33,516 nt of DNA from an uncultured Bacilli bacterium. GTDB lineage: Bacteria; Bacillota_I; Bacilli_A; RF39; UBA660. Below are positions 1 through 33,516 of the stretch, piece after piece. The notes under the pieces are model-generated. The model had not been told where the DNA came from and ran no database searches. It saw only the letters and a program-made list of their open reading frames with translations. Location: contig CANQYK010000008.1 in assembly GCA_947628065.1 (NCBI GenBank), forward strand, positions 1 to 33,516, in the 5' to 3' direction. Numbering within the stretch: position 1 is the stretch's first letter; every line of letters begins with the position of its first letter. The position numbers and the translations under genes were made by a program.

Positions 1-1097
1 CTACTTCCCTTTGGACAACTTCCACTTTGTCGATTCCAGTACAAACTTCCTTTTCCTCCTGTTGCATTTGCTTCTTCTTCATATCCAGGATTCAATATCA
101 TCATTAATCTTGAGTCTGTCCAATCATTACTTCCATATGAACTCTCGGATGATCCTGTTCCGCTTGGCTTATTATCAAATGACATATCTGGTGTTAGAAA
201 GTTTCTTCTGATTAATTTGATTCTTTGTTCCCTCTTTCCTGTTCCATCATCTACTGTTTCGATTCCGATAATCCTCCATCCTGCTTCTTCATTATTGAAG
301 GTTACATAATTATTTGGATTCGCTCCTATATACCTGTAATCTTTTAATTCATCGCTACTCCATCCACTTTGTTGAGTCCCTGCTGTATGATTAAACACAT
401 ACATCTTATTCTCTTTCGCACTACTATCTTCTTTTGTATAGTTTACATCATAATCTTGTATTGCTTCATCATTGGTATAGTTTGCTAGTAATGTATCAAC
501 TGCTTTTGGTGGTCTATACTCTACTGCATCCACTCTTATTCTTCCAAAGTAATACTTATCAATGGAATCATTTTCTGCTGTTTTATTTAACCATATTACA
601 AGTTCATATTTATCCGTTCCTTTACTTTCTATTCCTTCACTATTATGTAATAGATTATCTTCTAAACTAGATAATGTTCCTTCCCCTATTACACTTCCAT
701 TCTTTTTTAATTGATAACTGATTACATCATGAGAGAGTAACCCACAACTTGCTCCCTTTTCAGTATCACAATCACTTTTCTGTTCTTCATCATTATCTAA
801 GTATAATCCATATGTTATTTTCTTTTTATCATTGTTTATAATAGAAAACTTATAAGCTTGATTACTCTTCCCTTCTTCATCGGATACTGGTATCGCATTT
901 TCTATATTAATTCCATCGCTTCCACTCTCATCAAGTTCTACATCAAGTCCTTTTACTCTTATTGTTATTACTTTTTCTCCTTCTAATCTTAACCTTAAAA
1001 AGGCATAAGTTATTCCTATTAGTGCTAATACAATAATAACAAGAGATATTATGATGATCTTCTTTTTCCTTGCTTGATTATCGATTCTATCTTCCAT
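1..1097 (-). CDS. Exported, membrane-anchored surface protein, 5' part only
   Basis: An open minus-strand frame runs from ATG at 1097 through the left window edge (365 codons, no stop), so the C-terminus is missing. The start has a good AAGGTGG ribosome site and a promoter upstream. Residues about 10-31 form one hydrophobic helix after a basic start (ARKKKIIII...), so the rest is probably outside the cell. The middle is acidic and Asn/Ser-rich. The last ~110 visible residues (AGWRIIGIE ... IKLIRRNF ... WTDSRLMMILNPGY) resemble the W-x-I ... W-x-x-S-x-L-x-x-x-L-N layout of DUF6273/FGE-sulfatase-like domains; that match is from memory. Function unknown. Confident that it is a gene, unsure of the family. 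Confidence 0.8.
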   Translation of the reverse strand, partial: MEDRIDNQARKKKIIIISLVIIVLALIGITYAFLRLRLEGEKVITIRVKGLDVELDESGSDGINIENAIPVSDEEGKSNQAYKFSIINNDKKKITYGLYLDNDEEQKSDCDTEKGASCGLLSHDVISYQLKKNGSVIGEGTLSSLEDNLLHNSEGIESKGTDKYELVIWLNKTAENDSIDKYYFGRIRVDAVEYRPPKAVDTLLANYTNDEAIQDYDVNYTKEDSSAKENKMYVFNHTAGTQQSGWSSDELKDYRYIGANPNNYVTFNNEEAGWRIIGIETVDDGTGKREQRIKLIRRNFLTPDMSFDNKPSGTGSSESSYGSNDWTDSRLMMILNPGYEEEANATGGKGSLYWNRQSGSCPKGS

Positions 1098-1123
1098 AAG
1101 CACCACCTTATTTTACTAATTAT

Positions 1124-1152
1124 ATTCTATCCTTTTTTTCTTCTTTTGTCAA
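1124..1152 (-). promoter_or_regulatory. Promoter of the surface protein gene
   Basis: Minus strand TTGACA (1152-1147), 17-base spacer, TAGAAT (1129-1124). A second TATAAT-like hexamer lies just downstream. It lies directly behind the T-tract of the TPM gene terminator. Confidence 0.6.
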
Positions 1153-1154
1153 AA

Positions 1155-1175
1155 CAAAAAAGGGATTTCTCCCTT
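1155..1175 (-). terminator. Intrinsic terminator of lemA-TPM operon
   Basis: Minus strand stem AAGGGA / TCCCTT with loop GAAA, followed by a T run. The stem overlaps the TAA stop of the TPM gene. Confidence 0.85.
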
Positions 1176-1905
1176 AAAATCCTCGGCTACTTCCACCACC
1201 ACCGGAAGAACCTCCTCCACCGAAGGATCCACCTCCCCCTCCAAAGGAACTTCCTCCGCCAAAAGAACTACCTCCACCATAGTAAAAGCCACCTCTACCA
1301 CCAAAATGCATACTAATAATAATTATGATAACCATAAAAATTATTGTAATAATAAATTCTATTATTTCTTCATCTAAGGTATTATCTTCTTCTACCTTTT
1401 CTATATCAGTTATGGTATCTAGTTGATAATGATTGGCAATTTCATTATAAAAAGACTTGTACCCATTTAACATACCACTATCAAAATCATCTTTTCGAAA
1501 ATAAGGAATCATATATTCATCTTGTATTCTACCAGTTTTCCCATCTGGTAAAATACCTTCAAAACCATATCCAACTTCTACTCTTGACTGTCTTGTATCC
1601 ATATCAATTAATAAAAGTAGACCATTGTTTTCTTCTTTTGAGCCAATTCCAAACTTTCGAAATAATGTTGTCGCATACGTTTCTAAATCCATACCATCAA
1701 GACCATCTACCGTTACAACAACAATTTGAGCCCCGGTTTCTTCATATAATTTTTTCGAGGTTTCTACAATATAATTTTCTGTTTCACTATTTAAGATATC
1801 AGCATAGTCATTAACATAAAATTCCTTTGTAGGACTTACCATAGCAGATACAGGTAAAACAGAAAAAAGAAGAAATAGAAAAACGCCTAATAATCCTTTT
1901 TTCAT
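1174..1905 (-). CDS. TPM-domain (YgcG-like) secreted membrane protein
   Basis: 243 aa. A signal peptide (MKKGLLGVFLFLLFSVLPVSA) is followed by a TPM domain at about 28-165, with the typical YVNDYADIL start, the QIVVVTV strand, and NNGLLLLIDMDTRQSRVEVGYG. A hydrophobic membrane segment lies at about 182-200, then a Gly/Ser-rich tail (about 202-243) of repeated GGGSSFGGG type. TPM proteins of this layout are usually encoded beside LemA, as here: the ATG overlaps the lemA stop (ATGA), so the two are translationally coupled. TPM domains have been linked to acid phosphatase activity and photosystem repair in plants; the bacterial role is not settled. The stop overlaps an intrinsic terminator, so this is the last gene of the operon. 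Confidence 0.9.
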   Translation of the reverse strand: MKKGLLGVFLFLLFSVLPVSAMVSPTKEFYVNDYADILNSETENYIVETSKKLYEETGAQIVVVTVDGLDGMDLETYATTLFRKFGIGSKEENNGLLLLIDMDTRQSRVEVGYGFEGILPDGKTGRIQDEYMIPYFRKDDFDSGMLNGYKSFYNEIANHYQLDTITDIEKVEEDNTLDEEIIEFIITIIFMVIIIIISMHFGGRGGFYYGGGSSFGGGSSFGGGGGSFGGGGSSGGGGSSRGF

Positions 1906-2468
1906 TCAAAATTCACATCCGGTACTTCTTTCTTTCCTTCTTCAACTTCAAAATATTCTTTCTCATCAAATCCAGCAATTCCTGCAATAATATTTGTTGG
2001 AATCTTTTTTATCTTGCTATTATATTCTTTTACTTTATTGTTATAATCTCTTCTTGCTGTCGCAATACGATTCTCACTTCCTGCTAGTTCATCTTGTAAA
2101 TTAATAAAGTTTTGATTTGCTTTTAAATCTGGATAATTCTCAACCAACATCAATACTTTATTAATTGCATCATCCAAAGCACTATTTGCATCTGCTTTCT
2201 CTTCTACTGTTTTTGCTTTTAATAATTCACTTCTAGCACTCGTTACTTCCTCTATCACCTTCTCTTCATGTGATGCATACCCTTTTACAGTATTTACCAA
2301 ATTCGGAATCAAATCAGCTCGTCTTTCTAACATTACCGATACATTGGAAAACTCATTATCGACATCTTCACTTAGATCAACAAGACCATTATAACTTCCT
2401 ACACACGCTACTACAATAAGTAAGATAACTCCTACAATCACTGCAATAACAATCCCCATTTTTTTCAT
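1902..2468 (-). CDS. lemA: LemA family protein
   Basis: 188 aa. One N-terminal membrane helix (about 4-25) is followed by the LemA coiled-helix domain: NGLVDLSEDVDNEFSNVSVMLERRADLIPNLV, then VKGYASHEEKVIEEVTSARS, and NFINLQDELAGSENRIATARRDYN, all typical family blocks. Length is normal. It is the first gene of a two-gene operon with the TPM protein (4-base overlap) and has its own strong promoter and the RBS AGGAGGAG. LemA proteins are membrane-anchored with an external helical bundle; the biochemical role is unknown. The C-terminal tail (EVEEGKKEVPDVNFE) is the usual end of the family. Confidence 0.95.
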   Translation of the reverse strand: MKKMGIVIAVIVGVILLIVVACVGSYNGLVDLSEDVDNEFSNVSVMLERRADLIPNLVNTVKGYASHEEKVIEEVTSARSELLKAKTVEEKADANSALDDAINKVLMLVENYPDLKANQNFINLQDELAGSENRIATARRDYNNKVKEYNSKIKKIPTNIIAGIAGFDEKEYFEVEEGKKEVPDVNFE

Positions 2469-2488
2469 ACTTTTCTCCTCCTACTATC

Positions 2489-2517
2489 ATTATAAACGAA
2501 AGATGGTAGAAATGCAA
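2489..2517 (-). promoter_or_regulatory. Promoter of lemA-TPM operon
   Basis: Minus strand TTGCAT (2517-2512), 17-base spacer, TATAAT (2494-2489). The -35 begins seven bases after the stop codon of the upstream radical SAM gene. Confidence 0.75.
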
Positions 2518-2523
2518 AAAGAA

Positions 2524-3426
2524 TTAAACACCTTCCAAATCAAACGATGGAATATATTCAAGTGACGCTGTATCATTTTCTTGCATATAAGCATTATGAA
2601 TTCCAATCGAAAGGGCAAAATCAATAATTTCATCATAATCTTCTTTTGCTAATTTTTGATTCAAAAAAGGATATTCCTTTTGTTTTACAACCGGTGTATA
2701 TTGATTCATAATACTAAAATAAATCGTATCTTGATACGTACGATACAAGTAAGATAAAATTTTCTTACTATCTTCTTTTAACGTTGGAAGACATAAATGA
2801 CGAACCAATACCCCTTTTACCATTTTTCCATTCTCAAACTTATTTTCACCCGTTTGTAAAACCATCTCCTCTATTGCTTTTTTCGCAATACTAGAATAAT
2901 TTTTAATCTTTGATAACTTTTCCCCTAACAAATCATCATAATATTTAAAATCAACCAAATAAATATCAACTAGTCCTTCTAATTCCTTTAACATAACTGG
3001 ATGATCATAACCACTACTATTATAAACAATCGGAATCTCTAACCCCTTTTTCTTCGCTTTGATAATAGCTTCTTTGATGGATGGAATAAAGTGAGTCGGT
3101 GTTACCAAATTAATGTTTTCTGCTTTTTTCTCTTGTAGTTCCAACATAATTTGGGAAAGACGCTCTATCGTTATTTCTTTTCCAAAGTTATCATGACTAA
3201 TTTCTTTGTTTTGGCAATATATACAATTTAGACTACAACCACTAAAAAAAATAGCACCACTTCCATTATAACCAGAAATACAAGGTTCTTCATCATAATA
3301 TAACATCACTTTTGAAACCTTTAACGTATTTTTATTTTTACAAGTACCCATTTGTTGATAACGATTGAGCTTACACTCTCTTCCACAACAAATACAGCTT
3401 TTATAATGATCGATCAAAAGATTCAC
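2524..3426 (-). CDS. PflX-like radical SAM protein
   Basis: 300 aa counted from a GTG at 3426. The SAM/4Fe-4S motif CxxxCxxC is at residues 64-71 (GCSLNCIYC). An N-terminal cysteine cluster (C11, C13, C14, C18, C29) is typical of the COG1313/PflX group of putative pyruvate-formate-lyase-activating-like proteins, as are NLVTPTHF and YNSSGYD. The target is unknown. Start choice is open: the GTG has almost no spacing to a ribosome site, whereas TTG at 3417 follows GGTGA by five bases and would give a 297-residue protein that keeps all cysteines. Divergent to the Fic gene, separated by about 100 bases. Confidence 0.88.
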   Translation of the reverse strand: MNLLIDHYKSCICCGRECKLNRYQQMGTCKNKNTLKVSKVMLYYDEEPCISGYNGSGAIFFSGCSLNCIYCQNKEISHDNFGKEITIERLSQIMLELQEKKAENINLVTPTHFIPSIKEAIIKAKKKGLEIPIVYNSSGYDHPVMLKELEGLVDIYLVDFKYYDDLLGEKLSKIKNYSSIAKKAIEEMVLQTGENKFENGKMVKGVLVRHLCLPTLKEDSKKILSYLYRTYQDTIYFSIMNQYTPVVKQKEYPFLNQKLAKEDYDEIIDFALSIGIHNAYMQENDTASLEYIPSFDLEGV

Positions 3427-3473
3427 CGCCTTTTCTTAATTATAAGAAAAACAAGAGAAAAAGGGAAGAAAAT

Positions 3474-3502
3474 TTGACAAAATCCCATTTTTTTGGTAAA
3501 AT
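3474..3502 (+). promoter_or_regulatory. Promoter of the first fic gene
   Basis: TTGACA (3474-3479), 17-base spacer, TAAAAT (3497-3502), followed by AAGGGGTGA and the ATG at 3527. Confidence 0.75.
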
Positions 3503-3526
3503 ATGCGGCAAATAAGGGGTGATATA

Positions 3527-4444
3527 ATGAGACCACAAAACGGACAAAACCAAGAACACGTTTCTTACTTTCCACTAGAAGAATATGTAAAAAGAATTCG
3601 TGTTTCCGATTTTGTATTAGAACATATGGAAGATACCAACCACCAATTCGATGCTTACTTAAAACTCTTATCACAATATGATAACTATTCTATTATTTAC
3701 TATTTTATTGATTCTCTAAGCAAAGAAATCAAATCATCACAACAAATAGAAAGACATCACATAAAAAATATGGATCTTCTAAATTCTAAAGTATTCTTTG
3801 AAACATTACAAATTAGTCATAATCAAATAAAGAAAACACATCAGTTTGTAACTGAAAGTGATGAAAAATCAGAATATCGAAAAAAAGATGTAAGAGTCAG
3901 TAAAATCTATCCCGATGGAAGAGAAGATATCTTTTGGTGGGGTGTTAATAAAGAAGATGTAAAACCATTTATGGATGACTTTATTAAGTTTTATAAGTCA
4001 AACTCATTATCTGTTTTAAATGCCAATCCATTTTTAAAAAGCGCTTTGGTACACTTATTGTTTGTACGAATCCACCCATTTACGGATGGAAATGGTAGAT
4101 GCGCTAGAACACTACACAATATTAAATTTACAGAAGCAATTAATAAAGCTTATAATATGAAACTAAAAATTTGTCCATTAAACCTATCACAAAATATTTT
4201 AATGAACAAACCAACCTATGCCAAAAGAATCAATAATATTTACTTCGACTTAGAACATGATTCTAATGATGAGATTAATGAATGGTTTGATTTTATGTTA
4301 AACATGGTAGATGAACAATTATATTTTAGTATGAACCGAATTCCAAAATTAGAAAAAGCATTTCAAAACATTGCCAAATTAAAAGATACAGATACCTCCT
4401 GTGATGTTCATAAACAAGCCCAAAAAATGAAAATAAAAGTATAG
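3527..4444 (+). CDS. Fic family AMP-transferase-like protein
   Basis: 305 aa. I use ATG at 3527 because AAGGGGTGA lies just before it; the earlier ATG at 3503 overlaps the -10 region. The Fic core motif HPFTDGNGRCAR is at residues 183-194, a full H-x-F-x-D-G-N-G-R-x-x-R, so catalysis (AMP or similar nucleotide transfer to a hydroxyl side chain) is possible. The region SSQQIER (70-76) sits where class II Fic proteins carry the inhibitory (S/T)xxxE(G/N) helix; Glu75 is present but the next residue is Arg. No antitoxin gene is next to it. A transcription terminator follows the stop directly. Target unknown. Confidence 0.88.
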   Translation: MRPQNGQNQEHVSYFPLEEYVKRIRVSDFVLEHMEDTNHQFDAYLKLLSQYDNYSIIYYFIDSLSKEIKSSQQIERHHIKNMDLLNSKVFFETLQISHNQIKKTHQFVTESDEKSEYRKKDVRVSKIYPDGREDIFWWGVNKEDVKPFMDDFIKFYKSNSLSVLNANPFLKSALVHLLFVRIHPFTDGNGRCARTLHNIKFTEAINKAYNMKLKICPLNLSQNILMNKPTYAKRINNIYFDLEHDSNDEINEWFDFMLNMVDEQLYFSMNRIPKLEKAFQNIAKLKDTDTSCDVHKQAQKMKIKV

Positions 4445-4466
4445 ACGATGAAAATTCGTCTTTTTT
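4443..4466 (+). terminator. Terminator of the first fic gene
   Basis: Stem AGACGA / TCGTCT with a seven-base loop, then a T run. It lies between the convergent fic and polymerase genes and may also slow minus-strand transcripts. Confidence 0.8.
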
Positions 4467-5646
4467 ATTCTTTTCTACTTGCCCTTTGAATACTATCTTT
4501 TCCAAATTTCTCTTTTAACATATCCATCACTTTTTCCATTTCATCTTCATGGTTTTCTTCTGTTTCAAACAAAGACAATTGTTCTTTCACATCCTCTGTT
4601 AAGTCCGATAATCGAACACCAATGTTTCGAATCGCATCTTCCTTCCAACTTTGTTCAAACAAAAGAAGAATATTTTTGTAAATAAGATCCGTCTGATTGG
4701 TAGCATTTACCAAAGTTAATTGATGAGAATAACTTTGAAACAAAGAATTTTTATAGGTAATGGCAATGGTTTTAGCATACATTTTTTGTTTTCGTAATTG
4801 ATAAGAGACATCATCTACCTCTTGAAACAATACTTTTTCTAAGTCTTCTTTTCTCTTATAATCATAAGGAAGCGTTCGAGAAATACTAATACACTTATTT
4901 TTATCATCTCTTGGCTCTACTTTACTATCATCCACTCCATTCGAAGCGCGTAAAAAGTAACTACCTTGACTTTTAAAGTGACGATTTAAAAAAGATAATG
5001 GTGTATGGGCTAGTTCCCCAATCGTATGAATACCCAAATCGTTTAATTTTTGGGCAGATTTTTTTCCTAACATAAATAAGTCCGATACCGGAAGAGGCCA
5101 GAGTTTCTCTTCAATCTCACTTTGATATAAGGTATGTACTTTATCCGGTTTTTCAAAATCGCTTGCCATCTTGGCACACAATTTATTCTCAGCAATTCCA
5201 ATATTTACTGTAAAACCAAATTTCTCTTTTATTTCGTTTTTTATTTTATGCGCAAGTAATACATAATCATCACCATATAAAAGAGAAGTACCTGTCATTT
5301 CCATAAAACATTCATCAATGGAAAATTGTTCCATTAATGGAGAATATTGTGATAAGTATTGAAATAGTTTTTTTGATTGTTCTTTATACCAAGAATAATT
5401 AGGAGGATATACTTCCAAATTTTTACATTTTTGTCGAGCAGAATAAATCGTTTCTGCTGTTACAATTCCATACTTTTTTGCCACAGGACTTTTCGCTAAT
5501 ACAATACCATGTCTTGACTTTTCATCTCCACCAATAATAGAAGGAATTTTTCGAATATCTTTTGGATAACCATTCTTTAATAAATAAATGGCACTCCAAG
5601 ATAAAAAAGCATTATTAACATCAATATGAAAAATAATTCTTTTCAT
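4465..5646 (-). CDS. dinB: Y-family DNA polymerase (DinB/UmuC type)
   Basis: 393 aa from ATG at 5646, which follows GGAGGAAGA; an in-frame ATG 13 codons upstream overlaps the -10 region. Motifs: FHIDVNNAFLSW with catalytic Asp9, GIVTAETIYSARQKC, FSIDECFMEM (catalytic Asp-Glu), GIAENKLCAKMASDFEKPDKVHTL, the helix-hairpin-helix DLFMLGKKSAQKLNDLGIHT, and a C-terminal little-finger region. QLSLF at 356-360 is a classic sliding-clamp binding motif. The DVNNAFLSW variant is typical of a Bacillota Y-polymerase clade rather than of E. coli Pol IV. Translesion synthesis is expected. It has its own promoter; I saw no clear LexA box. Confidence 0.93.
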   Translation of the reverse strand: MKRIIFHIDVNNAFLSWSAIYLLKNGYPKDIRKIPSIIGGDEKSRHGIVLAKSPVAKKYGIVTAETIYSARQKCKNLEVYPPNYSWYKEQSKKLFQYLSQYSPLMEQFSIDECFMEMTGTSLLYGDDYVLLAHKIKNEIKEKFGFTVNIGIAENKLCAKMASDFEKPDKVHTLYQSEIEEKLWPLPVSDLFMLGKKSAQKLNDLGIHTIGELAHTPLSFLNRHFKSQGSYFLRASNGVDDSKVEPRDDKNKCISISRTLPYDYKRKEDLEKVLFQEVDDVSYQLRKQKMYAKTIAITYKNSLFQSYSHQLTLVNATNQTDLIYKNILLLFEQSWKEDAIRNIGVRLSDLTEDVKEQLSLFETEENHEDEMEKVMDMLKEKFGKDSIQRASRKE

Positions 5647-5671
5647 TCTTCTTCCTCCATTTCTTTTCTTT

Positions 5672-5700
5672 ATTATATCAAACATTTGTTTTTAAAACAA
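5672..5700 (-). promoter_or_regulatory. Promoter of the Y-family polymerase gene
   Basis: Minus strand TTGTTT (5700-5695), 17-base spacer, TATAAT (5677-5672). Confidence 0.65.
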
Positions 5701-5701
5701 T

Positions 5702-5728
5702 ATAAAAAGAAGAACAATCATTCTTCTT
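5702..5728 (-). terminator. Terminator of the Rpn-type gene
   Basis: Minus strand stem AAGAAGAA / TTCTTCTT, loop TGATTG, then TTT. Overlaps the stop codon. Confidence 0.75.
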
Positions 5729-6590
5729 ATAACATTCTTATTTGTTCCGTGGTAAGTCCCGTGTTTTTAGAAATTACTTCAACTGGTATTCCATCATGCT
5801 TGAAATTTCTTGCTATTTCTGTTTTTTCTTCACTTTTTCCGATGGCAATGCCTTCACTTTTTCCGATGGCAATGCCTTCACTTTTTCCAATGGCAATGCC
5901 TTCCTCCTTACTGTAAGCAATTTCCTCTTTGTGTGTTTCTTCTCTGTCATAGACAGTTAAAAAGTCTTCATTCCTTAATAAACGACATAATTTTTGATAT
6001 AGTGGCATATATTCCTCAAACTCCTTTCCAAACTCTTTTGCTTCTTCTAATGTTTTACAACTTAAGAATTGTGCAAACTTCCTTAACTCTTTGTCCTCAT
6101 TGTAACGTTTTATTCTAGCATTTGCAAGTATAAAATGATAAGATTGATATAAATTCGTCTCAATTTGATTCTCTTTCGAGCTTGGTCGAAATAAAACTAC
6201 AGGATCTTTGGTATCAATGTGTTTAAAATTATTAATATTAATCAATATTGTTGTAGGATACACTTTTACCTTTTTTGGTGTATTACTAATACTCTGATGA
6301 AAAGCGTATTGTGTATTTTTTTCAAAAATATTTTTGCTTTTCCATGCATTCAATTCTACAATGATTCTTGATCCACCTTTTAGTTTTACTAATAAATCTA
6401 CTTTCTTTCCTTTTTCTTTTTGTGATAATTTTGGTAGCTCCATCGTAACAAAGGAAGCCCTTTCTAATTCTTCTCTTGGAATCGATGTAATATGATTTAA
6501 AAACGTAATCATAACACCTCTTGCTTCCTCACTTTGAAATACTGCTTTAAATAAAATATCATTGCATAAATTAATTTTCTTTTCTAACAT
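5727..6590 (-). CDS. Rpn family (PD-(D/E)XK) recombination-promoting nuclease
   Basis: 287 aa from ATG at 6590, preceded by GGAGGG; an in-frame ATG four codons earlier would place this ribosome site inside the gene. The N-terminus (KINLCNDILFKAVFQSEEARGVMITFLNHI) is the typical Rpn/PF12784 start. KKVDLLVKLKGGSRIIVELNAW gives the nuclease-fold Asp and Glu, but the usual ExQ/ExK is ELN, so activity is uncertain. Near the C-terminus GIAIGKSE is repeated three times, encoded by perfect or near-perfect 24-bp units, followed by a small helical end (GLTTEQIRML). Rpn proteins are linked to RecA-independent DNA transfer and phage defence. Monocistronic, with its own promoter and terminator. Confidence 0.88.
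   Translation of the reverse strand: MLEKKINLCNDILFKAVFQSEEARGVMITFLNHITSIPREELERASFVTMELPKLSQKEKGKKVDLLVKLKGGSRIIVELNAWKSKNIFEKNTQYAFHQSISNTPKKVKVYPTTILININNFKHIDTKDPVVLFRPSSKENQIETNLYQSYHFILANARIKRYNEDKELRKFAQFLSCKTLEEAKEFGKEFEEYMPLYQKLCRLLRNEDFLTVYDREETHKEEIAYSKEEGIAIGKSEGIAIGKSEGIAIGKSEEKTEIARNFKHDGIPVEVISKNTGLTTEQIRML
5829..5900 (-). repeat. Three 24-bp tandem repeats inside the Rpn gene
   Basis: Units 5829-5852, 5853-5876 and 5877-5900. The first two are identical and the third has one change. Each codes eight residues (GIAIGKSE on the minus strand), so unit gain or loss keeps the frame. Confidence 0.95.
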
Positions 6591-6644
6591 AAATCCCTCC
6601 ATTCTGTCATCACATAAGTAGCTACTGCCGGGTGACTAGTCCTT

Positions 6645-6673
6645 ACTATATATAGAATGAAGAGATTTGTCAA
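6645..6673 (-). promoter_or_regulatory. Promoter of the Rpn-type gene
   Basis: Minus strand TTGACA (6673-6668), 17-base spacer, TATAGT (6650-6645). The -35 touches the last unit of the 31-bp repeat array. The leader holds two perfect 8-bp palindromes, GACTAGTC (6634-6641) and GTAGCTAC (6618-6625). Confidence 0.75.
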
Positions 6674-6841
6674 ATTTTGAAAAATGCCAAATTTCCCTCT
6701 TTTTTTGGGGGAATTTTGCAAATTCCTCCGCTTTTCCCACCCAATTTTGAAAATTCCCCCCTATTTCTTTCTGAAAATTCGAAATTCCCTAAGATTTTAC
6801 AATTATGTAAAATTGTGGGAAATTATGTAATAATTGTGGGA
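6673..6841. repeat. Spacer with 31-bp (x4) and 20/21-bp (x2) tandem repeats
   Basis: AAAT(T)TCC starts at 6689, 6720, 6751 and 6782, an exact 31-base period; AATTTTG begins the preceding half of three of the units. Unit two contains the dyad GGAATTT-TGC-AAATTCC. Directly after come two copies of AATTATGTAA(T)AATTGTGGGA (6801-6820 and 6821-6841). An open plus frame of 90 codons crosses the region, but its low-complexity FP/NFENSP peptide and lack of a ribosome site argue against a gene. No other content was recognised in this 300-base spacer. Confidence 0.85.
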
Positions 6842-6859
6842 AACACTATAAATTGCTAT

Positions 6860-6892
6860 AAAAAACAATGGTTTTATTCTTTTCTACCATTG
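6860..6892 (-). terminator. Terminator of the lipoprotein gene
   Basis: Minus strand stem CAATGGT / ACCATTG with a 13-base loop, followed by six T. Confidence 0.7.
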
Positions 6893-6903
6893 CTTATTCT
6901 AAA

Positions 6904-7704
6904 CTATTTTACATTATCACAAGATTCTTCTTTTTCTATTTTCGAATGACTTACTCTTCTTTTTATAAATAATAAAAGAACCAAAAGGAAAACAATTCCA
7001 CCAAGTACCATCATAATATTTTCCCAATTATAAAGAGAAAATTCAAATTGTATAACATCTTCTTTAAAATTTAGTAAATCCCAAGTTAATATTTTTTGAT
7101 CCTTACTTTTTTCCGTCGCATTATTATGGATTGCTTTATAAGGAAGCTTAACCTTAAATTTTAAATCCATACTAGACATCATAGAAGAATAATCCAAAGT
7201 ATCCGATAATAAACTATCCTCATCAAAAGAAACACTATCTTCTATCTCTTCTGATATTGTATCTTTCTCATCTAATCCATTTATCACTTCTTTACTATCA
7301 TTGATCGTCAAATTTGCTTGATACGTATTTTTAAAAAATCCTTTTTGATAAGAAAAAATATTTTTTTTCTGTTCTCCACGAATACCAAGATTGGACGAAA
7401 TCTTTTTCGTACTACTAACAGTATCAATATTCTTTATTTTCTTTTCTATCTGATATCCTACCATCGCATCTTTCTTATACGTTTTTACCTGATATCCCTT
7501 TTTTTCTAACTTCTCAAGCTCTTCTTTTTCAATCAAAGAAGAAATATCACTTCCACTCTCCTCTAAAAGTTCTTGATTTACTGCTTCTATCATTACAAGA
7601 TCCATACTTTTATCATTCTTTATTTCCATCGAATAATCCATCTTAACACAACCTGTTAATAAGAAAACCAAAGCAAAAATTCCAAACATCTTTATATACT
7701 TCAT
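6904..7704 (-). CDS. LppM/DUF3153-like lipoprotein with C-terminal membrane helix
   Basis: 266 aa. The lipobox LLTGC places the lipidated cysteine at residue 19, followed at once by VKMDYSMEIKNDKSMDLVMIEAV, the start of a beta-rich domain of LppM/DUF3153 type (assignment from memory). A long Ser/Asp/Glu-rich middle precedes a strand-rich end. A second membrane helix (NIMMVLGGIVFLLVLLLFI, about 228-248) is followed by a basic and acidic cytoplasmic tail. So the domain is held at the outer face at both ends. The RBS is AAAGGAG with an ATG at normal spacing. It has its own promoter despite being downstream of three other minus-strand genes. Function unknown. Confidence 0.8.
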   Translation of the reverse strand: MKYIKMFGIFALVFLLTGCVKMDYSMEIKNDKSMDLVMIEAVNQELLEESGSDISSLIEKEELEKLEKKGYQVKTYKKDAMVGYQIEKKIKNIDTVSSTKKISSNLGIRGEQKKNIFSYQKGFFKNTYQANLTINDSKEVINGLDEKDTISEEIEDSVSFDEDSLLSDTLDYSSMMSSMDLKFKVKLPYKAIHNNATEKSKDQKILTWDLLNFKEDVIQFEFSLYNWENIMMVLGGIVFLLVLLLFIKRRVSHSKIEKEESCDNVK

Positions 7705-7729
7705 ATCTTTTTACTCCTTTATCCATTTC

Positions 7730-7759
7730 ATTATACGAAATCTTTTATCTTCTTGTAAA
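7730..7759 (-). promoter_or_regulatory. Promoter of the lipoprotein gene
   Basis: Minus strand TTTACA (7759-7754), 18-base spacer, TATAAT (7735-7730). Confidence 0.55.
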
Positions 7760-7768
7760 GAAAAAAGA

Positions 7769-8266
7769 TTATTTCGTTTTCTTTAAGACTTTTTGTCTTA
7801 AATGATTCCAATAATCTTCTCGAAACTTCGCTAATGGATTTTCATCTAAGATAATAATCGCATCCTCTCTTGTAAGTTTAGAATGCGCAATATAATAAGA
7901 ATGATTAGAAAGGATATCTACAAATTGATCATAATCATCCTCAATTTCTTCTTGAACATAAATCGCTGATTCTTCTTTATAATAATCTTGAAAAGGACGA
8001 ACAAAATCTAAAAATATTCCTATGTTATTTATCTTTTCCAAACGATAAAAAAGCTCATTTTTATACCTTGAATAATATTCATCAAAATATATATCTTGAT
8101 TCTTACGTAACAGTGTTTCTACACCTAAAACCATTGCTTCATAATCCTTTAATTCTAAAAAAGGATCAAAGGATTCTTCTCCAAGATAGCGATATTCATT
8201 TTTATTATCATAATAACTTTTATGAGGTTTAATAATACCAAGATAATAATCATCAATATTTAACAT
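7769..8266 (-). CDS. Hypothetical acidic protein (third gene of beta-helix operon)
   Basis: 165 aa, not recognised. It is rich in Tyr, Asp and Glu and predicted mostly helical (DPFLELKDYEAMVLGVETLLRKNQDIYFDEYYSRYKNELFYRLEKI), with no signal peptide or membrane helix, so probably cytoplasmic. It starts four bases after the stop of the upstream beta-helix gene and its ribosome site (AAGGAAA) lies in that gene's last codons, so all three genes form one operon. Its position suggests it works with the two paralogues upstream. No catalytic motif is visible. Confidence 0.75.
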   Translation of the reverse strand: MLNIDDYYLGIIKPHKSYYDNKNEYRYLGEESFDPFLELKDYEAMVLGVETLLRKNQDIYFDEYYSRYKNELFYRLEKINNIGIFLDFVRPFQDYYKEESAIYVQEEIEDDYDQFVDILSNHSYYIAHSKLTREDAIIILDENPLAKFREDYWNHLRQKVLKKTK

Positions 8267-8270
8267 CCCA

Positions 8271-9281
8271 TTATTTCCTTTTTAGATATTTCTTTACTGG
8301 CGTTTGTTCTATATCATCTCTTATTTCATTCTCTATTTTTTGATAATCTTTTTCAATTCGCTCTATTGCTACATTGATTACTCTTTCTTTTTGTTTTTCC
8401 ATACCATTTATAATACTACTTTCTAATTGTCCATGAGAAGTATTTACAAGCTCTCTTACAGTTTGTAAAACAGATAAAAATTCTCTTTTTACTTCCTTTT
8501 CTTGATGACATCCAAAATCACTATCTACTAATCTTACTTCATCCATACCATAATAGGATGCATGTTTTAGTCTTACTTCTTCCTTCCCAGTAAGAAGAGA
8601 AGAATTCATTTTTATTTTCTCTACACCACTCAAATCAAGTATTGTAGAAGATGTTAAATGACTGTTTTCTAGAGTAAGATTTGAAACAATACAAGAACTA
8701 TCAGAAAGAAGTAATGTACTATCTTCTACTTTCATATTAGAAGATTTTATATGCTTTATCTTTAATCCATCTACATTGTGAAAATCAAGATTCTGCGCTA
8801 AAACGTTATCAAAAGTAACATTGTTGGTTTTTCCTGCTATTTTAAATTTTTCCACAAAAGATGAGGAAAGCAATACTGGCTTCAAAACAGCATCTTCATC
8901 GAAATTAACCTCGATATTAGAATTGTTTGCAAAATGAACCTCTTTGACATCATCTTCAAAATGACAAGAAGAAAGATTAATATCCCCACCATCAAAATAT
9001 ATTTGAGACCCCATAAAAGTACAATGATCAAAAATTAATTTTGTATTCTTATTCTCGCACTGAAAAATACTATCTCCTACATATTTTGAATCAAATTTCA
9101 TATTTTTAAAATGAACTTCTTCTACATCACTATCAACTATATACATTTTATCATGCTCATTTCGATAAAATGTATAATAATATTTACTTTGTAAAAGATC
9201 TTTTTTCTTAAAAAAATATCCAATAGATCCTATTTCTTTCGTAACCCCATTTTTTGTATAGATAATATTTGCTTGTCTCAT
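8271..9281 (-). CDS. Predicted beta-helix protein, paralogue 2
   Basis: 336 aa with no signal peptide. From about residue 50 to 250 it is a run of short strands of about 20-25 residues with repeating patterns such as VEEVHFKNMKF, TKLIFDHCTF, DINLSSCHF, VTFDNVLAQNLDFHNVDGLKI and CIVSNLTLENSHL, the look of a right-handed parallel beta-helix. A charged helical segment follows (about 260-325) and a basic end (KYLKRK). It matches the next upstream gene across its length: similar start (GSIGYFFKKKDLL against GYMGFELWKKRKL), same layout and same basic tail. The gene begins one base after the upstream stop, with its ribosome site (AGAGGAAG) inside that gene's end. Function unknown. Confidence 0.8.
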   Translation of the reverse strand: MRQANIIYTKNGVTKEIGSIGYFFKKKDLLQSKYYYTFYRNEHDKMYIVDSDVEEVHFKNMKFDSKYVGDSIFQCENKNTKLIFDHCTFMGSQIYFDGGDINLSSCHFEDDVKEVHFANNSNIEVNFDEDAVLKPVLLSSSFVEKFKIAGKTNNVTFDNVLAQNLDFHNVDGLKIKHIKSSNMKVEDSTLLLSDSSCIVSNLTLENSHLTSSTILDLSGVEKIKMNSSLLTGKEEVRLKHASYYGMDEVRLVDSDFGCHQEKEVKREFLSVLQTVRELVNTSHGQLESSIINGMEKQKERVINVAIERIEKDYQKIENEIRDDIEQTPVKKYLKRK

Positions 9282-9282
9282 T

Positions 9283-10305
9283 TTACTTCCTCTTTCCTAT
9301 TAAACTTTTTATTTTTTGTTTCTTTCCCTTTTCATAAGTTTTATCTTGCTGTTCGAAATATTTTTTCCCTTCTTCTCTTATTTGTTGATAAAGATACTGT
9401 ATTCTCTCATCCCTTATCACTTGAAAAGGTTTCATTGTATCTTGTACTTCTTCTTCTAACAAAATATCCGCTTTTTTTTCTATCCCTTTTAAAACAGATA
9501 TCATTCTTGCTTTCACATCAATACTACGTATTTCATCTTCTCCTATTTCTACTCTTTCTCCATTTGATTTTTGATAAAAACAAAAGGGAAAACGAATTCC
9601 TTGTGCAATAAGCTTACTATTCTCTATATGAATTGGATTCGAAAATTGCAAAAAATTGGTTATATCGCCAGTAACAATACTATCTTTGATATAACAATCT
9701 TGATAATCATCAAAAGACGTAGCACTGATCTTACTATCTTCAATGTTTAAATTTCTCATTACAAAAACTTTTTGATTAAGTCGTAAATTTGACACATTTT
9801 TCACCAATAAATTTAAAACATTAATAGACATTGGAAAATAAAGATTTTTCGCATTTCCTTCAATGGTTAAATTTTCTACACCATCAAAAGTACAAAAAAC
9901 AGAACTTTCTAATTCTTTCTTCATGATAAGATCAACACTATCATTATTGTTAAATTCAAACCGTGATATATTTTTGGCTTTTGGGGAATCCAATATAACA
10001 TTACCATTTACAAATCTTATTAATTTTCCCTTTTCTACCATACAATTTTCAAGACATAAAATGGTATCACGCCGATAACAACGAAAAAGTGTATCTTCAT
10101 AAAAGTAAGCATTTTTTATATGAAGAAAGGATACATCCTCTCTGATATCATTTACATCATAATGTAAAGATTCAAATAAATAAGCACTTCCTTTTGGATT
10201 CACATCAATTAATTTCCTTTTTTTCCATAATTCAAAACCCATATATCCAATGGTTTTTTCCTGTCCTTTTTGAATATAGGTAACTTCAAATTTATCTTTT
10301 TTCAT
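9283..10305 (-). CDS. Predicted beta-helix protein, paralogue 1
   Basis: 340 aa, first gene of the operon (RBS AAGAGGT). Same architecture as the following gene: a short N-terminal domain (FEVTYIQKGQEKTIGYMGF), then strand repeats with ladder-like Asn and hydrophobic positions (DTILCLENCMV, NVILDSPKAKNISRFEFNNND, VENLTIEGNAKNLYF, VLNLLVKNVSNLRL, RNLNIEDSKI), then a coiled-coil-like charged helix (about 265-330) and a basic tail (IGKRK). No signal peptide, so probably cytoplasmic or membrane-associated through the basic tail. The pair clearly arose by tandem duplication and has diverged strongly. I do not recognise the family; bactofilin-like scaffolding is a possible analogy but not shown. 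Confidence 0.8.
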   Translation of the reverse strand: MKKDKFEVTYIQKGQEKTIGYMGFELWKKRKLIDVNPKGSAYLFESLHYDVNDIREDVSFLHIKNAYFYEDTLFRCYRRDTILCLENCMVEKGKLIRFVNGNVILDSPKAKNISRFEFNNNDSVDLIMKKELESSVFCTFDGVENLTIEGNAKNLYFPMSINVLNLLVKNVSNLRLNQKVFVMRNLNIEDSKISATSFDDYQDCYIKDSIVTGDITNFLQFSNPIHIENSKLIAQGIRFPFCFYQKSNGERVEIGEDEIRSIDVKARMISVLKGIEKKADILLEEEVQDTMKPFQVIRDERIQYLYQQIREEGKKYFEQQDKTYEKGKKQKIKSLIGKRK

Positions 10306-10329
10306 AGTGACCTCTTTTCTTAGTTTTCT

Positions 10330-10335
10330 ATTATA
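10330..10335 (-). promoter_or_regulatory. -10 element of the beta-helix operon
   Basis: Minus strand TATAAT (10335-10330) 25 bases before the start codon. The -35 at the right distance is poor (TTTCTT) and lies in the gpmI terminator T-tract. Confidence 0.4.
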
Positions 10336-10345
10336 ACGAAGAAAA

Positions 10346-10376
10346 GAAAAAAAAGAAAGGATTATTTCTTTTTTTC
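10346..10376 (-). terminator. Possible AT-rich terminator of gpmI
   Basis: Minus strand GAAAAAAAGAAA pairs with the following TTTCTTTTTTTTC across a six-base gap. It overlaps the last gpmI codons. All pairs but a few are A-T, so strength is doubtful. Confidence 0.45.
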
Positions 10377-11867
10377 GATTAAAATATTTCCTGTCATCTC
10401 TTCTGGTATCGGATAATCCATATAAGAAAGTATGGTTGGGGCGATATCTCCTAATTTACCAGGTTTTAAGATAACACGATCATCCGTTACAATAAAAGGA
10501 ACCGGACTTGTCGTATGACTGGTTACAATATTTCCATCCTCATCTACCATGACCTCAGCATTCCCGTGATCAGCTGTTATAAACATGGTAAAATCCTTCT
10601 TTTTACTTTCCTCATATAAGATTTGTATTTTATCATCAACTGTTTTTACTGCTTCTACTACTTTATCAAAAACACCAGTATGCCCTACCATATCACAATT
10701 CGCATAATTTAAAATAATAACATCAAAATGATCCATTTCCTTAACTAAGGTATCGGTAATAATAGAAGCACTCATCTCAGGCATCAAATCATAGGTTGCT
10801 ATCTTAGGAGAAGGAATTAAAATCTTTTGTTCCTTCTTATAATCTACTTCTTTTCCACCATCAAAGAAAAAGGTTACATGGGCATATTTTTCTGTTTCTG
10901 CAATACGAAGTTGCCTTAAACCTAATTTCTCTAAAGTTTCTCCGAATATATTTTTAAGATTAGGATCTTGATAGATGGATTCTGCTTTTACGGATTTTAC
11001 AACGGGTAACATGGTTACTACTTTTAAATTTTCAAACGATCTAACCTCCATCTTATCAAAGTCTTTATTGGTAAGGGCAGTTAATAACTCTCTTAGTCTG
11101 TCTTTTCGAAAATTAAAGACAATGACACCATCGTGATCCGTAAGTTTTCCTGTTTCATCAAAAACACAAGGAAGTAAAAACTCATCGGTAATATTTTTTT
11201 TATAACTTTCTTCTATGTATTCTTTAATAGAATTACTTTTTTCCCCAATTCCATAGACAATCGCATCATATCCTTTTTTTAAGCGATCGTAATTATTATC
11301 GCGATCCATGGCATAATATCTACCACCTATACTTGCAATCACACCATGCTTTAATTCTTTTAATTTCTCTTCTACTCTTGCAATATAAGAATAGGCACTT
11401 GTTCTTGAAACATCCCTACCATCGGTAAACAAATGAAGATAAACATCTTCTACCTCTTCTTTTTTACAAAATTCTAATAGAGCCATTAAATGATCAATAT
11501 GAGAATGTACTCCACCATCACTGATAAGCCCCATAATATGAAGCTTGGAATGATTTTTTTTCACGTGTTCTACTGTCTTTTTTAATTCTTCTTCTTCAAA
11601 AAAAGTTTTCTCTCTAATCGCTTTATTAATCAGTTCCAAAGGTTGATAAACCAGTCTTCCAGCACCAATATTCATATGCCCTACTTCACTATTTCCCATT
11701 TGACCTTTGGGAAGTCCTACTTCTTCTCCACTTGCTTTTAATAAGGTATGTGGATATTGATTCCACAAATTCTTTAAATGAATAGGATTAGCAGCAAGGG
11801 CTGCATTACCTTTTTTCTCTATACGATAGCCTAGTCCATCCATGATAACAAGCAATACTTTTTTCAC
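10362..11867 (-). CDS. gpmI: 2,3-bisphosphoglycerate-independent phosphoglycerate mutase
   Basis: 501 aa, usual length. It converts 3-phosphoglycerate to 2-phosphoglycerate in glycolysis and needs two Mn ions. Landmarks: metal-binding Asp10 (VIMDGLGYR), phosphoserine nucleophile Ser60 in GNSEVGHMNIGAGR, GLISDGGVHSHIDHL, DGRDVSRTSA, FNFRKDRLREL, NYANCDMVGHTGVFD, and the second metal site ADHGNAEVM. The start codon is GTG at 11867, preceded by a purine-rich GAAGGGAAGAAA. It lies 18 bases downstream of the ATPase gene and may be co-transcribed with it, although glycolytic genes are not a natural partner for that ATPase. Confidence 0.97.
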   Translation of the reverse strand: MKKVLLVIMDGLGYRIEKKGNAALAANPIHLKNLWNQYPHTLLKASGEEVGLPKGQMGNSEVGHMNIGAGRLVYQPLELINKAIREKTFFEEEELKKTVEHVKKNHSKLHIMGLISDGGVHSHIDHLMALLEFCKKEEVEDVYLHLFTDGRDVSRTSAYSYIARVEEKLKELKHGVIASIGGRYYAMDRDNNYDRLKKGYDAIVYGIGEKSNSIKEYIEESYKKNITDEFLLPCVFDETGKLTDHDGVIVFNFRKDRLRELLTALTNKDFDKMEVRSFENLKVVTMLPVVKSVKAESIYQDPNLKNIFGETLEKLGLRQLRIAETEKYAHVTFFFDGGKEVDYKKEQKILIPSPKIATYDLMPEMSASIITDTLVKEMDHFDVIILNYANCDMVGHTGVFDKVVEAVKTVDDKIQILYEESKKKDFTMFITADHGNAEVMVDEDGNIVTSHTTSPVPFIVTDDRVILKPGKLGDIAPTILSYMDYPIPEEMTGNILIEKKK

Positions 11868-11885
11868 TTTCTTCCCTTCTTTCTA

Positions 11886-13163
11886 TTAATACAATTGTTC
11901 ATTCAAACAGAAAATAGCATAAACGGGCAAATAATGAACACCTTTTTTATTGGAAAAATTATTCTCCGTAATTCGGTAGGCATCCGTTACAATAAATTTT
12001 TTCATAAACACCGAAAGACTTTTTGCTTTGGATCCTGTTTTGGTAGCAAGTTCAATGGGAATCACTTTCCCCATTCGGTTTTGAATCACAAAGTTTACCT
12101 CTGCTTTTCCTTCGGATTGATAATAATACAAAGAATAACCTGCTTCAAGAAGCGTATGAGCGATATGATTCTCATATAAGGTATATTTTATATTTTCATC
12201 TTCTAATAACCTTTCTTTGGTTAGATGAAGACGACCTGATAAAAGTCCATCATCTGGATAATATAATTTAAAACTATCAAGTTCTCTACAACTAGACAAT
12301 GGAGACTTTACCGTTCTTATTTTATAACTCCGATATAATAACTGATTGCTTACTAAATAATTAATAACACTTTCGTATTCCTTGGCTCTTTTTCCATAAC
12401 CTAAAACGCCATATTGAAATTTCTTATTTTCTTTGTTCAATTGTTTTGGAATACTATTTAATACCTCAACTCCTCTTGGTACATCAATTAAGGTATCACA
12501 CTCGACTAAAAAGGATTTAAAAATATCAAACGCTTTTTCTTTCGCACTAAAATAATAACCTCTATTTTCTTCTTGTAAAGAAAGAGATATCACCTCAGGA
12601 AGACCACCTACTAAAAGATAGTCATAAAAGAAATCAAGGGCTTTCGCATGACGAGAACAACTTCTTTTTGTATCATAGGCATGACGAATCGCATCAGCAA
12701 CTTCTTTTTCTCCTCTTGCCCACAAGTATTCTTCAAAATCCATTTCTGTCATAAATTTATACTGTAGTTCTTCTCCTTTAAATTTGACTAAATTTTCTCT
12801 TCTTGATGTAATAGCAATCACGTGATAATCATTACGATCATATCCAAATAATTTAATTCCCTTGATAATTTTCTCATCTTCCACATTATCAAAGACAATA
12901 AGAGTATCGTTTTTTTCAATTTCTACTTCTGCCATTTCAGATAAATAAATAGCAAGCTTATCGATGGATCTTTCCCTTCGAAAAAGCTCTACCAATTCTT
13001 GATTTTTCATCGTATTAATATAAGCGACATTCTTATAATACTTTTTCCCAAACTCTAAGACAGAATAGGTTTTACCGACTTGCTTTAATCCAAACAATAA
13101 AAGTGGCTTCCGAATTAAATCATTTTTCCATTTTAAAAAGAATTTTGTTATTTTTCGTTCCAT
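11886..13163 (-). CDS. DUF4143-type AAA ATPase, degenerate nuclease end
   Basis: 425 aa. N-terminal ATPase with P-loop GLKQVGKT (25-32) and Walker-B-like LIVFDNVE, followed by sensor-like VIAITSRREN. The middle has the DFFYDYLLVGGLPEVISL block typical of the AAA_14/DUF4143 family, then a winged-helix-like stretch (PKQLNKENKKFQYGVLGYGKRAKEYESVINYLVSNQLLY). The C-terminal PD-(D/E)XK-like part reads AEVNFVIQ ... IPIELATK, so the Asp and ExK expected in the family are Asn and ELA; nuclease activity is unlikely. Such ATPases are common accessory genes of unknown role. It has a strong promoter and is divergent from fic 2. Confidence 0.85.
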   Translation of the reverse strand: MERKITKFFLKWKNDLIRKPLLLFGLKQVGKTYSVLEFGKKYYKNVAYINTMKNQELVELFRRERSIDKLAIYLSEMAEVEIEKNDTLIVFDNVEDEKIIKGIKLFGYDRNDYHVIAITSRRENLVKFKGEELQYKFMTEMDFEEYLWARGEKEVADAIRHAYDTKRSCSRHAKALDFFYDYLLVGGLPEVISLSLQEENRGYYFSAKEKAFDIFKSFLVECDTLIDVPRGVEVLNSIPKQLNKENKKFQYGVLGYGKRAKEYESVINYLVSNQLLYRSYKIRTVKSPLSSCRELDSFKLYYPDDGLLSGRLHLTKERLLEDENIKYTLYENHIAHTLLEAGYSLYYYQSEGKAEVNFVIQNRMGKVIPIELATKTGSKAKSLSVFMKKFIVTDAYRITENNFSNKKGVHYLPVYAIFCLNEQLY

Positions 13164-13196
13164 AAATTGTTCTCACCCCACATATTTTATAAATTA

Positions 13197-13225
13197 AGTA
13201 TAGTTTAAATTTGATAAGATGTCAA
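13197..13225 (-). promoter_or_regulatory. Promoter of the DUF4143-type ATPase gene
   Basis: Minus strand TTGACA (13225-13220), 17-base spacer, TATACT (13202-13197); RBS GGGGTGAG follows. Confidence 0.8.
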
Positions 13226-13271
13226 CAGTATAATAAAAGCATACAAGATAACATACAGAAAAACATATAAG

Positions 13272-13413
13272 ATGATTGACTATTACGTTTTACTATAGTA
13301 CAGTACAGATATAAGATTTGAGGTGACTTATGAAACATTATATTCTACCCTTTGAAATAACAAATAATATGTTAAATCTAGCAGCATCAATAATGAAAAA
13401 AATAGGCAAATTG
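13272..13413 (+). repeat. Direct repeat, copy 1: fic 2 promoter and first 28 codons
   Basis: Near-identical to 14356-14497. It spans the promoter, palindrome, ribosome site and start of fic 2, and only a handful of bases differ. Confidence 0.9.
13276..13304 (+). promoter_or_regulatory. Promoter of fic 2 with a palindrome in the spacer
   Basis: TTGACT (13276-13281), 17-base spacer, TACAGT (13299-13304). The perfect 10-bp palindrome TACTATAGTA fills 13291-13300 between and over the elements and is a candidate operator. The same arrangement is kept in the second copy (TTGACT at 14360, palindrome at 14375-14384). Confidence 0.6.
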
Positions 13414-14322
13414 GATAACTATAAAGACTTAAAGAAAATGCCAACCTTAAGAAAAAACAATCGAATTCATTCCATTCATTCTTCACTTGCCATAGAGGAT
13501 AATTCTTTATCACTAAAAAAAGTAAAAGATATTATAGATGGAAAAGTAGTAACTGGAGATCAAAAAGAAATACAGGAAGTAAAAAATGCCTATAAAGCAT
13601 ATGAAATGATAAAAAAAGTAGATCCTTATTCAATAACAGATTTAAAAAAAATTCACGGAATCATGACTTTTTTAACCGTTCAAGAATCAGGAGAATTTAG
13701 AAAAGGAAATGAAGGCGTTTTCGATGGTGATAAATGTATTCATATGTGTCCAAAACCAAAAATCGTAAATTCTCTTATGGAACAGTTATTTCATTGGATG
13801 AAAATGAACAAAAACACAATTCATCCATTAATATTATCTTCTGTATTTCATTATGAATTTGTTTTCATTCACCCTTTTAGCGACGGTAATGGAAGAACTG
13901 CAAGACTATGGCAAAATATATTATTAGCCAATTGGGAAAATATTTTTGAATATGTTCCTATTGAATCAGAAATTAAAGAATATCAAAATGAATATTATGA
14001 TATCATTAACAATTGTAATGCGAAAGGAAATTCCACAGAATTTGTTGAATTTATGTTAAAAATGATAGATGAAGTTTTAAAAAAATTAATAGAAAGTACA
14101 ACAAAAGAAGCAAACCATATCAGTCCTTATGTCAAAAAACTATTAGATGTAATGGAAGGAGAACCTGCTATGTCATCCAAAGAATTGATGGAAAAATTAG
14201 GATTGAAATCAAGAATATCATTTCGAAATCATTATTTAAATCCAGCACTTGAAAATGGTCTTATAAAAATGACATTGAAAGATAAACCAACAAGTAAAAA
14301 TCAAACATATTATATTGGATAA
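13330..14322 (+). CDS. Fic family protein with C-terminal winged-helix domain
   Basis: 330 aa, RBS GAGGTGA. The inhibitory helix SSLAIEDN (51-58; Ser52, Glu56, Asp57 in place of Gly/Asn) is followed by HGIMTFLTVQESGEFRKGNEGVF (flap region) and the Fic core HPFSDGNGRTAR (181-192) with all catalytic residues. After the Fic fold, residues about 255-330 (SPYVKKLLDVMEGEPAMSSKELMEKLGL...HYLNPALENGLIKMTL) look like a winged helix. This architecture is common for chromosomal Fic proteins that modify hydroxyl groups with AMP; self-control through the inhibitory Glu is expected. The DNA-binding-like end and the promoter palindrome make autoregulation possible, but that is inference. Confidence 0.9.
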   Translation: MKHYILPFEITNNMLNLAASIMKKIGKLDNYKDLKKMPTLRKNNRIHSIHSSLAIEDNSLSLKKVKDIIDGKVVTGDQKEIQEVKNAYKAYEMIKKVDPYSITDLKKIHGIMTFLTVQESGEFRKGNEGVFDGDKCIHMCPKPKIVNSLMEQLFHWMKMNKNTIHPLILSSVFHYEFVFIHPFSDGNGRTARLWQNILLANWENIFEYVPIESEIKEYQNEYYDIINNCNAKGNSTEFVEFMLKMIDEVLKKLIESTTKEANHISPYVKKLLDVMEGEPAMSSKELMEKLGLKSRISFRNHYLNPALENGLIKMTLKDKPTSKNQTYYIG

Positions 14323-14355
14323 CATAAATAATCCCTATCAGGATAAACACATAAA

Positions 14356-14497
14356 ATGATTGACTATTACGTTTTACTATAGTACAGTACAGATATAAGA
14401 TTTGAGGTGATTTTATGAAAGATTACATTCTACCCTTTGAAATAACAAATAATATGTTAAATCTAGCAACATCAATAATGAAAAAAATAAGAAAATT
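14356..14497 (+). repeat. Direct repeat, copy 2
   Basis: Second copy of 13272-13413, beginning 34 bases after the fic 2 stop. The intact gene therefore sits between two copies of its own 5' end. Confidence 0.9.
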
Positions 14498-14522
14498 GAA
14501 GATAGAAAAGTCATCCAATTAA
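14415..14522 (+). pseudogene. Truncated fic 2 duplicate
   Basis: ATG with the same RBS gives 35 codons. The first 28 match fic 2 (MKDYILPFEITNNMLNLA against MKHYILPFEITNNMLNLA); then the sequence diverges and stops at TAA 14520. The remaining 14523-14609 holds nothing recognisable. The promoter copy looks intact, so the fragment may still be transcribed up to the terminator at 14610. Confidence 0.85.
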
Positions 14523-14609
14523 GCCACTTATTTTTCAAAATTAGAATTTTTTGGCAAAAATATAAAAAAAGAGATTCTTTTCAAATATACTACTTTTGTC
14601 AATAGCCTG

Positions 14610-14641
14610 AGAGTTAGTCGAAAGACTAACTCTATTTTTTT
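14610..14641 (+). terminator. Strong intrinsic terminator
   Basis: Perfect 10-bp stem AGAGTTAGTC / GACTAACTCT with loop GAAA, then ATTTTTTT. It ends plus-strand transcripts of fic 2 and its fragment; on the minus strand no T-tract follows, so abiEii transcripts are not clearly terminated by it. Confidence 0.9.
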
Positions 14642-15452
14642 AAACTTTAATAACAATTAAACTTTCAATAAACTTTAATATATTCTCAATAACATCATCA
14701 ACAGGTAGCCCTAACCAATTATTATTTGCTTGCTTGAGCATATTTTTAAACTGTCTATTATTTAAAGTTTGGACTAATATTTTATACAAATCTGATATAT
14801 TATTTATGGAAATATTTTTATCTAAAAATATTAATTTTTCAATATAAGTTAGGCATTTTTCTTTCTTGAAATCTTTGTCATTTATTAAATAATAAAAATC
14901 AAAAATATCTTTATATCTTGTGGAGGTAATTCTAAATCGTAATAATGATTTCAGTTTTTCAGTGAATATTTGCTCACGAGAGTTTGCAAGAAGTGATACA
15001 CTATCGTTAATTATATTTAGATCAAAATACATATTTTCTTGTTCTAAATCAAAATATTTATGAACGCCTAAATCTATTTTTGTACTCAATTTATTATTAT
15101 AACTATCTATAATATCTAAATAAATACGCTTTCCATTATAATCTAAATGCCTTAATTTCTTAATATTTTTAATAACTAATTTAATATCATTATCATTCAT
15201 TTTTTCTATAAATATTTTTATTGCTTTATCATCTAAAGAATACCTTATAAAATCAATATCCAAATCATTTGTAGCTCTACGCTTATCCTTAGATAATTGC
15301 ATCATAACTACTCCACCTTTAATAGTTACTTTATCACTCATATTATATTTACTAATTTTTAAAAGAATAACATCTTGGCATACTTTTGATATTGCATTAA
15401 CATCAGAAAATCCTTCATCTAAATATTTTTGTATTACATCTCTTAAATTCAT
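14640..15452 (-). CDS. abiEii: AbiEii-type nucleotidyltransferase toxin
   Basis: 270 aa. Nucleotidyltransferase fold: VTIKGGVVMMQ (Gly46-Gly47) followed by RRATNDLDIDF (Asp63, Asp65, Asp67), the G-G ... D-x-D signature of the AbiEii/DUF1814 family, then KRIYLDII and the conserved REQIFTEKLKSLLRFR with the family lysines. AbiEii toxins transfer nucleotides (shown for tRNA in related MenT enzymes) and arrest growth, for example on phage infection. The start overlaps the stop of abiEi (TAATG), the standard type IV toxin-antitoxin order with antitoxin first. All key residues appear present, so the toxin is probably active. Confidence 0.92.
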   Translation of the reverse strand: MNLRDVIQKYLDEGFSDVNAISKVCQDVILLKISKYNMSDKVTIKGGVVMMQLSKDKRRATNDLDIDFIRYSLDDKAIKIFIEKMNDNDIKLVIKNIKKLRHLDYNGKRIYLDIIDSYNNKLSTKIDLGVHKYFDLEQENMYFDLNIINDSVSLLANSREQIFTEKLKSLLRFRITSTRYKDIFDFYYLINDKDFKKEKCLTYIEKLIFLDKNISINNISDLYKILVQTLNNRQFKNMLKQANNNWLGLPVDDVIENILKFIESLIVIKV

Positions 15453-15991
15453 TAGAAAACCTCTTTCATAATAACATCATAGAGATGTTCTTCAATAGGA
15501 AATGCACTAATATATTCCATTATTTTTCCAATATCTAATTGTTCTTTTAATTCCCTATAATTATTTATTATTTCTTTATAATAATCAAACCCATAAGATT
15601 TTCTATTTCTAATAAGTTCTATTAACATTCTTTCTTTGTCATATATTTTAATTTCAATATCATCAACAGTAATAATTGTTTTTCCTAAATCAAAGTATTT
15701 TTCACTATAAGTTACAAATCTAATATTTTTATCGTTGGATAAATAACTACCCCTTTTTATCCCCAAAACTTTTTTTTCTGGAATCACATCTGTAAGATTG
15801 TGATAATAAAAAGCACTATCTAATGTGAAGACAGTATTAGGATATTTAAAATTAATAAGTTCTAAATAATTCACATTTTTATTATCACTATATATACCTT
15901 TTTCAATTTTAAATATTTTTCTTTCTTCTAACATTTTTTCAATTTCATTGTATTTATACTTATTTTTTAAAGTTTTAAATGAAAATAACAT
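15452..15991 (-). CDS. abiEi: AbiEi-type antitoxin/repressor
   Basis: 179 aa. The N-terminus (SFKTLKNKYKYNEIEKMLEERKIFKIEKGIY) is a winged-helix DNA-binding module, and the rest (YLELINFKYPNTVFTLDSAFYYHNLTDVIP, IKIYDKERMLIELIRNRKSYGFDYYKEII) is the AbiEi C-terminal antitoxin domain. AbiEi proteins both neutralise AbiEii and repress their own promoter by binding inverted repeats. That fits the 13-bp inverted repeat over this gene's promoter. RBS GGTGATG. Cotranscribed and translationally coupled with abiEii. Confidence 0.9.
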   Translation of the reverse strand: MLFSFKTLKNKYKYNEIEKMLEERKIFKIEKGIYSDNKNVNYLELINFKYPNTVFTLDSAFYYHNLTDVIPEKKVLGIKRGSYLSNDKNIRFVTYSEKYFDLGKTIITVDDIEIKIYDKERMLIELIRNRKSYGFDYYKEIINNYRELKEQLDIGKIMEYISAFPIEEHLYDVIMKEVF

Positions 15992-16008
15992 CTTACATCA
16001 CCGATTAC

Positions 16009-16037
16009 ATTATAAACTAAATCTCTACATTAGTCAA
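16009..16037 (-). promoter_or_regulatory. Consensus promoter of abiE
   Basis: Minus strand TTGACT (16037-16032), 17-base spacer, TATAAT (16014-16009). The predicted transcript start is only about ten bases before the abiEi ATG. Confidence 0.85.
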
Positions 16038-16055
16038 TCGATTGTAGAGATTTAG
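16017..16055. promoter_or_regulatory. AbiEi operator: 13-bp perfect inverted repeat
   Basis: CTAAATCTCTACA (16017-16029) and TGTAGAGATTTAG (16043-16055) are separated by 13 bases. One arm fills the promoter spacer; the other lies just upstream of the -35. A second TTGACT adjoins the distal arm. Confidence 0.75.
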
Positions 16056-16059
16056 TCAA

Positions 16060-16096
16060 GATAAGCACATAAGTTTCAAAAACTCATGCGTTTATC
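16060..16096. repeat. Long near-perfect hairpin upstream of abiE
   Basis: Two 17-base arms (16060-16076 and 16080-16096) around a three-base loop. On the minus strand 14 Watson-Crick pairs, two G-T wobbles and one mismatch. The palindrome CTCCGGAG follows at 16097-16104. No T-tract, so not a plain terminator. The rest of the 295-base spacer (to 16263) holds a small hairpin at 16137-16159 (AAACCCTT/AAGGGTTT) and no gene. Confidence 0.7.
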
Positions 16097-16263
16097 CTCC
16101 GGAGTTTGGCAGTTGATGTAAATTAAAATATAGAGTAAACCCTTTTACAATAAGGGTTTTAGTTTGTCAAACTTTTATTGTTATATTGTTGCACATTATT
16201 GTACATTCATTGTGTATAATTTTTTTAATCAGTTCAAAGACATGAAAAACATACAAAATAACA

Positions 16264-16288
16264 ATAAAAAAGCATCATAAAATGCTTT
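16264..16288 (-). terminator. Terminator of the WG-repeat gene
   Basis: Minus strand stem AAAGCAT / ATGCTTT, loop TTTATG, then T run. Overlaps the stop codon. Confidence 0.85.
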
Positions 16289-17963
16289 AATACGGAATAT
16301 CTCCTTCATAAATTAAGTTAAAGTTTTCATCATAATAGCTTGCCTTATGATCTATTACGATATAAACACAATTAGAGTAAAATGCTACTGCACCACTTGA
16401 TGGTATTTGAATGGATTTACCAGTATCTACATTATAAACTTCTTTTACTCCTCCATTCGTAAATTGTATAAACGGACCAGAACCATACTCGGTATGAAAA
16501 TCTGGAGCTTCTTTTATAACTTGATTTGTTGTTAAATCAATAATAGATGTAGTTGAACTTTTTGTTGCTATAATGTAATTTTTTCCTTGCTTACTTATAG
16601 ATTCAAAATAAGGTTCTTCAAAGAAAGAAAAATCAGACCACTCACAAGAAAGTATATCTTTCCCATCCTTTTGAATTCCATAATACGTTGCGAAAGTATT
16701 TTCACAACTAGTAATCGTATAATTTTGATTTTGCAAAACTTCAGGTACTAAAATTTTTTTCTCGTATTTTTCTTGCTTTTTCCCTGTTTCAATATCAATG
16801 TAAGTAAGTTTTTTACCATAGGCACTTTCTTCATCTTTTGTTGATATAACCATACTTCCCGGTAAATATCCGATTGTATCTTCTTTCTTTGTTATTTCAT
16901 TTTTAATTTCATCATCTTGGATATAAAATCTTTTTTCAAAACTCTGATCTTCATCTTCTATTCTAAAAATATTATTATCTTCCCCAATTATTTTTTTCTC
17001 TGTATAATCATAAATTACTTTTCCAGTAGCGCAATTGACAATTCCCTGTTTGTATAAGTCATCTACACGAATCTGAACAATACAATACCGATCTTTTAAT
17101 TCGTTTGTAACGGTATCTAAATTTTTAGTTACTAGTTCAGAAATTTTTTCTTTTCCTTGGTAAACATAAGTAGCTTCTCCATCCATATTAAGAATTCCAT
17201 ATTTACCATTCTGCTCAAATGCAGCATAATGATCCCAAGAGGATACAATTTTAACATTATCAGTTGTTATTTGTTTCAAATCATTGTCATATAATTTATC
17301 TTTTAGTATCCACCGATTGTCTGCAATATGTTCTACTTTCCCTCCATTTGAGATATCAACCGTCTTCACTACATTTCCTAAAGAATCAATCATTAAATAT
17401 TCATCATAAGAATTTAATTCATTTTTTTTCGTTGTAACAGAAGCATATTTTCCATAAAATTCACTGGCCTTTAAATATTGAGGTTGAACTAAGACCTCAC
17501 CCTTTTTATTAATATAACCATACAAATTATTCTTTTTCACTAAAATAGGTTGATCCAAAGAAAACGTTTCTTTTAAAGGAGACTTTACTCCCGTAGATGT
17601 TGTTATTGATTTTGTTACAGTAGTTGAACTTGTTGATTTTTTTGATTGTGTAACATTGGGTACTACCGCTATGATTACACCAATTACAATAATTGTAATT
17701 GCAACAAATAGAAATACCCACTTAAAAGTTTTTACAGGAAAACTAGATGATGGCGTGGGTTGATTTACTACATTTGGTTGTCCCATAGGAGTAGGAGTTT
17801 CCACATTAGATGGTCCAATATTAGATGGTTCATAATTGGTACCTTCCATATTTGGAGATGATATTTCTACTTGATTACTTGTATTCTTTGTCTGTTCTAC
17901 ATCTACTACTGTATTTGATGACTCCATATTTTGACTATTATTTAAATTATTTTTTTGATCCAT
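16287..17963 (-). CDS. WG-repeat membrane-anchored exported protein
   Basis: 558 aa. A cytoplasmic low-complexity head of about 75 residues rich in Asn, Ser, Pro and Thr is followed by one membrane helix (FKWVFLFVAITIIVIGVIIAVV, about 80-105), a Ser/Thr linker, and a large external domain. The latter contains WG-type repeats such as NLYGYINKKGEVLVQPQYLKASEF and KYGILNMDGEATYVY, and other strand-rich segments, so a beta-propeller-like fold is likely. RBS GAGGG. It stands alone between its own promoter and terminator. WG-repeat proteins are widespread surface or periplasmic proteins without an agreed function. Confidence 0.85.
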   Translation of the reverse strand: MDQKNNLNNSQNMESSNTVVDVEQTKNTSNQVEISSPNMEGTNYEPSNIGPSNVETPTPMGQPNVVNQPTPSSSFPVKTFKWVFLFVAITIIVIGVIIAVVPNVTQSKKSTSSTTVTKSITTSTGVKSPLKETFSLDQPILVKKNNLYGYINKKGEVLVQPQYLKASEFYGKYASVTTKKNELNSYDEYLMIDSLGNVVKTVDISNGGKVEHIADNRWILKDKLYDNDLKQITTDNVKIVSSWDHYAAFEQNGKYGILNMDGEATYVYQGKEKISELVTKNLDTVTNELKDRYCIVQIRVDDLYKQGIVNCATGKVIYDYTEKKIIGEDNNIFRIEDEDQSFEKRFYIQDDEIKNEITKKEDTIGYLPGSMVISTKDEESAYGKKLTYIDIETGKKQEKYEKKILVPEVLQNQNYTITSCENTFATYYGIQKDGKDILSCEWSDFSFFEEPYFESISKQGKNYIIATKSSTTSIIDLTTNQVIKEAPDFHTEYGSGPFIQFTNGGVKEVYNVDTGKSIQIPSSGAVAFYSNCVYIVIDHKASYYDENFNLIYEGDIPY

Positions 17964-17987
17964 ACTAACCCTCTCTATTCTAAAATC

Positions 17988-18015
17988 ATTATACCTTATT
18001 TTAACAAAAAAGCAA
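17988..18015 (-). promoter_or_regulatory. Promoter of the WG-repeat gene
   Basis: Minus strand TTGCTT (18015-18010), 16-base spacer, TATAAT (17993-17988). Confidence 0.6.
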
Positions 18016-18095
18016 CCTTTATATTTTTTTAAAAGTGGAAATCCACCATTTGTTCCTGTTCAAAATATTTTCTATTCTATCCTGGTCTCATCTTC

Positions 18096-18124
18096 TTGCA
18101 ATACTTTATTTTTTCGGTTATAAT
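18096..18124 (+). promoter_or_regulatory. Promoter of phosphoketolase
   Basis: TTGCAA (18096-18101), 17-base spacer, TATAAT (18119-18124), then AGAGGAGGAG and ATG. Confidence 0.75.
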
Positions 18125-18149
18125 GTAAGAGAATAAAGAGGAGGAGATT

Positions 18150-20519
18150 ATGGCTACACTATCCGAAAAAGAGAAACAATTAATGAATGAGTATTTTATG
18201 GCGGCAAACTATTTATCGGTAGGGCAATTATATTTAAAAGATAATCCTCTATTAGAAAGACCCTTAAGACTCTATGATGTCAAAAAGAAAGTCGTTGGTC
18301 ATTGGGGTACTGCGCCAGCTCAAAATTTTATTTATACACATCTAAACCGAATTATTAAAAAGTATGATTTGGATATGATTTATATTTCTGGTCCAGGACA
18401 TGGTGGACAAGCACCTGTTTCAAATGTTTATTTGGAAGGAACCTATAGTGAGATTTATCCGAATATAACAGAGGATAAAAAAGGATTAAAAAAATTATTC
18501 AAACAATTTAGTTTTCCAGGTGGTATCTCATCTCATGCCGCACCAGAAACACCAGGATCCATTCATGAGGGTGGAGAATTGGGTTATAGTCTTGCTCATG
18601 CTTATGGAGCAGTTCTTGATAATCCTGATTTAATCGTTGCTTGCGTTGTTGGAGATGGAGAAGCAGAAACAGGTCCCCTTGCAACGTCATGGCACTGTAA
18701 TAAATTAATTAATCCCAAAACAGATGGTGTTGTTTTACCTATTTTAAACTTAAATGGATATAAGATTGCCAATCCTTCTATTCTCGCTCGCATGAAGGAA
18801 GAAGAATTGTTATCGTTATTTAAAGGTTATGGTTACTTTCCAATTCTTGTAGAGTTTAAAGGTGATATCTTTGAACTACATGAGAAAATGGCTTTTACTC
18901 TTGATAGTATTATAGAGAGAATAAAACAAATCAAAAGTGCCAAAACAAACAATCGACCTATGTGGCCCATGATCATTTTAAAAACGCCAAAAGGATGGAC
19001 CGGTCCAAAAGAAATGGATGGAAAAATGATCGAAGGAAGTTTTCGCTCTCATCAAGTGCCTATCGTAGTTGATAATGAACACATTGAAAATTTATCTCTT
19101 TTAGAAGATTGGTTAAAAAGTTATCATCCGGAAACATTATTTGATAAAAATGGAACATTAAGAAAAGATTTAAAAGCCCTTACACCAAAAGGAAATAGAA
19201 GAATGGGTGCGAATCCTCATGCGAATGGTGGAATGTTATTAAAAGAGTTAATTCTACCACGGTTTACCGATTATAAAGTAGATGTAGAGGAACATGGTTC
19301 TGTTATAAAACAGGATATGATGGAATTAGGTCGTTATATTAAAGATATTATCAAAGAAAACGAAGAACATAAAAACTTTCGAATTTTTGGACCCGATGAA
19401 GCCTTATCTAATCGTCTTCATTATGTATTTGAAAGTACAGAAAGACAATTTAATGGAACTATTTATAAGGATGATGAATATCTATCACAAAGTGGAAGAG
19501 TCATTGATTCCTTTTTATCCGAACACGTTTGTGAAGGAATGTTAGAAGGCTATTTATTAACAGGACGATATGGCTTCTTTCATACATACGAAGCTTTCGT
19601 TCGTATTGTTGACTCTATGGCAAGTCAACACGCCAAATGGTTAAAAGTTTCCAATCAACTGGATTGGAGACGTAAGATTGCTTCTCTAAACTATGTTATT
19701 ACTTCTCATATTTGGCAACAAGATCATAATGGTTATACCCATCAAGATCCTGGTTTCTTAAATCATATGGTAACCAAAAAAGCAGATATTGTAAGAATCT
19801 ATTTACCACCAGACACTAATACCTTAATTTCTACTTTCGATCACTGTATCAAAAGTAAAAACTATATTAATGTTATGGTAGCGTCCAAACATCCAAGTTA
19901 TCAGTGGCTTTCTATGGAGGAAGCGATCAAGCATTGTAGCAAAGGAATTGGAATCTTTCCTTGGGCAAGCAATGATCAAGATGGTGAACCAGATATTATT
20001 ATGGCTTGTTGTGGAGATACACCAACACTAGAAACACTTGCGGCAATTTCTATTTTACACAAACATTTCAAAGACTTAAAAATTCGTTGTATCAATGTTG
20101 TTGATTTAATGAAATTACAATCAAATAAGGAACATCCACATGGATTAAGTGATTTGGATTATAATATGTTATTTACAAAAGACAAACCAATTATTTTTGC
20201 TTTCCATGGATACCCTTCTTTAATTCATCAATTATCATACAAAAGAGAAAATAAAAACATCCATGTACATGGATATTTAGAAGAAGGTACAATTACAACA
20301 CCATTTGATATGCGTGTCCAAAATAAGATTGATCGATATCATTTGGTCATGGATGCCCTTAACTATTTACCACAATTAGGTGATAGAAGAAGTAGCTTAT
20401 ATGAATGGTGTCGGGATCAATTAGTAAAACACAAAGAATATATAAGAGAACATGGAGAAGATTTAGAAGAAATAAGAAACTTTAAATGGCATGATATTAA
20501 CCAAAAGGAATACGATTAG
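18150..20519 (+). CDS. xfp: Xylulose-5-phosphate/fructose-6-phosphate phosphoketolase
   Basis: 789 aa, normal family length. Thiamine-diphosphate enzyme that cleaves xylulose 5-phosphate (and often fructose 6-phosphate) with phosphate to acetyl phosphate plus glyceraldehyde 3-phosphate or erythrose 4-phosphate. Family blocks: GPGHGGQAPVSNVYLEG, SFPGGISSHAAPETPGSIHEGGELGYSL, the ThDP motif GDGEAETGPLATSWHCNK (Gly168-Asp169-Gly170-Glu171) ending in NLNGYKI, SFRSHQVP, RIFGPDEALSNR, LTGRYGFFHTYEAF, and a C-terminal HGYPSLIHQLSYKR. Strong promoter and ideal ribosome site suggest high expression. With GpmI it indicates a fermentative sugar metabolism using the phosphoketolase route. Confidence 0.98.
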   Translation: MATLSEKEKQLMNEYFMAANYLSVGQLYLKDNPLLERPLRLYDVKKKVVGHWGTAPAQNFIYTHLNRIIKKYDLDMIYISGPGHGGQAPVSNVYLEGTYSEIYPNITEDKKGLKKLFKQFSFPGGISSHAAPETPGSIHEGGELGYSLAHAYGAVLDNPDLIVACVVGDGEAETGPLATSWHCNKLINPKTDGVVLPILNLNGYKIANPSILARMKEEELLSLFKGYGYFPILVEFKGDIFELHEKMAFTLDSIIERIKQIKSAKTNNRPMWPMIILKTPKGWTGPKEMDGKMIEGSFRSHQVPIVVDNEHIENLSLLEDWLKSYHPETLFDKNGTLRKDLKALTPKGNRRMGANPHANGGMLLKELILPRFTDYKVDVEEHGSVIKQDMMELGRYIKDIIKENEEHKNFRIFGPDEALSNRLHYVFESTERQFNGTIYKDDEYLSQSGRVIDSFLSEHVCEGMLEGYLLTGRYGFFHTYEAFVRIVDSMASQHAKWLKVSNQLDWRRKIASLNYVITSHIWQQDHNGYTHQDPGFLNHMVTKKADIVRIYLPPDTNTLISTFDHCIKSKNYINVMVASKHPSYQWLSMEEAIKHCSKGIGIFPWASNDQDGEPDIIMACCGDTPTLETLAAISILHKHFKDLKIRCINVVDLMKLQSNKEHPHGLSDLDYNMLFTKDKPIIFAFHGYPSLIHQLSYKRENKNIHVHGYLEEGTITTPFDMRVQNKIDRYHLVMDALNYLPQLGDRRSSLYEWCRDQLVKHKEYIREHGEDLEEIRNFKWHDINQKEYD

Positions 20520-20534
20520 TTGTATTCCTTTTTA
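20503..20534. terminator. Bidirectional terminator between xfp and nucleoside kinase
   Basis: Perfect 11-bp stem AAAAGGAATAC / GTATTCCTTTT with an eight-base loop between two convergent genes. T-rich ends occur on both strands. Confidence 0.75.
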
Positions 20535-22190
20535 TGAGTCATGAAAACAGCTTCCACCAATAAATTCTCTTAAGATTGAGTCATCTGGAATTGCTTCGCT
20601 TGGAATTGGTAAAATCAAACGAAACAAGTTAAGAAGTCTTTTTACTTCTTCATAATGAATAGAATCTTCATCAACAGAATATAAAAGTGGTTCTACATAC
20701 GTTTTTAATACACCAAGTTCATATATTAAAGCAGTATTAATTGTAACATCCGCTTCATCTTGATAAGGAAAGATATATTTTTCTTCTCCTTCTCGAACAC
20801 TTGGCCAAATTGCAAAAGAATCTTCTACTTGATAACCTCTTGTTCGATTATCTCTTACGATTCGTCTTAAAAGACGATTATCAGTTGTTGAAATTCTATT
20901 ATGATTATCCAAGTTTAATTCAGTTAAAGCCGATAAATAAATTTTAAATTTGTTTTTGCTTGGTATGGTTTCTAATACTTTGGGATTTAAGGCATGAATT
21001 CCTTCGATTAATAAAATATCATCCTTTTCTAAGGTCATTTCTCTTATAAATTCTTTAGTACCACCAATAAAATTATAAATTGGGGTAATTACTTTTTCTC
21101 CTTTTAATAATAAGGATATTTGCTCCGTCATCAAAGAAACATCTACAGCTTCAAAACATTCATAATCCCTTTCTCCATTTTCATTAACAGGTGTTTCTTC
21201 TCGTTCTACAAAATAGTCATCCATACTAATCATTTTAGGGGTTAGTCCAAAACTTCTTAAATACATACATAACTTCGTTGTCGTTGTTGTTTTTCCACTA
21301 GAAGAAGGACCTGCTAGTAAGACTATTTTTTTATGGTTTCTATGTTCATAAATTTTCTTCGCAACATCAAGTAAACGGTTACTTTGTAAGGTCTCATCCA
21401 TTCGAATTAAATCATCAATTTTACCAGAGGATACAATTCGATTTAAATCTGCGATATTAGAAACTTTAATTAATTTAGCCCAATCACGACATTCTTGAAA
21501 TACTTGAAACATATTAGGATGATGTTCATATTCTTTTATCTTATTATTGGAATAAATGGTAGGAAATTGTAGTATCAACCCATTATCAGAAAGATAAGTG
21601 AGTTTAAAATCTTTTATTTGTTTGGTTGATGTTGGCATATAGTGATAAAAATAATCATAATAATTACCCAAACGATAAAGGGTTACAAAAGTATTGGTAT
21701 TGTATTTCATAACATTTGCTTTAACATCATCTTTTACTCCTTCAAAATATTTAATGGCGCTTACTCTCTCTACATTTACTTTTGAAATATCAAGATCTGC
21801 ATCTACCAATTGAAGCATCTTTTTGGCAATGGATTTTACAATGGTTGTCGTAATAGGAAACGTTGTTTCAACGTAAAGACCTTTATCCAAAGAATGTTGA
21901 ACAATAATATTTGCTTTTTCTCCAAATAACTCTCGGACTGCTACATAAAGTAAAAAAGTAAGACCTGCAATATGGGTTCTATTTCCTGCTCTTGAATTCA
22001 AATCAAGAAACGTAATATCACAATCATCATGAACAACATAACTAAGTTCCCGATAAGAATTATTAACTTGCGCTAAAACAATAGGAAAGCGATATTCACT
22101 TTGATATTCTTTGCTTAATTGTAATAAAGTCATACCACTTGGTATTGTTTTTTCTTTTCCATTTATTGTAACTGTTATTTCTTCTAACAT
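20532..22190 (-). CDS. TGS-domain nucleoside (uridine) kinase
   Basis: 552 aa fusion. Residues about 1-63 form a TGS domain (ITVTINGKEKTIPSGMTLLQL). Residues about 65-200 resemble the second additional domain of threonyl-tRNA synthetase (NRTHIAGLTFLLYVAVRELFGEKA, VETTFPI). A uridine-kinase P-loop domain follows with GPSSSGKT (294-301), MISMDDYFVEREETP, FEAVDVSLM, LLIEGIHALNP and RRIVRDNRTRGY. The fusion is a known family in Bacillota and Thermotogae, annotated as nucleoside kinase; the role of the ThrRS-like half is unknown. Own promoter; RBS AAGGTGAAAG. The 30-bp repeats lie just behind this promoter. Confidence 0.92.
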   Translation of the reverse strand: MLEEITVTINGKEKTIPSGMTLLQLSKEYQSEYRFPIVLAQVNNSYRELSYVVHDDCDITFLDLNSRAGNRTHIAGLTFLLYVAVRELFGEKANIIVQHSLDKGLYVETTFPITTTIVKSIAKKMLQLVDADLDISKVNVERVSAIKYFEGVKDDVKANVMKYNTNTFVTLYRLGNYYDYFYHYMPTSTKQIKDFKLTYLSDNGLILQFPTIYSNNKIKEYEHHPNMFQVFQECRDWAKLIKVSNIADLNRIVSSGKIDDLIRMDETLQSNRLLDVAKKIYEHRNHKKIVLLAGPSSSGKTTTTTKLCMYLRSFGLTPKMISMDDYFVEREETPVNENGERDYECFEAVDVSLMTEQISLLLKGEKVITPIYNFIGGTKEFIREMTLEKDDILLIEGIHALNPKVLETIPSKNKFKIYLSALTELNLDNHNRISTTDNRLLRRIVRDNRTRGYQVEDSFAIWPSVREGEEKYIFPYQDEADVTINTALIYELGVLKTYVEPLLYSVDEDSIHYEEVKRLLNLFRLILPIPSEAIPDDSILREFIGGSCFHDS

Positions 22191-22216
22191 ACTTTCACCT
22201 TCTTATTCTATAATAG

Positions 22217-22245
22217 ATTATATCAAACGAAAAAGATTTTATCAA
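22217..22245 (-). promoter_or_regulatory. Promoter of the nucleoside kinase gene
   Basis: Minus strand TTGATA (22245-22240), 17-base spacer, TATAAT (22222-22217). Confidence 0.75.
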
Positions 22246-22251
22246 TCATTA

Positions 22252-22303
22252 AAAAATACGACTAATTTAAAGTTTTTTTTGAAAAATGCGACTAATTTAA
22301 AGT
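22252..22303. repeat. Two 30-bp-period tandem repeats
   Basis: AAAAAT(A/G)CGACTAATTTAAAGT occurs at 22252-22273 and 22282-22303. It lies between the two divergent promoters of the nucleoside kinase and DUF4143 genes. Confidence 0.85.
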
Positions 22304-22310
22304 GTTAGTA

Positions 22311-22339
22311 TTGCCTTTTATTCGTTATCTTAATAAAAT
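22311..22339 (+). promoter_or_regulatory. Possible promoter of the second DUF4143 ATPase
   Basis: TTGCCT (22311-22316), 17-base spacer, TAAAAT (22334-22339). The RBS AAGGGATGA follows. Confidence 0.5.
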
Positions 22340-22363
22340 TATAGTAGAAAGAAGGGATGATAT

Positions 22364-23566
22364 ATGTATGAGAGAAACGCAAAAAATATAATTCAAAACA
22401 TAAATAATACTTTTAAAATTTTATTTGTTAGTGGACCAAGACAAGTAGGAAAAACAACACTTTTAATGCATTTAAAGGAAAAAAAGATGAATTATGTTAC
22501 TCTTGATGATCAAACATTACGAGAACAAGCCCAAAAAGATCCAAAATTATTTTTAGAACAACATCAACCTCCTTTGTTTATTGATGAAGTACAATATGCT
22601 AAAGAACTATTTCCTTATATTAAAATGGAAGTAGATAAACACGAGATAAATGGTCAATATTGGTTAACAGGTTCGCAACAATTTCATTTAATGAAAAATG
22701 CATCAGAATCTCTTGCAGGACGTATCGGTATTATTCCACTAAATAGTTTTTCTTACTCAGAAATAAAGAGAAAGAAGCCATCTATTTTTAATCCTGAAGA
22801 ACTACAACAAAAAGAACAAATCAATGTAAATGATATTTTTGAAACTATTTTTAAAGGAGGAATGCCAAGAATTTACACAGAAAAGGAACTATCAAGAGAT
22901 GCTTATTTTTCTGGATATGTTGACACATACTTAGAACGTGACATTAAAGATCTAACACAAGTTGGAAATGAATATTCTTTTCGACAATTTTTAGTATCCA
23001 TTGCTTCTCGTACAGGAGAACAATTAAATTATTCTGCACTTGCAAATGATTGTAATATTTCCACACCAACGGCTAAAAAATGGGTATCTATTTTGGTTAC
23101 TACAGGATTAGTATATCTCTTACAACCATATTCATCTTCAGAATTAAAAAGAATAACACATATGCCTAAAATTATTTTTATGGATACTGGACTTGCTTGC
23201 TATTTGGCTGGATGGACCAATAAAGAAGCATTACAAAATAGTTCCAATGCTGGTCATTTCCTAGAGTCATTTATTATTTCAGAAATTATAAAAAATTATA
23301 ACGCTATGGGAAAGCGACCTAATATTTATTACTACCGAGATAAAGAAAAAAAAGAAATTGATCTTATTTTTTATCAAAATAACAAACTTTATCCTTTTGA
23401 AATTAAAAAAACAGCAGCACCGAAAAAAGATATGATTAAAAATTTCAAAAAATTAGAAAACACAAAATTAGAAATTGGTCCGGGTGGTATTATTTGCTTT
23501 TATGATACTTTATTAAAATTAGATGAAAAAAATTATATTGTTCCAATTTCTAGTGTTATTTGTTAG
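22364..23566 (+). CDS. DUF4143-family ATPase with PD-(D/E)XK end
   Basis: 400 aa. P-loop SGPRQVGKTTLL near residue 24, arginine-rich sensor region, Walker B PPLFIDEVQYA, YWLTGSQQFHLMKNASESLAGRIGI, FKGGMPRIY, and the winged-helix block YSALANDCNISTPTAKKWVSILVTTGLVYLLQPY. The C-terminal DUF4143 part HFLESFIISEIIKNY ... YYYRDKEKKEIDLIFYQNNKLYPFEIKKT keeps the nuclease-fold Glu, Asp and E-x-K, unlike the relative at 11886. These proteins are frequent in gut bacterial genomes as solitary accessory genes; the role is unproven. The spacing to clpP is 70 bases with no terminator seen. Confidence 0.9.
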   Translation: MYERNAKNIIQNINNTFKILFVSGPRQVGKTTLLMHLKEKKMNYVTLDDQTLREQAQKDPKLFLEQHQPPLFIDEVQYAKELFPYIKMEVDKHEINGQYWLTGSQQFHLMKNASESLAGRIGIIPLNSFSYSEIKRKKPSIFNPEELQQKEQINVNDIFETIFKGGMPRIYTEKELSRDAYFSGYVDTYLERDIKDLTQVGNEYSFRQFLVSIASRTGEQLNYSALANDCNISTPTAKKWVSILVTTGLVYLLQPYSSSELKRITHMPKIIFMDTGLACYLAGWTNKEALQNSSNAGHFLESFIISEIIKNYNAMGKRPNIYYYRDKEKKEIDLIFYQNNKLYPFEIKKTAAPKKDMIKNFKKLENTKLEIGPGGIICFYDTLLKLDEKNYIVPISSVIC

Positions 23567-23636
23567 TCGATAAAACTCGAACTCCTACTTGTATATTCTA
23601 TCCCTTTTTAGGATATAGTAGAATTAGGTGATGAGA

Positions 23637-24218
23637 ATGACTTTAGTACCAATGATTGTAGATAAAGAACTAACAGGAGAAAGAAGTTATGATATTTTTT
23701 CAAGACTTTTAAAAAATAGAATTGTTTTATTAACAGGGGAAATAGATGATGTCCTAGCTAATACAATTGTTGCCGAATTATTGTATTTAGATTCATTGAA
23801 TCATGAAGATATTTCACTTTATATTAATTCACCTGGTGGGAGTGTTACTGCAGGTATGGCCATTTATGATACAATGAATTTTATTAAAAGTGATGTTTCT
23901 ACCATTTGCCTTGGTATGGCAGCATCTATGGCAGCTTTTCTTTTATCAAGTGGAAAAAATGGAAAGCGATATGCCCTTCCAAATAGTGAGGTTATGATTC
24001 ATCAACCACTTGGTGGAGCTAGCGGACAAGCTACAGAAATAAAAATAGCAGCGGAACATATTTTGAAAACCAAACATAAATTAAATGAAATTCTAGCAAA
24101 GAATACAGGAAAACCAATAGATGAAGTAGAACAAGATACAGATCGCGATAATTTTATGAATGCGAAAGAAGCCAAAGAATATGGATTAATTGATAAAATA
24201 TTAGAAAAAAAACAGTGA
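23637..24218 (+). CDS. clpP: ATP-dependent Clp protease proteolytic subunit
   Basis: 193 aa from ATG at 23637 (RBS AGGTG six bases before); GTG 23628 and ATG 23631 are possible but lie in or on the ribosome site. Catalytic Ser97 ([14 protein letters not shown]), His122 (MIHQPLGG) and the Asp of TDRDNFM are in place, with [18 protein letters not shown] and the C-terminal [11 protein letters not shown]. It forms tetradecamers with ClpX or ClpC to degrade unfolded proteins. No CtsR box (AGGTCAAA repeats) was seen upstream, so heat-shock control of that type is not supported. Confidence 0.97.
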
Positions 24219-24240
24219 ACTTAAACTGTTTTTATTTTTT
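24208..24240 (+). terminator. Terminator of clpP
   Basis: Stem AAAAACAGT / ACTGTTTTT with an eight-base loop, then ATTTTTT. Confidence 0.85.
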
Positions 24241-24527
24241 AAAACGAAATTTTGAAGAAGAAGATGCTTCTATTAAATCATTATCATATAACACAGAAAT
24301 AATTTTCTCTACATCACTACTCTTAAATTCATATTGATATCCAATTTTTTTAAATAACAATTGAATTTGATTATAATTTTTTTCCAGATAAATTTCTATA
24401 CATCTATCATTTCCATTACTTTTTCGCTTATTCCCATTTTTTTTGCATAATCAGATAGATTTGCTACGTTTTTATCTTTACTTTGAATATATTGTTTAAT
24501 AGATTTTCTTACTTGTTCAGGATCCAT
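24232..24527 (-). pseudogene. Frameshifted small gene remnant
   Basis: From ATG 24527 a 43-codon frame reads MDPEQVRKSIKQYIQSKD ... MGISEKVMEMIDV and stops at 24396. The next frame (-1) then continues without a stop as CIEIYLEKNYNQIQ ... IISVLYDNDLI ... RFKK and ends at TAA 24234. Joined near 24400 they would make a natural-looking helical protein of about 98 residues, so a one-base indel is likely; an A8 run at 24434-24441 also allows a -1 shift with no stop. The start has no good ribosome site. The end overlaps the clpP terminator on the other strand. Family not recognised. Confidence 0.5.
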
Positions 24528-24566
24528 TCTACTTTTTGATCTTATGATATTGCAAATACATCTTTC

Positions 24567-24614
24567 TTTGACAATTACACTGAAATTTTATAATTTTTCA
24601 GTTTATTTGTCAAA
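24567..24614. promoter_or_regulatory. Symmetric divergent promoter in a 19-bp inverted repeat
   Basis: Arms 24567-24585 and 24596-24614 match at 17 of 19 positions around TTTTATAATT. Plus strand: TTGACA (24568-24573), 17 bases, TAATTT (24591-24596). Minus strand: TTGACA (24613-24608), 17 bases, TAAAAT (24590-24585). One points at the remnant, the other at the 21-bp repeat array. The bases between 24615 and 24671 hold nothing recognisable. Confidence 0.6.
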
Positions 24615-24671
24615 TGATTAACTGATGTCTGTAACTCAAAAGTTAAAATGTCCTATATCATAATTTAATTT

Positions 24672-24838
24672 AAAACCGGACTTTTTATTCCAAAATCGAA
24701 CTTTTTCACTCCAAAACCGGACTTTTCTATTTCAAAACCGGACTTTTTCACTCCAAAACCGGACTTTTCTATTTCAAAACCGGACTTTTTTGCTTCAAAA
24801 CCGGACTTTTTCACTCCAAAACCGGACTTTTTCAATAA
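24672..24838. repeat. Array of eight 21-bp tandem repeats
   Basis: Units start at 24672 (20 bases), 24692, 24713, 24734, 24755, 24776, 24797 and 24818. The core AAAACCGGACTTTT is constant (unit 2 has two changes). The tails alternate between TCACTCC (units 2, 4, 7) and CTATTTC (units 3, 5), which gives a 42-bp higher order. There are no unique spacers. Confidence 0.95.
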
Positions 24839-24841
24839 ATT

Positions 24842-24865
24842 AAAACTGACAATACTGCCAGTTTT
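24842..24865. terminator. Hairpin terminator between LCP gene and the repeat array
   Basis: Ten-pair stem AAAACTGACA / TGCCAGTTTT with one G-T pair and a four-base loop. On the minus strand it ends the LCP transcript; on the plus strand it would end a transcript of the array (TTTTATTCTTCT follows). Confidence 0.65.
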
Positions 24866-26333
24866 ATTCTTCTACTTCTTTTGTTCCTAATACTTCATTT
24901 AATTTTGCTTTTGCAGCTTCTACTGTTTCCATATTTGGATTCATAACATATAAGTTTTGATATGGATAACTATATGTTGGTGATTTCGCACCAGTTCCAG
25001 TAACATTCATTTTTTCAATACTCCAAGATGCCATATCATTCAATTGCATCTTAACCAAACTTGTTAAATCATCTTCTGTTAAATTTGTTTGGAAGGTACC
25101 ATCCAAAGCATTTAATATACTAGAATAATTAGAAATTAATGTTTTTGAACTTGATACTTTATTAATTACTTTTTCAATCAATTGTTCTTGATTCTCACCA
25201 CGATGACGATCTCCATCTTTATAGGCTTTTCTCTCTCGTGCAAAAGCTAGGGCACAAGCACCCTTTACTGGATTATCACCTGGATTAATTACACATGACT
25301 TATTGGCTTTACAGCGGAAAGAGTAATTAACATCCGAATTTAAAGTTACTCCACCAATCGCATCTACAAGTCCTACAACAGCATTAAAGTTTAATTTGGC
25401 ATAATAGCTAATATCAACACCAAATAAATCTTCAATAGTTGACATTGATAACTCAACTCCACCAACTGCACCAGCATGTGTTAGTTTATCTTTATAACCA
25501 GTTGTACCATGAAGTTGTACATAATAATCTCTTGGAATATGTACCATAGCAATTTTTTTATCGACTGGATTTACGGCTAATAAAATATTAACATCACTTA
25601 AACTTCTAGCAGGAAGTGCATTGGTTCTTGTGTCAATACCACTAAGATATAATACAAAGGAATCTTTTGTAACATTAACACCGGTACTCTTTTCTTTTAT
25701 TTTCTGTTTTATCTTAACAGAACCTAAAATTCGAACCTTTTCATCATAATCGGTATCAATGGAATCCATCGCATCATAATTACCAGAATTTACCACAACG
25801 ATCATTTTTTTGTCATCTTCCAAGTCTGTTAATAATTCCATAGCATTTTCTTCATAATCAAAGGTGACATCAACTTTTTTCTTTACTGCTTTCTCAAGTA
25901 ATGTTTCATCTTTTAAGTCTTTAAAAGCAATAACTTCTTCTCCTTTTATGTCTTTTAATTTTTTATATTCAGAATCTTTATTTACCAATATATGGTATAC
26001 CGTAGTTTCATATTTTGTATTCAAATTTTTTCTCATAAAATCAAGGGTATCATTAATCTTTAAAATAGCAAAGACAGAAATAGCAATACATAACACTGCT
26101 ATAACATCAAGTACAATCAACACCCATTTTCTTACATTCTTCTTAATGACAAAGAAACCATGAAGAACAAGAAAAAGAATAAATACTCCAACCATAATAC
26201 CAAAATATAATATTGGTAAAACATCCGCACGGAAAATTAAAAAACTAAGGGTTCCTAAAGAAATAAGACTTAATATCCAAAGGAATCTACTAATTATCGT
26301 TAATACTTTCTTTTTTTTCTTTTTTCGACTCAT
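24864..26333 (-). CDS. LytR-CpsA-Psr (LCP) family cell-wall ligase
   Basis: 489 aa. A very basic start (SRKKKKKK) is followed by three membrane helices (about 13-31, 35-60, 67-92), an accessory domain (about 105-215), and the LCP catalytic domain from about 223: FVLYLSGIDTRTNALPARSLSDVNILLAVNP, IAMVHIPRDYYVQLHG, KLTHAGAVGGVELSMSTIEDLFGVDISYYAKLNFN, VDAIGGVTL, and ALAFARERKAYKDGDRHRGENQEQLI with the conserved Asp and Arg residues. LCP enzymes move lipid-linked teichoic acids or capsule polysaccharides to peptidoglycan outside the membrane. Its position beside a polysaccharide ABC exporter fits that role. Confidence 0.94.
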   Translation of the reverse strand: MSRKKKKKKVLTIISRFLWILSLISLGTLSFLIFRADVLPILYFGIMVGVFILFLVLHGFFVIKKNVRKWVLIVLDVIAVLCIAISVFAILKINDTLDFMRKNLNTKYETTVYHILVNKDSEYKKLKDIKGEEVIAFKDLKDETLLEKAVKKKVDVTFDYEENAMELLTDLEDDKKMIVVVNSGNYDAMDSIDTDYDEKVRILGSVKIKQKIKEKSTGVNVTKDSFVLYLSGIDTRTNALPARSLSDVNILLAVNPVDKKIAMVHIPRDYYVQLHGTTGYKDKLTHAGAVGGVELSMSTIEDLFGVDISYYAKLNFNAVVGLVDAIGGVTLNSDVNYSFRCKANKSCVINPGDNPVKGACALAFARERKAYKDGDRHRGENQEQLIEKVINKVSSSKTLISNYSSILNALDGTFQTNLTEDDLTSLVKMQLNDMASWSIEKMNVTGTGAKSPTYSYPYQNLYVMNPNMETVEAAKAKLNEVLGTKEVEE

Positions 26334-26363
26334 TTTCTCAACTCCAATTAATTCTACTTTACT

Positions 26364-26391
26364 AGTATAACATTTTTTAAGAAAAAATCAA
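26364..26391 (-). promoter_or_regulatory. Promoter of the LCP gene
   Basis: Minus strand TTGATT (26391-26386), 16-base spacer, TATACT (26369-26364). Confidence 0.6.
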
Positions 26392-26403
26392 CTTTACAAT
26401 TAA

Positions 26404-26426
26404 TATGATGCCAAGTTGACATCATA
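26404..26426 (-). terminator. Weak hairpin after the ABC exporter operon
   Basis: Minus strand stem TATGATG / CATCATA with a nine-base loop and only a poor T-tract, so read-through into the LCP gene is likely. Confidence 0.45.
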
Positions 26427-26428
26427 CT

Positions 26429-27211
26429 TTATATATCTTCGTCTTCGGATACACCCATAAATTCTTTATATTTTGGAAGCACTTCATCAGGCTTTCCAAT
26501 CATTTTCATCTTACCATCATGAAGCCATAATACCTCATCACATAGTTCTTCTAAGGTAGATGTACTATGAGAAACAATAATAACCGTTCTTGTATCATCA
26601 TCAATTAATTCACGCATCTTTTCATAGCTTTTCTTTTTAAATTGTACATCCCCTACACTTAATACTTCATCAATTAACATAATATCGGTTTCCAAAATTG
26701 CTGTGATTGCGAAAGCAAGTTTCGAATACATTCCAGAGGAATACATTCGAACTGGTTTATCAATAAAATCACCAATATCAGCAAATTCTATAATTTCTCG
26801 TTCTTTTTCTTTTATTTGCTCTTCGGTAAATCCCAATAACATTCCAGACAAATAAATGTTTTCATATCCTGTTAGTTTTTTATTAAAACCGACACCAATG
26901 GATAGTAAAGATACTGTATTACCATGTAAGTTAATAGAACCTTTATCGGGTGAAAAGATTCCTGCAATTGCTCGAAGCATGGTACTTTTTCCACTTCCAT
27001 TTTTTCCAACAATACCAAGGATCTTTCCTTCTTTTATTTCAAATGAAACACCTTTTACTGCTTCTACAATATCTTTTTTATTTGGTTTTAATCGAAACAA
27101 ATTTCTTTTAATTGATATTTTTTGTAATCCTTTATATTGAATATGTAAATTACTAACAGTAACTGCCATCTTCTTTACATTCTTCATTTTCTTTTTTTTT
27201 CTTTTTTTCAT
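26429..27211 (-). CDS. ABC transporter ATPase for cell-wall polysaccharide export (TagH-like)
   Basis: 260 aa. Walker A GKNGSGKST (69-77), Q-loop region SIGVGFNKKLTGYENIYLSGMLLG, signature YSSGMYSKLAFAI, Walker B DIMLIDEVLSVGD and switch His in VIIVSHS. The VRMYSSGMYSKL and DEVLSVGD wording is typical of the TagH/Wzt group that exports teichoic acid or O-antigen-type polymers. The C-terminal carbohydrate-binding extension of Wzt is absent. The start overlaps the permease stop (TAATG). A basic N-terminal extension (KKRKKKKMKNVKK) precedes the domain; starts at M9 or M15 are possible. Confidence 0.93.
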   Translation of the reverse strand: MKKRKKKKMKNVKKMAVTVSNLHIQYKGLQKISIKRNLFRLKPNKKDIVEAVKGVSFEIKEGKILGIVGKNGSGKSTMLRAIAGIFSPDKGSINLHGNTVSLLSIGVGFNKKLTGYENIYLSGMLLGFTEEQIKEKEREIIEFADIGDFIDKPVRMYSSGMYSKLAFAITAILETDIMLIDEVLSVGDVQFKKKSYEKMRELIDDDTRTVIIVSHSTSTLEELCDEVLWLHDGKMKMIGKPDEVLPKYKEFMGVSEDEDI

Positions 27212-27993
27212 TATATCACCTTCGCATATGTATTTTCATTTTTATGTATCGTATGTACTCCAATTATAATTAAAAAAAGTGCTATAGTATACCAAACAAG
27301 GAGTCCTTCATAACTTGGTAATTTATTGTATAAAATAACTTTTCTAGATTCACTCATAAGAAATGCTATCGGATTAGCTCGTAATAAAAGAAATTTCAAA
27401 TTTCCAGTTAATCTCTCATTGATATTATAGAAAATACCAGATAAATAGAATACTAATTTCAATACAATATTAGTCAAATTTTTTAAATCTTCAATAAATA
27501 CTCCAAAATGCATTAATAAAAGTCCCAATCCAAAAGAGATCATATATAATGCTGGTAATATAATAACAAAGTATAAAATATGATAAGTAAAAGGTACTTT
27601 ATTTAGAAACATTAAAATGAAAACCAAACATAAAGAAATAAAAAGCTTAAATAAATAAGTAAAAGATTTTGATAATAATAAAATATATTTGGGTATATAA
27701 ACTTTTGTTACAATATCTCTATTATTAACAATTAAACTAACACTTCCTGTTATCATACGATTAAAAAATTCCCAACAAGTAAGACCAATAAATACAAATA
27801 CTGCAAAATACTTTTCACTTGCTGTAAAGATAACAGTAAAAATAAATGTATAAATAACCATAAACGATAATGGATCTATTACCCACCAAAGCCAGTTTAA
27901 ATAACTTCCAGCTATTTCACTTTTTAACTCTGCTTTTGCAGAACGAATCGCATATTTATAGTATTTTTTAATATTTTGAAAAAACTTTTTCAT
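27211..27993 (-). CDS. ABC-2 type permease for polysaccharide export (TagG-like)
   Basis: 260 aa with six membrane helices and an amphipathic N-terminus (FFQNIKKYYKYAIRSAKAELKSEIAGSYLNWLWWVIDPLSFM), which is the hallmark of the TagG/Wzm family; the block ends with SESRKVILYNKLPSYEGL. With the following ATPase it should form a two-plus-two transporter for lipid-linked cell-wall polymer. RBS AAGGAG and own promoter make it the first gene of the exporter operon. Together with the LCP ligase downstream it forms an export-and-attach unit; the polymer itself is not encoded in this window. Confidence 0.92.
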   Translation of the reverse strand: MKKFFQNIKKYYKYAIRSAKAELKSEIAGSYLNWLWWVIDPLSFMVIYTFIFTVIFTASEKYFAVFVFIGLTCWEFFNRMITGSVSLIVNNRDIVTKVYIPKYILLLSKSFTYLFKLFISLCLVFILMFLNKVPFTYHILYFVIILPALYMISFGLGLLLMHFGVFIEDLKNLTNIVLKLVFYLSGIFYNINERLTGNLKFLLLRANPIAFLMSESRKVILYNKLPSYEGLLVWYTIALFLIIIGVHTIHKNENTYAKVI

Positions 27994-28030
27994 ATCTTTG
28001 ACTCCTTAAAATATTATTTTCCGCATATTG

Positions 28031-28058
28031 ATTATAGCATAAAAACGAAAAAATACAA
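28031..28058 (-). promoter_or_regulatory. Promoter of the ABC exporter operon
   Basis: Minus strand TTGTAT (28058-28053), 16-base spacer, TATAAT (28036-28031). Confidence 0.65.
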
Positions 28059-28065
28059 AATTATA

Positions 28066-28090
28066 TTAAAAAAATAGCATTTTGCTATTT
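28066..28090 (-). terminator. Terminator of the SDH-type protease-like gene
   Basis: Minus strand stem AAATAGC / GCTATTT with a five-base loop, followed by T run. Confidence 0.85.
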
Positions 28091-28096
28091 CAATTG

Positions 28097-28996
28097 TTAC
28101 TGCTCAAAAAATCCTACTAAAACTCCATTCTGATTTTCAAGTAATTTTACCACTTGACTATTTTCAAAAGTAATCATATAACAATGATGAATAGATAATA
28201 TGGCATCTTGTAATTTATTATTATCTTCTAAAGGAATTACTTTTAATCCTATTTCTTTTGCTTTTACGATCCCAATATGCCTGGAATGTAATTTCGTATA
28301 AGAATTATTATTCAAATATTCCATAATTGATTTTATTTTTTTATCTTTTTCTTGCTTTTTTTCATTTTCAAACATACTTCCTGTTCTTAACCACTTTTCA
28401 GCAACCTCAGAAGATAACTCAATTGCTTTATAACATTGTCCTATCATTGTAGGAGGATATTTTTCTAATATCTGTTTCCAAAATACAATACTTCCAGGAT
28501 TTTCCTCTATCTCTTTCTTTGCTTGTTCATATTCTTGAACAATTCCATGAGCAGGAAAACCACCAAAGTGCGGATCTATAGGACCAATACTAGAATGTTT
28601 CCCAAGATAAATCTCTTTTCCAATAAGAGATAGCATTGTACCACCTGACATTGCTAATTGAGGAACAAAAATCCTTATATCTGTTCCAAAAATACTTCTT
28701 AAATAATCACCTATAGTTTCAGTAGCAGCAACCTCACCACCTGGAGAATGAATAATTAAATCAAGTCCTTTTTCTTTATCCATTCCATATATTACAGACA
28801 TAAATAAATTAATATCTCTATCATTTATACTTACATCTACATTATTACTCATTGTCAAAAAACCTGAATAATAACAAATTACATTTCTTCCAGTCATTTT
28901 TGATAGATTTTTTATATATTTTTTTCTAACAAGATCAATCGGTGAATAATATTCTTGATTTTTTATTTCGTTTAATATTTCAGAATAATTTGCCAT
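28097..28996 (-). CDS. SDH_sah family ClpP-fold serine protease-like protein
   Basis: 299 aa. ClpP/crotonase-fold core: NVICYYSGF, LDLIIHSPGGEVAATETIGDYLRS, IRIFVPQLAMSGGTMLSLIGKEIYLGKHSSIGPIDPHFGG. Ser117 of AMSGGT is the expected nucleophile, and the SIGPIDPH segment is the family's SppA-like conserved block. This is the pattern of PF01972, often called serine dehydrogenase proteinase, which is related to signal-peptide peptidase SppA but lacks membrane helices here. The substrate is unknown. The ATG lies inside the last codons of the 85-residue gene upstream (17-base overlap), so the two are coupled. A strong terminator follows. Confidence 0.88.
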   Translation of the reverse strand: MANYSEILNEIKNQEYYSPIDLVRKKYIKNLSKMTGRNVICYYSGFLTMSNNVDVSINDRDINLFMSVIYGMDKEKGLDLIIHSPGGEVAATETIGDYLRSIFGTDIRIFVPQLAMSGGTMLSLIGKEIYLGKHSSIGPIDPHFGGFPAHGIVQEYEQAKKEIEENPGSIVFWKQILEKYPPTMIGQCYKAIELSSEVAEKWLRTGSMFENEKKQEKDKKIKSIMEYLNNNSYTKLHSRHIGIVKAKEIGLKVIPLEDNNKLQDAILSIHHCYMITFENSQVVKLLENQNGVLVGFFEQ

Positions 28997-29237
28997 AATA
29001 ATTATTTCCTAATCTTGCTCCTGTTGCATCAATAGAGCGATTTTTTTTCGTCATATCATAGCGCGTAAACTCATGATAACTATTTTCTTTTGGAACTATA
29101 TTTCTTTTTTGATCCATCAAATCAAGTTTTTTATACACTTTTTCAATTTCTTTTGTCTTTAATTCCTCTTTCTTCACAATATTCACCTCTTTATTAAATC
29201 GATTGATTTTTAATAACACATAGAAAGAATCTTCCAT
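28980..29237 (-). CDS. Small hypothetical protein upstream of the SDH-type gene
   Basis: 85 aa, rich in Lys, Glu and Asn. Not recognised. The middle (KKEELKTKEIEKVYKKLDLMDQKRNIV) is a likely coiled coil; the end (SYHEFTRYDMTKKNRSIDATGARLGNNYYGKLF) looks like a tail or peptide that may bind something. No signal or membrane helix. It overlaps the protease-like gene by 17 bases, so a partner, adaptor or substrate role is reasonable but unproven. The ribosome site (GAGGGATGA) lies 11 bases from the ATG. The spacer 29238-29373 has TACTAT as the best -10, without a good -35. Confidence 0.65.
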   Translation of the reverse strand: MEDSFYVLLKINRFNKEVNIVKKEELKTKEIEKVYKKLDLMDQKRNIVPKENSYHEFTRYDMTKKNRSIDATGARLGNNYYGKLF

Positions 29238-29373
29238 TATTTAATCATCCCTCTCTTATGTATAGTATGATTAAAATAAAGAAAAATATAATGTTACTAA
29301 ATCTAAAGTTAATATATCACATATTTTTTTCTTTGAAAATAAATATTTTAAAATTACATGATATCCCGTAAAT

Positions 29374-30108
29374 TTACATAATATTTCCATTGGTAATTGC
29401 TATATTTTGTCCTGTAATACAATTTGCATCATCACTTAATAAAAATTCAAAAGTAGGAATCACTTCATCAACTGTTAAATTTTTACCTGTTGGACTATTC
29501 ATAGCATTTTGTTCCACTACTAAACTTGGAATACTATTTAAAAATTTTGTCTCTATCATAGAAGGAGATACACCATTGATGGTTATACCTTTTCCAGCAT
29601 ACTCAGCAGAAAGTGCTTTCACAAGTCCTAACAAAGCATATTTGCTAGTTACATAACTAGATAAATATTTCGGTGGAATATTCAAAGTATAAGACGTTAA
29701 CATTACGACTACTTTGCCATACTTATTTTTACTCATAATAGGTAAAAATTCATTTAATATAATAACAAGAGAACGTAATCCTATTTTTAAGTCTTTATCA
29801 AATTTGTCCCATTTTACCTTATGAAATTTCATATTTTCTACTTTATTAGCAGATAAATGAACAATATGGGTAGGAATTTTTCCACTTTCTTTTATGTTCT
29901 CTATAAACTGATAAATAGATTCTTCTTCTAAAAAATCACAAGAAAACAATAATAACTTTTCCCCTAACTCTTCTTTTAAAGATGATAACTTTTCATTTTC
30001 TTTTGTATAATGTGCAAGAATATAACTATAATCTTTCTGCACTTTCTTTATTAATGAAATACCAACATCAGAAGATGCTCCAATTACCAATAATATTTTT
30101 TCATTCAT
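29374..30108 (-). CDS. Short-chain dehydrogenase/reductase (SDR)
   Basis: 244 aa. Classical SDR: nucleotide-binding GASSDVG (10-16), HLSANKVENM in place of the NNAG motif, catalytic Ser in VVMLTSYTLN, catalytic Tyr and Lys in YVTSK, and INGVSPSMIETKF after it. It is close in style to FabG-like 3-oxoacyl reductases. Its start overlaps the MaoC gene by eight bases, so both are made together. A hydratase plus a reductase suggests work on a 3-hydroxyacyl/3-oxoacyl thioester, or on a nucleotide-sugar derivative, near the acyltransferase genes upstream. The last strand reads QNIAITNGNIM and the gene has no clear terminator. Confidence 0.88.
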   Translation of the reverse strand: MNEKILLVIGASSDVGISLIKKVQKDYSYILAHYTKENEKLSSLKEELGEKLLLFSCDFLEEESIYQFIENIKESGKIPTHIVHLSANKVENMKFHKVKWDKFDKDLKIGLRSLVIILNEFLPIMSKNKYGKVVVMLTSYTLNIPPKYLSSYVTSKYALLGLVKALSAEYAGKGITINGVSPSMIETKFLNSIPSLVVEQNAMNSPTGKNLTVDEVIPTFEFLLSDDANCITGQNIAITNGNIM

Positions 30109-30526
30109 GTTCTAATACACCTACTTTCATTGTTCCTCTACATACTTTTTCTTGTTTGTTATTTAAAATAGAAAAAGATATAGTAAATTGTTGAAAACCT
30201 TCATTCACATCAATTACTTTTCCCTTTACTGTTAAAGGACTGTCTGTTAAATAAACAGGCTTTTTAAACAAAATTTCTTCACTATGAATTAAACTATATT
30301 TACCAGGTAAATAAACACCAGCCAAAGTAGATAGAAAAGAAGAAGTCACACCACCATACACTACTCTATCAGGATAACCCATTTCTTTTGCATAAGAAGA
30401 ATCATTATGAAGTGGATTAATGTCTCCTGTTATTTCTTTAAATTTTGTAAGTGTTTCTTCTGTAATATTTGCTTGAAAAGACTCTTCCATTCCTACCTTA
30501 ATATCACTAAATTTATATTGATTCAT
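30101..30526 (-). CDS. MaoC-like (R)-hydratase
   Basis: 141 aa from ATG at 30526, preceded by GGTGA with normal spacing; an upstream in-frame TTG adds four residues over that ribosome site. The hot-dog-fold hydratase signature is ITGDINPLHNDSSYA with catalytic Asp35 and His40, followed by VVYGGVTSSFLSTLAGVYLPGKYS and the end strand FSILNNKQEKVCRGTMKVGV. It is expected to add water to a 2-enoyl thioester (CoA or ACP) or the reverse. It is found in some bacterial polysaccharide and lipid modification clusters together with an SDR, as here. A hairpin terminator separates it from the SGNH gene, so expression may need read-through. Confidence 0.9.
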   Translation of the reverse strand: MNQYKFSDIKVGMEESFQANITEETLTKFKEITGDINPLHNDSSYAKEMGYPDRVVYGGVTSSFLSTLAGVYLPGKYSLIHSEEILFKKPVYLTDSPLTVKGKVIDVNEGFQQFTISFSILNNKQEKVCRGTMKVGVLEHE

Positions 30527-30536
30527 ATTTATCACC

Positions 30537-30561
30537 AAAAAAGAATAGAATTAACTATTCT
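30537..30561 (-). terminator. Terminator-like hairpin between the SGNH and MaoC genes
   Basis: Minus strand stem AGAATAG / CTATTCT, loop TTAATT, then T run. The stem contains the stop of the 28-residue ORF. Confidence 0.6.
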
Positions 30562-30641
30562 ACTCCCTTTCTTGCACGATAAAAAGAATCTTGGTAACTC
30601 TCTAAAGCTACCCCCCGTAACTCTTGGTAAACTTTACTCAT
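30555..30641 (-). CDS. Possible 28-residue small protein
   Basis: ATG at 30641 follows GAAGGAATG, which is in the last codons of the SGNH gene, and begins one base after its TGA, so translation coupling is likely. The peptide (MSKVYQELRGVALESYQDSF...) is amphipathic and contains six G in the codons for Arg-Gly. The context resembles the G-run leader ORFs further upstream (GTTTAC ... TTAC ... G run ... TAGCTT). The stop lies inside a terminator stem. It may be a real small protein, a degenerate leader copy or a remnant. Confidence 0.4.
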   Translation of the reverse strand: MSKVYQELRGVALESYQDSFYRARKGVE

Positions 30642-30642
30642 T

Positions 30643-31728
30643 TCACATTCCTTCTTTCTTTTGATATGACTTCAGTATATCATCAAAATTCTTTTTTGTT
30701 AAGTTCTTAAAATCATTTTTAAATCTTTGATATTCATTTTCCCATGATTGATATTTTTTATCTTTTCGATGATCTTTTAACTTATAATGATCATGCAAAT
30801 ATTTTGAAAAATATAAAGTAAATTTCGTCGCACCATAAGTATTCAAATGCGGAATCATAAATAACTCTTTTTCAAAATCTATAGAAAAATCATTCAGTAA
30901 ATTAAAATTAATAATTTTAAACCCTTTATCATCTAAAAGTCTAGTAGCATAATTTAACAATACCACTCTTTCTGTTGTATAAACACAAGGTGGAATTACA
31001 AATAATACATTTAGTTTTTCTTTTTTTATATACTTCATTAAATCTTTTAATATTTCTATATTTTTTCCCGATTTCTTTATGCCATCCACATAAAATAAAT
31101 TTTGATCCCAATGGAAGTTTGTTTGTTTTGCTGTTTGGATCGTTTTAGAGGAAAACAAATATCCTTTATAATATTCTTCTATATCACTGAAATTATTTTT
31201 TTTAAGATTTTTCCAACTATTATGATACAGAAGAAAACTAAATTCATAATTTAAAATATTATTCTTTGATTTTGAATTCAAGTCACTTTTTTCTAAATTT
31301 ATATATTTAAAAAAAGTTTTAATTGAATTACTTTTGTTTTGAGAAAACTTCATATTATCAACAGTATTTCGGATTGCATCTTCTTTAAAAAACTTATCTA
31401 AATTTGATGAAAGATGATACAAATCAATAATATAAAGTTCTGGCTTTTGATATTTTCTAACTTCTTTTATTAAATTTTTTGAAAATAAAAATGGTTGATT
31501 TTCTGCTGTTACTAAACCTGTTGTAAAACCATACAAATCATAACTTAAAGTAGAATTAAAATGATACATAGATGTACTTGAGCCAATATAGACAATATCT
31601 AATGAATTTTTAGGTTCCTTATAAAAATAATAAACTGGTTTTTTCTCAATCCAAAGTACATTAAAAGTTAAATTCCAAATAATACAAAATATTAAAATAA
31701 ATATAATACATTTTACAATTTTTTTCAT
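30643..31728 (-). CDS. SGNH/DltD-like acyltransferase partner, copy A
   Basis: 361 aa. One N-terminal membrane helix (about 5-25), the rest outside. Block I is VYIGSSTSMYHFNSTLSYDLYG with Gly-x-Ser nucleophile region; strands LYIIDLYHLS and LNVLFVIPP follow; block V is IPHLNTYGATKFTLYF with the catalytic His but without the Asp that usually precedes it by three residues. The family resembles DltD/AlgJ-type proteins that hand an acyl group from an MBOAT enzyme to a cell-surface polymer. It is about half identical to copy B, with the same tail (LKDHRKDKKYQSW). Its leader ORF is closed at the present G-run length. Confidence 0.82.
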   Translation of the reverse strand: MKKIVKCIIFILIFCIIWNLTFNVLWIEKKPVYYFYKEPKNSLDIVYIGSSTSMYHFNSTLSYDLYGFTTGLVTAENQPFLFSKNLIKEVRKYQKPELYIIDLYHLSSNLDKFFKEDAIRNTVDNMKFSQNKSNSIKTFFKYINLEKSDLNSKSKNNILNYEFSFLLYHNSWKNLKKNNFSDIEEYYKGYLFSSKTIQTAKQTNFHWDQNLFYVDGIKKSGKNIEILKDLMKYIKKEKLNVLFVIPPCVYTTERVVLLNYATRLLDDKGFKIINFNLLNDFSIDFEKELFMIPHLNTYGATKFTLYFSKYLHDHYKLKDHRKDKKYQSWENEYQRFKNDFKNLTKKNFDDILKSYQKKEGM

Positions 31729-31796
31729 ATTACCACCACAGTAAGATTTTTGAAATATTGTAAAATGTAATAATACTTAAAATTAGGTTAGGTAAG

Positions 31797-31838
31797 CTAT
31801 CCCCCCCCCCGGGTTACAATTTGTAAACAAATATTCAT
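31797..31838 (-). CDS. Leader ORF A with G10 run, early stop
   Basis: ATG 31838 has the ribosome site AAAGGTG (31855-31849). It reads MNICLQIVTRGGG and then meets TAG because the G run (31801-31810) is ten bases. With nine or twelve G it would stay open to TAA one base before the SGNH copy A start; with eleven it would stop soon after. So this copy is read as off. It may be regulatory rather than a functional peptide. Confidence 0.5.
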   Translation of the reverse strand: MNICLQIVTRGGG

Positions 31839-31856
31839 TTCTAATCTACACCTTTC

Positions 31857-31893
31857 TTAAAAATTTCTATAAAATCTGATAAATCAACCCCTA
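31857..31893 (-). pseudogene. Relic of an MBOAT 3' end
   Basis: The minus strand sequence before leader A (GATTT-ATC-AGATTTTATAGAAAT, then TTTTAAGAAAGG) matches the end of the MBOAT gene (ADFIYRNF stop) with a four-base deletion. The remaining spacer to 31991 is AT-rich and shows no gene. Confidence 0.55.
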
Positions 31894-31991
31894 TTTCATA
31901 TAATAACTTATTATAAAATACAAAGATTATAATATAAATATTAAAATGATTTTATTATTATCAATTCAATACAACAAATTATAGATAAAAA

Positions 31992-33056
31992 TTATCTACT
32001 ATTTTTTGAATCTATTTTTAGTAAATTATCAAAATCTCTATCTGTTAAATCTTTGAAATCTTTTTTTAATCTTTGATATTCTTTTTCCCATGATTGATAT
32101 TTTTTATCTTTACGATGATCCTTTAATTCATAATGCTCTTTTAAGTAGTTAGAAAAATACAGTGTATATTTCGTCGCACCATAAACATTTAAGTGATTTT
32201 GATTATAAAAATCTGTATTAAAATCAACAGTAAAATCTTTTAATGTATTAAAATTTATTACCTTATAACCTTTTTTTTCAATGATAGAAGTTGCTTCTCC
32301 TAATCTACCAACAATCCATTCATTCATATTTCTAATTGGAATTAAAAATAAAACATTTAAATTTTCTTTTTTAACATATTCAAGTAGATCCAATAGAGCT
32401 TCTTTATTTTCTTTTGGTAATTTATGATTATTTTCACTCCAAATAAATTTCTTTTGAGGCACTTTTTTTATTCGATAATTATCAAAAAGATATCCTTTAT
32501 AGAGATTAGTTCTTCCTTTAAAATTTAAAAGTTGCAAATTTTTCCAACTATTATGATAAAGTAAAAAGCTAAAATAATAATTATAATAATTATTACCAGC
32601 TTTTGAGGTAGGATCGTTTTTCATAACATTAGTAAATTTTAAACTAGCTTTAATCGCATCATTTCTATTTCTAGAAAATTTCATGGAATCAGTTGTTCTT
32701 CTAATATCGCCTTCATTATATAAATTTGAATCAGTCCCAAATCGCGATATATCAATAACATAAAGAGAAGGTTTTTGTCTTTTTTGTGTTTCCTTCATCA
32801 ATGGAACCAAAGTTACAGGTGGTTGTGAATCCGTAGACATAAAACCTGTAGTAAATCCATATAAATGATATCCTAACGTAGTATTATAATGTGCATAAGC
32901 ATTACTTGAACCTAAGTAAATAATATCAATAGAATTTTCTCTTTCTTTATATAAATTTGATATTGGAGTATCACTTAACCACAAAATATTAAATAGACAA
33001 TTCCAAATAATACCAAATAATGAAATAAATAGAATACATTTTACAATTTTTTTCAT
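31992..33056 (-). CDS. SGNH/DltD-like acyltransferase partner, copy B
   Basis: 354 aa, paralogue of copy A. Membrane helix at about 5-25 (CILFISLFGIIWNCLFNILW), then external. Block I IYLGSSNAYAHYNTTLGYHLYGFTTGF, LYVIDISRFG, LNVLFLIPI and block V QNHLNVYGATKYTLYFSNYL; again the His is present and the Asp at the usual place is not. It directly follows the MBOAT gene and leader ORF B, the standard pairing for O-acylation of surface polymers (compare DltB-DltD, AlgI-AlgJ, PatA-PatB; named by analogy). Leader ORF B is open at ten G and ends one base before this start, so this copy should be translated. Confidence 0.85.
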   Translation of the reverse strand: MKKIVKCILFISLFGIIWNCLFNILWLSDTPISNLYKERENSIDIIYLGSSNAYAHYNTTLGYHLYGFTTGFMSTDSQPPVTLVPLMKETQKRQKPSLYVIDISRFGTDSNLYNEGDIRRTTDSMKFSRNRNDAIKASLKFTNVMKNDPTSKAGNNYYNYYFSFLLYHNSWKNLQLLNFKGRTNLYKGYLFDNYRIKKVPQKKFIWSENNHKLPKENKEALLDLLEYVKKENLNVLFLIPIRNMNEWIVGRLGEATSIIEKKGYKVINFNTLKDFTVDFNTDFYNQNHLNVYGATKYTLYFSNYLKEHYELKDHRKDKKYQSWEKEYQRLKKDFKDLTDRDFDNLLKIDSKNSR

Positions 33057-33057
33057 A

Positions 33058-33165
33058 TTACCACCATAATAAGATTTCTGAAATATTGTAAAATGCCATA
33101 ATATTCAAAATTAGGTTGGGTAAAGTACCCCCCCCCCGGGTTACATTTTGTAAACAAACATTCAT
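33058..33165 (-). CDS. Leader ORF B with G10 run, open and coupled
   Basis: 35 codons from ATG 33165 (RBS AAAGGTG at 33182-33176, starting right behind the MBOAT stop). It begins MNVCLQNVTRGGG, crosses a run of ten G (33128-33137) and ends ...SEILLWW TAA at 33058, with the SGNH start at 33056, so the stop and start are one base apart. With eleven G it would end in TGA overlapping the ATG; with nine or twelve it would stop after the run. So two of three phases couple translation. Confidence 0.55.
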   Translation of the reverse strand: MNVCLQNVTRGGGTLPNLILNIMAFYNISEILLWW

Positions 33166-33183
33166 TTTTAATCTACACCTTTC

Positions 33184-33516
33184 TTAAAAATTTCTATAAA
33201 TAAAGTCTGCCGGATCATATCCTACACCATAACATCCAAAGATAATAATGGAAAAAATTAGTAAATATATTATTGTCCATCGAAAAACAATATTTTGTTT
33301 AAAGAGTTTTTCTCTAACATTTCCTTTTTTCGCCATGAAATCAACAACAAATAGTACAAATAATGATATGATCAAAACACGAAAGTCAAGCATATCTACT
33401 CCTGCTGTATATAAGGACTTATTATCAAATAAAACCCATGGATTATAGAAAAACATATTCTTAATTATTTTTATCCCAAATCCAATACTAGATGCTCTAA
33501 AAAATATCATTGCAAA
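33184..33516 (-). CDS. MBOAT family O-acyltransferase, C-terminal part
   Basis: Open to the right window edge; the last 110 codons are visible. FFRASSIGFGIKII is the typical MBOAT segment, followed by three membrane helices (LIISLFVLFVVDFM, WTIIYLLIFSIIIFG) and the family end YGVGYDPADFIYRNF (usually YGPGYDASEFIYFQF in AlgI-like proteins). The active-site His lies outside the window. It should pass acyl groups across the membrane to the SGNH partner encoded right behind it. Leader ORF B begins 18 bases after the stop. Confidence 0.88.
   Translation of the reverse strand, partial: FAMIFFRASSIGFGIKIIKNMFFYNPWVLFDNKSLYTAGVDMLDFRVLIISLFVLFVVDFMAKKGNVREKLFKQNIVFRWTIIYLLIFSIIIFGCYGVGYDPADFIYRNF

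Follow-up and report, generated by a model that had tools for sequence, protein, structure and literature searches.

Poly-G leader cassettes before SGNH-like and surface-protein genes: candidate phase-variable attenuators in a genus of uncultured small-genome bacteria

The two SGNH-like genes in the stretch of DNA analysed here (33,516 nucleotides, hereafter the window) are each preceded by a short leader ORF that carries a run of ten G, and these leaders are, to judge from their sequence, a variant of a cassette found before dozens of genes for surface proteins in the same genome and genus. About two dozen related switches most likely exist in the genome and more than 100 in the genus. The cassettes probably act by slipped-strand phase variation that works through a leader peptide, with attenuation at the surface genes and with hairpin opening followed by reinitiation at the SGNH genes.

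Leaders and inverted repeats of the SGNH loci

In the window, 8-mers of G occur six times against 0.08 expected, and all six come from two G10 runs on the minus strand, which direct reading of the sequence places as C10 on the plus strand at 31801-31810 and 33128-33137. Around these two runs the following features are recognized.

30643 to 31728, minus strand: SGNH-like gene copy A, 361 aa
31704 to 31723, minus strand: 3′ arm of the inverted repeat of copy A, formed by SGNH A codons 2-8 (0 of 300 shuffles as good)
31753 to 31772, minus strand: 5′ arm of the inverted repeat of copy A, past both short stops and translated in the G9/G12 phase only
31797 to 31838, minus strand: leader ORF A at G10, MNICLQIVTRGGG, with TAG right behind the tract; predicted off
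31801 to 31810, minus strand: G10 tract of leader A, read from the sequence
31850 to 31858, minus strand: RBS of leader A (AAGAAAGGT), read from the sequence; paralogous cassettes share the RBS context
31910 to 31938, minus strand: promoter-like site upstream of leader A, TTTATA-17-TATAAT, a consensus match only
31992 to 33056, minus strand: SGNH-like gene copy B, 354 aa, 52% identity with copy A
33037 to 33051, minus strand: 3′ arm of the inverted repeat of copy B, formed by the SGNH B start (1 of 300 shuffles as good)
33058 to 33165, minus strand: leader ORF B at G10, with its TAA one base short of the SGNH B ATG; predicted on
33081 to 33095, minus strand: 5′ arm of the inverted repeat of copy B, inside leader B
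33128 to 33137, minus strand: G10 tract of leader B, read from the sequence
33177 to 33185, minus strand: RBS of leader B, read from the sequence; it shares bases with the MBOAT stop
33184 to 33516, minus strand: 3′ portion of a putative MBOAT gene, truncated where the contig ends at 33516

Both leaders have their own RBS, the identical AAGAAAGGT. Leader A, which extends from the ATG at 31838 to 31797, reads ..GTA ACC CGG GGG GGG GGA TAG, and leader B, which begins with the ATG at 33165, reads ..GTA ACC CGG GGG GGG GGT ACT TTA ... TGG TGG TAA; the TAA is followed by a single T and then by the SGNH ATG at 33056. A sequence-only reading of the window had described the same RBS, short ORF and ten G before both genes, with copy B open to TAA-T-ATG and copy A stopped at once by TAG, and direct reading bears out this description. 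Its further claim that the two copies respond differently to run length agrees with the stops computed for G9 to G12. Counted from the end of the tract, leader A stops at +68 with G9 or G12, at +1 with G10 and at +15 with G11, and its long phase is therefore G9/G12. Leader B stops at +14 with G9 or G12, at +67 with G10 and at +72 with G11, and thus has two open phases, the second of which ends in ATGA at the SGNH start. With the assembled G10 tracts, SGNH A is predicted to be off and SGNH B to be on. Upstream of leader A, the stretch 31855-31890 resembles the 3′ end of the MBOAT-like gene, which suggests that copy A arose from a duplication of the MBOAT end, the leader and the SGNH gene.

The SGNH identity of both genes, which were initially read as acyltransferases, is only moderately supported, by alignment and by structural modelling. 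The G, S and H positions are conserved in an alignment with relatives, one of which (L008) has a GDSL-type block, and the predicted model of the SGNH-like protein, which is of low confidence (mean pLDDT 63), gives weak fold matches to SGNH enzymes including TesA and the O-acetyltransferase PatB (best E about 0.02). On the other side, proteins A and B are without a significant Pfam or NCBIfam match. MBOAT/SGNH O-acyltransferase pairs such as PatA/PatB exist, and the arrangement here is similar in that an SGNH-like gene stands behind an MBOAT-type gene. It differs in that the candidate leader switch sits between the two genes, whereas in the relatives L007 and L008 the upstream membrane gene is followed directly by the SGNH gene, with no leader between them. 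The upstream gene has a Pfam MBOAT match in L008 only; that of L007 is without one.

In both copies, an inverted repeat with arms of 15-20 nt encloses the RBS and the start of the SGNH gene. Repeats as good as these were obtained in 0 of 300 shuffles for A and 1 of 300 for B, and the repeat shared by A and B counts as one observation because the copies are duplicates. The 5′ arm lies past the short leader stops in both copies, and only the long-leader phases translate across it. The layout of a translation attenuator, namely a hairpin that hides the RBS and start and has its 5′ arm within the leader ORF, is predicted at both SGNH A and SGNH B. No terminator-like site was found at the SGNH copies within 30600-33516, so that they would resemble the pil1-type attenuators discussed below in their working and yet are not members of that class.

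According to the proposed mechanism, a ribosome would begin on the short leader ORF and translate through the G tract, and the length of the tract modulo 3 would determine whether it meets a stop at most about 15 nt past the tract or continues to the SGNH start. After an early stop, the inverted repeat over the SGNH RBS and start codon could fold in the cell, and SGNH translation would be low. A long leader would open the 5′ arm, and its end, which adjoins the ATG (TAA-T-ATG; in B also ATGA, in its second open phase), would permit reinitiation, so that a change of tract length within the population would switch SGNH output. In ermC-type translation attenuators, a hairpin masking the RBS of the downstream gene is likewise opened when a leader is translated, as predicted for the SGNH copies; the signal in the ermC type is drug-induced stalling, whereas here tract length would give the signal by fixing the reading phase.

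Hairpin opening with reinitiation is the weakest step of this mechanism, because the folding energies of the whole leaders are not unusual (no better than shuffles, with z of -0.65 and -1.32); the SGNH hairpin is also nearly all A-U. These properties would equally suit plain translational coupling, in which the inverted repeat has no role and the long leader does no more than bring ribosomes to TAA-T-ATG, and copy B at G10 does end at such a site. Coupling or reinitiation at TAA-T-ATG, which the earlier reading had proposed, fits B and also A in its G9/G12 phase, but that reading missed the inverted repeat enclosing the RBS. Because the repeat is far above shuffles in both copies, and because its place between the short and the long stops mirrors that of the terminator in other cassettes, coupling without a role for the hairpin is unlikely, and opening of the hairpin followed by reinitiation is the preferred reading.

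The cassette family and its terminators

The genome contains 31 runs of G8 or longer, 28 of which are G9 or longer, against about 0.1 G9+ runs per genome estimated from a GC content of 28.6% (genome-wide expectations are estimates throughout), and G9+ runs are found in 34 of 35 genomes of the genus. Nearly all of the G8+ runs in the genome sit in one cassette, which consists of an RBS, an ATG, a short ORF with the conserved GTTTACAA..GTTACCT or GTTTAC, and the G tract; one exception is a G8 within a dnaA-like ORF (L042). A slippage switch through a G-run leader is still the best reading of the SGNH loci, as originally suggested, but it is not special to the SGNH genes. The genes behind the cassettes encode for the most part long proteins whose only membrane segment is N-terminal, some of them with DUF6273 or Big_2 domains; others encode EssC (FtsK/SpoIIIE domains), an Avd-like protein, an NDP-hexose 2,3-dehydratase and prophage tail-fibre-like proteins. 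From this genome and its relatives, 141 distinct elements with tracts of G8 to G12 were gathered; leader start codons were picked by a simple RBS score, which left some elements without a start.

An intrinsic terminator stands behind the tract in 118 of the 141 elements. A hairpin and T run with a score of at least 12 were found in 106 of the 135 elements that had enough sequence, compared with 0.5 in shuffles, and the median energy is -10.5 kcal/mol. The reading phases are arranged in a characteristic way around this terminator: two phases stop 30-40 nt before it and the third ends inside it, with medians of 34 nt ahead of the hairpin for the short stops and 10 nt into the hairpin for the long-phase stop. 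This pattern of a pair of early stops and a third within the hairpin is seen in 98 of 118 elements, against 42.5 (sd 5.3) when spacers are shuffled, a comparison that overstates independence because many of the elements are homologous paralogs. Among non-redundant spacers, 12 of 18 show the two-short-one-long pattern (null 5.7, sd 2.0; best of 300 shuffles 12), and this result for the stop geometry is supportive but not overwhelming. The number of G that gives the long phase varies between elements, and one long phase is kept. In these surface-gene cassettes the long leader should block termination, as in Streptococcus gallolyticus pil1.

Several individual loci extend the range of targets. 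A prophage with tape measure, tail proteins and amidase (L225 5307-15967, in G010) has a G-tract leader upstream of 8045-8449, and L026, L030, L035 and L093 carry leaders of this type as well; the genes behind them are small and tail-fibre-like, are flanked by the tail genes and the endolysin, and have possible alternative hairpins around the RBS. A G-tract leader and a terminator-like hairpin lie upstream of essC, the gene of a type VII secretion ATPase (L227 4190-8749 in G015, and L025 in G018). In L024/L228 (G017:C54), a G9 is located upstream of the Avd-like gene of a diversity-generating retroelement, and the tract stands behind a protein end that resembles a variable-region target. In the present genome (L040, G000:C3 about 29990), a G10 leader precedes the NDP-hexose 2,3-dehydratase gene, which suggests a phase-variable sugar.

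Some leaders are also modified in sequence. In L065 and L139, a short insert with ttctcggacagtctgggggg is found at the G tract, as if by insertion into the run or by partial duplication, and GGGTAAAATAATTCGTCAAT is a repeated unit upstream of or within the leader in L015, L021, L023, L036, L103, L118 and L142. An Rfam search of 14 loci matched no known RNA family, and a search of viral contigs with two cassette patterns gave no match.

Tract lengths, fixed-tract slippage and promoter spacing

Tract lengths differ between elements, from G8 to G12, and between genomes. In this genome the tracts are strikingly uniform, nearly all being G10, and every scored terminator-type copy is in a short phase; such uniformity is not expected from free slippage alone. 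Both predicted states occur in the collection, since the long phase is found in about two-thirds of the G8 elements whose start could be scored and most G9-G10 elements are in a short phase. The observed tract exceeds the long-phase length by one G in 63 of 102 scored elements. The short-state bias in the relatives is partly a matter of ascertainment, because they were first sampled at G9+ only, and the search for G8 then added mostly long-phase copies.

The uniform lengths (G10 here, mostly G9 elsewhere) and the excess of elements one G above the long phase are what would be expected if RNA polymerase or the ribosome slipped in a programmed manner on a G tract of fixed length, so that long leaders made up a small and constant fraction. 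Such programmed slippage is improbable, since it agrees poorly with the range of lengths between elements and with the presence of long-phase copies, and since the initial restriction to G9+ inflates the bias that speaks for it. Slipped-strand phase variation, in which the length of the tract itself changes, remains the preferred reading.

Promoter-spacer phase variation, in which a G tract between -35 and -10 tunes transcription by its length, would be in keeping with the TTG.. boxes that span 29 of 66 scored tracts in other genera of the family and with the layout of genus g43, but it is very improbable here, because spanning boxes occur at 0 of 29 tracts here and at 4 of 112 tracts from relatives in the genus, and because the candidate promoters, which have a 17-nt spacer, are situated some 65-130 nt ahead of the leader start. 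As a general mode in the genus, the promoter-spacer switch was rejected on these two counts. Neisseria porA, which is subject to promoter-spacer poly-G phase variation, shares with the present loci a poly-G tract before surface genes and differs in acting through a promoter spacing that none of the 29 tracts of this genome has.

Beyond the genus, a plain search for G9+ was positive in 84 of 154 genomes of the family, whereas the pattern TTACCT-G9 was found in 14 of 385 genomes of the order, a figure that is an under-count because this genome itself mostly carries other prefixes. In other genera the tracts lie between promoter boxes in many cases, inside ORFs in some and in leaders with a terminator in some. 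In genus g43 (L199, L203, L206, L209, L218 and L221), homologous surface genes have a G tract between TTGACA and TAGAAT, which corresponds to a promoter-spacer switch. Cassettes with leader and terminator and with unrelated leader sequences are found in further genera of the family (L260-L271 in G428 and L274-L278 in G195).

Precedent and significance

A coding leader that ends at the start of an MBOAT-partner gene had seemed unfamiliar in this group at first reading, and this view has to be revised in part, because control by a phase-variable leader peptide is experimentally proven in S. gallolyticus, where GCAGA repeats govern leader attenuators at the two pilus loci pil1 and pil3 (Danne et al., 2014; PMC3894217). 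A pil1 leader with 22 repeats stops tens of nucleotides before the terminator, and leaders with 21 or 23 repeats reach just before or inside the terminator and raise transcription (PMC3894217). The surface-gene cassettes share with pil1 the terminator between leader and gene, with one phase reaching into it and the others ending upstream; in these cassettes and in both SGNH copies, as in pil1, the repeats are part of a leader ORF that has an RBS of its own. A surface structure is the controlled target in pil1 and the predicted one of the surface-gene cassettes. The differences are that pil1 and pil3 use a pentamer at two loci, whereas a G mononucleotide tract is found at dozens of loci per genome here; that a terminator there is replaced by an RBS-enclosing hairpin at the SGNH copies; and that switching has been demonstrated there and is predicted here. 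What appears to be new in comparison with pil1 is the scale, the G run and the position before a putative acyltransferase gene. Our literature search, for which subscription journals were mostly outside coverage, found the S. gallolyticus precedent and nothing on the present group.

On balance, we favour the view that the whole genus and parts of its family possess a surface phasome of dozens of loci under poly-G leader attenuators. The read-outs of these attenuators would be interchangeable, either a terminator or an RBS hairpin with reinitiation, and the controlled genes would include, besides those for adhesin-like proteins, the ones for an O-acyltransferase partner and for the type VII secretion ATPase EssC, an Avd-like gene and tail-fibre-like genes of prophages. 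A geometry like that of pil1, for which the literature precedent found comprises two pilus loci, recurs more than 100 times within a single genus of bacteria that are uncultured and have small genomes. The same geometry is present with unrelated leader sequences in G428 and G195, beside relatives that have the G tract in promoters or genes. If the loci switch as predicted, single-base changes in tract length would decide on the expression of surface proteins, secretion ATPase and prophage fibres and on glycan acylation. The states of the loci would then be readable from metagenomic reads, which would allow large-scale, culture-free tests of phase variation.
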